From: Rhodobium orientis | GTDB taxonomy: Bacteria > Pseudomonadota > Alphaproteobacteria > Rhizobiales > Rhodobiaceae | Direction of reading: 5' to 3' | NCBI RefSeq assembly: GCF_003258835.1 | Contig: NZ_NPEV01000020.1 | Coordinates: 1 to 64,000 of the forward strand | Length of the DNA stretch: 64,000 bases | Shown: in pieces, positions 1-64,000 of the stretch | Layout of the letters: each line of letters begins with the position of its first letter | How positions within the stretch are numbered: position 1 is the stretch's first letter | Notes under the pieces: generated by a model | The model's input: only the letters and a program-made list of their open reading frames with translations | What the model was told of the DNA's origin: nothing | The model's database searches: none | Position numbers and translations under genes: made by a program

Positions 1-458
1 ATCCAAAGGGCGCCGGTCTTGTCCTCCACCAGCGAGACCCGGCACGGCAGATAGGCCGCATAGGCGATGTCGAACTCGATCATCTTGGCCGCCGTCAGCG
101 GGTTGCAGTACATGTAGATCTTGATCTTCTGGCCGGGCTCGCCGGTCATCGCCTCGACCTGGTCGGACAGCGGCAGCTCGCCGACGCCCTTTATGTTGCG
201 CTCGATCGCCACCGACTTGATGGACTCGTCGACCTCCTCGAAGGTCAGGCCCTCGTTGACCTTGGCCTTCCAGACGGTGGCCTCGGCCGGGCTGCCGGTG
301 GCGAGCAGTTGCGTTGCCATCCGCGTATAGGTCTCGGCCGCCTTGTCGTCGAAGGACGAGAACGCCGACAGGCGCGGCCCGATGGTGACGGCGAGATAGA
401 TGACGCCGGCAACGGCAACGAGCCCGATCAGGGCAAACAGATTCCACAGTAACCGCAT
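1..458 (-). CDS. DUF302-family protein, membrane anchored (partial, 3' end beyond window)
   Basis: The first 152 codons of a minus-strand gene whose end lies off the left edge. The ATG at 458 is preceded by a strong GGGGGAGGAAAT ribosome site. The protein opens with a single hydrophobic segment (about residues 3-26) that could be an uncleaved anchor or signal. A DUF302-like region follows, with the stretches 'KVNEGLTFEEV', 'GVGELPLSDQVEAMTG' and 'IYMYCNPLTAAKM'. DUF302 proteins have no settled biochemical role; many sit near sulfur-oxidation genes. It is co-directional with the dsr operon, 177 bp downstream of the TrpD2-like gene, so it may be the operon's last gene or one of its last. The family call is from motif memory and moderately sure; any role in sulfur metabolism is inferred from position only. 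Confidence 0.65.
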   Translation of the reverse strand, partial: MRLLWNLFALIGLVAVAGVIYLAVTIGPRLSAFSSFDDKAAETYTRMATQLLATGSPAEATVWKAKVNEGLTFEEVDESIKSVAIERNIKGVGELPLSDQVEAMTGEPGQKIKIYMYCNPLTAAKMIEFDIAYAAYLPCRVSLVEDKTGALW

Positions 459-635
459 ATTTCCTCCCCCGTATTCCCGCCCTTGTTGTTCCGTCGCGGC
501 GGTGTCTGGTTGGGGCATCGGATTTTTCCGAAAGCCGGTTTCCACTTTTCGCTTTCGCGGACCTCCGGTTCGCTCCGATGCTCTATGCGGTCATATCACC
601 ACATCTGAATGCAAGACGGAAGCATCACGCCTTTT

Positions 636-1643
636 TCAGGCAACGGCCGGAAAGCCGGCCGTGTCGCGTGCCTTCCACATCGCCTCGGCCGCTCCTTGCG
701 CTTCCTCGATGGAGCCGGCGCGGCGCATCACCTTCAGCGCCAGCGCCACCGTGCCGGTGACCGCCGCCTCGGCGTAGTCGTCCGCGAATTCGCCGCGCCA
801 CAGGGCGGTGAGCCGTGAGATGTCCATATCCTCGTCGGCGCCCTGGCGCGGTTCCGGCAGCAGCGGCGGCCAGACCTCCTCGCCGGCGACGCCGTCATGG
901 ACGGTCCAGACCTCGCAGGGCTTGTTCGGCCGGCGCTCCACCTCGCCGCCCTCGCCCCGGAACACGGCCATGTTCGGCTCGCCGAGCACCTTCGCGGCGC
1001 CGCGATGGATGTCCATATAGCCGGGATGGAAGATGCCCTGGATGGTCGCCGGCGCCTTGAACGGATTGACCATGCGCGACAGGGTGTGCACCGGCGAGCG
1101 CAGGCCGAGGACGGGCCTCAGCTCGATCAGGTGCTTCAGCTTCGGCGAAATGACCTCAAGCGGCATGTAGGAGAAGTTCGTGGCGGCAAGCTGGGCGGCC
1201 GCCTCGTCGAAGCTGCCGGCGATGGAAAGGCCGAGCTGTTCCAGGGTCTCGCGGGTGTAGAGCCGGCCGGCCGTGTGGCCTTCCGTGCCGTGCATGAAGA
1301 CCTTGATGCCGCTCCTGGCCAGCAGCATCGCGGAGAGCACGAACCAGGGAAGCTGGCGGCGCTTGCCGGCATAGGACGACCAGTCGAGATCGACCTTCGG
1401 CGCGCCGGCCGGAATGGCGACGTGGCTGCGCACGGCCCTGACGAAGCCGGCGATCTCCTCCGGGCTTTCCTCCTTGACGCGCAGAAGCATCAGGAAGGCG
1501 CCGACCTGCTCGGGCAGGACGCGGCCCTCGATGATCATCGACATCGCCTCTTCCGCCTCATCGACGGTGAGCGAGCGGGTCAGGGTCTTGCCGCGGCCGA
1601 GAATGGCGACGAACCGCGAAAAGGGGTGCGGCTCAGGGGTCAT
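636..1643 (-). CDS. TrpD2/YbiB-type glycosyl (phosphoribosyl) transferase-fold protein
   Basis: A 335-residue protein of the anthranilate phosphoribosyltransferase fold, TrpD2 (YbiB) branch. The small helical N-terminal domain (about 1-75) is followed by the alpha/beta domain. Where true TrpD enzymes have the GTGGD and KHGNR motifs, this protein has 'SYAGKRRQLPW' and 'MHGTEGHTAGR', as TrpD2 proteins do, so it is unlikely to make tryptophan precursor. E. coli YbiB binds nucleic acid without known phosphoribosyltransferase activity. The gene lies 94 bp after dsrP, same strand, and probably belongs to the dsr transcript or has a weak promoter in the gap. The start ATG has a modest CGGAGC ribosome site. 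No trp genes are near. Its role in a sulfur operon is unknown. Confidence 0.8.
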   Translation of the reverse strand: MTPEPHPFSRFVAILGRGKTLTRSLTVDEAEEAMSMIIEGRVLPEQVGAFLMLLRVKEESPEEIAGFVRAVRSHVAIPAGAPKVDLDWSSYAGKRRQLPWFVLSAMLLARSGIKVFMHGTEGHTAGRLYTRETLEQLGLSIAGSFDEAAAQLAATNFSYMPLEVISPKLKHLIELRPVLGLRSPVHTLSRMVNPFKAPATIQGIFHPGYMDIHRGAAKVLGEPNMAVFRGEGGEVERRPNKPCEVWTVHDGVAGEEVWPPLLPEPRQGADEDMDISRLTALWRGEFADDYAEAAVTGTVALALKVMRRAGSIEEAQGAAEAMWKARDTAGFPAVA

Positions 1644-1737
1644 GATAAAAGCTCCGAAATGGTCGCGTTTAAGCTCAACAATGATCGCATTCTTTGCATG
1701 TTTCGATCCAGCGCAATCGCGGTCACAGAGGCTGGCG

Positions 1738-2940
1738 CTAGCCGCCGGCCTGGGCCGCCTCGACCGCCTCGCCCGGCAGGAAGCGCAGCACCATCAGGGC
1801 AAGGCCGGTGATCAGCATGGCGATCGAGACGCCGGCAAAGCCGAGGAGAACTTCAGGCAGCGACGGGGTGTAGGCGGCAATGGCGCCGTCGCCGAAGCTG
1901 CTGGAGACCTCCATGCCGGGGAACAACTGCAGCGGCCAGGCCTGACCGCCGATGATGATGACGTACATCTGGGCAAGGCCGCCGATCAGCACCAGGATGG
2001 AGGCAAGCGACAGGCCGTTGCGCGTGCGGCCGAACGCCGTGAAGTTGAGGATGAGGAGCGGGATGAGGCTGCCGAGCACGATCTGGACGCCCCAGAAGAG
2101 GACCGGATAGATGCCGCCATCGACCAAAAGGAACGCTTCGACGCCATGGTTCTTCGTGCCGTAGAGCTTGGTGAGGTGCATGACCGCTGTGAAATAGACG
2201 ACGGCGAGCACGAAGATGGTCAGGAGGTTGCGGAACTTCTGCACCGCCTCCTCCGACATCAGCGCCTCGCCGAGCGAGCGGCACATGGTGATCAGCACCA
2301 GCACGGTGAAGGCGAGCCCGTAGGCGAAGGAGCCGGCGATGAAGAGCGGTGCGAGCAGCGCCGTATCGTAGGCCTCGCGCGCCACCAGGAAGCCGAAGAT
2401 GGAGCCGGTGCCGGTCGTCAGGATCAACCGCCAGGCAAAGGCGGTATAGGCGGCGACCTTGTTGTAGCGGCCGGCCGTGCGCGCCATCATCGTCCAGAGA
2501 TAGGCGGCGACGATGACGATGAAGCCGGTATAGAGATAGATGTTCCAGGCAAAGATCGACTTGAAGTTATAGGTCGTCATGGCCACCGTCAGCCGTTCCG
2601 GCCGGCCGAGGTCGAGGACCAGAACGGCAAGGCCGCCGATCAGCAGGGAGACCGCCAGAAGGCCGGAGACCCGGGCGAACGGCTTGTAGGTGAGCCGGGC
2701 AAAAACCGAGGAGATCGAGGCGACGTTGAGGGCGCCGGAGGCGGCGACCACCAGGAAGACGGCAAAGACGTGCGGCGTTCCCCAGACCACCTGGTTGGTC
2801 ATGCCGGTGACGATGTGGCCGTTGTGTTCCATGTAGTAGAAGGCCGCAAGGCCGGCGGCGATGACGACGGCGTGCAGCGTCATCAGTCCGACGAAGAAGC
2901 CCTTCGGCCGCGACAGCTCGCGATAGGTGATGCGGGCCAT
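1738..2940 (-). CDS. dsrP: DsrP, NrfD-type integral membrane subunit of DsrMKJOP
   Basis: A 400-residue polytopic protein of the NrfD/PsrC family with about ten hydrophobic helices and almost no soluble domain. In the DsrMKJOP complex DsrP is the quinone-interacting membrane anchor paired with the periplasmic iron-sulfur protein DsrO. Start chosen at ATG 2940, which follows GGGGAGGCG at good spacing; an upstream in-frame extension overlaps dsrO and lacks family similarity. It begins 46 bp after the dsrO stop, last of the canonical complex genes. In sulfur oxidisers the complex is thought to reoxidise DsrC-derived thiols or trisulfide and feed electrons to the quinone pool; direction of flow is inferred. 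Confidence 0.93.
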   Translation of the reverse strand: MARITYRELSRPKGFFVGLMTLHAVVIAAGLAAFYYMEHNGHIVTGMTNQVVWGTPHVFAVFLVVAASGALNVASISSVFARLTYKPFARVSGLLAVSLLIGGLAVLVLDLGRPERLTVAMTTYNFKSIFAWNIYLYTGFIVIVAAYLWTMMARTAGRYNKVAAYTAFAWRLILTTGTGSIFGFLVAREAYDTALLAPLFIAGSFAYGLAFTVLVLITMCRSLGEALMSEEAVQKFRNLLTIFVLAVVYFTAVMHLTKLYGTKNHGVEAFLLVDGGIYPVLFWGVQIVLGSLIPLLILNFTAFGRTRNGLSLASILVLIGGLAQMYVIIIGGQAWPLQLFPGMEVSSSFGDGAIAAYTPSLPEVLLGFAGVSIAMLITGLALMVLRFLPGEAVEAAQAGG

Positions 2941-2986
2941 GTCAGACGCCTCCCCGCGTCGTTTGCATTCTTGCCTCGGCCATCGC

Positions 2987-3778
2987 TCAAAGCCCCTGGT
3001 AGTGGACGCCCGGATCGACGTCGAGGTCGGCGCGGATCTGGCGGGTCGGATAGGCCTTGAGGCGCCTCGAAATATCGCTCTCGGGATCATTGAGGTCGCC
3101 GAAGACGAGGGCGCCGTTGCCCTCGGTGGCGCAGGCCGTGACGCAGGCCGGCAGCTCCCCGGCATCGACCTTGTGGACGCAGAGGGTGCAGGACTCCACC
3201 GTGCCCTTGCCGCGCGGGGCGTAGGGCTTCTGGTCGCTCAGCGGTTCGTGGACGAAGGAGCGGGCCTTGTAGGGGCAGGCCATCATGCAATAGCGGCAGC
3301 CGATGCAGATGTGCTTGTCGACAAGGACGATGCCGTCGTCGCGCTTGAAGGAGGCGCCGGTCGGGCAGACGTCGACGCAGGGCGGCTCGGCGCAGTGCTG
3401 GCACATGACGGGCAGCGAGCGGCTGTAGCCGGTCGCCGGGTCGTTGACCTCGACCTTGCGGATCCACTGGGCGTCAATCTTCGGATCGTCAAGCGCGCCG
3501 AGGCCGTTCTCGGTGCGGCAGGCGGTGACGCAGGCCGAGCAGTCCTCGGTACATTTGGAAACGTCGACCAGCATGCCCCAGCGTTTTTTCGGATCGACCG
3601 GCTGGTCCGGCGCGCGGGCCTCGGCCGGCCCGCCGACCACATAGAGCGTGACGCCCGGCGCGAGCGCGACAGCCCCGGCGGTGGCGGCGGTCTTCAGGAA
3701 GGAGCGGCGGGCGGCATCGACCGGGCGCTCGTCCGGCTCGGGGGTGCCGCAGGTGCAGGAGGAGGAACAGTTGCTCAT
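2987..3778 (-). CDS. dsrO: DsrO, periplasmic Tat-exported [4Fe-4S] ferredoxin-like subunit
   Basis: A 263-residue iron-sulfur protein. The N-terminus carries a twin-arginine signal, 'RRSFLKTA' at about residues 24-31, followed by a hydrophobic stretch, so the folded protein is exported. Four cysteine groups follow: 'CTEDCSACVTAC', 'CQHCAEPPCVDVCP', 'CIGCRYCMMACP' and the final 'CTLC...CVTAC', enough for four [4Fe-4S] clusters as in DmsB/NrfC-type proteins. ATG 3778 overlaps the dsrJ stop in an ATGA arrangement, pointing to coupled translation. DsrO carries electrons between the trihaem DsrJ and membrane DsrP. Confidence 0.95.
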   Translation of the reverse strand: MSNCSSSCTCGTPEPDERPVDAARRSFLKTAATAGAVALAPGVTLYVVGGPAEARAPDQPVDPKKRWGMLVDVSKCTEDCSACVTACRTENGLGALDDPKIDAQWIRKVEVNDPATGYSRSLPVMCQHCAEPPCVDVCPTGASFKRDDGIVLVDKHICIGCRYCMMACPYKARSFVHEPLSDQKPYAPRGKGTVESCTLCVHKVDAGELPACVTACATEGNGALVFGDLNDPESDISRRLKAYPTRQIRADLDVDPGVHYQGL

Positions 3779-4281
3779 TTCACCGCTCCCTCCCCGGTCT
3801 TTCGCTCGTGCACATAGGCGCCGAGGGCGGCAACCGCCTCGTTTTCCGCATCCGGCGCGGCGGCGGACTGGTCCGCCTCCTCCGGCACGGAGGCATGGCA
3901 CTCGAAGCAGTCGATGCTGACGGCGGCGTAGTCGTGGCAGGAGCGGCAGAAGTGCCGGCCGTCGCTGACCTTTACCGGGGCGCCGTCCTCGCCCTTGACC
4001 TGATGGCAGTCGATGCAGCCCTTCAGCGAGAACTGCTTGGTGCGGATGCCCTCATGCACCGTGTCCCGGCGCTGGTGGACGAGCATCTGCATGTGGTAGC
4101 GGCGCATGAAGGCGGTATCGGCGACGCAGGCCGAACCGGCGCCCTTTGCCGGTTCGGGAAGCGGAACGCCGCCGGCACGGGCCCCGGTCGCTCCCGCCGC
4201 AACCAGGACCGCCACCGTCGCCAGTGCGACGACGAGAGCCGGCAGACCCCTTTTCACGCGATACCAACCGCCACCAGACAT
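3775..4281 (-). CDS. dsrJ: DsrJ, periplasmic trihaem cytochrome c
   Basis: A 168-residue cytochrome with one hydrophobic N-terminal segment (about 13-32) acting as signal or anchor. It has exactly three haem-c motifs: CIDCH (89-93), CRSCH (112-116) and CFECH (125-129). The conserved pre-haem block 'SACVADTAFMRR' supplies Cys52, equivalent to the distal Cys ligand (Cys46) of the unusual His/Cys haem in Allochromatium vinosum DsrJ. Start ATG 4281 lies 7 bp after the dsrL stop with GGGGAG inside the dsrL end; a GTG at residue 9 is an alternative start. The longer upstream frame overlaps dsrL and is not coding. Confidence 0.93.
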   Translation of the reverse strand: MSGGGWYRVKRGLPALVVALATVAVLVAAGATGARAGGVPLPEPAKGAGSACVADTAFMRRYHMQMLVHQRRDTVHEGIRTKQFSLKGCIDCHQVKGEDGAPVKVSDGRHFCRSCHDYAAVSIDCFECHASVPEEADQSAAAPDAENEAVAALGAYVHERKTGEGAVK

Positions 4282-4288
4282 TCCGACG

Positions 4289-6235
4289 CTACTCCCCGAG
4301 GCCCATCTGGATGTAGCCCGACGGGCAGACGTCCTGGCAGATGTGGCAGCCGATGCACTTGCCGTAGTCGGTATCGACGTAGCGGCCGACCGCGCGCTGG
4401 TCCTTCTTGATCCGGAACACCGCATCCTGCGGGCAGAAGATCACGCAGTTGTCGCATTCGAAGCACATGCCGCAGCTCATGCAGCGCTTGCCCTCGGCCA
4501 TCGCCTGCTCTTCGGTCAGGCCGACGAGGCGCTCGTCGAAATTGCCGACGACGGCGTCGCCGGCGATGTGGATCTCCTCGCGCACGGCCCGCGGCTCGTA
4601 TTTGAAGTGGCCGAGGAACAATTCGTCGTGCGGGATGATCTGGGCCTTGGAGCGGTCCTCGTAATTGTGGATCGCAAAGCCCGCCTCGTTGGTGCCGCGG
4701 GTCTGCACGTGACCGTAGGGCTCCGGATCGAGCTTCCTCTGGTGCAGCTCGTTCAGGAGGTTGAAGTGGTGGACGTCGACCTTCGGGCGCTTGTCCTTCA
4801 GCGTGCCGGCGAGATAGCCGTCGATGCATTCCGCCGCGACCGAGCCGTGGCCGATGGCGGTCGTCAGAAGGTGCGGGCGCAGGATGTCGCCGCCGGCAAA
4901 GTGGTTCTCCTTGCCCTTGACCCGGAACACGGCGTCGGTGTCGATGAAGCCGCGGCCGTTGTCGAGGCTTTCCAGGTCGCCGGTGAGTTCGCCCATCTGG
5001 CCGATGGCCGAGACGACGATGTCGCATTCGATCTCGAACTCGGTGCCCTCGCGCGGGACCGGCCTCATGCCGTCCATGTCGCATTCGCACATCTTCAGGG
5101 CGACGGCGCGCCCGTCCGGGCCCTTGATGACCTCCAGCGGCATCACTCCGCCGCGGATGTCGACGCCTTCGCGCAGCGCATCCTCGCGTTCGCGGGCCGC
5201 CGCCGTCATGCCCTCGATCGGAAACAGCGAGGTCAGCACCGCGGTGACGCCCTCGCGGGCGATCGTGCCGGCGACGTCGTGGGCGGTGTAGCCGAGCATG
5301 CCCGGATCGCTGTTGTCCTTGGGATGGACGGTCTGGATGTGGCCGAGGCGGCGGGCGACGGAGGCGACGTCGATGGAGGTGTCGCCACCGCCGACGACGA
5401 CGATCTTCTGCGCCGTGTGCACCACCCAGCCCTGGTTGAAGGCATCGAGGAAGTCGACGCCGGAAATGCAGTTCGGCGCATCGAAGCCGGGCACCGGCAG
5501 CGGCCGGCCGGCCTGGGCGCCGACGGCCCAGAAGATGGCGTCGAAGTCGCGCTCCAGCTCCTCGACCTTGATGTCCTCGCCGATGCGGGTGTTGAGCCGC
5601 GCCTCGACGCCGAGGTCGAGGATGCGCTGGATCTCCGCATCGACCATGGCGCGCGGCGTGCGGTAGCCCGGAATGCCGTAGCGCATCATGCCGCCGAGGT
5701 GGTCGTGGGCCTCAAAGACGGTGACGCCGTGGCCCTTCTGGCGCAGGAAGAAGGCGGCCGACAGGCCGGCCGGTCCGCCGCCGACGACGGCGACCTTCTT
5801 GCCGGTCTCGGCTTCGGGTCCCTTGCCCTTCAGGCCGTTCAGGATCGCCCAGTCGCCGACATACTGTTCGACGGCATTGATGCCGACGAAGTCGTCGACC
5901 TCGTTGCGGTTACAGCCGTCCTCGCAGGGGGCGGGGCAGACCCGGCCCATGACGGAGGGGAACGGGTTCGCCTGCATCATCCGGTCGAAGGCGTATTGCT
6001 GCCAGGTCATGCCCTCTTCGGTCGGCTTGTCCATGCCGCGGGCAATGGCCAGCCAGCCGCGGATCTCGTGGCCGGACGGGCACGAGCCCTGGCACGGCGG
6101 CGTGCGATGGACGTAGGTCGGGCACTTGTAGGAGTGATCGCCCTGGAAGATCTTCTCCTCCAGCGGCGGCGGCGCGGCATCGCCATCCTCGTAACGCCGG
6201 AACGTCAGCTTCTTGTCGTCGAGCGGCTTGGTCAT
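4289..6235 (-). CDS. dsrL: DsrL, iron-sulfur flavoprotein NAD(P)H:acceptor oxidoreductase
   Basis: A 648-residue protein like the small subunit of glutamate synthase with extra Fe-S domains. Near residue 38 and after are N-terminal cysteine groups ('CPTYVH...CQGSCP', 'CPAPCEDGC'). An FAD-binding 'VVGGGPAGLSAA' and an NAD(P)-binding 'VVVGGGDTSIDVA' follow. Two C-terminal ferredoxin groups end it ('CMSCGMCFECDNC...CP' and 'CIGCHICQDVCP'). DsrL accepts electrons from rDsrAB during oxidation of sulfur to sulfite and reduces NAD+; it is essential in A. vinosum. ATG 6235 is chosen because GGAGGA sits 7 bases upstream. The open frame extends 47 codons further, but with no ribosome site or family similarity. 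dsrJ follows after 7 bp. Confidence 0.95.
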   Translation of the reverse strand: MTKPLDDKKLTFRRYEDGDAAPPPLEEKIFQGDHSYKCPTYVHRTPPCQGSCPSGHEIRGWLAIARGMDKPTEEGMTWQQYAFDRMMQANPFPSVMGRVCPAPCEDGCNRNEVDDFVGINAVEQYVGDWAILNGLKGKGPEAETGKKVAVVGGGPAGLSAAFFLRQKGHGVTVFEAHDHLGGMMRYGIPGYRTPRAMVDAEIQRILDLGVEARLNTRIGEDIKVEELERDFDAIFWAVGAQAGRPLPVPGFDAPNCISGVDFLDAFNQGWVVHTAQKIVVVGGGDTSIDVASVARRLGHIQTVHPKDNSDPGMLGYTAHDVAGTIAREGVTAVLTSLFPIEGMTAAAREREDALREGVDIRGGVMPLEVIKGPDGRAVALKMCECDMDGMRPVPREGTEFEIECDIVVSAIGQMGELTGDLESLDNGRGFIDTDAVFRVKGKENHFAGGDILRPHLLTTAIGHGSVAAECIDGYLAGTLKDKRPKVDVHHFNLLNELHQRKLDPEPYGHVQTRGTNEAGFAIHNYEDRSKAQIIPHDELFLGHFKYEPRAVREEIHIAGDAVVGNFDERLVGLTEEQAMAEGKRCMSCGMCFECDNCVIFCPQDAVFRIKKDQRAVGRYVDTDYGKCIGCHICQDVCPSGYIQMGLGE

Positions 6236-6417
6236 TGTCGTTTCCTCCATCGCGTCGCCCTTGGGGGCCCGCATGACGCCGTTCCGATCCCCGGTTCGGG
6301 GGCGGAACGTCTCCCGGATCATGCAGGGCGTCGGCGCGTATTCCGTCTTCCCCGCCGTTTGATTTCGTGGCCGCACCTTGCGGGGTCCGGCCGTTCGTCA
6401 TGCCGCCTTTGGCGGTC
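6236..6417 (-). other. dsrK-dsrL intercistronic gap with small stem-loops
   Basis: This gap of 182 bases is unusually long for the otherwise tight dsrM-dsrP stretch. Directly after the dsrK stop is CCGCC-TTT-GGCGG (6403-6415). A second small inverted repeat, CCGCA-CCT-TGCGG, is at 6371-6383. No T-run follows either on the minus strand, so they are not convincing terminators. They could mark an RNA processing or stability point. The dsrL frame stays open through the gap but looks untranslated. Confidence 0.4.
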
Positions 6418-8028
6418 TTATTTTTCTTCCGCCGCGGCCTGAACCGCTTCTTCCGATTCCTGTGCCATCTCAACTGCCGCCGGCACATCGTCCTCGTCGT
6501 CCTCCTCGGGCGCGCCGGCGTCTTGCGGCGGATCGAGGACGATGGCGTTGGAGACGAGCTGGTGGACGCTGACGATCGATTCCCGGTCGAAGCCGAATTC
6601 CGGCATCACCTTGGTGAACTGCGTCTTGCAGATGGCGCAGATGGCGGCCATGTGGGTGACGCCGTTCTCGTCGGCGACCTGGCGCAGCGCCCGCATGCGC
6701 GGTTGCGCGCCCTTCTTGCGGATGTCCATGATCTCGTCGGTCAAAAGCCCGCCGCCGCCGCCGCAACAGAAGGTCGACTCGCGGATCGTGTCCGGGGCCA
6801 TGTCGACATAATTGTTGCAGACCGCCTTGATAATCGCCCGCGGGATCTCGAACTGGCCGCCCGGCATGTCGCCCATGCGCGAGGCCCGCGAGACATTGCA
6901 GGAATCATGGAAGGTCAGCGTCATGTGGTCGTTCTTGGACTTGTCGAAGGTGAGCTCGCCCTTCTGGATCAAATCGTAGGTGAACTCGCAGATGTGCTGC
7001 GGGATCGGATAGTTCGGATCGAGGAAGTCGAAGGGACCTGCCAGCGTGTTCCAGAACGAATAGGCGACGCGCCAGGCATGGCCGCACTCGCCGACGACGA
7101 TGCGCTTGACGCCGAGGTCGAGGGCCGCCTTGCGGATCCGGAGCGCGACCTCGCGCATCTGGTCGTAGGAGCCGATGAACATGGCGAAGTTGGCGGCTTC
7201 GGACGCGTAGGACGAAAGCGTCCAGGAGACGCCCGCCTGGTGGAACACCTTGGCGTAGCCGATGAGGCCGTCGATATGGGGCTCGGCGAAGAAGTCGGCG
7301 CTCGGCGTGATGAGGAGGATATCGGCGCCCTCGACGTTCAAGGGCAGCTTCACCGGGACGCCGGTCTCTTCCTCGATGTCCTCTTCCAGGTCCTCAAGGG
7401 TGGCTTCCAGCGCCGGCTCGGGCAGGCCCAGATTGTTGCCGATCTTGTGCACCTTGCCGAGGATCTCGTTGCAGTATTTCTGGCCCTTTCCGACGGTGTC
7501 GAGGATCTCGCGGGCGGCCATGGAAATCTCGGCGGTGTCGATGCCGTAGGGGCAGAACACCGAGCAGCGGCGGCATTGCGAGCACTGGTGGAAATAGGAG
7601 TACCAGTCGTCGAGCACGTCCTCGGTCAGGTCGGCAGCGCCGACGAGCTTCGGGAAATACTTGCCGGCGAGGGTGAAATGGCGGCGGTAGACCTTGCGCA
7701 AGAGGTCCTGGCGCGCCACCGGCATGTTCTTGGGATCGCCGGAGCCGAGGAAGTAGTGGCACTTGTCGGTGCAGGCGCCGCATTTGACGCAACTGTCGAG
7801 ATAGACCCGGAACGAGCGGTACTTGCCGAGAAGCTCGCCCATCTTGTCGATGGCGCGGTCGTGCCAATCGTCGACCAGTTCGCCGGGAAAGCCGAGGGCC
7901 TTGTTGTGGTCGGGCTTGGCCGGATAGGGCGTGGAGCCCGCCATCGCGCCGGGGCAGAGCTTCGGCATCTCCAGCGGATCGGGCAGGTCCGTTGCCTCGG
8001 GGCGGTCGATGGTGTCGGCGTCGGCCAT
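6418..8028 (-). CDS. dsrK: DsrK, HdrD-like catalytic Fe-S subunit of DsrMKJOP
   Basis: A 536-residue cytoplasmic protein related to the heterodisulfide reductase subunit HdrD. Two ferredoxin groups are near residues 75-150 ('CVKCGACTDKCHYF' and 'CSQCRRCSVFCPYG'). CCG-domain cysteines follow ('ECGHAWR', 'FHDSCN', 'FCCGGGGGLLTDE') that hold the noncubane [4Fe-4S] active site. DsrK is the expected partner of DsrC, acting on its disulfide, trisulfide or persulfidated form. ATG 8028 has AAGGAGAAG at proper spacing, 18 bp after dsrM. The last 35 or so residues are an acidic, Ala/Glu-rich tail ('PEEDDEDD' onward) beyond the CCG domain that I do not recall as a family feature. Confidence 0.95.
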   Translation of the reverse strand: MADADTIDRPEATDLPDPLEMPKLCPGAMAGSTPYPAKPDHNKALGFPGELVDDWHDRAIDKMGELLGKYRSFRVYLDSCVKCGACTDKCHYFLGSGDPKNMPVARQDLLRKVYRRHFTLAGKYFPKLVGAADLTEDVLDDWYSYFHQCSQCRRCSVFCPYGIDTAEISMAAREILDTVGKGQKYCNEILGKVHKIGNNLGLPEPALEATLEDLEEDIEEETGVPVKLPLNVEGADILLITPSADFFAEPHIDGLIGYAKVFHQAGVSWTLSSYASEAANFAMFIGSYDQMREVALRIRKAALDLGVKRIVVGECGHAWRVAYSFWNTLAGPFDFLDPNYPIPQHICEFTYDLIQKGELTFDKSKNDHMTLTFHDSCNVSRASRMGDMPGGQFEIPRAIIKAVCNNYVDMAPDTIRESTFCCGGGGGLLTDEIMDIRKKGAQPRMRALRQVADENGVTHMAAICAICKTQFTKVMPEFGFDRESIVSVHQLVSNAIVLDPPQDAGAPEEDDEDDVPAAVEMAQESEEAVQAAAEEK

Positions 8029-8046
8029 TTCGGCTTCTCCTTGTCC

Positions 8047-8781
8047 CTATTCGCCCGGCTGGCGGTCCATCCGCGCCGCCCAGGCCGCCAGGTGACGCCG
8101 CTCGCGCGGATTGTCGACCTGGTTGCGCGACGGCGAGAAGAAGACGCCGGGCGCATGCAGCAGCTTGGAGAACGGGAAGATGATCATCAAAAGCGCGACC
8201 AGCGTCAGGTGGACGAGGAGCGCCGGGTCGGCCGGCAGCGGCTGCACATCGAAGCGCATCAGGCCGAGGAAGAACGCCTTGACCGCGACGATGTCGGTGC
8301 GGGCGATAAACTTCATGCCGAGGCCGGAGAGCCCGATGGCGACGATCAGCGCCAGCATCAGGTGGTCGGACGGGGCGGAGATGTAGCGCACCCGCGGCAC
8401 CAGGAACCGCCGCGCCCACAGGCCGAGGAGCCCGACGACCATGGCGAAGCCGGCATAGACGCCGAAGGGCTGCACGAACACCACCCAGCTCCAGACCGGC
8501 TCGATGAAGTAGCGCAGGTGACGCAGGATGACGACGGCGAGCGCGACGTGGAACAGCCAGCCGAACAGCCAGATCCACTTGTTGGACTTGAAGAGGCTTT
8601 CGAACAGGACGACCTCGCGGCCCATGCGGAAGATGACGCCGCGCCGCGTCGTCGGCGCCGGCGTCGTCGGGATCTTCAGGGGCGCGGGAACCGTCGCGTA
8701 CTCGTAGATGCGCCAGGCAAGCCCTGCGACCAGCACGATCGTGGCGAAATAGAACAGCAGGGCATAGGCCGTCGTCAGCAC
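8047..8781 (-). CDS. dsrM: DsrM, NarI-like membrane cytochrome b subunit
   Basis: A 244-residue membrane protein with about five hydrophobic helices and conserved histidines in them ('WLFHVALAVVILRHLRYF', 'LLVHLTL'), fitting the two haem b groups of the NarI-like DsrM/HdrE family. It carries electrons between the quinone pool and DsrK. The start is GTG 8781: GGGAGGA ends six bases upstream. The in-frame GTG at 8787 directly abuts that ribosome site, so it is unlikely to be used. It lies about 170 bp after dsrC and 18 bp before dsrK. Confidence 0.93.
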   Translation of the reverse strand: MLTTAYALLFYFATIVLVAGLAWRIYEYATVPAPLKIPTTPAPTTRRGVIFRMGREVVLFESLFKSNKWIWLFGWLFHVALAVVILRHLRYFIEPVWSWVVFVQPFGVYAGFAMVVGLLGLWARRFLVPRVRYISAPSDHLMLALIVAIGLSGLGMKFIARTDIVAVKAFFLGLMRFDVQPLPADPALLVHLTLVALLMIIFPFSKLLHAPGVFFSPSRNQVDNPRERRHLAAWAARMDRQPGE

Positions 8782-8904
8782 GCGCACTCCTCCCAGGCTC
8801 GCTCACGCTCCGCGGCGGCGGAACGGCGATTCGCGTCGTCTCTTCGCATGGGCCTCATCCTGGGTCGTCGGAACCCGTCAGGCCATGCCTTTCTGGTGCC
8901 GGGT

Positions 8905-8925
8905 CCGGCCTTATCGGGCGGCCGG
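8905..8925 (-). promoter_or_regulatory. Intercistronic hairpin between dsrC and dsrM
   Basis: Perfect inverted repeat CCGGCC-N9-GGCCGG in the gap of about 170 bases after dsrC. No T-run follows on the minus strand. A stem-loop right after the small, normally very abundant dsrC message could protect its 3' end or mark processing; this is inference. Nothing else recognisable lies in the gap. Confidence 0.4.
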
Positions 8926-8951
8926 TTACCCTTATCTCGCGCTGTCGTCGA

Positions 8952-9284
8952 TCAGACGCAGCCCGTCGGTTTCGGCAGACCGGCGATCTTACAGGCCTGC
9001 TTGGCCGGGCCGTACGGAAACAGCTCGTAGAGATACTTGTTCGAGGCCTTTTCCGGGCCGTACTTCTTCTTCAGCGCCTTGACGAGCACACGGATGGCCG
9101 GGGCGATCTGGTATTCGTCGTAATACTCCCGGAGGAAGTTGACGACTTCCCAATGCTCGGGCGTCATGTCGATGTTCTCGTCCTTGGCGATGATTTCCGC
9201 CAGGTCGTTCGACCAGACCGAAATGTCGGTCAGGTAGCCCTCTTCGTCGTGCTCGATGGTCGCGCCATTGAGTTGATAGGTCAT
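8952..9284 (-). CDS. dsrC: DsrC, sulfur-carrier protein with two C-terminal cysteines
   Basis: A 110-residue DsrC/TusE-family protein. The flexible C-terminal arm carries both redox cysteines, Cys98 and penultimate Cys109, in the CX10C pattern 'CKIAGLPKPTGCV'. It is therefore a true DsrC, not a TusE-like protein with one cysteine. DsrC receives sulfane sulfur from DsrEFH, presents it to DsrAB and interacts with DsrK. ATG 9284 is preceded by GAGGAG; the longer frame upstream (to 9347) has no family similarity. It is separated from dsrH by 103 bp of relatively AT-rich sequence, which may hold a secondary dsrC promoter, though I find no clear -35/-10 pair. Confidence 0.97.
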   Translation of the reverse strand: MTYQLNGATIEHDEEGYLTDISVWSNDLAEIIAKDENIDMTPEHWEVVNFLREYYDEYQIAPAIRVLVKALKKKYGPEKASNKYLYELFPYGPAKQACKIAGLPKPTGCV

Positions 9285-9387
9285 GGGTGTGCTCCTCTTC
9301 CTTACCCTTTTTCGCTCAAAGCCTTTTATCGCTTCTTGCAACTCCAAGCTTTTACCTTAGCCGGGCTTTATCGCGCCTTGCGAATGA

Positions 9388-9696
9388 TCAAAGCCAGGCC
9401 TGTGTTCTGTCGTGTTCTGCAACCAGATCGACGAAGCCGCCATAGTCGACGACGGTAACCCCGGACACGAGATCGTCCGGCTTGAGGCCGCGGGCGTCCA
9501 GATCGGGCCCGAGCGCGTAAAGCTTGTGGTCGCCGCTGACCGCGTCGAGGTCGCCGGCAAAGGCCGTCGCCTTGCGCAGACCCACCACCCCGTCTTCCAG
9601 GACGAGGACCGCGTCGCCGGCGGCAAGATGCTTCAGGCAACTGCCGAAGGCGGTGCGCTCGAAGGGCGATTTGTTGACCGTATGAAGTGTCGGCAT
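9388..9696 (-). CDS. dsrH: DsrH, sulfurtransferase subunit (TusB-like)
   Basis: A 102-residue TusB/DsrH protein. Cys20 ('FGSCLKHL') matches the conserved DsrH cysteine. Together with DsrE and DsrF it forms the alpha2beta2gamma2 DsrEFH sulfurtransferase that hands sulfane sulfur to DsrC. ATG 9696 has AAGGGAG upstream. The gene follows dsrF after 24 bp, in the invariant E-F-H order. Confidence 0.95.
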   Translation of the reverse strand: MPTLHTVNKSPFERTAFGSCLKHLAAGDAVLVLEDGVVGLRKATAFAGDLDAVSGDHKLYALGPDLDARGLKPDDLVSGVTVVDYGGFVDLVAEHDRTQAWL

Positions 9697-9720
9697 TCTC
9701 TCGATCTCCCTTCCCGCGCC

Positions 9721-10155
9721 TCAGAAACTCAGGACCACGTCCTGGTCGGCCATGACGGCCGCCATCTCGGTGCGGCTGACGATGCGGATCGACGGCTTTT
9801 CGGCCCAGTCGTCGTCCTCGTCCTCATACATGATCTCCATCAGATCGTCTTCGGTAAGGCCGCGCTCGTCGAGGGATTCCTTTTCCACGAACAGCTTGGT
9901 GATCTCGTAGTCGCCAAGCGCCCGGTAGGTCGGCGAGAAGTTCTTCATGCCAATCGCCTTGGTGTCCTGGCCGTCGACGAGCTGGTAGACGCCGTCGTCG
10001 AGGAAGGCGAGGCTGACATCCTGGTCGAAGGCGGCCGAGATCAGCACGACCTCCAGGCTCTCCAGGGCGTAGATCGTGCCATAGGGCGCCTTGCGGTTCA
10101 CATACAGGAACTTCTTGACGACTTCGGTATCGATGGTCTGTTCATCCATGGACAT
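9721..10155 (-). CDS. dsrF: DsrF, sulfurtransferase subunit (TusC-like)
   Basis: A 144-residue TusC/DsrF protein: 'KKFLYVNRKAPYGTIYALES' near the start and 'DVSLAFLDDGVYQLVDGQDT' in the middle are typical. Start ATG 10155 follows GGGAGG with five bases between; a second ATG at 10149 is possible. The upstream open frame overlaps dsrE and is rejected. It is the middle subunit of DsrEFH and lacks an essential catalytic cysteine, as usual for this subunit. It starts 11 bp after dsrE. Confidence 0.94.
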   Translation of the reverse strand: MSMDEQTIDTEVVKKFLYVNRKAPYGTIYALESLEVVLISAAFDQDVSLAFLDDGVYQLVDGQDTKAIGMKNFSPTYRALGDYEITKLFVEKESLDERGLTEDDLMEIMYEDEDDDWAEKPSIRIVSRTEMAAVMADQDVVLSF

Positions 10156-10166
10156 ATCCGCCTCCC

Positions 10167-10559
10167 TCAGTCGCCGAACACAACGAGCCGGTCGGCGGCA
10201 ATGCCCGCCTCCACGAGCTGGCCGAGACCGGAAATCCGGAAGCCCGGCGCGATGTTGTCGGCGTCCTTGCCCTGGCGCCGTGCTTCGTTCTCGTCGAGGA
10301 TGCCGCGGCGCTGGGCGGCGGCGATGCACACGACCATGTCGAGGTCGTGCTTTTCGGCCAGTTCCGTCCAGTTCTTCTGCAGGTTGCGGTCGTCCTGGGG
10401 CGGCACCGTCAGCCGCGTGCCGTTGTTGACGCCGTCATTGTAGAAGAACACGCGAAAGACATCGTGCCCCTTGTCCAGACAGGCCTTGGTGAAATGGTAG
10501 GCCGAGTCGGACGCCTGGTGCGTGTATGGCCCTTCATTGATCAGCACTGCGAACTTCAA
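10167..10559 (-). CDS. dsrE: DsrE, catalytic sulfurtransferase subunit (TusD-like)
   Basis: A 130-residue TusD/DsrE protein. The active cysteine in 'DMVVCIAAAQRRGI' falls at Cys78, the same number as in A. vinosum DsrE, where it carries the persulfide. The start is a TTG at 10559 with a GGGGGGAG ribosome site seven bases upstream; the rare start may limit expression relative to dsrAB. It begins 95 bp downstream of dsrB. Presence of DsrEFH is a hallmark of sulfur-oxidising Dsr systems. Confidence 0.96.
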   Translation of the reverse strand: MKFAVLINEGPYTHQASDSAYHFTKACLDKGHDVFRVFFYNDGVNNGTRLTVPPQDDRNLQKNWTELAEKHDLDMVVCIAAAQRRGILDENEARRQGKDADNIAPGFRISGLGQLVEAGIAADRLVVFGD

Positions 10560-10654
10560 CCTTCAACTCCCCCCGTGCGACATTCGGGCGAGGGGGGCCG
10601 GCTTCCGGCAAGAAACGATGCGGCGGAAGGACGGTCCCCGGCTCGCGATTTCCC

Positions 10655-11737
10655 CTAGAAGTGGACGTGCGCCGACATGTTCATGTTGTGGCGCGCGCCG
10701 GTCCAGGTATCGAGATGGTGCTTGGTGAACGGCAGGTCGGCAAGCTCGAAGAAGCGCGGCCAACCGATGCGCTCGATCCACTCGCCCATGCGCTCCCAGT
10801 CCTTGGCGTTGTCCTTGTAGGCCTTGAGGATCTTGCCGACGACCTCGGACACCTCCGGCCAGCGCGGCGGATTGTTCGGCAGGTTGGCCATCACCAGCTT
10901 GTGGAAGGTCGGCTTGGAGCGGGCATTGGAATGCTTGCCGCCGACCCAGATGGCGAGCTTGGTGGAGTCGTCGCCGTTGATCTGCATCGGCGGGCACGGC
11001 GGATAGCAGGCGCCGCAGCAGATGCACTTCTTCTCGTCGACTTCCAGCGACGGCTTGCCGTTGACCATGGCCGGCCGGATCGCCGCCACCGGGCAACGCG
11101 CGACCACGGCCGGGCGCTCGCAGACATTGGCGACGAGGTCGTGGTTGATGCGCGGCGGCTTGGTATACTGGACGTTGATGGCGATGTCGCCCTGGCCGCC
11201 GCAGTTGATCTGGCAGCAGGAGGTGGTGATGCGCACGCGGTTCGGCATCTCCTCCTTGATGAAGTCGTCGTACATCTGGTCCATCAGGCTCTTGACGACG
11301 CCGGAGGCATCGGTGCCGGGGATGTCGCAGTGCAGCCAGCCCTGGGTGTGCGAGATCATCGAGATGGAGTTGCCGGTGCCGCCGACGGGAAAGCCTTCCG
11401 CCTGCAGCTTTTCGATCAGCGGATCGACCTTGGCCGGATCGGCGACCAGGAACTCGATGTTGGAGCGGGTGGTGAACCGGACGTGGCCGTCGGCGAACTG
11501 ATCGCCGATGTCGCACAGCTTGCGGATGGTGAAGAGGTCCATCTGGCGCTGGGTGCCGGCGCGCACGGTGTAGATGGACTCGCCGTCCTTGGAGACGTGG
11601 CGAAGGACGCCCGGGCGCGGCCGCTCGTGCCAGTCCCAGTTGCCGTAGTTCTTCTTCATCACCGGGTGCATGTACTGGAAGGGATCCGGTACCCCGACCT
11701 CGTCGGGCAGGCGCGGTTGGGTGGCTGCTTCACTCAT
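10655..11737 (-). CDS. dsrB: DsrB, beta subunit of oxidative dissimilatory sulfite reductase
   Basis: A 360-residue sulfite-reductase subunit. A sirohaem-domain half with 'HVRFTTRSNIEFLV' and the 'TTSCCQINCGG' cysteine motif is followed by an inserted ferredoxin domain ('KCICCGACYPPCPPM', around 255-270) and a C-terminal helical segment. With DsrA it forms the alpha2beta2 enzyme that, in this oxidative context, converts DsrC-bound sulfane sulfur to sulfite. ATG 11737 has GGGGAG upstream. The dsrA-dsrB gap is 147 bp, longer than usual, and holds an 8-bp stem-loop. Confidence 0.97.
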   Translation of the reverse strand: MSEAATQPRLPDEVGVPDPFQYMHPVMKKNYGNWDWHERPRPGVLRHVSKDGESIYTVRAGTQRQMDLFTIRKLCDIGDQFADGHVRFTTRSNIEFLVADPAKVDPLIEKLQAEGFPVGGTGNSISMISHTQGWLHCDIPGTDASGVVKSLMDQMYDDFIKEEMPNRVRITTSCCQINCGGQGDIAINVQYTKPPRINHDLVANVCERPAVVARCPVAAIRPAMVNGKPSLEVDEKKCICCGACYPPCPPMQINGDDSTKLAIWVGGKHSNARSKPTFHKLVMANLPNNPPRWPEVSEVVGKILKAYKDNAKDWERMGEWIERIGWPRFFELADLPFTKHHLDTWTGARHNMNMSAHVHF

Positions 11738-11758
11738 CTGTCGTCATCTCCCCAGATC

Positions 11759-11787
11759 GGAATGCGGGTGCCGGTCGCGCGCATTCC
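11759..11787 (-). promoter_or_regulatory. Stem-loop in the dsrA-dsrB intercistronic region
   Basis: Perfect inverted repeat GGAATGCG-N13-CGCATTCC just upstream of the dsrB ribosome site. There is no T-run, so it is more likely an RNA stability or processing element than a terminator. Function is inference. Confidence 0.4.
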
Positions 11788-11884
11788 CGGTCTTAGACTT
11801 TTCTGGAGCGCGGCCCTGTCGAGAAACCGGTGCCGACGTCGCCGGGCCACGCTTTTTTGAGGGATCTTGCCGCGTCGCCCGCCG

Positions 11885-13180
11885 CTATTCGGCGGCGACC
11901 GTGGCGTCGTCGTCCGCCTTGCGGCCCTTGCGCGCGTACCACTTCTCCGCTTCCTCGGTGAAGTCGTCGGTGCGCACGAAGCAGGACGTCCGCGGGTGCT
12001 TGACCATGTTCGGGTCCGGATCGACGCCGAGCGCCTCAAGGAAGGTCGGCAGGCCGATGCGGTCGATGGTCTCGCCGATGCGCTCGTGTTCCAGCGCGTT
12101 CTCGGCGAAGAAGTCGATCACCTCGCCGGCGAACTCCTTCAGTTCCTCATAGTCCTCTTCGGTCTCAAGCTTCATGAACGGCTTGATCATGATGCCCATG
12201 AGGTCGCCGATCTTGAGGGCGCGCTTGCCGCCGATGAGGATCGAAACGCCCTTGTCGTCGCCCGGCGACAGCGCCTTGGTCATGACGTTGAGGCAGTGCA
12301 TGCAGCGCACGCAGGACTTGTTGTCGACGTCCAGCGTGTCGTCGTCATTGAGGCTGAGGGCGCGGGTCGGGCACATCGCAACGACATGGTCGATGGCGTA
12401 TTTGCGGCCGACCTCGGCGACGTATTTCTTGACCTCTTCCTGGTTGACCTTCATGTCGTCGCGCCAGGTGCCGATGACCGCGAAGTCGGCGCGGTGGATG
12501 GCGTTGACGCAATCGTTCGGGCAACCGGAAAACTTGAACTTGAACTTGTAGGGCAGCGCCGGGCGGTGCATCTCGTCGAGGAACTCGTTGATGACCTCGC
12601 GGTGCGCCTTGACCTCGTCGTAGCAGGACATCTCGCAGCGGGCATGGCCGACGCAGCTCATGGAAGTGCGCAGCGCCGGGCCGGCGCCGCCGAGGTCGAA
12701 GCCGATCTCGTTGAGCTCGTCGAACGCCTTCTGGGTGTTCTCCGTGGAGCAGCCCTGGAACATGATGTCGCCGGACTGGCCGTGGAAGGCGATGAGGCCG
12801 GAGCCGTGGCGCTCCCAGATGTCGCACATCTGGCGCAGGATATCGGTGGTGTAATGGTAGCCCGCCGGCGGCTGGACGCGCAGGGTGTGGAATTCCTTGG
12901 AGGCCGGGAACTTGTCGGCGACCTCGGAAAAGCGCGGGATGATGCCGCCGCCATAGCCGAAGACCGACACGGTGCCGCCCTTCCAGTAGCCGAGGCGGTT
13001 CTCGTAGGAGTGCTCAAGCTGGCCGAGCAGGTCGTTGACCATCGGCGCATATTGCTTTTCGGAGGAATCACGCAGCCGCTTCAGGCCGGTGATGAAGCTG
13101 GGCCAGGGGCCGGTTTCCAGCTCGTCGAGCATCGGCGTGGCGTGATGGTCGCGCGCGTCTCCGCCATTCGAATTCGCCAT
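11885..13180 (-). CDS. dsrA: DsrA, alpha subunit of oxidative dissimilatory sulfite reductase
   Basis: A 431-residue protein with the complete sirohaem-[4Fe-4S] ligand set: Cys176 and Cys182 ('CVGHARC'), Cys220 and Cys224 ('CPNDC'), the C-X5-C/C-X3-C pattern. An inserted ferredoxin domain is seen near 'NKSCVRCMHCLNV'. It is first in the operon dsrABEFHCMKLJOP. DsrEFH and DsrL in the same operon, and no dsrD, identify the oxidative type. ATG 13180 follows a purine-rich AAGGAGAGGGTGAG leader. A proposed promoter and operators lie 80-220 bp upstream. Confidence 0.98.
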   Translation of the reverse strand: MANSNGGDARDHHATPMLDELETGPWPSFITGLKRLRDSSEKQYAPMVNDLLGQLEHSYENRLGYWKGGTVSVFGYGGGIIPRFSEVADKFPASKEFHTLRVQPPAGYHYTTDILRQMCDIWERHGSGLIAFHGQSGDIMFQGCSTENTQKAFDELNEIGFDLGGAGPALRTSMSCVGHARCEMSCYDEVKAHREVINEFLDEMHRPALPYKFKFKFSGCPNDCVNAIHRADFAVIGTWRDDMKVNQEEVKKYVAEVGRKYAIDHVVAMCPTRALSLNDDDTLDVDNKSCVRCMHCLNVMTKALSPGDDKGVSILIGGKRALKIGDLMGIMIKPFMKLETEEDYEELKEFAGEVIDFFAENALEHERIGETIDRIGLPTFLEALGVDPDPNMVKHPRTSCFVRTDDFTEEAEKWYARKGRKADDDATVAAE

Positions 13181-13265
13181 GAGTTCTCACCCTCTCCTTG
13201 TGGCTCCGCGGTCGCGTCGGGGCGTTCACCGCCTCTTTTCGACATTCGCCGCGTTCAATAACAGT

Positions 13266-13281
13266 GACCGACCAGTCGATC
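13266..13281. promoter_or_regulatory. TetR-like palindrome in the dsrA leader
   Basis: GACCGAC-CA-GTCGATC, an inverted repeat with one mismatch, resembling the ACCGAC...GTCGGT operators common for TetR-family regulators. It sits about 85 bp upstream of the dsrA start and inside the proposed transcript leader. No TetR gene is adjacent in this window. Confidence 0.35.
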
Positions 13282-13289
13282 GGCGCTCA

Positions 13290-13320
13290 CTCCCGGTTGC
13301 CGCGAGATGCGCACCGGGAG
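13290..13320 (-). promoter_or_regulatory. Stem-loop in the dsr leader
   Basis: Perfect 8-bp inverted repeat CTCCCGGT-N15-ACCGGGAG lying between the proposed promoter and dsrA. No T-run follows on the minus strand, so it is not an intrinsic terminator; it may be a leader structure or a protein site. Confidence 0.4.
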
Positions 13321-13359
13321 CCCCCGTGTGCTGATACCGTTCCCTCTCGGCAGAAAGTC

Positions 13360-13388
13360 ATCATATAGCGATGTTATCATATCAGCAA
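13360..13388 (-). promoter_or_regulatory. Candidate sigma-70 promoter of the dsr operon
   Basis: On the minus strand, TTGCTG (13388-13383), a 17-base spacer and TATGAT (13365-13360). The -10 matches in five of six positions and the -35 in three. It lies in the AT-rich island 13360-13445 that stands out in GC-rich DNA between the exporter gene and dsrA. The leader to dsrA would be about 170 nt. Confidence 0.45.
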
Positions 13389-13401
13389 GAACTAATATGA
13401 T
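13376..13401. promoter_or_regulatory. Inverted repeat overlapping the dsr promoter (candidate operator)
   Basis: ATCATAT-N12-ATATGAT, a perfect 7-bp inverted repeat, with a third copy of ATCATAT at 13360-13366 as a direct repeat 16 bp away. It covers the proposed -35 element. The right half contains CTAATAT, also found in the promoters of the second exporter gene and soeA. An ArsR-type or similar sulfur regulator is a natural candidate; this is inference. Confidence 0.5.
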
Positions 13402-13571
13402 TTATATCGACATTAAAAGTGGCAAGTTTCCGGGGATTATATACCTTCGCAGGCGCAACAATTGTGCTGCGCCGCACACAAACGGGCTGCGTGCGCAGCG
13501 TCCGTTCCCTCCCGTCCGGCGGGCATTTTTCCGGCGTGGCCGAGTGCGGCATGGCGCGCCCGGCGCGGCCC

Positions 13572-14501
13572 TCAGCCGGCGCCGATCATGCGGCCGACGG
13601 AGTAGAGCTGTTCGGGCGTGATCACCAGGTTGAAGGCCAGCCGCAGGCAGACTGCGAGCACCAGTGCCCCGAGCAGGGCACGCAACTGCTCGCCGCGCAG
13701 CTTCGCCCCGACCTGGGCGCCGAACTGGGCGCCGATGACCCCGCCGACCATCAGGATCAGCGCCAGCACCACGTCGACGGTCTGGTTGGCGGCCGACTGG
13801 CTGATGGTGGTGAAGCCGGTGACGAAGACGATCTGGAACAGCGAGGTGCCGATGACGATGTTGGTCGGCACGCGCAACAGGTAGATCATCGCCGGCACCA
13901 TGATGAAGCCGCCGCCGACGCCCATGATGGAGGCGAGCACGCCGACGAGGCCGCCGAGCACCAGCACCGGGATGACGGACAGGTAGAGCTTGGAGCGCTT
14001 GAAGCGCATCTTGAAGGGCAGCCTGTGGACCCAGTTGTGGTGGCCGGGCCGGCGCCGGTCGGCGGCCGCGTGGTCCTTCGCCGAGCGGCGGATGGCGATC
14101 AGCGCCTCGACCATCATCAGGCCGCCGATGATGCCCAGAAACACCACGTAGCAGAGCGAAATGATCAGGTCGAGCTGACCGAGCTCACGCAGCAGCTTGA
14201 ACAGCCAGACGCCGAAGCCGGCGCCGACGAAACCGCCGAGCAGCAGCATCACCCCGAGCCTGATGTCGACGGTGCCTCGTCGGTAATGGACGAGCGCGCC
14301 GGAGACCGAGGAGGCGATGATCTGGTTGGCGCCGGTGGCGACCGCGACGCCCGGCGGAATGCCGATGAAGATCAGGAGCGGCGTCATCAGGAAGCCGCCG
14401 CCGACCCCGAACATGCCGGACAGGAATCCGACGGCCGCCCCCATGCCGAGAAGCAGGAAGATGTTCACCGGCAGTTCGGCGATCGGAAGATAGAGCTGCA
14501 C
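13572..14501 (-). CDS. TauE/SafE-family sulfite/organosulfonate exporter (copy 1)
   Basis: A 309-residue membrane protein of the TauE/SafE (DUF81) family with about eight hydrophobic helices and the twin signature loops 'GMFGVGGGFLMTPLL' and 'IMGVGGGFIMVPAM'. Such proteins export sulfite, sulfoacetate or related anions. Directly upstream of the sulfite-producing Dsr operon and co-directional with it, export of sulfite (or thiosulfate movement) is a fair inference. It is a close paralogue of the next upstream gene. The hydrophilic loop around residues 140-155 is where the two differ most. It ends about 390 bp before dsrA. Confidence 0.85.
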   Translation of the reverse strand: MQLYLPIAELPVNIFLLLGMGAAVGFLSGMFGVGGGFLMTPLLIFIGIPPGVAVATGANQIIASSVSGALVHYRRGTVDIRLGVMLLLGGFVGAGFGVWLFKLLRELGQLDLIISLCYVVFLGIIGGLMMVEALIAIRRSAKDHAAADRRRPGHHNWVHRLPFKMRFKRSKLYLSVIPVLVLGGLVGVLASIMGVGGGFIMVPAMIYLLRVPTNIVIGTSLFQIVFVTGFTTISQSAANQTVDVVLALILMVGGVIGAQFGAQVGAKLRGEQLRALLGALVLAVCLRLAFNLVITPEQLYSVGRMIGAG

Positions 14502-14711
14502 GAAAACGCTCGCGGAACTGTCGGGTTGGCGGAGCGCGTCGGCCGGGTGGGAAAGAAGCGGTCGGCGCCGGTTGCTACGTCAAAGACAGAATTGTCGCAG
14601 ATGTCAATAGGCTGAAGACCTCCGCGAATATTCGAAATCGCCCTAACGTAAACTTCCGCCTTATGTTTTCGCCGCGACAGGAAACTTTACCGGCGCCGGG
14701 TCCAAAGCGCT
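14502..14711 (-). other. Intergenic region between the two exporter genes
   Basis: A 210-bp region without a gene. It holds a perfect 10-bp palindrome CGAATATTCG (14625-14634) and a TTGACA on the minus strand (around 14602-14607) without a good -10. It may carry a separate promoter for copy 1. Confidence 0.3.
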
Positions 14712-15638
14712 TTAATGGCCGCCGATCATCTCGCCAACGGAATAGAATTCTTCCGGCGTGATCACCAGGTTGTAGGCAAGGCGCAGGCAGACGGCGAGCA
14801 CGAGGCCGCCGAGCAGGGCGCGCAACTGCTCGCCGCGCAGCTTCTGGCCGACCTCGGCGCCGAACTGGGCACCGATGACGCCGCCGATCATGAGAATCAG
14901 CGCCAGCACCACGTCGACCGTCATGTTGGCGGTGGCCTGGGTGATCGTGGTGAAGGCGGTGACGAAGACGATCTGGAACAGCGAGGTGCCGATGACGATG
15001 TTGGTCGGCACCCGCAAGAGGTAGATCATCGCCGGCACCATGATGAAGCCGCCGCCGACGCCCATGATGGAGGCCAGAATGCCGACAAGGGCACCGAGCA
15101 CCAGCACGGGAATGGCGGAAAGATAAAGCTTGGAGCGCTTGAAGCGCACCTTGAAGGGCAGCTTGTGGATCCAGTTGTGCTGGCCGGGGCGGCGCACGTC
15201 CGAGCGCCCGCTGCGGCTCGCCCGGCGCATCGCCATCAGGCTTTCGACCATCATCAGGCTGCCGATGACGCCGAGGAAGATGACGTAGCAGAGCGAAATG
15301 ATGAGGTCGAGCTGGCCGAGCTCGCGCAGGATCTTGAACAGCCAGACGCCGAAGCCGGCGCCTATGAAGCCGCCGAGCAGCAACATGACCCCGAGCCTGA
15401 TGTCGACGGTGCCTCGTCGGTAATGGACGAGCGCGCCGGAAAAGGACGAGGCGACGATCTGGTTTGCCTCGGTGGCGACCGCAACGGCGGGCGGGATGCC
15501 GGTAAAAATGAGCAGCGGCGTCATCAAAAAGCCGCCACCGACGCCGAACATGCCGGAGAGAAACCCGACGGCGGCGCCCATACCGAAAATCAGAAAGACA
15601 TTGACCGGGATCTCAGCAATCGGAAGATAAAGCTGCAC
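14712..15638 (-). CDS. TauE/SafE-family sulfite/organosulfonate exporter (copy 2)
   Basis: A 308-residue TauE/SafE transporter almost the same as its neighbour: about 50 differences over the full alignment counted by eye, concentrated in the central cytoplasmic loop. Both begin 'MQLYLPIAE'. Long stretches of DNA are also nearly the same, so a tandem duplication with later divergence or gene conversion is likely. It is the first gene of the leftward sulfur block, with a good promoter upstream; glgP diverges from the other side. The predicted role is sulfite or sulfonate export across the inner membrane. Confidence 0.85.
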   Translation of the reverse strand: MQLYLPIAEIPVNVFLIFGMGAAVGFLSGMFGVGGGFLMTPLLIFTGIPPAVAVATEANQIVASSFSGALVHYRRGTVDIRLGVMLLLGGFIGAGFGVWLFKILRELGQLDLIISLCYVIFLGVIGSLMMVESLMAMRRASRSGRSDVRRPGQHNWIHKLPFKVRFKRSKLYLSAIPVLVLGALVGILASIMGVGGGFIMVPAMIYLLRVPTNIVIGTSLFQIVFVTAFTTITQATANMTVDVVLALILMIGGVIGAQFGAEVGQKLRGEQLRALLGGLVLAVCLRLAYNLVITPEEFYSVGEMIGGH

Positions 15639-15722
15639 GAGGATACTCGCCAGTCTAGAGTTGAGATGCGGCCCGCAACGAATAGCAGGTCAAACCCAAT
15701 ATCATGCCTCCTGTCAATACCT

Positions 15723-15754
15723 GTTATACACATGCTAATATGAAAATGTCATAA
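15723..15754 (-). promoter_or_regulatory. Promoter of the exporter/dsr block with CTAATAT element in its spacer
   Basis: Minus-strand ATGACA (15752-15747), an 18-base spacer and TATAAC (15728-15723), each matching consensus in five of six positions. The spacer holds CTAATAT (15735-15741) inside the symmetrical arrangement ACAT-N12-ATGT (15730-15749), with outer TTAT and ATAA at 15724-15727 and 15751-15754. A protein bound there would block RNA polymerase. The same ACAT-R-CTAATAT-N4-ATG pattern is found in the soeA promoter. Confidence 0.5.
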
Positions 15755-15915
15755 AGTAGAAGTTTTTTCGGGATACGGCGACGCCGATTGCGTCCTGGCA
15801 AAAATCCCAAGGGCAATATTGCGATGCAACAATTCGGACTGCCCCGCGTTATCAAAGAGGTACCGGGGTATGGGCTTTTCGCCTCCCAAGCCGCCCACCC
15901 CCGCCTGACACCACC

Positions 15916-15943
15916 TTGTCATGCGCTTTCGTTTTCCTATGCT
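15916..15943 (+). promoter_or_regulatory. Candidate promoter of glgP-glgB
   Basis: TTGTCA (15916-15921), 16 bases, TATGCT (15938-15943); about 100 bp before the glgP start. The rest of the 400-bp divergent region 15639-16044 holds the exporter promoter and no gene. Confidence 0.45.
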
Positions 15944-16044
15944 TGTCTGTAAGAAGGAATACGGAGGCGCCCGTCACTATTCCCGAGACGGCGGGCCAGG
16001 GCACATTGGCCGCCCCTCAACATCCGCGCGAAGGATTTCCATAG

Positions 16045-18483
<2,439 letters not shown>

Positions 18484-18495
18484 AGCAGTATCGAT

Positions 18496-20724
<2,229 letters not shown>

Positions 20725-20752
20725 TTTTCCGTCGCGGCAAGCCGGCCGTCGG

Positions 20753-21226
20753 CTACTCCGGCCCGGCGACCATCACGTAGACAACGGTGCGCAGCTCGTC
20801 CTCGGGCACCTTTGCCGGATCGTCGACATAGCTCTCCCAGGCCGGGCCGGCGAACTCCAGTCCGTTTTCCGCCATATGGGCCATCAGCTCCGCATAGGAG
20901 TCGCGCAGGCGCGCATAGGGTCCGACATGGGTGAACGTCATCACCCGGCCTGCCGGCAGCGTGCCGGCCTCAATGGTGCCGGCCGCCCTTTCCAGATCGG
21001 TTTCGGCGACCGGGAAACCTGCGCGGAAGGTGAGCTTCTCCGGATCGAAGTCGTAATAGGCCGAGAGCGGCGGACAGGTCGGCGCAATGTCGTGTTCCTG
21101 CAGGAACGCCGCGACCTCGCCGAAGGCCGCGCCCATCGCCGCACCGATTTCTTCCGGGTCCATGCCGGTGGTGCGCTCCACATAGAGATAGGGGCGCTCC
21201 GACACCTCGGTCATTTCGAACTTCAT
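20753..21226 (-). CDS. GyrI-like/SOUL-type small-molecule-binding domain protein
   Basis: A 157-residue stand-alone GyrI-like (AraC effector-binding) domain. 'PYLYVERTTGMDPEEIG', 'SAYYDFDPEKLTFRAGFPV', 'LPAGRVMTFTHVGPYARLRDSYAEL' and the closing 'YVDDP...TVVYVMV' are family-typical. There is no DNA-binding domain. ATG 21226 follows GGGAGAGGAACG; an upstream in-frame ATG at 21256 lacks one. Such proteins bind or hydrolyse small electrophiles or drugs; the ligand here is unknown. It is a single gene between convergent glgB and the chemoreceptor. Confidence 0.8.
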   Translation of the reverse strand: MKFEMTEVSERPYLYVERTTGMDPEEIGAAMGAAFGEVAAFLQEHDIAPTCPPLSAYYDFDPEKLTFRAGFPVAETDLERAAGTIEAGTLPAGRVMTFTHVGPYARLRDSYAELMAHMAENGLEFAGPAWESYVDDPAKVPEDELRTVVYVMVAGPE

Positions 21227-21318
21227 CGTTCCTCTCCCTGCCCTCGATCCACCCATACGCCGTTGGCATGTGGTGCCATGATGCCAGAGAAACGGCCGAT
21301 GCGCCTCATTCGCTTCTG

Positions 21319-21357
21319 AAAACGAAGAAGCCGCCGGCCCTATTCAGGACCGGCGGC
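21319..21357 (-). terminator. Terminator of the chemoreceptor gene
   Basis: On the minus strand, GCCGCCGG - 12-base loop - CCGGCGGC followed by the T-rich TTCTTCGTTTT, 38 bp past the chemoreceptor stop. Confidence 0.65.
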
Positions 21358-21394
21358 GCCGTGTGTTCGGTATTGCCGTGGCGATGAAAGCCGG

Positions 21395-23443
21395 TCAGAC
21401 GGCCTTGATGTTCATCAAGAAGGCCGAGACGTGCTCGTTGAGCTGTTCGGACTGGGCCTTCAGGTTGACGACGGCCTTGGACACCGTGTCCGCCGCATGG
21501 CCGGTCTCGCCGGTGGCCTTGGAGACCTCGGAGATCGTCTCGGTGACCTCGTGTGTCGCTTCGGAGGTCTGGTTGACGCTGCGCGAGATGTCGGAGGTGG
21601 CCGCGCCCTGCTCTTCCACGGCCGCCGCGATCGCCGAGCTCGATTCGCTCATCTTGGCGATCTTTTCGGCAATGCCCTGGATGGCGTGGACGGTCTCCTG
21701 GGTGGCGCCCTGGATGGTGTTGACCTGGTCGGCGATGTCCTCGGTGGCGCGCGCCGTCTGGGTGGCCAGTTCCTTGACCTCGGCGGCGACGACCGCAAAG
21801 CCCTTGCCGGCCTCGCCGGCCCGGGCCGCCTCAATGGTGGCGTTGAGGGCCAGGAGGTTGGTCTGTTCGGCGATGCCCTGGATCAGGGTGACCACCTCGC
21901 CGATGCGCTCGGCGGAATCGGCAAGGCTCCGCACCCGGCTGTTGGCGGCGTCGGCATCGCCGGCAACCGCGCGGGCCTCGGTGCTCGACTGGGCGACCTG
22001 CGCACTGATTTCCTGGATCGAGGAGGAGAGCTCGTTGGTCGCCGCGGCCACCGTCTCGATGTTCGAGGAGACGTTCTCCACCGAGCGGGTGACGTCGGCG
22101 GCGCGGTGATTGGTGCGGTCGGCGGTATCGGTGAGATCCGATGACAGCGTCGCCATGCTGCCGGCCGCCTCCTGCACCGCCTTCATGACACCGGAGACGC
22201 GCTGTTCGAATTCCAGCGTCAGTTCTTCCATCAGGACGCGGCGCTCTTCCTTGCGCTCCTCTTCCTTGGCCTGGGCTTCGCCGAGCTCGGCCGAAGTGAT
22301 CATGCTTTCCTTGAAGACCTGTACCGCGCCGGCCATCTGGCCGATCTCGTCCTTGCGGTGGCGGGCCGGGATGGTGGTGTCCAGCTCGCCGCCGGACAGC
22401 TTGCGCATCGCCTCGGTCATGCGGGTGAGCGGCACCGACAGGGTGCGGCGCAGGGCGATCGTCATGAAGACGACGGCGACGACCAGCACCACGGCCGTGA
22501 CGATGATCAGCAGCCAGCGGGACTCGCCGTGCAGCGTGTTCAATTCCGTGCGTCTTTCGCCGACCAGCGCGGCGAGCGCGGCGACGTCCGCCTTCATCTT
22601 CTCGACCCGGCTCTCGGCCGCACTGCGGAGCTGTTCGGCCTCGGCCGCCTGGCTGGCCTGAAGGGCGGCGATTTCCTTTTCCGCGTTCTGCTGAAGGGCG
22701 AGAAGGTCGGCACGGGAAATGGCGATCTCGAGAACGCCGCGCGGGCTCGTCACGTCCGTGTGGCAGCCCTGGCATTCCTCGGTGTTCTTGAGGACGTGGT
22801 AGGAATAGATCACCGGCGTCTCGGTGCCGTCGATGTCCATCTCGGTTTCCAGCGTGACGTCGCCGTCCGGATCGGCGACGGCCTTCTGCAGCGCCTCGGC
22901 GCGCGGACCCTCGATAGTGTCCGCCGTCGCCGCGTCGCGGCGCTTGAAGACCTCGTCGCCCATCATCTCGTTGACCGCGTCGATGGTGGCGTTGTCGCTC
23001 AAGGCCATGACGCCGTTGGTGCGCCACAGGGAGATGGAGGCAAGGTTCGGATCTTCGGTCAGGGTGTCGATCAGGTCGGTGGTGGCGGACGCCTCGCCCG
23101 ACATCATCGAGGCGCGGATCATGGTCACCACGGTGGCCGACAGGCCCGAGCGCTTGCCGTGCAGGAAGCTCTCCTCCTTCTCGGTCTTCATGGTGCTGCG
23201 CAGACGGTCGGTTTCCTGCAGGGCGCCAAGGCGCTCGGTCTCGAGGGTCAGCCCCTGGTGGACGGATTGTTCCAGGGCGGTTTCCTTGTCCTCGATCCCC
23301 TTCTGCATGACGTCGACGAGCTTCGACGAACCGTCGATGATGCTGTCGCCGACATAAAGACCGATGGCGAAATTCGTCGCCGAAACCACAAATAGCAGAA
23401 ACACCACACCAAGGATGATGCGCGCACTCAAAGACCGGACCAT
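21395..23443 (-). CDS. Methyl-accepting chemotaxis protein with periplasmic c-type haem motif
   Basis: A 682-residue chemoreceptor. TM1 is near residues 9-30. A large periplasmic region (about 31-300) holds a haem-c site CQGCH at 224-228, within a fold resembling DUF3365-type haem sensors and followed by a long helix. TM2 is near 302-325, then a HAMP domain and the cytoplasmic coiled coil with the signalling hairpin ('[24 protein letters not shown]'). A covalently bound haem suggests sensing of redox state, oxygen, NO or a sulfur compound; the ligand is not shown by sequence. It is monocistronic, without che genes nearby, between the two glycogen units. The C-terminus lacks a CheR-tethering NWETF-like pentapeptide. 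Confidence 0.93.
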
Positions 23444-23668
23444 CGCGGATTGCCTTCAATAAACGGAATGTTGTGCCAAAGTGGACGCGCTTTGTTAAAA
23501 TTTGGAAAAGAACGGAAACCAACGCGACAATCTGCGCGTGGCGGTATTGTCTATCTAAAATATTGATTTCTATCTATGATATAAACGACGTACATTTTTC
23601 GCCGTAGTATTTAGGTTTTTGCAAGACTCAACCTGTTCGGCGCGCGCCTTGCCGCCCCCCCGGCAAGC
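23444..23668 (-). other. AT-rich promoter region of the chemoreceptor
   Basis: A 225-bp gene-free, AT-rich stretch. CTATCTA occurs twice as a direct repeat (23551-23557 and 23570-23576, 19 bp apart), a possible activator or repressor site. I found no convincing sigma-28 or sigma-70 promoter match. Confidence 0.35.
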
Positions 23669-23715
23669 AAAAAAGCCGGCCCAATCAAGTTAATCGTCTG
23701 ACTTTTCCGGCCGGC
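23669..23715 (-). terminator. Terminator of the glgCAX-malQ unit
   Basis: Minus strand: GCCGGCC inside the last malQ codons pairs with GGCCGGC just after the stop, separated by a 27-base loop and followed by six T. The loop is long, so efficiency is uncertain. Confidence 0.5.
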
Positions 23716-25837
23716 CGCGTACGGCGTTCATGGCTTTGGCGGCATTCTGCACGCCGGCCCTGCCGGCCAGGCCCTCGATATCGAGCGGCAGGCGGCGGCA
23801 CCAGTTGGGGTGCTCGTCGGTCGTTCCCGGCATGTTGGTGCGCTCGGTGAGGCCGAGCACGTTCTCGCTCTCAAGGGCGACGAGGCTCGCCGGGCTTTCG
23901 GCCAGTTGCGCGGTAAGGCCGGCGGACACCACGCCGAAGGCGCAGGGGTCCTCGATCGGATCGACGTCGAAATCGACGTCGTGACCGACGAGGCGGCAGA
24001 GCGCATGGCGGTCGGCGACGCGGCCGGCGATCTCAGCCTTTTCCTCGTCCTCGGAGATGTCGGCGATGTCGAACCGCCAGGCGAGATCGCAGCCCTCCCA
24101 GAAGCCGCGCAGCGGCGGCAGGTCGTGGGTACCGATCGAGGCGAGCACGTCGCGCGGATAGTCGCGCGGACTGAGGTAGTCGCCATTGGCCTGGCGCTCG
24201 AAATAGGCGGCGCGGCAGCCGAGGATGCCGCGGCCGGTCAGTGCCTCGTGCAGGCCGTCGGGGATATTGCCGAGGTCCTCGCCGATGACGACCGTACCGG
24301 CGCGGTGGGATTCCACCGCGATGATGGCCAGGAGGTCGTGCAGCGGATAGCGCACATAGGCTCCCGGCAGGCCGTGCGGCACCCAGAAGCAGCGGGCAAG
24401 GCCGAGGATGTGGTCGATGCGGATGACGCCGGCATGACGCATGACGGAGCGCAGGATCTCGATGAACGGGCGGAAATGGCGCCGCCGCAATTCGCCGACA
24501 TTGAGCGGCAACAGGCCCCAGCACTGGCCGTCGGCGGAAAAGGCGTCGGGCGGCGCGCCGAGCGAGACGCCCCTGGCGTAGTCGCCGGGCGAGGTCCAGC
24601 AGTCGGCCGAGCCCTCGGTGACGCCGACGGCAAGGTCGAGATAGAGCCCGAGGGCCATGCCGGCGGCATCGGCGCGGGAGGCGGCGGCGCCGAGCTGCTC
24701 GTCGGCGATCCACTGCAGGTACTCAAAGAAGGTGACGTCGCGTTCGAAATCGTGCTCGAAGTCGGCGACCGCGGCGGTGCCCGGATCGCGATAGGCGCGC
24801 GGCCAGTGCATCCAGCCCTTCTGGCAGCCGATCACGGCGAAATGGCGGCTGAGGGCATCGAACAGGGCATGCTTGCGCAGCCGGCTGCCGCGGGCGGCGC
24901 GGAAGGCATCGAACGCGGCGATCCGATCCGGATCGGCGGCTTCCAGGAAGGTGGAGAAGAGCTGCTCGAAGATCGGCAACTTGATGCCGGCGACCCGGTT
25001 GTAGTCGACATAGGCCTTGGTGCGGTCCGCGGCGAGCGCGCCGGCCTTGTCCGAGGCAAAGCGCCGGGCGGCCTCGCTTGCGACAAATTCGGGCACCTTG
25101 TCGGGCGCGATCTGCATGACGTTGAGGAACAGCCGGCTCGACGGAGAATAGGGGCTGGCGGCCTCCGGCTCTTCCGGGAAGAGGGCGTGGACCGGATTGA
25201 CGCCGACGAAATCGGCGCCGAGGCCGGCGGCGATCTCCGACAGCCGGCCAAGGTCCTCGTAGTCGCCGACGCCGAAATTGCGGTCCGAGACGAGGCCGTA
25301 GAGCGGCGCCATCAGGCCCCACAGCCGGTCCGGACCGCCGGTCGCATCGGTAACGCCGAAGGCCCGCGCCGGGGCGACGATGAGCGTTGCCTCCTCGCGC
25401 CGTTCGCCGGTCTCCACGATCACGCGGTGGATGCCGACCGGCACCGGTTCGGTGACGAGCAGCGCGCGGGACGGCACCGCCTCGCCGTGATAGGGGTGGA
25501 GGTTCTCCAGGAGGCCGTCCGTCGCCAGCTTTTGCCCGTCCTCAAGGACGATGGTGCGGCGATAGGCGCCGCGCTCGGCACGGACCGGAAAGCACAGCCA
25601 GCTTCCCTCGTTGACGCACCATGTCTCGGGAATGAGGCGGGCCGTGCGGATGGCGGTGACGGCATCGAGGGCGGCATCGAGATCGGCCTCGGTGTCGGCC
25701 GCATAGCCCATGGCGGCGACGATCGCCCGCAGCGACTCGTCGGGCGCGACGTGCTCGGCACCGATGCTGTCATAGACGTGGCGTTCGATCCCGAGCATGT
25801 CGGCAAGACGGTCGAGGCGCTCGGCAAACCCGCTCAT
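23690..25837 (-). CDS. malQ: 4-alpha-glucanotransferase
   Basis: A 715-residue GH77 amylomaltase. Catalytic regions are 'IRIDHILGLARCFWVP' (Asp nucleophile), 'VVIGEDLGNIPDGL' (Glu acid/base) and 'SIGTHDLPPLRGFWEG' (third Asp). An N-terminal accessory domain of about 150 residues is present, as in other bacterial MalQ. It rearranges short maltodextrins left by GlgP and GlgX. ATG 25837 overlaps the glgX stop by four bases (ATGA), so the two are translationally coupled. Last gene of glgC-glgA-glgX-malQ. Confidence 0.94.
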   Translation of the reverse strand: MSGFAERLDRLADMLGIERHVYDSIGAEHVAPDESLRAIVAAMGYAADTEADLDAALDAVTAIRTARLIPETWCVNEGSWLCFPVRAERGAYRRTIVLEDGQKLATDGLLENLHPYHGEAVPSRALLVTEPVPVGIHRVIVETGERREEATLIVAPARAFGVTDATGGPDRLWGLMAPLYGLVSDRNFGVGDYEDLGRLSEIAAGLGADFVGVNPVHALFPEEPEAASPYSPSSRLFLNVMQIAPDKVPEFVASEAARRFASDKAGALAADRTKAYVDYNRVAGIKLPIFEQLFSTFLEAADPDRIAAFDAFRAARGSRLRKHALFDALSRHFAVIGCQKGWMHWPRAYRDPGTAAVADFEHDFERDVTFFEYLQWIADEQLGAAASRADAAGMALGLYLDLAVGVTEGSADCWTSPGDYARGVSLGAPPDAFSADGQCWGLLPLNVGELRRRHFRPFIEILRSVMRHAGVIRIDHILGLARCFWVPHGLPGAYVRYPLHDLLAIIAVESHRAGTVVIGEDLGNIPDGLHEALTGRGILGCRAAYFERQANGDYLSPRDYPRDVLASIGTHDLPPLRGFWEGCDLAWRFDIADISEDEEKAEIAGRVADRHALCRLVGHDVDFDVDPIEDPCAFGVVSAGLTAQLAESPASLVALESENVLGLTERTNMPGTTDEHPNWCRRLPLDIEGLAGRAGVQNAAKAMNAVRGRPEKSDD

Positions 25838-28008
25838 GCGTCATCCTTGGGGCCGTTGTTGAAGGGCGGCCATCGCTTCGATTCCTCGCGGAAGATCAGC
25901 ACCGACTGGCCCTCGACGGGGATCTCCATGCCGCCCATGACGATGTGGACGATATCGGGCGTGCCATCGGCCGTGGCGCTGGAAAACACCTCGTGCCAGA
26001 GATGGTTCTCGCGGGCGTCGGGGATGGTGAAGGCCGTCTCGGACGAGCCGGCGTTGAAGATGATGAAGAGGGCGTCGTCGTCGGCCTCGTATTCGGGCGC
26101 ATCGGCGGCAACGCGCAGCAGAAGACCGATACAGCGCCAGTTGGAATCGCCCCAGTGGCCGTTGTCCGGCTCGCCGCCCTCCGGCGCCAGCCAGTGCACG
26201 TCGACCTCGCCGTCTTCGCGTTTCCCGCCATGCAGGAAGCGGGTCTGGCGCAGCACCTTGTGCTCGCGGCGGAAGCGCAGCAGGTTGGCGACGAAGCGCT
26301 GCTGGTTACAGCGGTCCTCCTCGCCCTCCAGCGGCCAGTCGACCCAGCCGATCTCGTTGTCCTGGCAATAGGCGTTGTTGTTGCCGAGCTGGCCGTTGGC
26401 GACCTCGTCGCCGGCAAGCAGCATCGGCGTTCCCTGGCTCAGCACCATGGTGGTGACGAGATTGCGCATCTGCCGGCAGCGCCGGGCCAGCACCTCCGGC
26501 TTGTCGGTCCTGCCCTCGACGCCGCAGTTGAAGCTGAAATTGGCGCTGTGGCCGTCGCGGTTGTCCTCGCCATTGGCCTCGTTGCGCTTGGCGGTGTAGC
26601 TGACCGTGTCGGCGAGCGTGAAGCCGTCATGGGCGGTGATGAAATTGATCGAGGCGCTGGGCCGGCGGCCGCGCTTGTCGAACATCTCGGCGGACCCGAG
26701 CAGGCGCGCGGCGAATTCCGGCGTCACGCCGCCATCGCCGCGCCAGAACCGGCGCACGGTGTCGCGGTAGCGGTCGTTCCATTCGCTGAAGCCCGGCGGA
26801 AAGCCGCCGAGCTGGTAGCCGCCATGGCCGGTGTCCCAGGGCTCGACGATCATCTTGGTCCGGGACAGCACCGGATCCTGGCGCATCGCGCTCATCAGCG
26901 GCGATTCCTGGTCGAAGCCGTGCCTTGTGCGGCCGAGGACGGCGCCGAGATCGAAGCGGAACCCGTCCACATGCATGGTCTCGACCCAGTAGCGCAGGGA
27001 ATCGACCACCAACTGGATGACCCGCGGATGCAGCGTGTCGAGCGTGTTGCCGCAGCCGGTGTAGTCGGTATAGAAGCGCCGGTTTTCCGACGACAGCCGG
27101 TAGTAGCTGACATTGTCGATGCCACGGAAGGAGAGCGTCGGCCCGAGCTGGTTGCCCTCCGCCGTGTGGTTGTAGACGACGTCGAGGATGACCTCGATGC
27201 CGGCGGAATGGAAGCGCCGGACCATGTGCTGGAACTCGGCGACGCCGGGCCCGGCCAGGTAGCGCGGGTCGGGGGCGAAATAGCCGATGGAGTTGTAGCC
27301 CCAGTAGTTGACGAGGTCGCGTTCGACGAGGAAGCGCTCGTCGACGAAGGCATGGACCGGGAGCAGTTCCACCGCGGTGACGCCGAGCTTGACGAGGTGG
27401 TCGAGCATGGCCGGGGCGACGAGGCCGAGGAAGCGGCCGCGCTCGGTCTGCGGCACGTCGGAGCGCTGCATGGTGACGCCCTTGACGTTGGCCTCGTAGA
27501 TGATCGTGTCCTGCCACGGCGTTTCCGGCGCGCGGTCGTCGCCCCAGACGAAGGACGGGTCGACGACGACGGATTTCGGCACCGCGAAGGCGCTGTCGCG
27601 GCGGTCGAAGGACAGGTCCTCGCGGCCGGAGCCGGCGCGGTAGCCCATCAGCGCATCGCTCCAGGAAAAGCGACCCGACAGTGCCTTGGCATAGGGGTCG
27701 ATGAGGAGCTTGTTGGGGTTGAAGCGGTGGCCGGCCTCCGGCTCGAAGGGACCGTGCACGCGGTAGCCGTAGAGGGCGCCCGGCCGGATGCCGGTGAGGT
27801 AGGCGTGCCAGACCTCGTTGGTGTATTCCGGCATTTCGATGCGGGCCACCTCGCGCCCGGTCTGGGGCGAGAACAGGCACAGCTCGACGCGGGTGGCGTT
27901 GGCGGAAAACAGGGCGAAATTGGTGCCTTCCCCATCCCAGGTCGCCCCGAGCGGATCGGGGTGGCCGGCGGAGACGGAAAAATCGAGGTCGTGCGCGGGA
28001 GGTTTCAT
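25834..28008 (-). CDS. glgX: Glycogen debranching enzyme
   Basis: A 724-residue GH13 isoamylase-type enzyme that cuts alpha-1,6 branches of phosphorylase-limit glycogen. An N-terminal CBM48 ('TNFALFSANATRVELCLF', about 29-46) precedes the barrel. Catalytic segments are 'VDGFRFDLGAVLGR', 'MIVEPWDTG' and 'FITAHDGFTL'. Start ATG 28008 gives the usual length. It follows glgA after about 98 bp and overlaps malQ. Its pairing with malQ suggests a complete degradation route for released maltotetraose. Confidence 0.95.
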   Translation of the reverse strand: MKPPAHDLDFSVSAGHPDPLGATWDGEGTNFALFSANATRVELCLFSPQTGREVARIEMPEYTNEVWHAYLTGIRPGALYGYRVHGPFEPEAGHRFNPNKLLIDPYAKALSGRFSWSDALMGYRAGSGREDLSFDRRDSAFAVPKSVVVDPSFVWGDDRAPETPWQDTIIYEANVKGVTMQRSDVPQTERGRFLGLVAPAMLDHLVKLGVTAVELLPVHAFVDERFLVERDLVNYWGYNSIGYFAPDPRYLAGPGVAEFQHMVRRFHSAGIEVILDVVYNHTAEGNQLGPTLSFRGIDNVSYYRLSSENRRFYTDYTGCGNTLDTLHPRVIQLVVDSLRYWVETMHVDGFRFDLGAVLGRTRHGFDQESPLMSAMRQDPVLSRTKMIVEPWDTGHGGYQLGGFPPGFSEWNDRYRDTVRRFWRGDGGVTPEFAARLLGSAEMFDKRGRRPSASINFITAHDGFTLADTVSYTAKRNEANGEDNRDGHSANFSFNCGVEGRTDKPEVLARRCRQMRNLVTTMVLSQGTPMLLAGDEVANGQLGNNNAYCQDNEIGWVDWPLEGEEDRCNQQRFVANLLRFRREHKVLRQTRFLHGGKREDGEVDVHWLAPEGGEPDNGHWGDSNWRCIGLLLRVAADAPEYEADDDALFIIFNAGSSETAFTIPDARENHLWHEVFSSATADGTPDIVHIVMGGMEIPVEGQSVLIFREESKRWPPFNNGPKDDA

Positions 28009-28106
28009 ACGACCGGAGAGACCTTTTCGTTCTCAATGTCCCGGGCTGCCGGCAATCGGCCCCTGGCGGTACGGAATCGGGAGGCGCCGCGAAATGCGGC
28101 GGAAGG

Positions 28107-29552
28107 TCAGGACGCGGTGTCGAGCAACCCCTTGTAGAGCGCCATATAGCTCTTTGCGGAGAGCGACCAGCCGACTTCCTGAGCCATTCCACGGCGTTGT
28201 ACCATGTGCCAGGAGGGTTTGTCCGCAAACAAGTCGAAGGCCCGCTCCAGGGCAAAGCCGAGTTCGCCGGCGGTGATCGGCGAGAATACGAAGCCGGTCG
28301 CCGTGCGCGCGGACATCGCCGCGGGATTGGCGTCGATCACGGTATCCTCAAGGCCGCCGGTGCGGGCGACCAGCGGCACCGCGCCATAGCGCAGGGCATA
28401 GAGCTGGGTCAGGCCGCAGGGCTCGAAGCGCGACGGGATCGCCATGACGTCGGCGCCGGCGTAGATCAGGTGCGACAGCTCCTCGTCATAGCCGATGCGT
28501 ACGCCGACGCGGCCGGGATACTGCAGGGCGGCATCGCGGTAGCCGGCTTCCAGACCGGGATCGCCGGAGCCGAGCAGCGCGAGCTGGCCGCCGCGGGCAA
28601 CGATCTGCGGCACGGTTTCCAGCAGGATATCGAGGCCCTTCTGGTGCACCAGCCGGCTGATGACCGCAATCAGCATGGCGTCCGGATCGCGTTCCAGGCC
28701 GAGGGCGTCCTGCACCGCATGGCGGTTTTCGGCCCGCCGCTTCAACTGGGTGCGCTTGTAGGTGGCGGCGATCTGTCCGTCGGCCTGGGGATCCCAGACG
28801 GTCTCGTCGATGCCGTTGAGGATGCCGGAAAGGTCGGCCGAACGGGCGTTCAGAACCCCCTCCATGCCGAAGCCGAACTGCGGCGTCCTGATCTCGCGGG
28901 CGTAGGTCGGGCTGACCGTGGTCACCTTGTCGGCATCGAGGATGCCGGCCTTCAGGAGGCTGATATTGCCCCAGTATTCCAGCCGGTCGGAGGTGAACTC
29001 TGTCGAATCGAGCGTCAGCTCCGTCAGCACGGACGGCGGCAGGTTTCCCTGGTAGGCGATGTTGTGGATGGTGAAGACCGTCTTCGGCCTGTCCGCTCCG
29101 AGGCGCTTGATGTAGAGCGGCACGAGGCCGGCCTGCCAGTCATGGGCGTGGACGATGTCCGGGTGCCAGTCGTCGACGCCGTCGCGGGCGATCATTGCCG
29201 CGGCCATGGACAGCGCCGCGAAGCGCCGATGGTTGTCGGGCCAGTCCTTCTTGTCGTCGTCGGTGTAGGGGCCGCCCGGGCGGTCGAACAGGTGCGGCGC
29301 GTCGAGCAGCAGCAGCGACAGCGCGCCGACGTCGGCCCGGCGGATCGTCGCCTCGCTGCCGAACAGGTCCTCTATGGTGGCCACGGTGCGCGGGTTGGCG
29401 ACCTTGGCCATGACCTCCCGGTAGCCGGGAATGAGAATGCGGACATCGCAGCCCTGGCCCGTGAGGACCGGCGGCAGGGAACCGACGACATCGGCCAGCC
29501 CCCCGGTCTTGATCAGCGGAAAGCATTCGGATGCCGTAAATAATATGCGCAA
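28107..29552 (-). CDS. glgA: Glycogen synthase (ADP-glucose)
   Basis: A 481-residue GT5 synthase. The N-terminal 'KTGGLADVVGSLP' binds ADP-glucose, and the C-terminal lobe has 'SRFEPCGLTQLYALRYG' and 'RTGGLEDTV'. Length is typical. It starts 3 bp after the glgC stop, so the two committed synthesis enzymes are made together. Confidence 0.97.
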   Translation of the reverse strand: MRILFTASECFPLIKTGGLADVVGSLPPVLTGQGCDVRILIPGYREVMAKVANPRTVATIEDLFGSEATIRRADVGALSLLLLDAPHLFDRPGGPYTDDDKKDWPDNHRRFAALSMAAAMIARDGVDDWHPDIVHAHDWQAGLVPLYIKRLGADRPKTVFTIHNIAYQGNLPPSVLTELTLDSTEFTSDRLEYWGNISLLKAGILDADKVTTVSPTYAREIRTPQFGFGMEGVLNARSADLSGILNGIDETVWDPQADGQIAATYKRTQLKRRAENRHAVQDALGLERDPDAMLIAVISRLVHQKGLDILLETVPQIVARGGQLALLGSGDPGLEAGYRDAALQYPGRVGVRIGYDEELSHLIYAGADVMAIPSRFEPCGLTQLYALRYGAVPLVARTGGLEDTVIDANPAAMSARTATGFVFSPITAGELGFALERAFDLFADKPSWHMVQRRGMAQEVGWSLSAKSYMALYKGLLDTAS

Positions 29553-29555
29553 GGA

Positions 29556-30824
29556 TTACATCTCCAGGCGGTCGATCATCTTCTGCGTGATCAGACAGGT
29601 GCCCTTCTCGGTGCGGCGGAAGCGGCGGGCGTCCTCCTTCGGATCCTCGCCAACCACCAGGCCGGGGGGAATGGTCACGCCACGATCGATGACGACCTGT
29701 TTCAGGCGAGCTTTGCGGTTGATGGTAACATAGGGCAGCGCCACCACGTGTTCCATCTGGCTGTAGGAATGGGCATGAACGCCGGTGAAAAGCAACGACT
29801 TGTCGATGCCGGCACCGGAAATGATGCAGCCTCCGGAAACCAGCGACGAGGTCGCCGCGCCGCGCCGGCTCTCCTCGTCGTGGATGAACTTCGCCGGCGG
29901 CACGATCTCCGCGTAGGTCCAGATCGGCCAGTCGGTGTCGTAGAGGTCGAGGGACGGGGTGAAGTCGGTGAGATCGACATTGGCCTGCCAGAAGGCATCG
30001 ACCGTGCCGACATCGCGCCAGTAGGCCTCCTCGTCGGTGCTCTTGCGCACGCATGAGGTGGTGAAGCGGTGGGCGACGGCTTTGCCGTTGCGGACGATGT
30101 CGGGAATGATGTCCTTGCCGAAATCGTGGGTGGATTCGGCGTTCTCGGTGTCCTCGAGCAGCCGCTCGAACAGATATTTCCGGTCGAAGACGTAGATGCC
30201 CATGGAGGCGAGCGCCCTGTCCGGGTCGTCCGGCATCGGCGGCGGGTCGGCGGGCTTTTCGACGAAGTCGATGATGCGGCCGGTGGTGTCGACCTTCATG
30301 ACGCCGAAGCCGGTGGCCTCCTCGCGCGGCACCTCGATGCAGCCGACGGTGACGTCGGCATTGGATTCCACGTGCTGCTCGAGCATCAGCTCGTAGTCCA
30401 TCTTGTAGATGTGGTCGCCGGCCAGGATGACGATGTAGTCGGCCTCGTAGCCCTCCAGGATGTCGATGTTCTGGGCCACGGCATCGGCGGTGCCGGCGTA
30501 CCACTTGCCCTCCTCGACGCGCTGGGAGGCGGGCAGGATGTCGAAGATCTCGTTGCGCTCGGCGCGGAAGAAGTTCCAGCCGCGCTGCAGGTGGCGGATC
30601 AGGCTATGGGCCTTGTACTGCGTCGCAACACCGATCTTGCGGATGCCGGAATTGAGGGCGTTGGACAGGGCAAAGTCGATGATCCGGCTCTTGCCGCCGA
30701 AATAGACCGCGGGCTTGGCCCGGGTCTCCGTCAACTCCTTCAGGCGACTGCCTCTGCCGCCGGCCAGCACAATCGCCATGGTGTGCCGTGCAAGGCGCCG
30801 TTGCGTCAAAAAATTGGTGGGCAT
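29556..30824 (-). CDS. glgC: Glucose-1-phosphate adenylyltransferase
   Basis: A 422-residue ADP-glucose pyrophosphorylase, the control step of glycogen synthesis. The nucleotide-binding signature '[22 protein letters not shown]' starts at about residue 19, '[15 protein letters not shown]' follows, and a left-handed beta-helix domain ends the protein. First gene of glgC-glgA-glgX-malQ. In alphaproteobacteria the enzyme is usually activated by fructose-6-phosphate and pyruvate; that is family knowledge, not seen here. A weak promoter is proposed upstream. Confidence 0.97.
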
Positions 30825-30919
30825 TTTCCGGACCCCGATTGCTCCAGACCGTTGAATTCCGGTCGGCTGCTGGATTTCGTCGTCGCACGTTTCGGTGCGC
30901 TGCAGAAGCTATTCAATCC

Positions 30920-30949
30920 ATTATTTCGCAGAGATGACGTTGAATGCAA
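30920..30949 (-). promoter_or_regulatory. Possible glgC promoter
   Basis: Minus strand TTGCAT (30949-30944), an 18-base spacer and AATAAT (30925-30920), in the AT-rich part of the region about 95 bp before glgC. Confidence 0.35.
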
Positions 30950-31407
30950 TTTGCAAAACCATATGCCATCTACAGGTTTCCACCTGCCCGCGAACGGCCT
31001 GTCGCTGCGGTTGAATCGTTTTTCACAACGTGCAGTTCGACAAAACCTTTCCCTTTCATACGCTAATCGGCGGGCGAATGTGGCATTTTCAACACGTTTG
31101 CGGCGCAGCAGCCGAGCGCCCGCGGGGCCGCCGACGGGCATCGGGCGCCCCTGTCCGCAACCGGCCCCGGGGTTGGCCCATGTTCCGATTTTCGTAATTG
31201 TTTGCTCATCAACGCGCGCCGCGCGCCGATCCGAATCGCGTTTGGAATCGGGACTTTAGGAAAAAGATCGGGCGGTCGGCTTGACAGCGTGCGCAAGTGA
31301 CGCACACTCGCAAGGTCCCTCCCATTGTGCCGTGCAGCACATGGACGCGCCGATGGGGGCCGACATGCGGGCCGAGGAAATAAAAACAAGACAGAGGAAC
31401 TCGCGGT
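30950..31407. other. Gene-free spacer between divergent glgC and soeA units
   Basis: About 460 bp without a supportable gene. Small open frames on both strands lack ribosome sites and recognisable domains. A TTGACA occurs at 31281-31286, followed by an inverted repeat GTGCG-N7-CGCAC (31290-31306). Without a clear -10, it could be a site for another regulator or a second soe promoter. Confidence 0.4.
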
Positions 31408-31436
31408 TTGCATGTAAATATTAGTATGTATTAAAT
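31408..31436 (+). promoter_or_regulatory. Candidate soeABC promoter with ATATTAG element in its spacer
   Basis: TTGCAT (31408-31413), 17 bases, TTAAAT (31431-31436). The spacer contains CAT-N12-ATG (31411-31428) with ATATTAG at 31418-31424. Read on the other strand this is ACAT-A-CTAATAT-N4-ATG, nearly the same as the exporter promoter element. The leader to soeA is about 200 nt. Confidence 0.45.
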
Positions 31437-31562
31437 TATCCGCAAAGAATGTGAGGAAGCGCCTCGGCACGCCCCGCGCGCCGGCCCTTTGGAGCCGTGC
31501 GTTCCGGCGTCCGTGATCGTCCGCCGGTCCGCCGCGGCATTTCCTCCACAACAATGCCCGAC

Positions 31563-31654
31563 CCGGCCGCACGGCCGGCGCGGAGCGGCACGGCAGCCGG
31601 CAACGCACCCGTTGCGGCGGCCGAGGGACCAAGGGAGGGTTGCTGAGTGGCAAC
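31563..31654 (+). promoter_or_regulatory. Structured soeA leader with start codon in a hairpin loop
   Basis: Stem-loop CCGGCC-GCAC-GGCCGG (31563-31578), stem-loop GCAACG-CACC-CGTTGC (31600-31615), then GTTGC-TGAGTG-GCAAC (31639-31654) whose loop holds the GTG start. The two GCAAC and two GTTGC segments can pair in alternative ways, which would expose or hide the start. Regulation is inference. Confidence 0.4.
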
Positions 31655-34600
31655 GAGGTTCAAGGACGGCGAGCCGATCAAAGGCGAGGACCGCAGCGGC
31701 CAGCGGGTCGTCAACACGACCTGTTACATGTGCGCCTGCCGGTGCGGCATCCGCGTGACGGTGAAGGAGGGGAAGGTCCGCTACATCGAGGGCAACCCCG
31801 ACCATCCGCTCAACAAGGGCGTGATCTGCGCCAAGGGCGCCTCCGGCATCATGAAGCAGTATTCGCCGGCGCGGCTCTCCGAACCCTTGAAGCGGGCGCC
31901 GGGGAGCGAGCGCGGCGCCGGCAAGTTCGTGCCGATCTCCTGGGACGAGGCCTTCGACATCCTGGAGAAGCGGCTCGGGCACCTGCGCGCGACCGACCCG
32001 AAAAAATTCGCCATGTTCACCGGCCGCGACCAGATGCAGGCGCTGACCGGCCTCTTTGCCAAGCAGTTCGGCACGCCGAACTACGCCGCCCATGGCGGCT
32101 TCTGCTCGGTCAACATGGCCGCCGGCATGATCTACACCATCGGCGGCTCGTTCTGGGAGTTCGGCGGCCCGGATCTGGAGCGCTCCAAGCTCTTCGTCAT
32201 GATCGGCACGGCGGAGGACCACCATTCCAATCCGTTGAAGACCGAGATCTCCAAGTTCAAGCGCAATGGCGGGCGGTTCATCGCGATCAACCCGGTGCGC
32301 TCCGGCTATGCGGCGATCGCCGACGAATGGGTGCCGATCAAGCCGGGCACGGACGGTGCGCTGTTCCTTGCCCTCATCCGCGAGATCATCAAGGTCGGGC
32401 TCTACGACCGCGACTTCCTGTGGCGCTATACCAACGCGCCGCAACTGGTGAACCTCGACGAGGCTTCGCAGGAACACGGCAAGTTCGTGCGCGCCGACAT
32501 CGAGGTGGAGGAGGGCTGCTTCGATGCGCCCAACACCATGTGGTGGGACCTCAACAAGGACGAACCCGTCATCACCCACGCCGACGATGCCGAGCCGCGG
32601 CTGCTCGGCGAGTTCGAACTGAAGGACGGCACTCCGGTCAAGCCGGCGTTCCAGCTCTTGCTGGAGCGGGTCGAGCAGTACACCCCGGAATGGGCCGCCA
32701 ATATCACCGGCATTTCGGCCGACACCATCCGCCGGCTCGCCTACGAGATGGGCGTTGTCGCCCGTGACCAGAAGATCGAATTGCCGATCTCCTGGACCGA
32801 CGCCTGGGGCAAGGACCACGACACGGTCACCGGCAATCCGGTCTCGTTCCACGCCATGCGCGGCCTTGCCGCCCACTCCAACGGCTTCCAGACGATCCGG
32901 GCGCTGTCGATCCTGATGACGCTGCTCGGCACCATCGACCGGCCCGGCGGCTTCCGCCACAAGGCGCCGTTCCCGCGGCCGATCCCGCCCTGCCCGAAGA
33001 CGCCGACCACCGACCTCGCGGTCAAGCCGAACACGCCGCTCGACGGCATGCCGCTCGGCTGGCCGGCCGATCCGGACGACCTCTTCGTCACCGAAGAGGG
33101 TGCGCCGGTGCGCATCGACAAGGCTTTCTCCTGGGACTACCCGCTCGCCGCCCACGGCCTGATGCACAACGTCATCACCAATGCCTGGCGGGGCGATCCC
33201 TACAAGATCGATACCCTGTTCATGTTCATGGCCAACATGGCCTGGAACTCGACCATGAACACGGTCGGCGTGCGCCAGATGCTGACCGACAAGGAGGAGA
33301 ACGGCGAGTACAAGATCCCGTTCATCATCGTCGCCGACGCGTTCCACTCCGAGACCGTCAACTTCGCCGATCTGGTGCTGCCGGACACGACCTATCTGGA
33401 ACGCCACGACGTGATGAGCCTGCTCGACCGGCCGATCTCCGAATATGACGGGCCGTGCGATTCCATCCGCGTTCCGGTGGTGCCGCCGCACGGCAATTCC
33501 AAGCCGTTCCAGGAGGTCATCATCGAGCTCGGCTCGCGGCTGAAGCTGCCGGCCTTCGTGCGCCCCGACGGGACGCGCAAATACCGCAACTATCCCGACT
33601 TCATCGTCAATTTCGAGACCGAGCCGGGCTCCGGCATCGGTTTCCTGTCGGGCTGGCGCGGCAAGGCGGGCGAGAAGGCGATGCGCGGCGAGCCGAACCC
33701 GAAGCAGTGGGAGATGTACGCCCGCAACAACTGCGTCTTCCATTACGAGCTGCCGCGCTCCTACCAGTACATGCGCAACTGGAACCGCGGCTATCTCGAC
33801 TGGTCGCAGCGCATGCGGCTGACCCGCTACGCCGACCCCTTGATCATCCACCTTTATTCCGAGGTGCTGCAGAGCTTCCGGCTGGCCGCGCAAGGCAAGA
33901 CCGACGGCCGGCAGCCGCCGGAGCGGCTGAAGAAGCGGATCGAGACCTTCTTCGATCCCCTGCCCTTCTATTACGAGACGCTGGAGGCGCAGCAGACCGA
34001 CACGGCGAGCTTCCCGCTCAACGCCATCACCCAGCGGCCGATGGCGATGTACCACTCCTGGGACTCCCAGAACGCCTGGCTGCGCCAGATCCACGCCCAC
34101 AACTATCTCTACGTCAATTCGGCCGTCGCGGCCGGCCTCGGCATCGCCGACGGCGACTGGATCTGGGTGGAGTCCCAGTGGGGCAAGGTGCGCTGCATGT
34201 GCCGCTACTCCGAATCGGTGGAGCCCGGCACGGTCTGGACCTGGAACGCCATCGGCAAGGCGTCCGGCGCCTGGAACCTGTCGCCGCAGGCCAACGAATC
34301 CCAGAAGGGGTTCCTGCTCAACCACCTGATCTCGGAGGAGCTGCCGGCGGATCCGGAGACCGGCGACATACACTCCAACTCCGACCCGATCACCGGCCAG
34401 GCCGGCTGGTACGACGTGCGCGTGCGCATTCGCAAGGCGGATGCCGACGAGCCGAAGCAGAGCTTCCCGCAGTTTCCGGCGATGAAGCCGGTGCCGGGCA
34501 TGCGCGCGCGGAGCCTGTGGTCGAAGCTGTTTCCGAAAAAGGCGATGAGCGAGGAACCGGCCCCGATGGCGGCACCGGTGATCGGGGCCGGCGCTGCAAC

Positions 34601-34775
34601 GGCGGCCGGCAACGGGACCGCCGCGATATCCGAACCGGCAGAGGTGGCGGCCGCGACCGAAGCCGCCGCCAAGGCGGCGCCCCCTGACGAAGAGCCGCCG
34701 AAACAGGAGGCCCCGCCACCGGCTGCCGCGCCGGCAGAAGAAAAGTCGCTCGAAGCCGAAGGAGACACCAAATGA
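31647..34775 (+). CDS. soeA: SoeA, molybdopterin catalytic subunit of sulfite-oxidising enzyme
   Basis: A 1042-residue molybdoenzyme of the DMSO-reductase family. The N-terminal [4Fe-4S] site is Cys26, Cys29, Cys33, Cys61, followed by the long MGD-binding domains and the C-terminal cap ('VNSAVAAGLGIADGDWIWVES'). There is no twin-arginine signal, fitting a cytoplasmic enzyme that oxidises sulfite to sulfate, as SoeABC does, rather than periplasmic polysulfide or thiosulfate reductases of the same family. GTG 31647 follows AAGGGAGGG by seven bases. The last ~75 residues, from 'MSEEPAPMAAP', are Ala/Pro/Glu-rich, unlike the rest. It overlaps soeB by ATGA. Confidence 0.93.
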   Translation: MATRFKDGEPIKGEDRSGQRVVNTTCYMCACRCGIRVTVKEGKVRYIEGNPDHPLNKGVICAKGASGIMKQYSPARLSEPLKRAPGSERGAGKFVPISWDEAFDILEKRLGHLRATDPKKFAMFTGRDQMQALTGLFAKQFGTPNYAAHGGFCSVNMAAGMIYTIGGSFWEFGGPDLERSKLFVMIGTAEDHHSNPLKTEISKFKRNGGRFIAINPVRSGYAAIADEWVPIKPGTDGALFLALIREIIKVGLYDRDFLWRYTNAPQLVNLDEASQEHGKFVRADIEVEEGCFDAPNTMWWDLNKDEPVITHADDAEPRLLGEFELKDGTPVKPAFQLLLERVEQYTPEWAANITGISADTIRRLAYEMGVVARDQKIELPISWTDAWGKDHDTVTGNPVSFHAMRGLAAHSNGFQTIRALSILMTLLGTIDRPGGFRHKAPFPRPIPPCPKTPTTDLAVKPNTPLDGMPLGWPADPDDLFVTEEGAPVRIDKAFSWDYPLAAHGLMHNVITNAWRGDPYKIDTLFMFMANMAWNSTMNTVGVRQMLTDKEENGEYKIPFIIVADAFHSETVNFADLVLPDTTYLERHDVMSLLDRPISEYDGPCDSIRVPVVPPHGNSKPFQEVIIELGSRLKLPAFVRPDGTRKYRNYPDFIVNFETEPGSGIGFLSGWRGKAGEKAMRGEPNPKQWEMYARNNCVFHYELPRSYQYMRNWNRGYLDWSQRMRLTRYADPLIIHLYSEVLQSFRLAAQGKTDGRQPPERLKKRIETFFDPLPFYYETLEAQQTDTASFPLNAITQRPMAMYHSWDSQNAWLRQIHAHNYLYVNSAVAAGLGIADGDWIWVESQWGKVRCMCRYSESVEPGTVWTWNAIGKASGAWNLSPQANESQKGFLLNHLISEELPADPETGDIHSNSDPITGQAGWYDVRVRIRKADADEPKQSFPQFPAMKPVPGMRARSLWSKLFPKKAMSEEPAPMAAPVIGAGAATAAGNGTAAISEPAEVAAATEAAAKAAPPDEEPPKQEAPPPAAAPAEEKSLEAEGDTK

Positions 34776-35500
34776 CCCAGCTTGCCCTGGTCATCGACCT
34801 CAATGTCTGCGTCGGCTGCCACGCCTGCGTGACCTCCTGCAAGGAATGGAACACGGCCGGCCAGGCCGGGCCGATGACCGACCAACGGCCCTATGAGGCC
34901 GACCCGAGCGGCACCTTCTTCAACCGGGTGCAGACCTTCGAGGTCGGCACCTTCCCGATGACGGAGACCGTGCATTTCCCGAAATCGTGCCTGCATTGCG
35001 AGGATCCGCCTTGCGTGCCCGTCTGCCCGACCGGGGCCTCCTACAAGCGCAAGGAAGACGGCATCGTGCTTGTCGACTATGACAAGTGCATCGGCTGCAA
35101 GTACTGCGCCTGGGCCTGCCCCTATGGTGCGCGCGAGATCGACGAGGAACAGAAGGTGATGAAGAAGTGCACCCTCTGTGTCGACCGCATCTACGACACC
35201 AACCTGCCGGAATCCCAGAGGAAGCCGGCCTGCGTGCTTGCCTGCCCGACCGGCGCCCGGCTCTTCGGCGACGTCCACGACCCGGACTCGGAAGCCTCCA
35301 CGGCAGTGCGCGAGCGCGGCGGTTACGAGCTGATGCCGGAATGGGGCACCAAGCCGGCGAACCGCTACCTGCCGCGGCGCAAGACCCGCATCCACCTGCA
35401 CGAGGACGAACTGACCCGTGCCGATAACCCCTTGAAGAAAGAACAGCAGCCGAAAGCGGAACTCGACAAGCCGACCTCGGACGAGTTCATGCCCTGGTAG
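34772..35500 (+). CDS. soeB: SoeB, four-cluster ferredoxin subunit
   Basis: A 242-residue DmsB/NrfC-like protein with four cysteine groups: 'CVGCHACVTSC', 'CLHCEDPPCVPVCP', 'CIGCKYCAWACP' and 'CTLC...CVLACP'. It transfers electrons from the molybdenum subunit to the membrane anchor. No export signal is present, so it stays on the cytoplasmic face. ATG 34772 has AAGGAG seven bases upstream and overlaps the soeA stop. Confidence 0.95.
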   Translation: MTQLALVIDLNVCVGCHACVTSCKEWNTAGQAGPMTDQRPYEADPSGTFFNRVQTFEVGTFPMTETVHFPKSCLHCEDPPCVPVCPTGASYKRKEDGIVLVDYDKCIGCKYCAWACPYGAREIDEEQKVMKKCTLCVDRIYDTNLPESQRKPACVLACPTGARLFGDVHDPDSEASTAVRERGGYELMPEWGTKPANRYLPRRKTRIHLHEDELTRADNPLKKEQQPKAELDKPTSDEFMPW

Positions 35501-35519
35501 CCCGAAGGAGCTTTACCCC

Positions 35520-36500
35520 ATGCATCCCGCGTTTTCGGTTATCTTTCTGACGGTGCTCGCCGGTCTCGGCCAGGGCCTGTTCCTGGCCATGACGACGGCG
35601 GAGATCTACGATTTCTTCGAGCTCCTGCCCGTCGATCCGGCGCCGATCCTCTATATCGTCGGCAGCGCCCTGTCGTTCCTCCTCCTCATCGGCGGCCTCA
35701 TCGCCTCGTTCTTCCACCTCGGCCGGCCGGAGCGGGCCTGGCGCGCGGCGGCGATGTGGCGGACCTCCTGGCTGTCGCGCGAAGTCATCATCATGCCGGC
35801 CGTCATCGGCCTCGTCTTCATCTACGGCGCCATCCACTATTTCGACTGGAACCCGGTGTTCCTGATCCGCGAGGGGGCGCCGCCGGTGCGGCTGTCGCTC
35901 GTCGTCGGCGTCGTCGGCACCGTGTTCTCCTTCGGCCTGTTCGTCTGCACGGCAATGATCTATGCGTGCCTGAAGTTCCTGCAGGAATGGCATTCGCCGC
36001 TGACGGTGCTGAACTACATCCTGCTCGGTGGCGCCTCCGGCTTCGTGCTGGCGACGGCGCTGGCGGCCTATTTCGACCCGGCGCTGACCACTTTCTACGG
36101 CGGTTGGGCGATCGTTCTGACCGTGATCGCCTTCATCACCCGCGGCGCCTCGCTGATCCGCAATGCGCGGCTTCGCCCCAAATCGACGCCGCAGACGGCC
36201 ATCGGCGTCCACCACGACCGCATCGTCCAGAGGTCCATGGGCGCGCTCGGCGGCACCTTCAACACGCGGGAATTCTTCCACGGGGCGGGCGCCAGGCTGA
36301 TGACGTCGCTGAGGCCGATCTTCCTCACCGCTGTCTTCGTCGTGCCGGTGATCCTGACGGCCGCCGGCATTTTCTTCTACTCCCTGCCGCTGCTGGTTGC
36401 CGCCGTCGCGGTGCAGGTGCTGGGGCTGCTGGTGGAGCGCTGGTACTTCTTCGCCGAAGCCAACCACCCGCAGAACATCTATTACCGCACGCTCGGCTGA
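35520..36500 (+). CDS. soeC: SoeC, DmsC-type membrane anchor
   Basis: A 326-residue DmsC-like membrane protein with about eight hydrophobic helices. It anchors SoeAB and passes electrons to quinone. 'FFHLGRPERAWRA' and 'SWLSREVI' are DmsC-type loops. GAAGGAG lies eight bases before ATG 35520. Last gene of soeABC; a strong terminator follows. Confidence 0.93.
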   Translation: MHPAFSVIFLTVLAGLGQGLFLAMTTAEIYDFFELLPVDPAPILYIVGSALSFLLLIGGLIASFFHLGRPERAWRAAAMWRTSWLSREVIIMPAVIGLVFIYGAIHYFDWNPVFLIREGAPPVRLSLVVGVVGTVFSFGLFVCTAMIYACLKFLQEWHSPLTVLNYILLGGASGFVLATALAAYFDPALTTFYGGWAIVLTVIAFITRGASLIRNARLRPKSTPQTAIGVHHDRIVQRSMGALGGTFNTREFFHGAGARLMTSLRPIFLTAVFVVPVILTAAGIFFYSLPLLVAAVAVQVLGLLVERWYFFAEANHPQNIYYRTLG

Positions 36501-36526
36501 CGCCGGACGTTCCTGTCGCAACCTTG

Positions 36527-36562
36527 AACGCCGCCGGATATGAAAAATCCGGCGGCGTTTTT
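36527..36562 (+). terminator. Intrinsic terminator after soeABC
   Basis: A perfect 13-bp stem (36527-36539 with 36547-36559), a 7-base loop and five T at the 3' side. One of the clearest terminators in the window; the facing dehydrogenase gene ends 20 bp beyond. Confidence 0.9.
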
Positions 36563-36581
36563 GTTCGGCAATTTGCTTTGG

Positions 36582-37709
36582 TCAGGGCTTCAGGATCTGG
36601 CGAAAGGCGCGGCTGTCGGCCATGCGGTCGAGGGCGGTGTTGACCTCCGACAGCGGCATCGTGTGGGTGATCAGCTTGTCGACCGGGAACCGGCCGGAAC
36701 GGTAGAGGCCGACGAATTTGGGGATGTCGATCTTCGGATTGCAGCTTCCCATGTAGCTGCCGGTGATCGACTTGGCGCCGGTGACGAGGCCGGCGATGTC
36801 GAGGGCAAAGGGCGTTGCCGGATTGACGAGGCCGACGGTGACGACGCGGCCGCCGCGCTTGGCCGCGCCATAGGCGGTGGCGAAGGCATCGTGCTGGCCG
36901 GCCGTCTCGAAGGCACAGTCGACGCCGCCCCCGGTCATCTCCACGATCATGGCGGCCGCGTCGTCGCCCGCCGCGACCGCGTCGGTGGCGCCGAAGTCGA
37001 GGGCGGCCTTGCGCTTTTCCGGGTCCGGATCGACGGCGATGATGCGCGCGGCCCCGGCGACCCGCGCACCGAGGATGGCGCTCGCCCCGACCCCGCCGAT
37101 GCCGACGATCGCCACCGTCTCACCGGCCCTGACGTGCCCCGTATGGATGACGCTGCCGGCGCCGCACATGACGGCGCAGCCGAACAGCGCGGCCACATCC
37201 GCATCGAGGTCGGCGTCGACCTTGACGAGCGAGGCCTCGGAGACGACGGCGCGGGTCGCAAAGGCGGAAAGTCCCATGTGGTGGTGGACCTTGGCCTCAC
37301 CCTTGTGCAGCCGCTGGCCGCCGGAGAGAAGCGCGCCGGCGCGATTGGCGGCGAGCCCCGGCTCGCAGAGATGGGCATCGCCCCCGATGCAGTCAGGGCA
37401 GTGGCCGCATTGCGGCTGGTAGACCAGCACCACCCGGTCGCCGGGGACAAGGCCCGTCACCTCGACACCGACCTCTTCGACGACGCCGCTCGCCTCGTGG
37501 CCCGGCACGATCGGCATCGGCCAAGCGCGGATGCCGGTGATGACGGAGAGATCGGACCGGCAAAGGCTCGCCGCCTCGATGCGCACCACGACCTCACCCG
37601 CCTGCGGCGGATCGAGACGCAATGTCTCGATGGCGAGCGGCCGGCCGTCGGCGAAAGGGCGCTCCGGTGCCGGCGCGGCCAGCACCGCGGCTTCGATCTC
37701 GATGGTCAT
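36582..37709 (-). CDS. Zinc-dependent alcohol dehydrogenase
   Basis: A 375-residue medium-chain dehydrogenase. Catalytic zinc residues are Cys in 'ASLCRSDLS', His-Glu in 'PGHEASG' and the later Cys in 'VMCGAGSV'. The structural zinc cysteines are 'CGHCPDCIGGDAHLC'. The NAD-binding glycines are 'GIGGVGASA'. It resembles the aryl-alcohol/S-(hydroxymethyl)glutathione-type branch, but the substrate cannot be read from sequence. It lies 24 bp upstream of, and facing away from, no close partner: nikR precedes it on the same strand with a 24-bp gap, so it may be a second gene of the nikR transcript. Confidence 0.88.
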   Translation of the reverse strand: MTIEIEAAVLAAPAPERPFADGRPLAIETLRLDPPQAGEVVVRIEAASLCRSDLSVITGIRAWPMPIVPGHEASGVVEEVGVEVTGLVPGDRVVLVYQPQCGHCPDCIGGDAHLCEPGLAANRAGALLSGGQRLHKGEAKVHHHMGLSAFATRAVVSEASLVKVDADLDADVAALFGCAVMCGAGSVIHTGHVRAGETVAIVGIGGVGASAILGARVAGAARIIAVDPDPEKRKAALDFGATDAVAAGDDAAAMIVEMTGGGVDCAFETAGQHDAFATAYGAAKRGGRVVTVGLVNPATPFALDIAGLVTGAKSITGSYMGSCNPKIDIPKFVGLYRSGRFPVDKLITHTMPLSEVNTALDRMADSRAFRQILKP

Positions 37710-37733
37710 GGTGTCCTCCGCAGTCTGTATTTT

Positions 37734-38162
37734 TTACGTTTCGTGTTTTTCGTGTTTCGGTGTTTCGACGGGAATGACGTGCAGCCGGCCGTGGCGCACC
37801 CCGGTCTGGGAGGTGATGCGGTCGGCAAGGTCCTCGACCTCGGCGACGGTGCCCCTCAGCACGGTTGTCTCCAGGCAGGTCTCCGGGTCGATATGGACGT
37901 GGAGGGTGGCGGTCGGGATGTCGTGGTGGTGGTGCTGGGTCTCCACCAGGCGCGAGGACAGCGTGCGCTCCCGATGGCTGTAGACATAGGTGACGCAGCC
38001 GACGCAGGGCGCGTCCTTCTTCTGCGTCACTTCCTCGTCGGCGAGCAGTTGCCGGACGGCGTCGCGCACGCCCTCGGACCGCGTCTCGTAGCCCTTCTCG
38101 GCGATGAAGACGTCGAATTTTTCCAGGAGGTCGTCATCGATGGAAATGGTCACACGCGCCAT
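37734..38162 (-). CDS. nikR: Nickel-responsive regulator NikR
   Basis: A 142-residue ribbon-helix-helix repressor ('ARVTISIDDDLLEKFD', 2-17) with an ACT-like nickel-binding domain. The high-affinity nickel ligands are His77, His88, His90 and Cys96, matching E. coli His76/87/89/Cys95 with a shift of one. There is an HHHH run at 77-80 and an unusual extra Cys pair 'CVGC' at 53-56. A NikR-type operator lies between this gene and divergent hupE, so nickel probably turns the permease off. Confidence 0.95.
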   Translation of the reverse strand: MARVTISIDDDLLEKFDVFIAEKGYETRSEGVRDAVRQLLADEEVTQKKDAPCVGCVTYVYSHRERTLSSRLVETQHHHHDIPTATLHVHIDPETCLETTVLRGTVAEVEDLADRITSQTGVRHGRLHVIPVETPKHEKHET

Positions 38163-38207
38163 GGCGTTTCGTCCCGCCCCGTTCGTTGCCTCGCCGCCCG
38201 ATCGGGC

Positions 38208-38234
38208 GTATGATCTTTTTGTATTTCTTCATAA
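38208..38234. promoter_or_regulatory. NikR operator
   Basis: GTATGA-N15-TCATAA in the nikR/hupE divergent region; the E. coli nik operator is GTATGA-N16-TCATAC. One base differs in the right half and the spacer is one shorter. It lies 58 bp before the hupE start. Confidence 0.7.
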
Positions 38235-38291
38235 CGATCCGCCGCACCTTCCGGAGATCAAGGCGGACGGCAACCAGGGGATTCCTTTGAG

Positions 38292-38879
38292 ATGAATCGG
38301 TCGCTCCTTCCACTTTCGCTTCTTTTGACCGCCGTGGCCAGCCCGGCGCTCGCCCATACCGGCGTCGGCGGCGGCGCGGGATTTGCCACCGGCTTCGGCC
38401 ATCCGCTCGGCGGCCTCGACCACATCCTTGCCATGGTCGCGGTCGGCTTCCTCGCCGCCCAGATGGGCGGGCGCATGCTGTGGGCGCTGCCGCTCGCCTT
38501 CCTCGGCATGATGGTCGTCGGCGGCGCGGTCGGCATGGCCGGCATCGGCGTGCCCTTCGTGGAGCTCGGCATCGTCGGCTCGATCATCGTCTTCGGCGCG
38601 GTGATCGCCTTCGGGCGCACCCTGCCGCTCGGCGCGGCGGTCGTCCTCGTCGGCGCCTTCGCGATCTTCCACGGCCACGCCCACGGCACGGAGATGCCGG
38701 CCGATGCCAGCGGCTTTGCCTATGGCGCCGGCTTCCTTCTGGCCACCGCGATCCTGCACGCGATCGGTATCGGCATCGGCGTTGCCGCGCAGATGACGAG
38801 CGCCGCCTTCGGCAAGACCGCGGTCCGCGCCGGCGGCGGCGCCATCGCCCTTGCCGGCGTGGCGCTCCTGGTGCTCTGA
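38292..38879 (+). CDS. hupE: HupE/UreJ-family nickel permease
   Basis: A 195-residue membrane protein with a cleavable signal ending near 'SPALAHTG', six hydrophobic helices and the HupE/UreJ motif 'HPLGGLDHILAM' whose histidine and aspartate bind nickel. It imports nickel for hydrogenase or urease, neither of which is in this window. Divergent from nikR with a NikR operator between them. A terminator follows 30 bp after the stop. Confidence 0.92.
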   Translation: MNRSLLPLSLLLTAVASPALAHTGVGGGAGFATGFGHPLGGLDHILAMVAVGFLAAQMGGRMLWALPLAFLGMMVVGGAVGMAGIGVPFVELGIVGSIIVFGAVIAFGRTLPLGAAVVLVGAFAIFHGHAHGTEMPADASGFAYGAGFLLATAILHAIGIGIGVAAQMTSAAFGKTAVRAGGGAIALAGVALLVL

Positions 38880-38908
38880 GCGCCCGACACCACACCCACC
38901 GACGGAGG

Positions 38909-38941
38909 CGGCGTCCGGGATTTTTCCGGGCGCCGTTTTTT
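38909..38941 (+). terminator. Intrinsic terminator after hupE
   Basis: A 10-bp stem (38909-38918 with 38926-38935, one G-U pair), a 7-base loop and six T. Confidence 0.85.
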
Positions 38942-39003
38942 GGAAGGCACCCCCACCGGCATCCGCTGGCCACGCCGGCAACGCCGACCCTTGCAGCCAA
39001 GGG

Positions 39004-39103
39004 CTGGATTGCCGCGTCGGCCTTGCGGCCTCCTCGCAATGACGTTGAAACTATTGAAGAATCACCCACTCGTCGTCATTGCGAGCGCAGCGAAGCAATC
39101 CAG
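39004..39103. repeat. Palindromic REP-like repeat (two inverted arms)
   Basis: The left arm 39004-39044 starts CTGGATTGC and ends TCGCAATGACG. The right arm 39074-39103 starts CGTCATTGCGAG and ends GCAATCCAG, its inverse. The internal parts differ (CGCGTCGGCC... against GAGCGCAGCGAAG). Such 'ATTGC...GCAATGACG' elements are scattered through many alphaproteobacterial genomes between genes. Here it sits between the hupE terminator and the polA stop. Flanking 38942-39003 and 39104-39168 hold nothing recognisable. Confidence 0.8.
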
Positions 39104-39168
39104 GGCAACCGGCACGAAGCGGATGTCCGCACTTAGCGGGCCAACGCGACATTGACTGTTGGTGGGCG

Positions 39169-42120
39169 TCAGTGCGCCTCGTTCCAGTTGTCGGCGGCGC
39201 GGGCGTCGACCTGGAGGGGCACCTTTAGCTGCACGGCAGGCAGGGCGGCCTTTTCCATGATCTCGGTGATGACGGGGATGGTCTTGTCGACCTCGCCCTC
39301 GGGCACCTCGAAGATCAGTTCGTCGTGCACCTGCAGGAGCATTTCGGCGCCGAGGTCGGAGTGCTTCAACGCCTCCTCCATGCGCAACATGGCGCGGCGG
39401 ATGATGTCGGCGGCGGAGCCCTGGATCGGCGCGTTGATCGCCGCCCGCTCCTGGAAGGCGCGCATGTTCGGGTTCTTGGTGTTGATCTCCGGATAGTGCG
39501 CGCGGCGGCCGAAGACGGTCTCCACATAGCCGTGCGCTCGGGCGAACTTCTTGGTCTCTTCCATGTAGTCGCGGATGCCCGGGAAGCGCTCGAAATATTT
39601 GTCGATATAGTCCTTGGCCTCGCCGCGCGGGATGCCGAGCTGGGCCGCCAGCCCGAAGGCGGAAATGCCGTAGATGATGCCGAAATTGATCGCCTTGGCG
39701 CGCCGGCGCACGGACGGCTCCATGCCCTCGATCGGCACGCCGAACATCTCGCTCGCCGTCATCGCATGGATGTCGAGGCCGTCCTCGAACGCCTGTTTGA
39801 GCTGCGGGATCTCGGCCATGTGGGCGAGCACGCGAAGCTCGATCTGGCTGTAGTCGGCCGAGACCAGCTTCGTGCCCTTCTCGGCGACGAAGGCGCAGCG
39901 GATCTTGCGGCCTTCCTCCGTGCGCACCGGGATGTTCTGCAGGTTCGGCTCCGACGAGGAGAGCCGGCCGGTCGTCGTCGAAGCGAGCGAATAGGAGGTG
40001 TGGACGCGGTTCGTCTCGGCGTTGATGTAGCCGGGCAGCGCGTCGGTATAGGTCGATTTCAGCTTGGAGAGCTGGCGCCAGTCGAGCACGCGCTGGGGCA
40101 GGTCGTGGCCCCTCGCCGCCAGTTCTTCAAGGACGCCGGCCCCGGTGCCCCAGGCGCCGGTCTTGGTCTTCTTGCCGCCTTCAAGGCTCATCTTGTCGAA
40201 CAGGATCTCGCCGAGCTGCTTGGGGCTGGCGATGTTGAAGGTCTCGCCGGCCAACTCGTGAATTTCCGCCTCAAGCGCCGCCATGCCTTGCGCAAAATCG
40301 CCGGAGAGGCGCGACAGCATCTGCCGGTCGACGGAAACGCCGCGCCGCTCCATACGGGCGAGCACCGGCACCAGGGGACGCTCCAGCGTCTCGTAGACCG
40401 TGGCGGCGCGTTCCGCGACGAGCCGGGGCTTCAGGATCATCCACAGGCGCAGCGTGACGTCGGCGTCCTCCGCGGCGTAGGCGGCGGCGCGTTCGATCTC
40501 GACCATGTCGAAGGTGACGGCGTTCTTGCCGGAGCCGGCCACCTCCTTGTAGGGGATCGGCTCGTGGCCGAGCCAGCGCTTCGACAATTCGTCCATGCCG
40601 TGGCCGCCCTTGCCGGCATCGAGCGCATAGGAGAGCAGCATGGTGTCGTCATAGGACACCGTCAGGGCGCCGTGGCGGGCGAGCACCAGCCAGTCGTATT
40701 TCATGTTCTGGGCGATCTTCAGGATCGCGGGGTCCTCAAGCATCGGCTTCAGGATCTCCAGCGCCTTTTCCACCGGGATCTGGCCCTCGACGAGCCCGCC
40801 GCCGAGCAGGTCGCCGTTGCCGGCCTTGTGCTGCAGCGGCACGTAGCAGGCGCGGCCGGGGGCGAGAGCCAGGGAGACGCCGACGAGATCGGCGACCATC
40901 GGATCGAGCGATGTGGTCTCGGTATCGACGGCAACGAAGCCCTGCTCCACGGCATCGTCGACCCAGGCCTGAAGCGCCGCCGCGTCGCGGACGACCTCAT
41001 AGGCGGAGGTGTCGATCTTCAAGGACGCAATGCGGTCAATCCGCTCTTCGGAAAGCGCCTTTGGCGTAAAGTCCGATTTTCCGTCCGTTGCCGAGCCGCC
41101 GGAGAGTGCGGATGCGGCGGCGTCCTCGGCAGAGGCGGCTTCGGTTTCCGCTTCCCAGCCGGCGACCGCGATCTCGGTCGGCTCGACCTCGGCGCCCTCG
41201 ACGTCCGTTGCCTCGGCGACGCGGCGGGTGAGCGTGGAAAACTCCAGCGCCTTCAGGAAGGCGACCAGCTTGACGCCGTCGACGGCGGTGACGGCGAAAT
41301 CGTCGAGGCCTTCCTCCACCGGGACGTTCTGGTCGAGCTCCACCAGCTTTCGGGAAATGCGCGCCTGGTCGGCGAATTCGATGAGGTTCTCCCGGCGCTT
41401 CTTCTGCTTGATGGTCCCGGCGTTCTGAAGCAGCGTTTCCACATCGCCGAACTCTTCGATGAGCTGGGCCGCGGTCTTGACGCCGATGCCGGGAACGCCC
41501 GGGACGTTGTCGACGGAATCGCCGGCGAGTGCCTGGACGTCGACGACCTTTTCCGGCGGCACGCCGAATTTCTCCACCACCTCGTCCGGGCCGATGCGCT
41601 TGTTCTTCATAGTGTCGAACATGTCGACATCGCCGCCGACGAGTTGCATCAGGTCCTTGTCGGAGGCGACGATCGTCACCTTGGCGCCGGCCTCGCGCGC
41701 CTGGCGCGCATAGGTGGCGATGAGGTCGTCGGCCTCATAGCCGAGCATTTCCACGCAGGCGACGTTGAAGGCATGGACGGCCTGGCGGATGAGGCCGAAC
41801 TGGGGCCGCAGATCCTCCGGCGGCTCGGGCCGGTGGGCCTTGTACTGGTCGTAGATGTCGTTGCGGAACGACTTTCCGGAGGCATCGAAGATGACCGCGA
41901 AATGGGTCGGCTCGTCGCCTTTTTCCGGGGTCAGCCCCTCGCGCAGCAGCTTCCACAGCATGTTGCAGAAGCCGGAGACGGCGCCGACCGGCAGGCCGTC
42001 GGACTTGCGGGTCAGCGGCGGCAGGGCGTGGTAGGCGCGGAAGATGTAGGAGGAGCCGTCGACAAGGAAGACGTGGTCGCCGGGGCCGATGGCTTTTGCG
42101 GTGCTGGAATCGTCGGTCAT
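39169..42120 (-). CDS. polA: DNA polymerase I
   Basis: A 983-residue PolA with all three domains. The 5'-3' exonuclease (about 15-300) includes 'SYIFRAYHALPPLTR'. The 3'-5' proofreading domain has 'AVDTETTSLDPM' with its catalytic Asp and Glu intact. The polymerase domain has motif A 'SADYSQIELRVLAHM' and motif C 'VHDELIFE'. It fills repair gaps and removes RNA primers. ATG 42120 is chosen because family similarity begins there; no strong ribosome site is visible and an in-frame ATG at 42132 is an alternative. A linker of acidic/Ala-rich residues lies between the exonuclease domains. Confidence 0.97.
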   Translation of the reverse strand: MTDDSSTAKAIGPGDHVFLVDGSSYIFRAYHALPPLTRKSDGLPVGAVSGFCNMLWKLLREGLTPEKGDEPTHFAVIFDASGKSFRNDIYDQYKAHRPEPPEDLRPQFGLIRQAVHAFNVACVEMLGYEADDLIATYARQAREAGAKVTIVASDKDLMQLVGGDVDMFDTMKNKRIGPDEVVEKFGVPPEKVVDVQALAGDSVDNVPGVPGIGVKTAAQLIEEFGDVETLLQNAGTIKQKKRRENLIEFADQARISRKLVELDQNVPVEEGLDDFAVTAVDGVKLVAFLKALEFSTLTRRVAEATDVEGAEVEPTEIAVAGWEAETEAASAEDAAASALSGGSATDGKSDFTPKALSEERIDRIASLKIDTSAYEVVRDAAALQAWVDDAVEQGFVAVDTETTSLDPMVADLVGVSLALAPGRACYVPLQHKAGNGDLLGGGLVEGQIPVEKALEILKPMLEDPAILKIAQNMKYDWLVLARHGALTVSYDDTMLLSYALDAGKGGHGMDELSKRWLGHEPIPYKEVAGSGKNAVTFDMVEIERAAAYAAEDADVTLRLWMILKPRLVAERAATVYETLERPLVPVLARMERRGVSVDRQMLSRLSGDFAQGMAALEAEIHELAGETFNIASPKQLGEILFDKMSLEGGKKTKTGAWGTGAGVLEELAARGHDLPQRVLDWRQLSKLKSTYTDALPGYINAETNRVHTSYSLASTTTGRLSSSEPNLQNIPVRTEEGRKIRCAFVAEKGTKLVSADYSQIELRVLAHMAEIPQLKQAFEDGLDIHAMTASEMFGVPIEGMEPSVRRRAKAINFGIIYGISAFGLAAQLGIPRGEAKDYIDKYFERFPGIRDYMEETKKFARAHGYVETVFGRRAHYPEINTKNPNMRAFQERAAINAPIQGSAADIIRRAMLRMEEALKHSDLGAEMLLQVHDELIFEVPEGEVDKTIPVITEIMEKAALPAVQLKVPLQVDARAADNWNEAH

Positions 42121-42203
42121 GGGGCGGATCATGCCCGCCCGGTGCGCGCAATAAAAGCTCTTTTGTGCGCCGTTTTGACGGGTGTCGGCAGGACTGCCGT
42201 CCG

Positions 42204-42962
42204 TCAGCCGCCGGCACCATAGGCATGGAGCCGCGGGCCGTTGCTGCGCAGCCAGGCGCGAGGCTCTTCCATGCCCGGGCAAAGGGTCTCCACATGGCGC
42301 CAGAAGCGTGGCGAGTGGTTCATTTCCTTCAAATGCGCGACCTCGTGGGCGGCGACATAGTCGAGCACTTCCGGCGGGGCGAGCACCAGGCGCCAGGAAA
42401 AGGAGAGCGCGCCGGACGACGAGCACGAGCCCCAGCGGGTGGTGGTATCGCGTAAGGTGACCCGGCCGGGCGTCACCTTCAGCCGGGCGGCATGGTCGGC
42501 GACGGCCGCTTCGATGTCGGCGCGGGCCTCGCGCTTCAGCCAATCGGTGAGACGGCGGGAAAGGTGCTCGGCCGCGCCAAAGACGACGAGGCGGGGGCCC
42601 AAATCGCCGTCCTCGCGCCGGACGGTGCCGCGATGGCGGCCGCCGGAGACGATGCGATGCTCGATGCCGCGCAGGGGCACCAGCGCGCCTTCCTCAAACG
42701 CAACGCTATCCGGCCGACGCTTCAGCCTGGCAGCGAGCCAGTGCCGCTCACGTTCGGCAAAATTCCGCGCGGCGCGGGAGCAGCCGTCGGCCGGAAGGGT
42801 GACGACCGGGTCGCCGCCGCTCGCCGGCAGGCGCAGGGTGAAGCGGCGGGCGCGCGCGTCGCGGCGCAGCCGGACGCGGATGTCGGCACCGTCGATGGTC
42901 AGGAGGAAATGCTCCTCCTTCGGCAGGGCGCTGGCGCGGCGCGGTTTTCTGAAGAACGTCAT
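42204..42962 (-). CDS. YgjP-like metallopeptidase-domain protein (DUF45)
   Basis: A 252-residue protein of the YgjP/DUF45 zinc-metallopeptidase family. 'YVAAHEVAHLKEMNHSPRFW' contains HExxH and the third ligand region, and 'TTRWGSCSSSGALSFSWRLV' is the family signature. It is often described as a SprT-relative with unknown substrate. ATG 42962 is preferred over the in-frame TTG at 42992; neither has a strong ribosome site. Upstream of polA by 83 bp on the same strand. Confidence 0.88.
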   Translation of the reverse strand: MTFFRKPRRASALPKEEHFLLTIDGADIRVRLRRDARARRFTLRLPASGGDPVVTLPADGCSRAARNFAERERHWLAARLKRRPDSVAFEEGALVPLRGIEHRIVSGGRHRGTVRREDGDLGPRLVVFGAAEHLSRRLTDWLKREARADIEAAVADHAARLKVTPGRVTLRDTTTRWGSCSSSGALSFSWRLVLAPPEVLDYVAAHEVAHLKEMNHSPRFWRHVETLCPGMEEPRAWLRSNGPRLHAYGAGG

Positions 42963-43046
42963 CTGTCGTCGGCGAATCGGGAACTGATCCAATGATCCCA
43001 GATACGGGAGTGTTTCGGCACCCTTTTTAACATTTTACGCCGCTGC

Positions 43047-43081
43047 AAAAACGAAAGGCGGCACCGAATGTGATACCGCCT
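43047..43081 (-). terminator. Terminator after the DUF2852 gene
   Basis: Minus strand AGGCGG - 14-base loop - CCGCCT followed by TTCGTTTTT, 27 bp past the DUF2852 stop. Confidence 0.5.
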
Positions 43082-43107
43082 CGCCGTAGTCCGCGGGGAC
43101 GCGGACC

Positions 43108-43569
43108 TTACCGGACGTGCCCGTCGCCCGGCGTCGATCGGCCGTCGCGGCGCAACTCGTCCATATAGTCGTAGAATTCCTCCCGCTCGCCGGCCTCGTT
43201 CGCCGCTTCGGCGCGAAGGCCGCGCAGGTACTCCTCGAAGGCCGCGTCGGACGCCGAGGCGGCGTTGAAGCCGGACGGCACGTCGTCGCGATAATAGGGA
43301 TCGTCCATGGCAGGATCGACGTCGGTGTCGGCCGCCTCGCGGCGCGCGATCTCGAAGTCGGACGCGCGCGACCGCTCGCGGCGGCGCCCGCAGAAGCCGC
43401 CGGGCGCCCGGCCCATGCGGCGGGCCTCGCGCGCCGCCTGCCAGCGCTCGCCCCAGAGGATGTAGGCGAGAACGGCAAGGCCGAGCGGCCAGAAGACGAC
43501 GAAGCCGACGACCATCAGGGCGATCATCGCCGGCGTCCAGGCAGGTCTGATTACCGAAGTGCTGCTCAT
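43108..43569 (-). CDS. DUF2852 membrane protein
   Basis: A 153-residue protein with one long hydrophobic segment (about 13-37, 'IALMVVGFVVFWPLGLAVLAYIL') and a charged cytoplasmic tail ending in a Glu/Asp/Arg-rich helix. This matches the alphaproteobacterial DUF2852 family. ATG 43569 starts at the family N-terminus; the longer frame upstream has none. Function unknown. A single gene between YgjP and the PHA depolymerase. Confidence 0.8.
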   Translation of the reverse strand: MSSTSVIRPAWTPAMIALMVVGFVVFWPLGLAVLAYILWGERWQAAREARRMGRAPGGFCGRRRERSRASDFEIARREAADTDVDPAMDDPYYRDDVPSGFNAASASDAAFEEYLRGLRAEAANEAGEREEFYDYMDELRRDGRSTPGDGHVR

Positions 43570-43737
43570 GTCATCCCAACCCCGGCGCCACGGCGGCAAA
43601 GAAAAAACCGGCGGCTGCCGAAAACGCGCCTCTGCCATCGGCGTCACAGCCGCAAGGCGCCGCATATTCGCGACGTGGGGATGATGGCGCCGCTTTTCAA
43701 GTGGACGCCAGCGCCCACCCGCCCGGGGCGGGGCGGA

Positions 43738-45384
43738 TCAGCTCTCGATCAGAGCCCTTGCCTGGCCGACCCAGTCGTCGCGGGTGGCGCGGCCGGCAAA
43801 GGCGAGGCGTTCCTCCAGTTCTGCAAGCTGGTCGGCGGAAAGCTCGGCGATCTGCCAGAAATGGAAGATGCCGGCCTCGTTGAGCAGCTTTTCGATCTTC
43901 GGACCGACGCCGCTGATCTTCTTCAGATCGTCGGCGGGGCTGTCCGGCGCGGCCTTGGCGGCCTCGGCCTTTGCCTCTTCGGCCTTAGGGCCGGCGGCGG
44001 CCCGGGCGATCCCCTTCATCGCGGCTTTCCTCGCCGCCTCCTTGGCGGCTGCTTCCGCCGGTTCCGGCCTCGGCATCATTTCGCTCGGCGGCAGGGTGTT
44101 GGCGACCGGCGGGCCTTCGGCCGCAACGCGGCGGGCGCGCACGGCGCGGTGGCCGACCGAATGGGTGATGATGAAGTCGGAGATCCGCGGCGCGATCTCG
44201 GCGCGGAAGCGCGAGCCGTTGAAGACGCCGTAATGGCCGACGCCCGGCTGCACGTAGTGGGCGCGCATTTCCGCCGGGATGTTCGGGCAGATGCGGTGGG
44301 CGGCGTGGGTCTGGCCGACGCCGGAGATGTCGTCCTTCTCGCCCTCAACCGTCAGCAGCGCGACATTGCGGATCTTGGTGGTGTCGACGCGCTTGCCGTG
44401 GTGCATCAACTCGCCCTTCGGCAGGGCGTGGGTGACGAAGACGGTCTCCACGGTCTGCAGGTAGAACTCCGCGGTCAGGTCCATGACGGCGAGATATTCG
44501 TCGTAGAAGTCGCGGTGCTTTTCGGCCGAATCGCCGTCGCCCTCGATGAGGTGATTGTAGAAGTCGTGCTGGGCCGACAGGTGCCGATCCAGGTTCATGC
44601 TCATGAAGCCGGAAAGCTGCAGAAAGCCCGGATAGACATCGCGCCAGACGCCGGGATGGGGCAGCGGCACCTTCATGATGACGTTGCGTTCGAACCAGTC
44701 CATATCCTTGGACTTGGCCATGTCGTTGACGGCCGTCGGGTTGACGCGGGTGTCGATCGGGCCGCCCATCAGCGTCATGGAGCACGGAGCGTAAGGATCG
44801 CCCGCCTCATCCATGACGGCGACGGCGGCCAGCACCGGAACGGAGGGCTGGCAGACGGCGACCACATGGGTATCGGAGCCGAGCGCCTGCAGCATTTCGA
44901 TGATGTAGTCGACATAGTCGTCGAGGTCGAACTTGCCCTCGGCCAGCGGCACCATGCGGGCATCGACCCAATCGGTGATGTAGACGTCGTGGCGCGGCAG
45001 CATCGCCTCGACCGTGCCGCGCAGGAGCGTGGCGTAGTGGCCGGACATCGGCGCGACGATCAGCAGTTTCGGCACCGGATGGCGCAGGGTCGGGATCTGG
45101 CGCTCGAAATGCAAAAGCCGGCAGAATGGCTTTTCCCAGACCACCTGCTCGCGCACCTTGACCCGTTCGCCGCCGACGACGGTCTCCGGCAGGCCGAATT
45201 CCGGCTTGCCGTAGCGCCGCGTCGCCCGCTCGAACACCTCGCAGGCGGCCGACATGTTGCGGCCGATCGCGGTGTGGGTCAGCGGATTGAGCGGATTGTT
45301 GAAATAGAGGCGGGTGAGGTCGCAGGCCGCACGCATCGGGCTCATGGCCGCGTGATGCATCTCATAGAGATGATAATAGGGCAC
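43738..45384 (-). CDS. phaZ: Intracellular poly(3-hydroxyalkanoate) depolymerase with C-terminal helix-hairpin-helix domain
   Basis: A 548-residue protein. Residues 1 to about 415 are a PhaZ-type depolymerase of the alpha/beta-hydrolase fold; the nucleophile is Cys178 in 'AVCQPSVPVLAAVA', and the His region is 'QPGVGHYGVFNGSRF'. It mobilises intracellular PHA/PHB granules. An Ala/Glu/Lys-rich linker (about 425-484) leads to residues 485-548, 'DDLKKISGVGPKIEKLLNEAG' onward, a helix-hairpin-helix domain more familiar at the end of alphaproteobacterial L21 or NuoE proteins. Normal PhaZ is about 410-430 residues, so the tail is an added domain. GTG start 45384 follows GAGGAG. Two PhaR-type sites lie directly upstream. 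Confidence 0.9.
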   Translation of the reverse strand: MPYYHLYEMHHAAMSPMRAACDLTRLYFNNPLNPLTHTAIGRNMSAACEVFERATRRYGKPEFGLPETVVGGERVKVREQVVWEKPFCRLLHFERQIPTLRHPVPKLLIVAPMSGHYATLLRGTVEAMLPRHDVYITDWVDARMVPLAEGKFDLDDYVDYIIEMLQALGSDTHVVAVCQPSVPVLAAVAVMDEAGDPYAPCSMTLMGGPIDTRVNPTAVNDMAKSKDMDWFERNVIMKVPLPHPGVWRDVYPGFLQLSGFMSMNLDRHLSAQHDFYNHLIEGDGDSAEKHRDFYDEYLAVMDLTAEFYLQTVETVFVTHALPKGELMHHGKRVDTTKIRNVALLTVEGEKDDISGVGQTHAAHRICPNIPAEMRAHYVQPGVGHYGVFNGSRFRAEIAPRISDFIITHSVGHRAVRARRVAAEGPPVANTLPPSEMMPRPEPAEAAAKEAARKAAMKGIARAAAGPKAEEAKAEAAKAAPDSPADDLKKISGVGPKIEKLLNEAGIFHFWQIAELSADQLAELEERLAFAGRATRDDWVGQARALIES

Positions 45385-45406
45385 CGGAGAGGCTCCTCGG
45401 CATATG

Positions 45407-45436
45407 CTGCACTGCAGTAACTGTTCTGCATTGCAG
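45407..45436. promoter_or_regulatory. Tandem PhaR-type operators upstream of phaZ
   Basis: CTGC-ACT-GCAG (45407-45417) and CTGC-ATT-GCAG (45426-45436), centres 19 bp apart. Both fit the CTGCN3-4GCAG site known for PhaR, the PHA-responsive repressor of Rhodobacter sphaeroides. They lie 23-52 bp before the phaZ GTG. The remainder of the gap to 45610 has no gene. Confidence 0.75.
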
Positions 45437-45610
45437 CGTCATTGTCCAGAGGATAGCGCACAACGTGCGGATTCCCAATCGAGCCAACCGCTCCGGTATG
45501 GCGGATATCCACGGATTCCCGGTATCTCGGCCGTTTTGTGTCGTTTTTGTCACACTTCTCACGGTGTCGCACCGGTGCGGCAGATGGCCCCGTTGCCGCG
45601 CCGGTTCCGG

Positions 45611-46009
45611 TCAGCGCTTGGCCTTGACGAGGATGTAACCGGGCGCCGGGACCGCTTTGCCGACCTTGCGCGCGCCGGGGCCGCTTGTCAGGGAATTCAT
45701 CTTGAAGGAGCTGCCCTTCTTTTCGCTGTAGGCGCGGATGAGCTGACCATCCTTGGATCTCAGGATGATCGTCTTGGTGCCGTTGCCGTTGTCGATGATG
45801 GTCTTGGTGCCATGGGCGGTGCGGATGGTGAGCCGCAGCTTGTCCGATTTCGGCGCCTCGCCGGCCGTGCGGGTCACCGCCGAGGCAGCGGGCTTGACCC
45901 GCGGCACCGGGCTCGCCGCCGCCGGCAGCACGATGGTGGATGCGGCAATGGTTGCCATGATCGCGGCCAGCAGTGTCGCAGCGCCTGGTTTCTTCGTCAG
46001 ACCGTACAT
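45611..46009 (-). CDS. Secreted hypothetical protein
   Basis: A 132-residue protein with a classical signal peptide: a positive start, a hydrophobic core at about 10-30 and a likely cut after 'PAAASP'. The mature part contains a short repeat-like beta stretch ('TKTIIDNGNGTKTIILRSKDG') and ends basic ('GYILVKAKR'). I do not recognise a family. Periplasmic or secreted location is the only supportable statement. A single gene, 138 bp from the ABC permease stop. Confidence 0.6.
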   Translation of the reverse strand: MYGLTKKPGAATLLAAIMATIAASTIVLPAAASPVPRVKPAASAVTRTAGEAPKSDKLRLTIRTAHGTKTIIDNGNGTKTIILRSKDGQLIRAYSEKKGSSFKMNSLTSGPGARKVGKAVPAPGYILVKAKR

Positions 46010-46147
46010 TTCCCTCTCCCGTTTCGGTCCGCGCCGACGGCATCGCCGGCGTCCTCAGGAACCACAGTGGCGGGAAACGGTTCCACGGCCTGTGACGGCG
46101 GTCACAGGCCGGGCGAATCGGGACCGGGAAAACGGAAAAGCGCCCTG

Positions 46148-47011
46148 CTACTCGCCGAGCTGCAGGAGCGAGCCGACCTTTCGGGCGCTGTCGAAGAGGC
46201 GGAAGAAGGTGAAGACGGCAACGCCCATGAAGACGACGTTGAGCCCGAAGGCGATCAGCATCAGGTCGCCGCGGAAAACATTGTCGATGAGGATCGCCCG
46301 CATGCCCTCAAAGACGTAGGTCGGCGGCAGGGCGAGCGCGATCCATTGCAGCCAGTCCGGCAGGGTCTCCACCGGATAGTAGACGCAGGACAGCGGCAGC
46401 AGCAGGAACATCACCGTCCAGGCGAGGCTTTCCGCGCCGAGGCCGTTGCGCAGGACGAGGCCGCTGACGACGATGCCGATTGACCAGGAGGTGAGGATGA
46501 GGTTGGCGAAGAAGGCGGCAAGCGCCAGCCCGAGGCTCCAGATGTTGAAGCCGAAAAAGCCGATGGCGAGCAGCGTCACCGGCACCATGCCGATGGTCAG
46601 GCGGATGACGCTCATGGTCATCAGGGCGGCGATGAACTCCATCGGCCTGAGCGGGCTCATCATCAGGTTGCCCATGTTGCGGGCCCACATCTCCTCCAGG
46701 AAGGAGATGGAAAAGCCGAGCTGGCCGCGGAACAGGATGTCCCACAGCAGGACGGCGCCGATCAGCGTGCCGCCGGTCTTGGCGAAGAAGCCGGAATGCT
46801 GGTTGAGGTAGGTCTGCAGGAACCCCCACATCAGCATCTGCACAGTCGGCCAGTAGACGAGTTCCACCGTGCGCGGCCAGGAGGAGCGCAGCAGATACCA
46901 GTAACGGCGCACCATGGCGAAGGTCCGGGCCGGGGAAAACGCCTTGTAGGTGAGGTCGATGGGGCCCGTGTCCGTGGCTCCGGAGTCGGTGGGAGCGGTG
47001 TCGGTGGTCAT
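46148..47011 (-). CDS. ABC-2 type transporter permease
   Basis: A 287-residue permease with six hydrophobic segments and the ABC-2 C-terminal 'PLSCVYYPVETLPDWLQWIALALPPTYVFEGMR' type region (proline-rich loop before the last helices). The first 25 residues are Thr/Asp/Gly-rich. Its ATG overlaps the stop of the ATPase gene (ATGA), so the two form one exporter. Substrate unknown; NodJ-, drug- or polysaccharide-type export are all possible. Confidence 0.88.
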   Translation of the reverse strand: MTTDTAPTDSGATDTGPIDLTYKAFSPARTFAMVRRYWYLLRSSWPRTVELVYWPTVQMLMWGFLQTYLNQHSGFFAKTGGTLIGAVLLWDILFRGQLGFSISFLEEMWARNMGNLMMSPLRPMEFIAALMTMSVIRLTIGMVPVTLLAIGFFGFNIWSLGLALAAFFANLILTSWSIGIVVSGLVLRNGLGAESLAWTVMFLLLPLSCVYYPVETLPDWLQWIALALPPTYVFEGMRAILIDNVFRGDLMLIAFGLNVVFMGVAVFTFFRLFDSARKVGSLLQLGE

Positions 47012-47781
47012 GCGGAGGCCTCCTCAAGGCTGGCGGCATGGCCGCGGCCGCGAGCGACGTCGAGGAAGACGTCCTCCAGGTTGGAGCGGCCGTAGCGCGA
47101 GATCAGCGCCTTCGGCGCGCCGCGGTCGACGATCCGCCCGCCCTTCATCATGATAACGTCGTCGCAGAGCCGCTCGACCTCCGGCATGTTGTGGGAGGCG
47201 AGAAGGATGGTGGCGCCGCGATCGCGCCGGTAGCGGTCGAGGTTGCCGCGGATCCAGTCGGCGGTGTCGGGATCGAGCGAAGCGGTCGGCTCATCGAGGA
47301 GCAGCAGTTCCGGGCGGTTGATCAGCGCCTTGGCAAGGCTGACGCGGGTCTTCTGGCCGGCCGAGAGCTTGCCGGAGGGCCGATCGAGGAAGTCCGTCAG
47401 GTCGAGGCTTTCGGCCAGCTCCGCGACCCGGCCCCTGGCGTCGCCGACGCCGTAGAGGCCGGCAAAGACGGTGAGGTTCTGGCGCACCGTCAGGCGCATC
47501 GGCATGTCGACATAGGGGCTTTCGAAATTGATCCGGTGCAGCACCCGGTGGCGGTCGCGCAGCATGTCGTGGCCGAGCACGCGGATCGCGCCGGCGGTCG
47601 GCAGCACGAGGCCGAGGATCATGGCAATGGTCGTCGTCTTGCCGGCGCCGTTGCCGCCGAGAAGGCCGACGATGGTGCCCTTTTCAATAGAAAAATCAAT
47701 GGGCCCAACGGCGTTGACGGCATCGAAGCTCTTGGCAAGGCCGGCGACGGAAATGACCGGCTGGTCGGTGGACTGGTCCAA
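47008..47781 (-). CDS. ABC transporter ATP-binding protein
   Basis: A 257-residue ABC ATPase: Walker A 'GGNGAGKTTT', signature 'LSAGQKTRVSLAKAL' and Walker B 'LLLLDEPTASLDP' with a following H-loop 'LASHNM'. The start is TTG 47781 with GGGAGG five bases upstream. It pairs with the overlapping permease gene as an exporter. Divergent from regB across a 154-bp gap in which I see no convincing promoter. Confidence 0.9.
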   Translation of the reverse strand: MDQSTDQPVISVAGLAKSFDAVNAVGPIDFSIEKGTIVGLLGGNGAGKTTTIAMILGLVLPTAGAIRVLGHDMLRDRHRVLHRINFESPYVDMPMRLTVRQNLTVFAGLYGVGDARGRVAELAESLDLTDFLDRPSGKLSAGQKTRVSLAKALINRPELLLLDEPTASLDPDTADWIRGNLDRYRRDRGATILLASHNMPEVERLCDDVIMMKGGRIVDRGAPKALISRYGRSNLEDVFLDVARGRGHAASLEEASA

Positions 47782-47935
47782 GGAGACCTCCCAAAAAGAG
47801 CGGCCGCGTTTGCGCTGCGCGGCCGAATCTTCGAAGAAATATCAGCAAATCCTTGTCCATTCGATTATATGGACCCGCCCGATGGAGAATCCAGCCGGGC
47901 ATAGAGACCCCGAGTTGAACGGAAGACCCGGTAAG

Positions 47936-49333
47936 ATGTTTGGTTCCGTCGCATCGCCCTCGTCCCAGGGCCCGAGCTTTTCCCACCGCAAGGTGCGCCT
48001 CGACACGCTGGTGCGGCTGCGCTGGCTGGCGGTCGCCGGCCAGAGCGTCGCCGTGCTCGCCGTCGCCGTCTGGCTGAAATTCCCGTTTTCGGTCTGGTGG
48101 TGTTTCGGCCTGATCGGGCTGTCCGCCTGGCTCAATCTTTTCCTGAAGATCCGTCATCCCTCGAGCCGGCGGCTGACCGAGGGCAACGCGACGCTGCTGC
48201 TGTCGTTCGACATCCTGCAGCTTTCCGGCCTGCTGCTGTTGACCGGCGGGCTGACCAACCCCTTTGCGCTCCTGCTGCTTGCCCCGGTGACCGTCTCGGC
48301 GACGGCGCTGCCGCCGAAACGCACGGCACTGCTCGGTGCGCTGGCGGTCGGTGCGAGTTGCGTGCTCGCCGTCTTTCCACAGCCGCTGCCCTGGTTCCCG
48401 GGCGAGCGGCTGGAGTTCCCGCAGCTCTACGTCCTCGGCATCTTCCTGGCGCTGACGTCGAGCCTTGCCTTCATCGCGGTCTATGCGTTCCGGGTGGCGG
48501 AAGAAGGCCGCCAGCTCGCCGATGCGCTCGCCGCCACCGAACTGGTGCTCGCCCGCGAGCAGCATCTTTCCGCGCTCGACGGACTGGCGGCGGCTGCCGC
48601 CCACGAACTCGGCACGCCGCTCGGCACCATCGTCCTGACCGCCAAGGAGCTTGCCGGCGAGTTTTCCGACGACAGCGCGGTCGCCGAGGACATCGCCCTC
48701 ATCCGCTCGCAGGCGGAGCGCTGCCGGGAGATCCTCGCCAAGCTGACCTCCCTGTCGGCGGCGCCGGACACCCATTTCGACCGCATGCCGATCAGCCACA
48801 TCCTGGAAGAGGTGGTGGCGCCGAACCGCGACTTCGGCGTCGACATCGAGGTGATCAAGAACGGCGTCGGCAAGGAGCCGGTCGGCGTGCGCAACCCGGC
48901 GGTCCTTTACGGGCTCGGCAATCTTGTTGAAAACGCTGCCGATTTCGCGAAAGAAAAGGTCGTTCTGACGGCCGAGTGGAACGACCAGACCGTCCGGGTG
49001 ACGATCGCCGACGACGGCCCGGGCTTTGCCGCGAGCGTGCTCGACCGGCTCGGCGAGCCCTATGTCACCACCCGCAAGCACAGCGAGGCCGAAGAGGGCC
49101 ATTCTTCCGGCGGCGGGCTCGGGCTCGGGCTCTTCATCGCCAAGACGCTGCTTGAGCGCACCGGAGCGCAGGTCGACATCAGCAACCGGACCGCACCGGA
49201 AACCGGGGCGGTGGTTGAGATCGCCTGGTCGCGTGCACGCCTTGATTTCGCGAGCGGCGACGATACCAATGCCGACCCCGACGAATTTTCAATCCGACCA
49301 AGCGTCGCAGCGAGCTTGCCCGACGGGCTATAG
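47936..49333 (+). CDS. regB: RegB/ActS redox sensor histidine kinase
   Basis: A 465-residue membrane kinase with about six N-terminal helices (25-190). The quinone-binding motif 'GGLTNPF' is at 104-110, the H-box 'AAHELGTPLG' with His223, the redox cysteine Cys263 in 'ERCREILAKL', and the ATPase N, G boxes ('ENAADFA', 'GGGLGLGLFIAKTL'). These are the known RegB/PrrB/ActS determinants. It phosphorylates RegA in response to the quinone pool and thiol state and controls respiration, photosynthesis, hydrogenase and CO2-fixation genes in relatives. The start is ATG 47936 with GGAAGA upstream; an in-frame ATG at 47883 is possible. Confidence 0.95.
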   Translation: MFGSVASPSSQGPSFSHRKVRLDTLVRLRWLAVAGQSVAVLAVAVWLKFPFSVWWCFGLIGLSAWLNLFLKIRHPSSRRLTEGNATLLLSFDILQLSGLLLLTGGLTNPFALLLLAPVTVSATALPPKRTALLGALAVGASCVLAVFPQPLPWFPGERLEFPQLYVLGIFLALTSSLAFIAVYAFRVAEEGRQLADALAATELVLAREQHLSALDGLAAAAAHELGTPLGTIVLTAKELAGEFSDDSAVAEDIALIRSQAERCREILAKLTSLSAAPDTHFDRMPISHILEEVVAPNRDFGVDIEVIKNGVGKEPVGVRNPAVLYGLGNLVENAADFAKEKVVLTAEWNDQTVRVTIADDGPGFAASVLDRLGEPYVTTRKHSEAEEGHSSGGGLGLGLFIAKTLLERTGAQVDISNRTAPETGAVVEIAWSRARLDFASGDDTNADPDEFSIRPSVAASLPDGL

Positions 49334-49401
49334 TTCGGCTAAACATCAACCGAACATTATGTCCGAAGTTTCCAACAGTAGCGTGTAGCGAAGGCGGTCC
49401 C

Positions 49402-49956
49402 ATGAGCGACGGAACCCAGATGGCCAACACAGGCGACAAACGTTTGCTGATCGTCGATGACGACCGCCCGTTTCTCAGCCGGCTTGCGCGGGCGATGGAA
49501 AAGCGCGGCTTCGAGACCGACACGGCCGAGTCGATCCAGGAGGCGATCGGCAAGGTCGACGCCAACCCGCCGGACTATGCGGTGGTGGACATGCGGCTCG
49601 GCGACGGCAACGGCCTCGACGTCATCTCGACCCTGCGCGAGCGGCGCCCGGATGCGCGCGCCGTCATCCTCACCGGCTACGGCAATATCGCAACGGCCGT
49701 CACGGCCGTGAAAATGGGCGCCATCGACTATCTCTCCAAGCCGGCCGATGCCGACGACGTCTATGCGGCCCTGACCCGCAACCCGGACGACAAGGCGCCG
49801 CCGCCCGAGAACCCGATGTCGGCCGACCGGGTGCGCTGGGAGCACATCCAGCGGGTCTACGAACTCTGCGACCGCAACGTCTCGGAGACCGCCCGCCGGC
49901 TCAACATGCATCGCCGTACGCTGCAGCGAATCCTCGCCAAGCGCGCCCCGCGCTGA
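49402..49956 (+). CDS. regA: RegA/ActR redox response regulator
   Basis: A 184-residue response regulator. The receiver has the acidic pocket Asp19-21 and phosphorylated Asp63 ('VVDMRLGDGNGLDV'). A Pro-rich hinge follows, then a Fis-type helix-turn-helix 'NVSETARRLNMHRRTLQRIL' at the end, nearly invariant across RegA/PrrA/ActR. It lies 68 bp after regB, same strand. Possible targets in this window include the sulfur and haem-sensor genes, but no site was identified. Confidence 0.96.
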   Translation: MSDGTQMANTGDKRLLIVDDDRPFLSRLARAMEKRGFETDTAESIQEAIGKVDANPPDYAVVDMRLGDGNGLDVISTLRERRPDARAVILTGYGNIATAVTAVKMGAIDYLSKPADADDVYAALTRNPDDKAPPPENPMSADRVRWEHIQRVYELCDRNVSETARRLNMHRRTLQRILAKRAPR

Positions 49957-49968
49957 CCCCTCGCGGCC

Positions 49969-50463
49969 TCAGTCGTCCCCGATCTCGGTGACCGTGCCGG
50001 CAAGGCGCGGATCGGCCAGTTCGTGCAGCCGGTTGGCGGCCGCCTGGGCAAAGCGCAGCATCACCGCCTTGCGGGTGGCGCCGGCGAGCCGGTCCTCGCC
50101 GCAGTCGCGGACGATCTCCGCGCCGTAGCCGTCGGAGAGGATGAGGCCCGCTTCCTCGGGAAAAATCCCCGCGTCGACGCCCGGATGGGTGGCGAAAAAC
50201 AGCCGGTCGCAATGGCTGTGGTAGTCGGGCCATTTGGAATCGGCGCGGAAATCCTCCAGCGACGACTTGATTTCCACGATCCAGATATCGCCCTTCAGGC
50301 CCACCGCGACCATGTCGGCGCGGCGCCCGGAGGCGAGCGTCAGCTCCGGCAGATAGGCATAGCCGAGGCCGCGCAACAGCCGGCCGACGCCGCGGCGGAT
50401 CATCAGCGCGGTTTCCGACTGGCGGCCGTCGGGGGCGAGATCGGCGGTGCGGACTAGGGCCAT
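49969..50463 (-). CDS. mmcB: MmcB-family DNA repair protein
   Basis: A 164-residue protein of the MmcB family (PF06319), a nuclease-like fold with 'GRRADMVAVGLKGDIWIVEIKSS' resembling the PD-(D/E)xK core (Asp...Glu-x-Lys). In Caulobacter mmcB is SOS-induced and helps survive mitomycin C. The ATG at 50463 fits the family. It faces regA with only 12 bp between stops. No LexA box (GTTC-N7-GTTC) is apparent just upstream. Confidence 0.88.
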   Translation of the reverse strand: MALVRTADLAPDGRQSETALMIRRGVGRLLRGLGYAYLPELTLASGRRADMVAVGLKGDIWIVEIKSSLEDFRADSKWPDYHSHCDRLFFATHPGVDAGIFPEEAGLILSDGYGAEIVRDCGEDRLAGATRKAVMLRFAQAAANRLHELADPRLAGTVTEIGDD

Positions 50464-50553
50464 GGGGCTTCGGGCATTGGTCGAAACGGACGGTCAATTG
50501 TTCCCCATCTGTTCGGACCGATCAAGCCCCTCCGCGTTTTGCCCTCGGGTCTG

Positions 50554-52104
50554 TCACCACGACAGCGCGCCCATGAGGCGGTCGATGGGGGCATAGTCGT
50601 CGGTGAGGACCGGGGGGTCGTGTTCCGCGACGAGGCGGGCAACGCGGTCCGGCGGGATACGGGCGAAGATGCGGCCGGTGGACGGCTCGACGACGCGGGC
50701 CTCGTCCGTCGGCGTCCTGGCGGCCAGGAGCACGAAGGTGGTGCGGCCCCCGGCCGAAAAATCCTCCGCCTCGACCCAGACTTCCACGACCGGAAAAATC
50801 TCTTTCAGCGTCCGGTGGACGGCAGCGAGCGCATGCAGCCGCTCCATGCGGTCGACGAGGTTCATCATGTAGACGCCCCCATCGTTCAGTCTTTCCGCGA
50901 CCAGCGCAAAAAACTCCTTCGTCACCAGATGGGGCGGCACGGCGATGTCGGTGAAGGCATCGCCGACGACGATGTCGAAGTCGCCGCCGCTGTTGCTCAG
51001 AACCCGGCGGGCGTCGTGGTGGTGGATCGCCATCTTTTCCGGATCGAGCCAGAAATCGCTGACGGCAATTTCTGTCACCGCCGGATCGATCTCCGCGACG
51101 GTGACGAGATCGGGGCTTGGCCCTTCCGTCCACGCGCGGGGCAAGGTATAGGCGCCGCCGCCGATGAAGAAGGCCGAGACGGGATGCGCCCCGAAGCGCA
51201 AACGCCGCAAATGGTCGATGGTGGCCACATAGGGCGTGACGAGGCGCCGGGGATCGTCCCGAACGTTGATGCCGTGACCCAGATGGTCGAGCACCATCAG
51301 CCGCGCTTCGGTGCCGACGTCGCCCGTGATGTCGATGCTGCGGATGCAGTAGTAATCGCTCTCCACCGTGCAGGGGGATTTCGCGCTTGCCAATCCGGCG
51401 GCGGCGGCCGAGAGCGCCATTGCGACGAGGATGGCGACCGCGGTGCGGCCCCGGCGCCGGCCGGCATAGCCGAGGAAGACCAGGGCAAGCCCGGCATCGA
51501 CGGCGGCGACGACAGCAAGGGTTCGCGCCGTCCCGAGCCAGGAAATGAACAGGTAGCCGGCGAGCAGCGTGCCGGCGATGGCCCCGAGCGCCCCGGCGGC
51601 GTACATGCGCCCGAGCGCCCGTCCCGCGGCGTGGGGCGCGCGGTCGATGGCAATCTTGGTCAGCGCCGGGGCCGGCACGCCGACCATGAAGGACGGCACC
51701 AGGAAGAGCACGGCGGCGAGAACGACGAGGCCGAGGACCGAGGTGCCCGCGCTGCCGAGGATCGGGCCGGAGAGCGCCTGGAGCAGCGGCAGGGCGAGCG
51801 CGGTGGCAACGGCGGCGAGCGCCAGGGCGGCGGCGATGCCGAGCGCGATCGCCCTTTCCTCCCGCTCCGCAAGACGACCGCCGACCCAATGGCCGATGGT
51901 GAGGCCGGCAAGCACCACGGCAATGACCGCGGTCCAGGAATAGAGCGACATGCCGACATAGGGCGCGAGCATGCGCCCGGCGACGATCTCCACCACCAGC
52001 CCGGCGGCGGAGACGAGGAATTCGGCGGCGACCAGAAGGACCATCAAACCCGCGCCGGACGGCCCGTTCTCGTCGCGCACCTCCGGCGCGTCGTGTTCTT
52101 CCAT
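50554..52104 (-). CDS. Membrane-embedded spermidine-synthase-like protein (fused MFS/SpeE type)
   Basis: A 516-residue protein. Residues about 20-245 are seven or eight hydrophobic helices of the 'fused MFS/spermidine synthase' family. A spermidine-synthase-like Rossmann domain follows ('SAFFIGGGAYTLPRAW', 'VAEIDPAVTEIA', 'DFDIVVGDAFTD'). In this family the aminopropyl-transfer activity is usually unproven. It is 82 bp upstream of nothing in the same unit except betA, whose gene precedes it; it may be co-transcribed with betA. Confidence 0.85.
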   Translation of the reverse strand: MEEHDAPEVRDENGPSGAGLMVLLVAAEFLVSAAGLVVEIVAGRMLAPYVGMSLYSWTAVIAVVLAGLTIGHWVGGRLAEREERAIALGIAAALALAAVATALALPLLQALSGPILGSAGTSVLGLVVLAAVLFLVPSFMVGVPAPALTKIAIDRAPHAAGRALGRMYAAGALGAIAGTLLAGYLFISWLGTARTLAVVAAVDAGLALVFLGYAGRRRGRTAVAILVAMALSAAAAGLASAKSPCTVESDYYCIRSIDITGDVGTEARLMVLDHLGHGINVRDDPRRLVTPYVATIDHLRRLRFGAHPVSAFFIGGGAYTLPRAWTEGPSPDLVTVAEIDPAVTEIAVSDFWLDPEKMAIHHHDARRVLSNSGGDFDIVVGDAFTDIAVPPHLVTKEFFALVAERLNDGGVYMMNLVDRMERLHALAAVHRTLKEIFPVVEVWVEAEDFSAGGRTTFVLLAARTPTDEARVVEPSTGRIFARIPPDRVARLVAEHDPPVLTDDYAPIDRLMGALSW

Positions 52105-52186
52105 TTGCGGACGTCTCCCCGTTCGTCGCTGTCTTCACGGCAGCGTTGCCGGAGAGAGTGCCCGCACGCGGCGGCAAAGGAAAGGT

Positions 52187-53851
52187 CTACCGCTGGGCCA
52201 TGGCCCAGTCGGGGTTGATCCAGGGCTCCGCATTGGCGGCGGCAAGCGGGGTTCGGCCGAGCACCAGGTCGGCGCCCTTCTCGCCGACCATGATGGTCGG
52301 GCCGTTCAGGTTGCCGTTGGTGATCTGCGGGAAGATCGAGGAATCGATGACCCGGAGCCCGTCGACGCCGACAACCCGGCACTCGGGATCAACGACGGTC
52401 CACTTGTCGTCAGCATCGCCGATGCGGCAGGTGCCGCAGGGGTGGTAGGCGCTTTCCACCGCCTCGGAGATGTAGGCGTCGAGCTCCTCGTTCGAGGTCT
52501 TGTCGGCGCCCGGCGTCAGTTCCTCGCCGCGATAGGGCGCAAAGGCCGGCTGGTCGAAGATCTCGCGGGTCAACCGGATGCAGGTGCGGAAGTCGGACCA
52601 GTCGTCGTCGTGGGACATGTAGTTGAAAAGGATCGACGGCGGGTCCTTCAGCGTCGGGCCGGTCAGCGCGACGCGGCCTCGGCTCTTGGAGCGCATCGGG
52701 CCGACATGGGCCTGGAAGCCGTGCGCCTTGACCGGCAGTTTGCCGTCATAGCGGATCGCCACCGGCAGGAAGTGGTACTGGATGTCGGGATAGTCGACGC
52801 CGGCCGCGGAGCGCACGAAGGCACAGGATTCGAACTGGTTGCTGGCGCCGATGCCGTCGCCGGAGAACATCCAGCGCGCGCCGATCAGCGCCTTGGAGAC
52901 CCAGTTGAGCTTGGAATAGAGCGAGACCGGCTTCAGGCAGGTCATCTGCAGGTAGAGCTCCAGGTGATCCTGCAGGTTCTGGCCGACGCCGGGCCGGTGC
53001 GCGCGGGTCGAAATACCGTGTGCCTGCAGGTGCTCGCCGTCGCCGATGCCGGAGAGCATCAGGAGGCGCGGCGAGTTGATGGCGCTGGCGGCGAGGATCA
53101 CCTCGCGCCTTGCACGGATGATGCGCCGGCCGCCGCCGTTCTCCACTTCGACGCCGACCGCGCGGCCGTCCTCAAAGACGATGCGGTGCGCGAAGGTGCG
53201 CGTCATCAGTTCGAGGTTCTTGCGGCCGAGCGCCGGCTTCAGATAGGCGTTCGCCGCCGACCAGCGCCGTCCCTTCCAGATGGTCATCTCCATCCGGCCG
53301 AAGCCTTCCTGGCGGCTGCCGTTGTAGTCCTCGGTCAGTCCGTAACCGGCCTCCGCGCCGGCCTCCATGAAGGCGTGGTGGAGCGGGTTGTCGAGCGGGC
53401 CTCTGGTGACGTGCAGCGGCCCGTCCGTGCCGCGCCAGCCATCCTCGCCGCCATGGCTGGTCTCGGCGCGCTTGAAATAGGGCAGCACATTGCGAAAGCC
53501 CCAGCCGCGCGCGCCCATTTCCTCCCAGGTGTCGAAGTCACGGGCGTGGCCGCGGACGTAGACCATGCCGTTGATGGAGGACGAGCCGCCGATCACCTTG
53601 CCGCGCGGGCAGACCAGCCTGCGGCCGCCGAGATGGGGCTCCGGCTCGGTCTGGAAGCCCCAGTCGTAGAAGGGCAGGTTCATGGGATAGGAGAGCGCTG
53701 CCGGCATCTGGATCAACGGCCCGGCGTCGGTGCCGCCGAATTCGATGACGCCGACGGTCGTCGTGCCGTCCTCTGTCAGGCGACTTGCCAGGACGGAGCC
53801 GGCGCTGCCGGCGCCGACGACGAGGAAGTCAAAGGTCTCGCCTTCCCGCAT
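52187..53851 (-). CDS. betA: Choline dehydrogenase (GMC oxidoreductase)
   Basis: A 554-residue GMC flavoprotein. The N-terminal FAD motif is '[17 protein letters not shown]', then '[21 protein letters not shown]' and '[10 protein letters not shown]'. The C-terminal active-site region is '[14 protein letters not shown]' with its His. It oxidises choline to betaine aldehyde at the membrane. It is downstream of betB on the same strand with an 85-bp gap. Related alcohol or sugar GMC enzymes look alike, but the bet context settles the call. Confidence 0.93.
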
Positions 53852-53936
53852 AGCTTAAACTCCTGCGCACCCTCACTTGCATGTCGGGGAGGACCGGGTG
53901 CGTTCTCTTGTGGCGACGTCCGCGTGTCGGCAGACG

Positions 53937-55397
53937 TCAAAACGGGGTTTCGGTCGGCGTCATGGCCACGTAGACGCTCTTGACCTGGGAATAGTGCTCG
54001 AGCGCGGCCTTGCCGTTTTCGCGGCCGATGCCGGACTGCTTGACGCCGCCGAAGGGCATCTCGACGGGCGTCAGATTGTAGGTGTTGATCCAGCAGGTGC
54101 CGGCCTGAAGCTCGGCGACGACCCGGTGGGCGCGGGCGAGATCGCGGGTGAAGACACCAGCCGCCAAGCCGAAGGGTGTGGCATTGGCGCGCGCGATCGC
54201 ATCGGCCTCGTCGTCGAAGGTGAGGATGGTCAGGACCGGCCCGAAGATCTCCTCGCTGGCGATGCGCGCCTCATCGGAGCTGGCATCGAACACCGTCGGC
54301 TCGACGTAAAAGCCGCTGTCGAGGCCGGGCCCGGTGGCGCGGCCGCCGCCGATGAGGCACGTCGCCTCGGCTTTGCCGATCTCCATGTAGGAGAGCACCT
54401 TTTCCATGTGGCGCTCGGAGACGAGCGGGCCGATCTGGGTTTCCGGATCGAGCGGATCGCCGAGCTTCAAGGCTTTGGTGCGGGCGATGAGGCGCTCGAT
54501 GAAGGCGTCCTTGACGCTGGAATGGACGTAGACGCGCGTGCCGTTGGAGCAGATCTGGCCGGAGGAATAGAAATTGCCGAGCATCGCCCCGCCGACGGCG
54601 GCATCGAGGTCGGCGTCTTCAAAGACGAGGATCGGCGACTTGCCGCCGAGCTCGAAGGTGACGTGCTTCAGGGTCTTTGCCGCATCGCCCATGATGCGCT
54701 TGCCGGTGCCGACCTCGCCGGTCAGCGAGACCTTGGCGATCTCGGGGTGGGCGACCAGCGCCGCGCCGACCTCGGCCGCGCCCTGTACGACGTTGAAGAC
54801 GCCGGCGGGCAGCCCTGCCTCGGTGAGGATTTCGGCAAGGATCAGCGCCGACAGCGGCGTTTCCTCCGACGGCTTGAAGATCATGGCGTTGCCGCAGGCA
54901 AGCGCCGGGGCCGCCTTCCAGGAGGCGATCTGGACCGGATAGTTCCAGGCGCCGATGCCGGCGACGATGCCGAGCGGTTCGCGGCGCGTGTAGATCCAGT
55001 CGCCGCCGAGGTCGACATAGTCGCCGGACAGGCTGGATGCGATGCCGGCGAAATATTCCAGGCACTCCACGCCGGAGAGCGCATCGGCAACGAGCGTTTC
55101 CTGGATCGGCTTGCCGGTGTCCAGCGTCTCGATGCGGGCGATCTCCTCGTTGCGGGCGCGAAGGAGATCGGCGGCGCGGCGCAGCACCCGCGCGCGCTCC
55201 GCACCCGGCGTCTTCGACCAGACCGCGAAACCGCGCTTCGCCGCCGCGATCGCCGCCTCGATCTCGTCCGGCTGGGCGTGGCGGATCTCAGCGATGACCT
55301 CGCCGGTCGCCGGATAAATGTCCGGCACGGCCAGGCCGGCACCCGGCACATACTCGCCGGCGATGAAGTGGGAGCCTTTGGGTTGGGCGTTCGGCAT
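53937..55397 (-). CDS. betB: Betaine-aldehyde dehydrogenase
   Basis: A 486-residue aldehyde dehydrogenase that makes glycine betaine with NAD(P)+. The catalytic Glu is in '[11 protein letters not shown]' and the catalytic Cys in '[14 protein letters not shown]'. ATG 55397 starts '[17 protein letters not shown]', the normal family start; the longer frame overlaps betI's end. It follows betI by 100 bp and precedes betA, the usual betI-betB-betA order. Confidence 0.95.
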
Positions 55398-55497
55398 CGG
55401 GTGGTCTTTCTTGTCTGTGCGGGCGTTGACCGGAGCGTTCAGGCAGCCGGACAAGCCCCGTGTTCCAATTCCTCCGCGCGCATCGCAACGAAGGTCG

Positions 55498-56100
55498 TCA
55501 ATGCCCTTTGGGTGGCGCTCCGGCGGCGCCGAGCCGGGTTTCGACATAGTCCTCGACGAGGGCGGCGGCGCTTGCCGCGTCGGCGGCGCCTTCGCGCAAC
55601 GCCCGGCGCAGCCAGACGCCGTCGATCATCGCCGCCGTGCCCTCGGCCGCCAGCGCCGCATCGGCGCGCGGCAGCAGCCGGGCATAGGCGTCGACAAGGT
55701 TCGAATTCAGCCGGTGGGCGTAGATCCGCAAAAGCTGGCGCGCCTCGGCGGAGGCCTGGGCATGCACATAAAAGGCGAGCCAGGCGGAGATCACCTCCGG
55801 GCGGAACTGCTCGGGCGTGAAATTGCCGGCGATGATCGCGGTGAGGCGGTCGCGCGGATCGCGCGCCTCGCGCAGGCGTTCGGCGACCCGGCGCGACAGG
55901 CCCTTCAACAGGTAGCGCATGGTGGCAACCAGGAGGCCGTCCTTGTTGCCGAAATAGTGGTGCGCGAGGCCCGACGAGACGCCGGCCCGGCGCGCGATCT
56001 GGCCGACCGTGACGTCGAGCGAGCCATGGGCGTGGATCTCGTCGATGGCGGCCGCGATCAGTTCCTTGCGGCGGATCGGCTCCATTCCGACCTTGGGCAT
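55498..56100 (-). CDS. betI: BetI, choline-responsive TetR-family repressor
   Basis: A 200-residue TetR protein with the HTH at about 25-48 ('[24 protein letters not shown]'), strongly BetI-like, and a helical ligand domain. It represses bet genes until choline is present. Divergent from betC; a perfect palindrome lies between them. It ends in a Pro/Gly-rich '[10 protein letters not shown]' tail. Confidence 0.94.
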
Positions 56101-56142
56101 CTTTTGTCTCCGCTCTCGGGTCTCCTCCCGGCCATCTTATTT

Positions 56143-56162
56143 TTGATTGACGCGTCAATCAA
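56143..56162. promoter_or_regulatory. BetI operator
   Basis: Perfect 20-bp palindrome with half-site TTGATTGACG, 43 bp from betI and 103 bp from betC. It has the TTGA...TCAA character of known BetI sites and is placed to control both directions. Confidence 0.75.
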
Positions 56163-56264
56163 TAAAAACCTACGGTGATTTCGGAGCCCGCCCGTGCGAC
56201 ATTTCCGGCTCGAGAATCTCACCCGAACCGCGACGCCGCATCGGCGTCGGGAAGGAACAGTCAA

Positions 56265-57800
56265 ATGGCCCACGGCCGCCGTCCCAATATCCTGATGATC
56301 ATGGCCGACCAGCTCACCCCGTCGGCGCTCGGGGCCTATGGGCACCCCATCGTCCGAAGCCCGAACATCGACCGGCTGGCAGCCGAGGGCGTCACCTTCG
56401 AGTCGGCCTATTGCAACAATCCGCTCTGCGCGCCGTCGCGTTTCACCATGCTCGCCGGACTGCATTCCTCAAGGATCGGCGCCTACGACAACGCCTCCTA
56501 CTTCCCGTCGAACCAGCTCACCTTCGTGCATGTGCTGCGTGCCGCCGGCTACCGCACGGCGCTGGCGGGCAAGATGCATTTCATCGGCGCCGACCAGACG
56601 CACGGCTTCGAGGAGCGGCTGACGACGGACATCTATCCCGGCGATTTCGGCTGGGTGGCCAATTGGGACCAGGCCGAGGAGCGCATCGACTGGTGGTACC
56701 ACAACATGTCGAGCGTGACGGAAGCGGGGGTTGCCGAAGTCACCAACCAGCTCGATTTCGACGACGAGACCGGCTTCCACGCCGTGCGGGAGATCCGCGA
56801 CCTCGCCCGGGCCGAGGACGGACGGCCGTTCTTCCTGTGCGTCTCGTTCACCCATCCGCACGATCCCTACACGACGCGGCAGGAGTTCTGGGACCTCTAT
56901 GAGGGCGTCGACATCGACCTGCCGCGGGTGCCGGAGCCGGAGCGGACGTTGCTCGACCCGCACAGCCGGCGGCTGATGGAAGCCCTCGACCGGGACGCGG
57001 CAACGATCACCGAAGCGGAGATCAAGCGGGCACGGCGCGCCTATTACGGCAACATCTCCTATGTCGACCAGTGGGTCGGCCGCATCCGCCAGACCCTGCA
57101 GGCCTGCGGCCTTGCCGACGACACCATCATCCTTTTTACCGGCGACCACGGCGACATGCTCGGCGAGCGCGGGCTCTGGTACAAGATGAGCTTCTTCGAG
57201 AACGCCGCGCGGGTGCCGATGATCGTCCACGCGCCGCAGCATTTCGGCCCGAGGCGGGTGTCGCAGAACGTCTCCCTCGTCGACCTGGCGCCGACGCTGA
57301 TGACGCTCACCGACAGCGCGCCGGAGGATTTCGAGCCGGGCTTCGACGGCCGCGACCTCACCCCGCTGATCGCCGGCGATGCGGACGAAGACGAGGACAC
57401 CGTCTTCGGCGAGTTCTTCGGCGAGGGCGCTGTCGCCCCGCTCGTCATGATCCGGCGCGGCAATTACAAATACATCGCCTGCCCGGCCGACCCGCCGCAG
57501 CTCTTTGATCTGTCCGTTGACCCGGACGAGCTCACCAATCTGTGCGGCAATCCGGAGGTGGCGGAGACGGAAGCGGCGTTTGCGGCCGAGGTCTCGGAAC
57601 GCTGGGATTTCGAGGCCCTGCAACAGGCCGTTCTTGCCGACCAGCGCAACCGGCGCTTCATCGACAAGGCGCTTCGGACCGGCAAGTTCCAGCCCTGGGA
57701 CTACCAGCCGAAAACGGAGGCCCACGAGCAGTACATGCGCAACCATCTCGACCTCAACGAGGTCGAATGGCACAGCCGTTTTCCGCGCCCGGCAAAATAA
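56265..57800 (+). CDS. betC: Choline sulfatase
   Basis: A 511-residue type I sulfatase that hydrolyses choline-O-sulfate to choline and sulfate. The formylglycine cysteine is Cys55 in the signature 'CAPSR' ('NNPLCAPSRFTML'). Metal ligands include 'MADQ' near the start and 'FTGDHGDMLGERGLW'. The typical choline-sulfatase C-terminus ('PWDYQP', 'YMRNHLDLNEVE') is present. ATG 56265 follows GGGAAGGAAC. First of betC-choX-choW-choV on plus, divergent from betI. Confidence 0.95.
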   Translation: MAHGRRPNILMIMADQLTPSALGAYGHPIVRSPNIDRLAAEGVTFESAYCNNPLCAPSRFTMLAGLHSSRIGAYDNASYFPSNQLTFVHVLRAAGYRTALAGKMHFIGADQTHGFEERLTTDIYPGDFGWVANWDQAEERIDWWYHNMSSVTEAGVAEVTNQLDFDDETGFHAVREIRDLARAEDGRPFFLCVSFTHPHDPYTTRQEFWDLYEGVDIDLPRVPEPERTLLDPHSRRLMEALDRDAATITEAEIKRARRAYYGNISYVDQWVGRIRQTLQACGLADDTIILFTGDHGDMLGERGLWYKMSFFENAARVPMIVHAPQHFGPRRVSQNVSLVDLAPTLMTLTDSAPEDFEPGFDGRDLTPLIAGDADEDEDTVFGEFFGEGAVAPLVMIRRGNYKYIACPADPPQLFDLSVDPDELTNLCGNPEVAETEAAFAAEVSERWDFEALQQAVLADQRNRRFIDKALRTGKFQPWDYQPKTEAHEQYMRNHLDLNEVEWHSRFPRPAK

Positions 57801-57899
57801 GCCCCGCGCGCCCGCTTGATCCCTGCCGGCTTGGGTGCTTCCATGTGGCCAACCAAACGGCCGCACGGCCCATTCACCCAGAAAGAGCAGGGAAACGTC

Positions 57900-58859
57900 A
57901 TGGCACACACTGTCACGAAGGTCCTCGGCGGCGCACTCGCCGCCGCCCTTATCTCCTTTTCCGCCATTTCCGCCGGGGGGGCGGCGGAGCCGGAAAGCTG
58001 CAAGACCGTCAACTTCTCCGACGTCGGCTGGACCGACATCACCTCCACGACGGCGGCGACCTCGGCGGTACTGTCCGCCATCGGCTACGAGCCGGAGACC
58101 AAGCTGCTGTCGGTGCCGGTCACCTATCGCTCGCTGAAGAACGGCGACATCGACATTTTCCTCGGCAACTGGATGCCGACCATGGAAGGCGACATCAAGC
58201 CTTACCGCGAGGACGGCTCGGTGGAGACCCTTCGGGCCAATCTGGAAGGCGCGAAATACACCCTCGCGGTTCCGAAATACACCTATGACAAGGGCCTGAA
58301 GAGCTTTGAGGACATCGCCAAGTTCAAGGACGACCTCGACGGCAAGATCTACGGCATCGAGCCCGGTAATGACGGCAACCGGCTGATCCTGACCATGATC
58401 GAGAAGGACACCTTCGGCCTGAAGGATTTCGAGCTGGTGGAATCGTCCGAGGCCGGCATGCTCTCCCAGGTCGCGCGCGACGTGAAGAAGAAGGTCGATA
58501 TCGTCTTCCTCGGCTGGGAGCCGCATCCGATGAACGCCAACTACGACATGGCGTACCTGTCCGGCGGCGACGACGTCTTCGGCCCGGACTATGGCGGTGC
58601 GACGGTCTACACGAACGTGCGCAAGGGCTACACCGAGGAATGCCCGAACCTCGGCACGTTCCTGGGCAATCTGGAATTCTCGCTGGCCATGGAAAACGAG
58701 ATCATGGGCGCGATCCTCAATGACGGCGCGGAGGCGGACGCCGCCGCCAAGGCCTGGCTGAAGCAGCATCCGGACGTCGTGGAAGGCTGGCTCGAAGGCG
58801 TCACGACCTTTGGCGGCGACGACGCCATGGCCGCGGCCAAGGAAGAACTCGGCCTGTAA
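57900..58859 (+). CDS. choX: ChoX, choline ABC transporter substrate-binding protein
   Basis: A 319-residue periplasmic binding protein of the OpuAC/ProX type with a signal peptide (cut near 'SAGGAAEP'). 'SDVGWTDITSTTAATSAVL', 'DIFLGNWMPTME' and 'VFLGWEPHPMNANYDM' form the aromatic choline box known from Sinorhizobium ChoX. It delivers choline to ChoWV. A hairpin with T-run follows, probably reducing transcription into choW so that the binding protein is in excess. Confidence 0.94.
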   Translation: MAHTVTKVLGGALAAALISFSAISAGGAAEPESCKTVNFSDVGWTDITSTTAATSAVLSAIGYEPETKLLSVPVTYRSLKNGDIDIFLGNWMPTMEGDIKPYREDGSVETLRANLEGAKYTLAVPKYTYDKGLKSFEDIAKFKDDLDGKIYGIEPGNDGNRLILTMIEKDTFGLKDFELVESSEAGMLSQVARDVKKKVDIVFLGWEPHPMNANYDMAYLSGGDDVFGPDYGGATVYTNVRKGYTEECPNLGTFLGNLEFSLAMENEIMGAILNDGAEADAAAKAWLKQHPDVVEGWLEGVTTFGGDDAMAAAKEELGL

Positions 58860-58879
58860 GCGAGCCAGCCAATCGACGA

Positions 58880-58903
58880 GGGCGGCCGGACGGCCGCCCT
58901 TTT
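58880..58903 (+). terminator. Partial terminator between choX and choW
   Basis: GGGCGGCC-GGAC-GGCCGCCC followed by TTTT. An 8-bp GC-rich stem; likely attenuates rather than ends the cho transcript since choW follows 79 bp on. Confidence 0.7.
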
Positions 58904-58981
58904 CTCTTTCCGGAGATCGCACGGTTGGAATTTCGAAGAATCCGAATCGTGCAAAATCCCTTTTTCGTGGTCTGAACGGCA

Positions 58982-59830
58982 ATGGACTGGCTAACCGAGA
59001 CCAAGATCCCGCTCGGCAAATGGGTCGAGGCCGGCGTCGAGGCCTTCAATGTCTGGGCGTCGGGGTTTCTGGACGCCGTTTCCGAAACGCTGCAGACCCT
59101 GATCGAGGGCCTCACCGACGGCATGGCGGCGGTGCCGCCCGTGGTCCTCGTGCTCGTTTTCGCCGCCCTTGCCGGCTATCTGAAGAAGAGCTGGAAGCTG
59201 GCGCTCGGCGTCGTTCTCGGCCTCTTCCTGATCATCAATATGGGCTACTGGGACGAGACGCTGGAAACGCTCGCCCTCGTCGTCTTCGCCACCTTCGTGT
59301 GCATGGTCATCGGCGTCCCGATCGGCATTGCGGCCGCCCATCGGCCCTGGCTGGAGGCTATCCTCAGGCCGGTCCTCGACCTGATGCAGACTCTGCCGAC
59401 CTTCGCCTATCTCATCCCGACGCTGATCCTCTTCGGTCTCGGCGTCGTGCCGGGCCTGATCTCCACCGTGATCTTCGCCATTCCGGCACCGATCCGGCTC
59501 ACCACCCTCGGCATCAAGTCGACGCCCAATGCGCTCGTCGAGGCGGGCAAAGCCTTCGGCTGCACGAAAAACCAGCTTCTCTTCAAGGTCGAGCTGCCGT
59601 CGGCGATGCCGACGATCATGGCCGGTCTCACCCAGTGCATCATGCTGTCGCTGTCGATGGTCGTGATTGCGGCGCTGGTCGGCGCCGACGGGCTCGGCGA
59701 GCCGGTGCTGCGCGCGCTCAACACCGTCAACATCGCCAAAGGGTTCGAATCCGGCCTTGCCATCGTCATCGTCGCCATCCTGCTCGACCGGGTGTTCCGG
59801 CGGGCCGAGCCGCCGTCGGAGCAGCGGTGA
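58982..59830 (+). CDS. choW: ChoW, choline ABC transporter permease
   Basis: A 282-residue OpuAB/ProW-type permease with about six helices and the EAA loop 'EAGKAFGCTKNQLLFKVELPSAMPTIMAG'-type region near residue 180. It forms the channel of the choline importer. ATG 58982; choV starts 4 bp after its stop. Confidence 0.94.
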   Translation: MDWLTETKIPLGKWVEAGVEAFNVWASGFLDAVSETLQTLIEGLTDGMAAVPPVVLVLVFAALAGYLKKSWKLALGVVLGLFLIINMGYWDETLETLALVVFATFVCMVIGVPIGIAAAHRPWLEAILRPVLDLMQTLPTFAYLIPTLILFGLGVVPGLISTVIFAIPAPIRLTTLGIKSTPNALVEAGKAFGCTKNQLLFKVELPSAMPTIMAGLTQCIMLSLSMVVIAALVGADGLGEPVLRALNTVNIAKGFESGLAIVIVAILLDRVFRRAEPPSEQR

Positions 59831-59834
59831 GGCG

Positions 59835-60707
59835 ATGACCGACACCTCCCCCCTCCCCGCCTCGGAAGCCACATCTGGCACCGAAGACGCGATCCGCTTC
59901 GAGGCCGTCGACATCGTCTTCGGCGACGACCCGAAGGAGGCGCTGCCGCTGATCGATGCCGGCCAGGAGCGCAGCCAGATCCTGGAAGAGACCGGACTGG
60001 TGCTCGGCTGCGCCGGCGCCAGCCTCTCCGTCAGGCGCGGCGAGATCTGCGTCCTGATGGGACTTTCCGGCTCCGGCAAGTCGACCCTGATGCGCGCCGT
60101 CAACGGCCTGACGGAGGTCGCCCGCGGCAGGGTGCTGGTCAACACCGGAAGGGAGATGGTCGACGTCGTCACCTGCGGCCAGTCGATGCTGCGCACGATC
60201 CGGCGCAAGCACTGCGCCATGGTGTTCCAGCAATTCGCGCTGCTGCCCTGGCGCACGGTGAAGGAAAACGTCGCCTTCGGCCTGGAGGTGCGCGGCGAGG
60301 ACGCGGCCCGCATCGACGAGATCGTGACGGAAAAGCTGGCAACCGTCGGGCTTTCCGAATGGGCCGACAAATACGGCCACGAGCTTTCCGGCGGCATGCA
60401 GCAGCGCGTCGGGCTCGCCCGGGCGCTCGCCACCGACGCCGACATCCTCCTGATGGACGAGCCGTTCTCCGCGCTCGACCCGCTGATCCGCTCGCGCCTG
60501 CAGGACGAACTCATCGAACTGCAGGCCCGGCTCGACAAGACCGTCCTCTTCGTCTCCCACGACCTGACGGAAGCGGCCAAGATCGGCCGGCACATCGCCA
60601 TCATGGAGGGCGGGCGGATCGTCCAGCACGGCACGCCGGACGATATCGTCGACAACCCGGCGGACGACTATGTCGCCGAGTTCGTCGCCCATATGCGCGG
60701 CGGGTAA
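59835..60707 (+). CDS. choV: ChoV, choline ABC transporter ATPase
   Basis: A 290-residue ABC ATPase of the ProV/OpuAA group: Walker A 'GLSGSGKSTLMRAVN', signature 'LSGGMQQRVGLARAL', Walker B 'ILLMDEPFSALDP'. It lacks the C-terminal CBS pair seen in longer ProV proteins, as ChoV does. ATG 59835 is chosen at the family start; the frame is open upstream within choW but is not coding. Confidence 0.94.
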   Translation: MTDTSPLPASEATSGTEDAIRFEAVDIVFGDDPKEALPLIDAGQERSQILEETGLVLGCAGASLSVRRGEICVLMGLSGSGKSTLMRAVNGLTEVARGRVLVNTGREMVDVVTCGQSMLRTIRRKHCAMVFQQFALLPWRTVKENVAFGLEVRGEDAARIDEIVTEKLATVGLSEWADKYGHELSGGMQQRVGLARALATDADILLMDEPFSALDPLIRSRLQDELIELQARLDKTVLFVSHDLTEAAKIGRHIAIMEGGRIVQHGTPDDIVDNPADDYVAEFVAHMRGG

Positions 60708-60769
60708 GCGGCGGGCCCGCCAGCGGAACAATCCATCGTCTTAGTCGTTTGCCTAACGCAGGATGCGTC

Positions 60770-60794
60770 CGGCCGCGATGTCACGCGGCCGTTT
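60770..60794 (+). terminator. Possible terminator after choV
   Basis: CGGCCGCG-ATGTCA-CGCGGCCG followed by TTT, 62 bp past the choV stop. Strong stem, short T-run. Confidence 0.5.
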
Positions 60795-60879
60795 GCCTGC
60801 CGACTTCGACAGCCCATATGCACCGGGCGCCTTCTGACCGCCCGTGCCCATCCCTTTGAAGAGCCGTCACACGAGACCC

Positions 60880-61878
60880 ATGAAACCGTTTTCCCAGAAG
60901 ATGCCTCCGCGCACGACAAATCCGGACGGCGCGACCCGCCGCGTCGGCGTGGAACTGGAATTTGCCGCCGTCTCCGCACGCGACGGATCGCAGCAGGTGC
61001 AGAGCCTTTTCGGCGGCACCGTCGAGGAGGAGGACCCGCACCGCTTCCACATCCGCGGCACCGAACTCGGCGATTTCGTCTGCGAGCTCGACACCCAATA
61101 CGCCCACCGGCCGCTGAAGCCGGAAGCCGGCAGGATCGGCGGCGGGCTGCGCGAGGCCTTTGCCGACTTCGACGCGCGGCTGCGCTCGCTGATCGGCGAC
61201 GTCAGCTCGATCCTGGTGCCCTGTGAGGTGGTCTGCCCGCCGGTCCCGATCGACGAGATCGGCAAGCTGGAGCGGCTGGTGCAGGCGCTGCGCGAGGCCG
61301 GCGCGGAAGGCACCCGGTCCAATCCGCTCTATGCCTTCGGCGCCCAGCTCAACCCGGAGATCGCCGAGGACAGCGGCGAATGGATCACCTCGGTCCTGAA
61401 GGCCTATCTGCTGTTGTCGGAATGGCTGCGCGAGATCATGTCGATCGACCCGACCCGGCGCATCGCCTCCTTCGCCGATCCCTTCCCGAACCCTTACGTC
61501 CTCAGCGTCGTCGACCCGGACTACTGGCCGGGCCGGGAGCGGCTGATCGAGGATTACCTGCATGCCAACCCGACCCGCAACCGCGAACTCGACATGCTGC
61601 CGCTGTTCGCCTTTTTCGATGAGGAGAAGGTGAAGGCGCTGGCCCCCGATCCGCTGATCAAGAAGCGGCCGACCTTTCACTATCGTCTGCCCGATGCCCG
61701 CTTTTCCGAGGCGGACTGGGGCGTGACGCTGGAATGGAACCGCTGGTGCGTGGTTGAGGAGCTTGCCGCGGATCGGGCGAAGCTCGACGCCATGGGCCGG
61801 GCCTACCGGGCCAACCGCGAGCAGTGGATCTCGGAGAACTGGGCCATTCGCGCCAGCGAGTGGCTGCTTGTCTCATGA
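60880..61878 (+). CDS. Amidoligase-family protein (COOH-NH2 ligase type)
   Basis: A 332-residue protein of the amidoligase family (PF12224-like), which joins carboxyl and amino groups with ATP. 'RRVGVELEFAAVS' near residue 20 is the glutamine-synthetase-like ExE metal/ATP signature. 'FVCELDTQYAHRP' and 'LYAFGAQLNPEI' are further conserved blocks, and 'NRWCVVEELAADR' is near the end. The start at ATG 60880 is uncertain since the ribosome site is weak and a GTG at 60844 is in frame. Its stop overlaps the next gene's start (ATGA). Substrate unknown. Confidence 0.8.
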   Translation: MKPFSQKMPPRTTNPDGATRRVGVELEFAAVSARDGSQQVQSLFGGTVEEEDPHRFHIRGTELGDFVCELDTQYAHRPLKPEAGRIGGGLREAFADFDARLRSLIGDVSSILVPCEVVCPPVPIDEIGKLERLVQALREAGAEGTRSNPLYAFGAQLNPEIAEDSGEWITSVLKAYLLLSEWLREIMSIDPTRRIASFADPFPNPYVLSVVDPDYWPGRERLIEDYLHANPTRNRELDMLPLFAFFDEEKVKALAPDPLIKKRPTFHYRLPDARFSEADWGVTLEWNRWCVVEELAADRAKLDAMGRAYRANREQWISENWAIRASEWLLVS

Positions 61879-62576
61879 GGCTGCGCAAGGCGAAAACGAC
61901 GCCATGCATCGGCGTCACCACCTCGGCCGGGGGCGGGCGCTACATGTGGTGGTTCTATTTCCTGTCGCTGAGGCTCTACGGGGTCCGGCCGGTACGGCTG
62001 ATCGCGCCGATCGACGATGTCGATATCTCCAGCTTCGACGGGCTGATCATTGGCGGCGGTGACAATATCGGCGCCGGGCTCTACCAGGGCGACCTTACCC
62101 TCGACATCAACATCGATCCGGCGCGCGACGCCATGGAGCTGCGGCTGCTTGACCTTGCGGCGCGCTGCAAGGTGCCGGTGCTCGGGGTCTGCCGCGGCGC
62201 CCAGCTCCTCAACGTCTTTCGCGGCGGCTCGCTGCACCAGGACCTGCACAAGAGCTACGACGACGTCCCGCATATGTGGACGCCGCTGCCGAAGAAATAC
62301 GTGACCATCGAGGCCGGCTCGAAACTCGCCGGCTTCCTCGGCCGCGCGCGCTTCAAGGCCAACAGCCTGCACCGCCAGGCGATCGACCGGCTCGGCGAGG
62401 GCATGGAGGTCTCCGCCCGCGACGAATACGGCATCGTCCAGGGCATCGAGGACCCCAAGGCACGCTTCCTCATCGGCGTCCAGTGGCACCCGGAATTCCT
62501 CATCTACCGAGCCTCGCAAAGGCACCTGTTCCGGGCGTTCCTCAACGCGGCGGAGGCCTATTGCGCGGAGCGGTAG
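61875..62576 (+). CDS. Class-I glutamine-amidotransferase / gamma-glutamyl hydrolase-like protein
   Basis: A 233-residue peptidase_C26-type protein. The nucleophile is Cys in 'VLGVCRGAQLLNVF' and the His-Glu pair is 'GVQWHPEFL'. These enzymes hydrolyse gamma-glutamyl amide bonds (for example gamma-glutamyl-GABA, PuuD-like). It is translationally coupled to the amidoligase gene, so a linked ligase/hydrolase pathway on a shared gamma-glutamyl-type conjugate is likely; the compound is unknown. Confidence 0.88.
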   Translation: MRLRKAKTTPCIGVTTSAGGGRYMWWFYFLSLRLYGVRPVRLIAPIDDVDISSFDGLIIGGGDNIGAGLYQGDLTLDINIDPARDAMELRLLDLAARCKVPVLGVCRGAQLLNVFRGGSLHQDLHKSYDDVPHMWTPLPKKYVTIEAGSKLAGFLGRARFKANSLHRQAIDRLGEGMEVSARDEYGIVQGIEDPKARFLIGVQWHPEFLIYRASQRHLFRAFLNAAEAYCAER

Positions 62577-62580
62577 TTCC

Positions 62581-63552
62581 TCAATACCACACCCCGGTCA
62601 TGCGCCGTCTCGGCCGGCGGGTGACGGGGATGAAGGATTTTCCGACGACGACCGGGGCGTCGAGGGCGGCAAAGACCGGGTCGCGGGCCGGCTGCAGGGT
62701 TTTCAGACGGGCGACCCGATCCTCGGTCCGCGGGTGCGAGCGCAGCAGCGAGGGGTCGGGCAGGCGGTTTCCCGGCAGCACCATGCTCTCCCAGCGGCGG
62801 CCATGGGCGCGTTCCAGCTTGACGAGGGCCGAGGCAAGGCCCTCCGGGTCGCCGGTCAACTCGGCGGCGTCGAGGTCGGCGTCGTATTCGCGGGCGCGCG
62901 ACAGGGCGAGCTGCATCAGCCCGCCGATGGTCGGGGCGGCGAGCAGGATCAGGATGCCGAGCCAGGGCACGGTGCCGCTGCCGGCAAGGATCGCCGGCAG
63001 GTTCAGGGCCAGCACGATCATGCCGAAGGTGGAGAGCACGCCGGTCATGCGCGCGACGATATCGGCGAGCGCCATCACCTTGATGTCGCCGTTGCGGACA
63101 TGGCTGACCTCGTGGGCGACGACGGCGGCGAATTCGCGTGAAGAGAGGCCCCGGATCAGCCCGTCGGTGACGCAGACGACGGCGTCCTCGGGCCGGCCGA
63201 CAGCAAAGGCGTTCATCATCCGGCTCGGCACGTAGTAGAGCTTCGGCACGCGCGGCAGGCCGGCACGCTCGGCGATCAGCGCCAGCACCCGGTGGCCCTC
63301 CTCGAACACGTGCTCGGGCAGCTCGCGCGCCCGGTACATGCGCAGCACCAGCTCCGGCGAGGCGCGGGTGGCAAAGAAGAGGCCGAGGCCGCCGCCGATC
63401 AGCGCAAAGAGGATGCCGTCAGGCCCCATGACGATGACGACGCACAGCACCAGAAGCGCCAGGCTGCCCGCGGCGAGCAGCCAGGTGTGGAGCGTGTTGC
63501 GGAATTTATGGCGACGTTGGAGGTCGTCGCTCAGCGATAAAAACCCTGTCAT
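62581..63552 (-). CDS. M48 (HtpX-like) membrane zinc protease
   Basis: A 323-residue M48 peptidase. Two N-terminal helices (about 22-60) are followed by the zinc site 'AAVVAHEVSHVRNGD' (HExxH), another hydrophobic hairpin and the third ligand 'REYDADLDAAEL'. It probably degrades damaged membrane proteins like HtpX. It ends 4 bp from the facing amidotransferase gene. The C-terminal tail 'RRPRRRMTGVWY' is basic. Confidence 0.9.
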   Translation of the reverse strand: MTGFLSLSDDLQRRHKFRNTLHTWLLAAGSLALLVLCVVIVMGPDGILFALIGGGLGLFFATRASPELVLRMYRARELPEHVFEEGHRVLALIAERAGLPRVPKLYYVPSRMMNAFAVGRPEDAVVCVTDGLIRGLSSREFAAVVAHEVSHVRNGDIKVMALADIVARMTGVLSTFGMIVLALNLPAILAGSGTVPWLGILILLAAPTIGGLMQLALSRAREYDADLDAAELTGDPEGLASALVKLERAHGRRWESMVLPGNRLPDPSLLRSHPRTEDRVARLKTLQPARDPVFAALDAPVVVGKSFIPVTRRPRRRMTGVWY

Positions 63553-63591
63553 GCCATTGATGTAGGCAGACGCGGCCGGGTTTTTAAGGGC

Positions 63592-64000
63592 TCAGGCCGA
63601 GGCCTGCTGGTCGCGGCCGAGATAGGCTTCCAGCCGGTCCAGCGCCGCATCGAGCACCTCCGGCCTCTTGCAGAAGCAGAAGCGCACGAAGGTCTTCGGG
63701 GCGTTTTTTCCCGGATAGAAGGCCGAGAGCGGGATGGCGGCGACGCCGGCATCGACCGTCAGCGTCCGGCAGGCGGCAACGTCGTCCTCGCCAAGGCCCA
63801 TGCCGGCGATATCGACGGAGACGAAATAGGTGCCTTCGCAGGGCAGCACCGGAAAGCCGAGGCGGGCAAGGCCATCCGACAGGTGATCGCGCTTTGCCGT
63901 CATGTCGGCGACAAAACCCTCGTAATAGGCATCGTCGCTGGCAAGGCCCTTCGCAACCGCCTTCTGCAAATTCGGCGGCGTCGTGAAGGTGACGAACTGG
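63592..64000 (-). CDS. Class I/II PLP aminotransferase, C-terminal part (partial)
   Basis: The last ~136 codons of an aminotransferase; the gene continues past the right edge. 'FVTFTTPPNLQ' and 'FYPGKNAPKTFVRFCFCKRPEVLDAALDRL' are typical of the methionine/kynurenine-type (YbdL-like) branch: the conserved Arg in 'FVRFCF' binds the substrate carboxylate. The PLP lysine is outside the window. It ends 39 bp from the protease gene start, same strand, and so may lead that transcript. Confidence 0.82.
   Translation of the reverse strand, partial: QFVTFTTPPNLQKAVAKGLASDDAYYEGFVADMTAKRDHLSDGLARLGFPVLPCEGTYFVSVDIAGMGLGEDDVAACRTLTVDAGVAAIPLSAFYPGKNAPKTFVRFCFCKRPEVLDAALDRLEAYLGRDQQASA

Follow-up and report, generated by a model that had tools for sequence, protein, structure and literature searches.

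In the pathway of the PuuA/PuuD or Pseudomonas SpuA type, a ligase with the fold of glutamine synthetase (GS) couples gamma-glutamate to an amine, from which a hydrolase of the C26 family removes it again. Pairs that join an amidoligase to a peptidase or to a glutamine amidotransferase (GATase) were reportedly predicted in 2009 by Iyer, Abhiman, Burroughs and Aravind, who would have priority for the idea; these pairs reportedly have the same type of ligase as the locus described here, and ligation is coupled to hydrolysis in them too. That study is cited in PMC10580990 and PMC12239564. RimK/RimB (PMC12239564) and RloC/RloA oppose an ATP-dependent glutamate ligase to a dedicated hydrolase, and cassettes of phages phiEco32, PSA-HP1 and the OM43 phages carry amidoligase, GATase and ATP-grasp genes for which a role in cell-wall modification was suggested. 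In the OM43 phages, an amidoligase of family PF12224 is encoded with a GATase of family PF13522.

We analysed a window of 64,000 nucleotides of Rhodobium orientis (contig NZ_NPEV01000020.1, positions 1 to 64,000), where a first-pass annotation had described an ATP-dependent amidoligase and a Cys-His-Glu amidohydrolase overlapping by ATGA. Both open reading frames, both Pfam families and the triad were confirmed. The first gene (60880-61878, plus strand, 332 aa) belongs to the family Amidoligase_2 (PF12224; 171.9 bits against a cut-off of 22, residues 19-290) and is the only amidoligase match in the genome; its product is predicted to be an ATP-dependent carboxylate-amine ligase. It has a GxExEF motif, GVELEF (60946-60963, plus strand), whose residues E25 and E27 are invariant in an alignment of 66 rows and are likely the metal-binding pair, and a conserved signature, RPTFHYR (61666-61686, plus strand), whose R263, H267 and R269 are invariant in the same rows. 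The AlphaFold2 model made from this alignment (pLDDT 92.0, pTM 0.89) predicts a GS-like fold: in VIA-align 211 of its residues superpose on the glutamine synthetase 5dm3_C at 3.6 A with Z 12.3, and the 50 entries listed, at Z 11.0-12.3, are all GS or GS-like in this comparison drawn from Foldseek's top 1000 chains only. Foldseek by itself gave no significant match for the fold, the best being YbdK (E 0.015), with glutamine synthetase and then plant glutamate-cysteine ligase as weak matches below it. The alignment by hhalign to 14 GlnA homologues was not significant overall, its sole aligned block, which places the GVELEF motif on GPEAEF of GlnA, also lacked significance, and a sequence search of the PDB returned no credible relative (E 0.14 or worse). 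Use of ATP and amide chemistry are what the family and the predicted fold would imply for this protein.

The second gene (61875-62576, plus strand, 233 aa) encodes a Peptidase_C26 protein (PF07722; 145.3 bits against a cut-off of 20.5) that also matches the class-I GATase family PF00117 (E 6e-14), and it is one of five C26-profile matches in the genome. The codon of the catalytic Cys106 lies at 62190-62192, in GVCRGAQ, and those of His205-Pro-Glu207 at 62487-62495, in QWHPE, both on the plus strand. An alignment of 19 sequences, that of the window among them, has C106, H205 and E207 without exception; in the larger alignment of 57 rows C106 and the C-R-G-x-Q motif are invariant, and H205, E207 and the H-P-E motif are at least 90% conserved. 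The AlphaFold2 model built from these 57 rows (pLDDT 94.7, pTM 0.91) finds SpuA, Lin1909 (3fij) and E. coli PuuD (6vtv) at E 1.6e-22 to 3e-18 in Foldseek, with SpuA 7d53/7d50 on top (E 1.6e-22) and SpuA 7d4r also among the nearest; glutamine amidotransferases rank behind them (E 1e-13 or weaker). The same three proteins lead the sequence search, in which the SpuA structure entry bears the title 'probable glutamine amidotransferase'. These nearest structures predict that the hydrolase, a member of a subfamily associated with the pair, cuts a gamma-glutamyl amide. Its structural neighbours thus liken the locus to PuuA/PuuD, but the ligase belongs to PF12224 and had no match to PF00120, the family of GlnA and PuuA, in the Pfam search, and the hydrolase reaches 74.9 bits against the PuuD equivalog NF008471, below its cut-off of 266.

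The comparison with the other described systems also gives likenesses and differences. Like the phage cassettes, the window encodes an amidoligase together with a protein of the GATase superfamily, but its partner is a C26 protein and that of the OM43 phages is a PF13522 GATase. Among phage protein families, the hydrolase has a match to the glutamine amidotransferases of phrog_7218 (E 2e-20). Despite this match we rejected a viral origin or a phage cassette, because no relative of the ligase was confirmed in IMG/VR and none was found in 50,697 phage records or among the PHROGs. A defence system was likewise set aside, as neither protein had a match in PADLOC. The logic of ligase versus hydrolase is shared with RimK/RimB and RloC/RloA, yet those systems use an ATP-grasp ligase and an aspartic (retropepsin-like) protease, whereas the window combines PF12224 with PF07722.

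The two genes overlap by the stop-start sequence ATGA (61875-61878, plus strand), with both frames open. Four-base overlaps of this kind (ATGA, GTGA or TTGA) occur in 57 of 108 pairs from the pooled loci described below, and none of the 120 pooled loci has a fusion of the ligase with the C26. The overlap suggests that the two proteins are produced jointly. A scan of 60600-62750 gave no promoter-like site and one terminator-like site, where 0.9 would be expected. Both genes are under purifying selection in a comparison with a genome of the same genus, with Ka/Ks of 0.055/0.386 (~0.14) for the ligase and 0.036/0.233 (~0.15) for the hydrolase. Over 36 lineages the distances of ligases and hydrolases are correlated (Mantel r 0.58, shuffled maximum 0.37), a value uncorrected for species phylogeny.

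The amidoligase-C26 pair is a real, widespread unit. PF12224 has a patchy distribution, present in 2 of 3 genomes of the family, 20 of 289 of the class and 26 of 397 of the phylum (window's own included), and the class and phylum surveys each contain one match (L026, L128) that falls outside the profile of the window's ligase type. Directly downstream of ligases of the window's type there is a C26 gene in 18 of 19 loci of the class survey and 23 of 25 of the phylum survey. We pooled the best 80 of 568 confirmed loci, 39 further loci and the window, leaving out L168 because it does not match the ligase profile; some genomes of the sets of 80 and 39 may be of the same species. In these 120 loci the C26 follows directly in 108. 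Single linkage at 60% ligase identity sorts the loci into 40 lineages, and the C26 follows in 36 of them: 34 have it in every member and 2 in only part of their members, while 4 lack it throughout. The first-pass annotation had proposed that the ligase and the hydrolase are coupled, with a product yet to be identified, and had named separation of the genes in most relatives as evidence against it; the family matches and this recurrent adjacency support its proposal.

The remaining 12 of the 120 loci have an amidoligase with no adjacent C26. Nine come from the set of 80, with Filomicrobium and Rhodospirillales MAGs among them, and the genomes of the other three (L145, L166 and L167) contain no C26 of the pair's strength, the best scoring 154 bits. 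Relatives of the ligase were also found in 11 plasmid records; of six that were inspected, three have both genes and the other three only the amidoligase. In Dinoroseobacter shibae DFL 12 the pair is on plasmid pDSHI02, and Halomonas elongata (L070) is another laboratory species with the pair. Together the loci without an adjacent C26 indicate that the ligase can occur without this hydrolase. The solo plasmid ligases, which have no C26 with them (L284 of Rhodovastum atsumiense, L285 and L288), have genes for MobF, IS66, a recombinase or a metallophosphoesterase nearby, and one of them adjoins MobF and IS66 genes. This setting suggests that the ligase alone may be mobile. In L110 and L152 (G524) the C26 partner is split in two by an internal stop, so the hydrolase there may be broken or mis-sequenced.

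One hydrolase subfamily goes with the pair. In the 289 genomes of the class, the top 18 C26 scores (264-334 bits) are precisely the 18 beside an amidoligase, followed by G249 at 235 bits and the rest at 187 or less, and in the 397 genomes of the phylum 24 C26s reach 215 bits, 23 beside an amidoligase and one (G510) at a contig end with its neighbour out of view; in both rankings the scores are raised by a profile that includes many of the partners it finds. A profile of 19 C26s from the class and family surveys gave 211-320 bits to 19 partners from the phylum survey (L001, L014, L017 and L018 are left out, as they are part of the profile), against 109-185 for 11 other C26s. The C26 of G584, which has no amidoligase alongside, scored 170 bits (part match) in the phylum search and 216 with the other profile; from the latter score it also belongs near the subfamily. 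In a tree that leaves out the PuuD-like row of the window's own genome, 10 near-duplicate or truncated partner rows and two fragments (24 and 35 aa), the subfamily, with 47 amidoligase partners and two cases with ATP-grasp, stands apart from eight other C26s with support 100/100. A different C26 subfamily, at about 170-187 bits to the pair profiles, was seen at 11 class-survey loci (L188-L198), in all of which it directly precedes a gene like those for S4-domain pseudouridine synthases, usually with an RsmD-like gene too (names read from sequence).

The two cases with ATP-grasp show that the partner of this hydrolase can change. G249 is not among the class-survey genomes with a PF12224 match, and its C26 gene (L209, 7896-8618, minus strand) comes immediately after an ATP-grasp gene (8622-9938, minus strand). 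Genome G661 belongs to the family of G249; in it, an ATP-grasp gene whose product is 44% identical to that of G249 abuts a C26 scoring 299 bits, which nests among the amidoligase partners (enclosing clade 99/95; sister L142, 95/84); the C26 of G249 is a long branch of unsure placement. A third member of their family, G017, has the amidoligase form. Because the same C26 subfamily stands behind an unrelated ATP-grasp ligase, and the C26 of G661 lies inside a clade paired with amidoligases, the ligase is exchangeable: the GS-fold amidoligase can be replaced by an ATP-grasp ligase, as judged at the C26 loci of these two genomes. The exchange is rare (one of 289 class genomes, plus G661 from a search of 17 genomes of its family); G249, G661 and G584 were the three cases of this C26 without an adjacent PF12224 gene whose context could be read. 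That the ligase can be swapped is easier to reconcile with a metabolite that the enzymes share than with a fixed complex of proteins.

We therefore favour, with a probability of roughly 55%, the reading that the two genes form an autonomous make-and-break module, in which one enzyme builds and the other cuts a gamma-glutamyl-type amide, a small molecule shared by both. The GS-fold ligase would join a carboxylate to an amine at the expense of ATP; the donor would most likely be the gamma-carboxyl of glutamate, our one reason being the resemblance of the hydrolase to enzymes of the SpuA/PuuD type. The C26 hydrolase would cleave the resulting amide through a cysteine thioester, and both enzymes would act on one small molecule that diffuses freely, in the manner of PuuA and PuuD in the catabolism of polyamines. 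An amine could in this way be masked, stored or processed and released afterwards. In this scheme the use of ATP, the glutamate donor, the direction of flux and the shared substrate are what we infer from families, folds and gene order. Weighing against this reading are the amidoligases that lack an adjacent C26, the C26 of G584 that lacks an amidoligase, the want of a conserved third gene to use or export the product, and the non-significant results of Foldseek and hhalign for the ligase fold. We know of no activity for any member of such pairs, and the open-licence literature yielded no functional study of the pair or of PF12224. The earlier suggestion of an undescribed pathway consequently holds for the product; it does not hold for the class of the pair, already predicted in 2009, and the families and the general idea are known.

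The recurrent overlap also fits another arrangement, in which the C26 would be the glutaminase subunit of a glutamine-dependent amidotransferase and feed ammonia to a GS-fold synthetase that amidates a carboxylate. Genes overlapping 1:1 are typical of two-subunit enzymes, the hydrolase belongs to the class-I GATase superfamily, and its conserved C-R-G-x-Q and H-P-E motifs agree with this role. We nevertheless consider it rather unlikely, since the structures nearest to the hydrolase are hydrolases rather than amidotransferase subunits, and since a complex that channels ammonia is hard to square with the presence of this C26 clade after an unrelated ATP-grasp ligase. The solo amidoligases also speak against it, though GS-fold enzymes can use free ammonia. 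The amidotransferase predicts an effect of hydrolase loss opposite to that expected from a make-and-break module.

The neighbourhoods of the pair could point to its substrate, and a survey for a third partner had been proposed with the first-pass annotation. It revealed no universal one: across the 40 lineages, neither the clustering of neighbours nor a count of Pfam families gave a third gene conserved for use or export of the product. After the ligase and the C26, the widest neighbour clusters are a PAS-type sensor-like one, seen in 9 lineages and lying within 2 kb in 3 of them, and an ABC-ATPase-like one, seen in 7 and lying within 2 kb in 1; both are named from their sequences. For the Pfam count, neighbour genes were called by a GC-frame rule of our own, which lost betC and choX of the window to an antisense frame, so the neighbours are approximate and some are spurious. 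No gene for a Puu-type oxidase recurs beside the pair in the 40 lineages, and the scanned neighbourhood of the window's pair contains no oxidase or aldehyde dehydrogenase beyond the betB of a choline cluster. An aldehyde dehydrogenase gene lies upstream of the pair, on the same strand, in only three Rhodobacterales-type loci (L031, L032 and the plasmid locus L283), the only Puu-like context that we saw.

Among 141 neighbour proteins (17 of the 158 called were left out, 16 of at least 700 aa and one being the C26 itself), the most frequent of the 145 families counted was VTT_dom with 4; Peptidase_M48 and Aminotran_1_2 came next, each with 3. Our attention had been drawn to VTT before this systematic count. 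The link of this VTT-domain membrane protein to the pair is suggestive. Its genes are in operon-like contact downstream of the pair in L040, L138 and L159 and upstream in L140, and in G584 the C26 that lacks an amidoligase overlaps a VTT gene. Twenty genomes (~80.7 Mb) gave 84 VTT matches, about 4.2 each, at which rate a chance contact is rare; by a hand estimate ~0.15 would be expected among the 141 neighbours. TrpE-like and SurA-like genes apparently also flank the pair in both L040 and L138, so the contacts amount to ~3 independent events in 40 lineages. We found no paper linking an amidoligase to DedA/VTT in the open-licence literature, in a narrow search that could miss such papers.

These contacts argue for a reversible glutamylation or amino-acylation of a target in the membrane, the envelope or a protein instead of a free metabolite; in some lineages, VTT proteins would move or serve the component so modified. 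We hold this to be unlikely: most lineages have no VTT neighbour, the independent events are few, and the family stood out before the count and among many counted. Moreover, C26 enzymes of known function act on small gamma-glutamyl amides. RimK/RimB, which acts on the ribosomal protein RpsF, is a precedent for ligase-protease pairs with such a target (PMC12239564). A bolder extension, improbable in our view, would see a ligase-agnostic module in which the C26 subfamily works with GS-fold or ATP-grasp ligases to modify an amine-bearing membrane or envelope component handled or flipped by VTT proteins, as an unrecognised reversible amino-acylation system in Pseudomonadota.

Other neighbours were seen in fewer or narrower groups. 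In 3 of 40 lineages the pair adjoins a gene for an M48 peptidase (window 62581-63552, L092 6911-7858 and L153 6269-7132), which converges with the pair in the window and shares its strand in L092 and L153; this may be chance. In Halomonadaceae (L083 and L084, for example), a gene for a large membrane protein resembling a mechanosensitive channel of the MscS type runs opposite to the amidoligase gene and in most cases immediately upstream of it; 38 of 81 loci have it. The recurrent neighbours in that family, an MscS-like channel and OsmC-like and Tpx-like proteins (read from sequences), are not among the listed cross-lineage clusters and probably reflect family synteny. Several hosts are halophiles by name, which prompted, as a conjecture only, the idea of an osmolyte.

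In the window the pair follows genes of choline metabolism, and the first-pass annotation had raised from this position the possibility of an amino-compound conjugate. The cluster at 53937-60707 (betB-betI / betC-choX-choW-choV) is of ordinary make-up for choline-sulfate uptake and oxidation, and the pair lies on the same strand as betC-choXWV, 172 bp past choV. At the loci tested, choline genes occur beside the pair only in the window's genus. With flanks of up to 8 kb for 80 loci and ~1.5 kb for the remainder, choX, betC, betI and betA had no match outside the window's own loci (106 loci, 101 with a ligase match), and good matches to choW and choV, which also precede the pair there, were found only in the same-genus locus L007 (genome G001). 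The other matches to choV are ABC ATPases at 28-41% and those to betB are aldehyde dehydrogenases at 29-39%, in L031, L032 and L068. As the third genome of the genus, G002, has no amidoligase, and gene context outside the genus disfavours a choline conjugate, we regard a role of the pair in the metabolism of choline or glycine betaine as very improbable.

Overall, most members of PF12224 in the genomes sampled are in a two-gene unit with a hydrolase, in 18 of 20 cases in the class and 23 of 26 in the phylum. Because this hydrolase is close to enzymes of known specificity, the type of bond that the pair handles can be predicted from it. The swap of a GS-fold for an ATP-grasp ligase before the same hydrolase subfamily suggests that what the members of this system share may be a product, rather than a protein complex.
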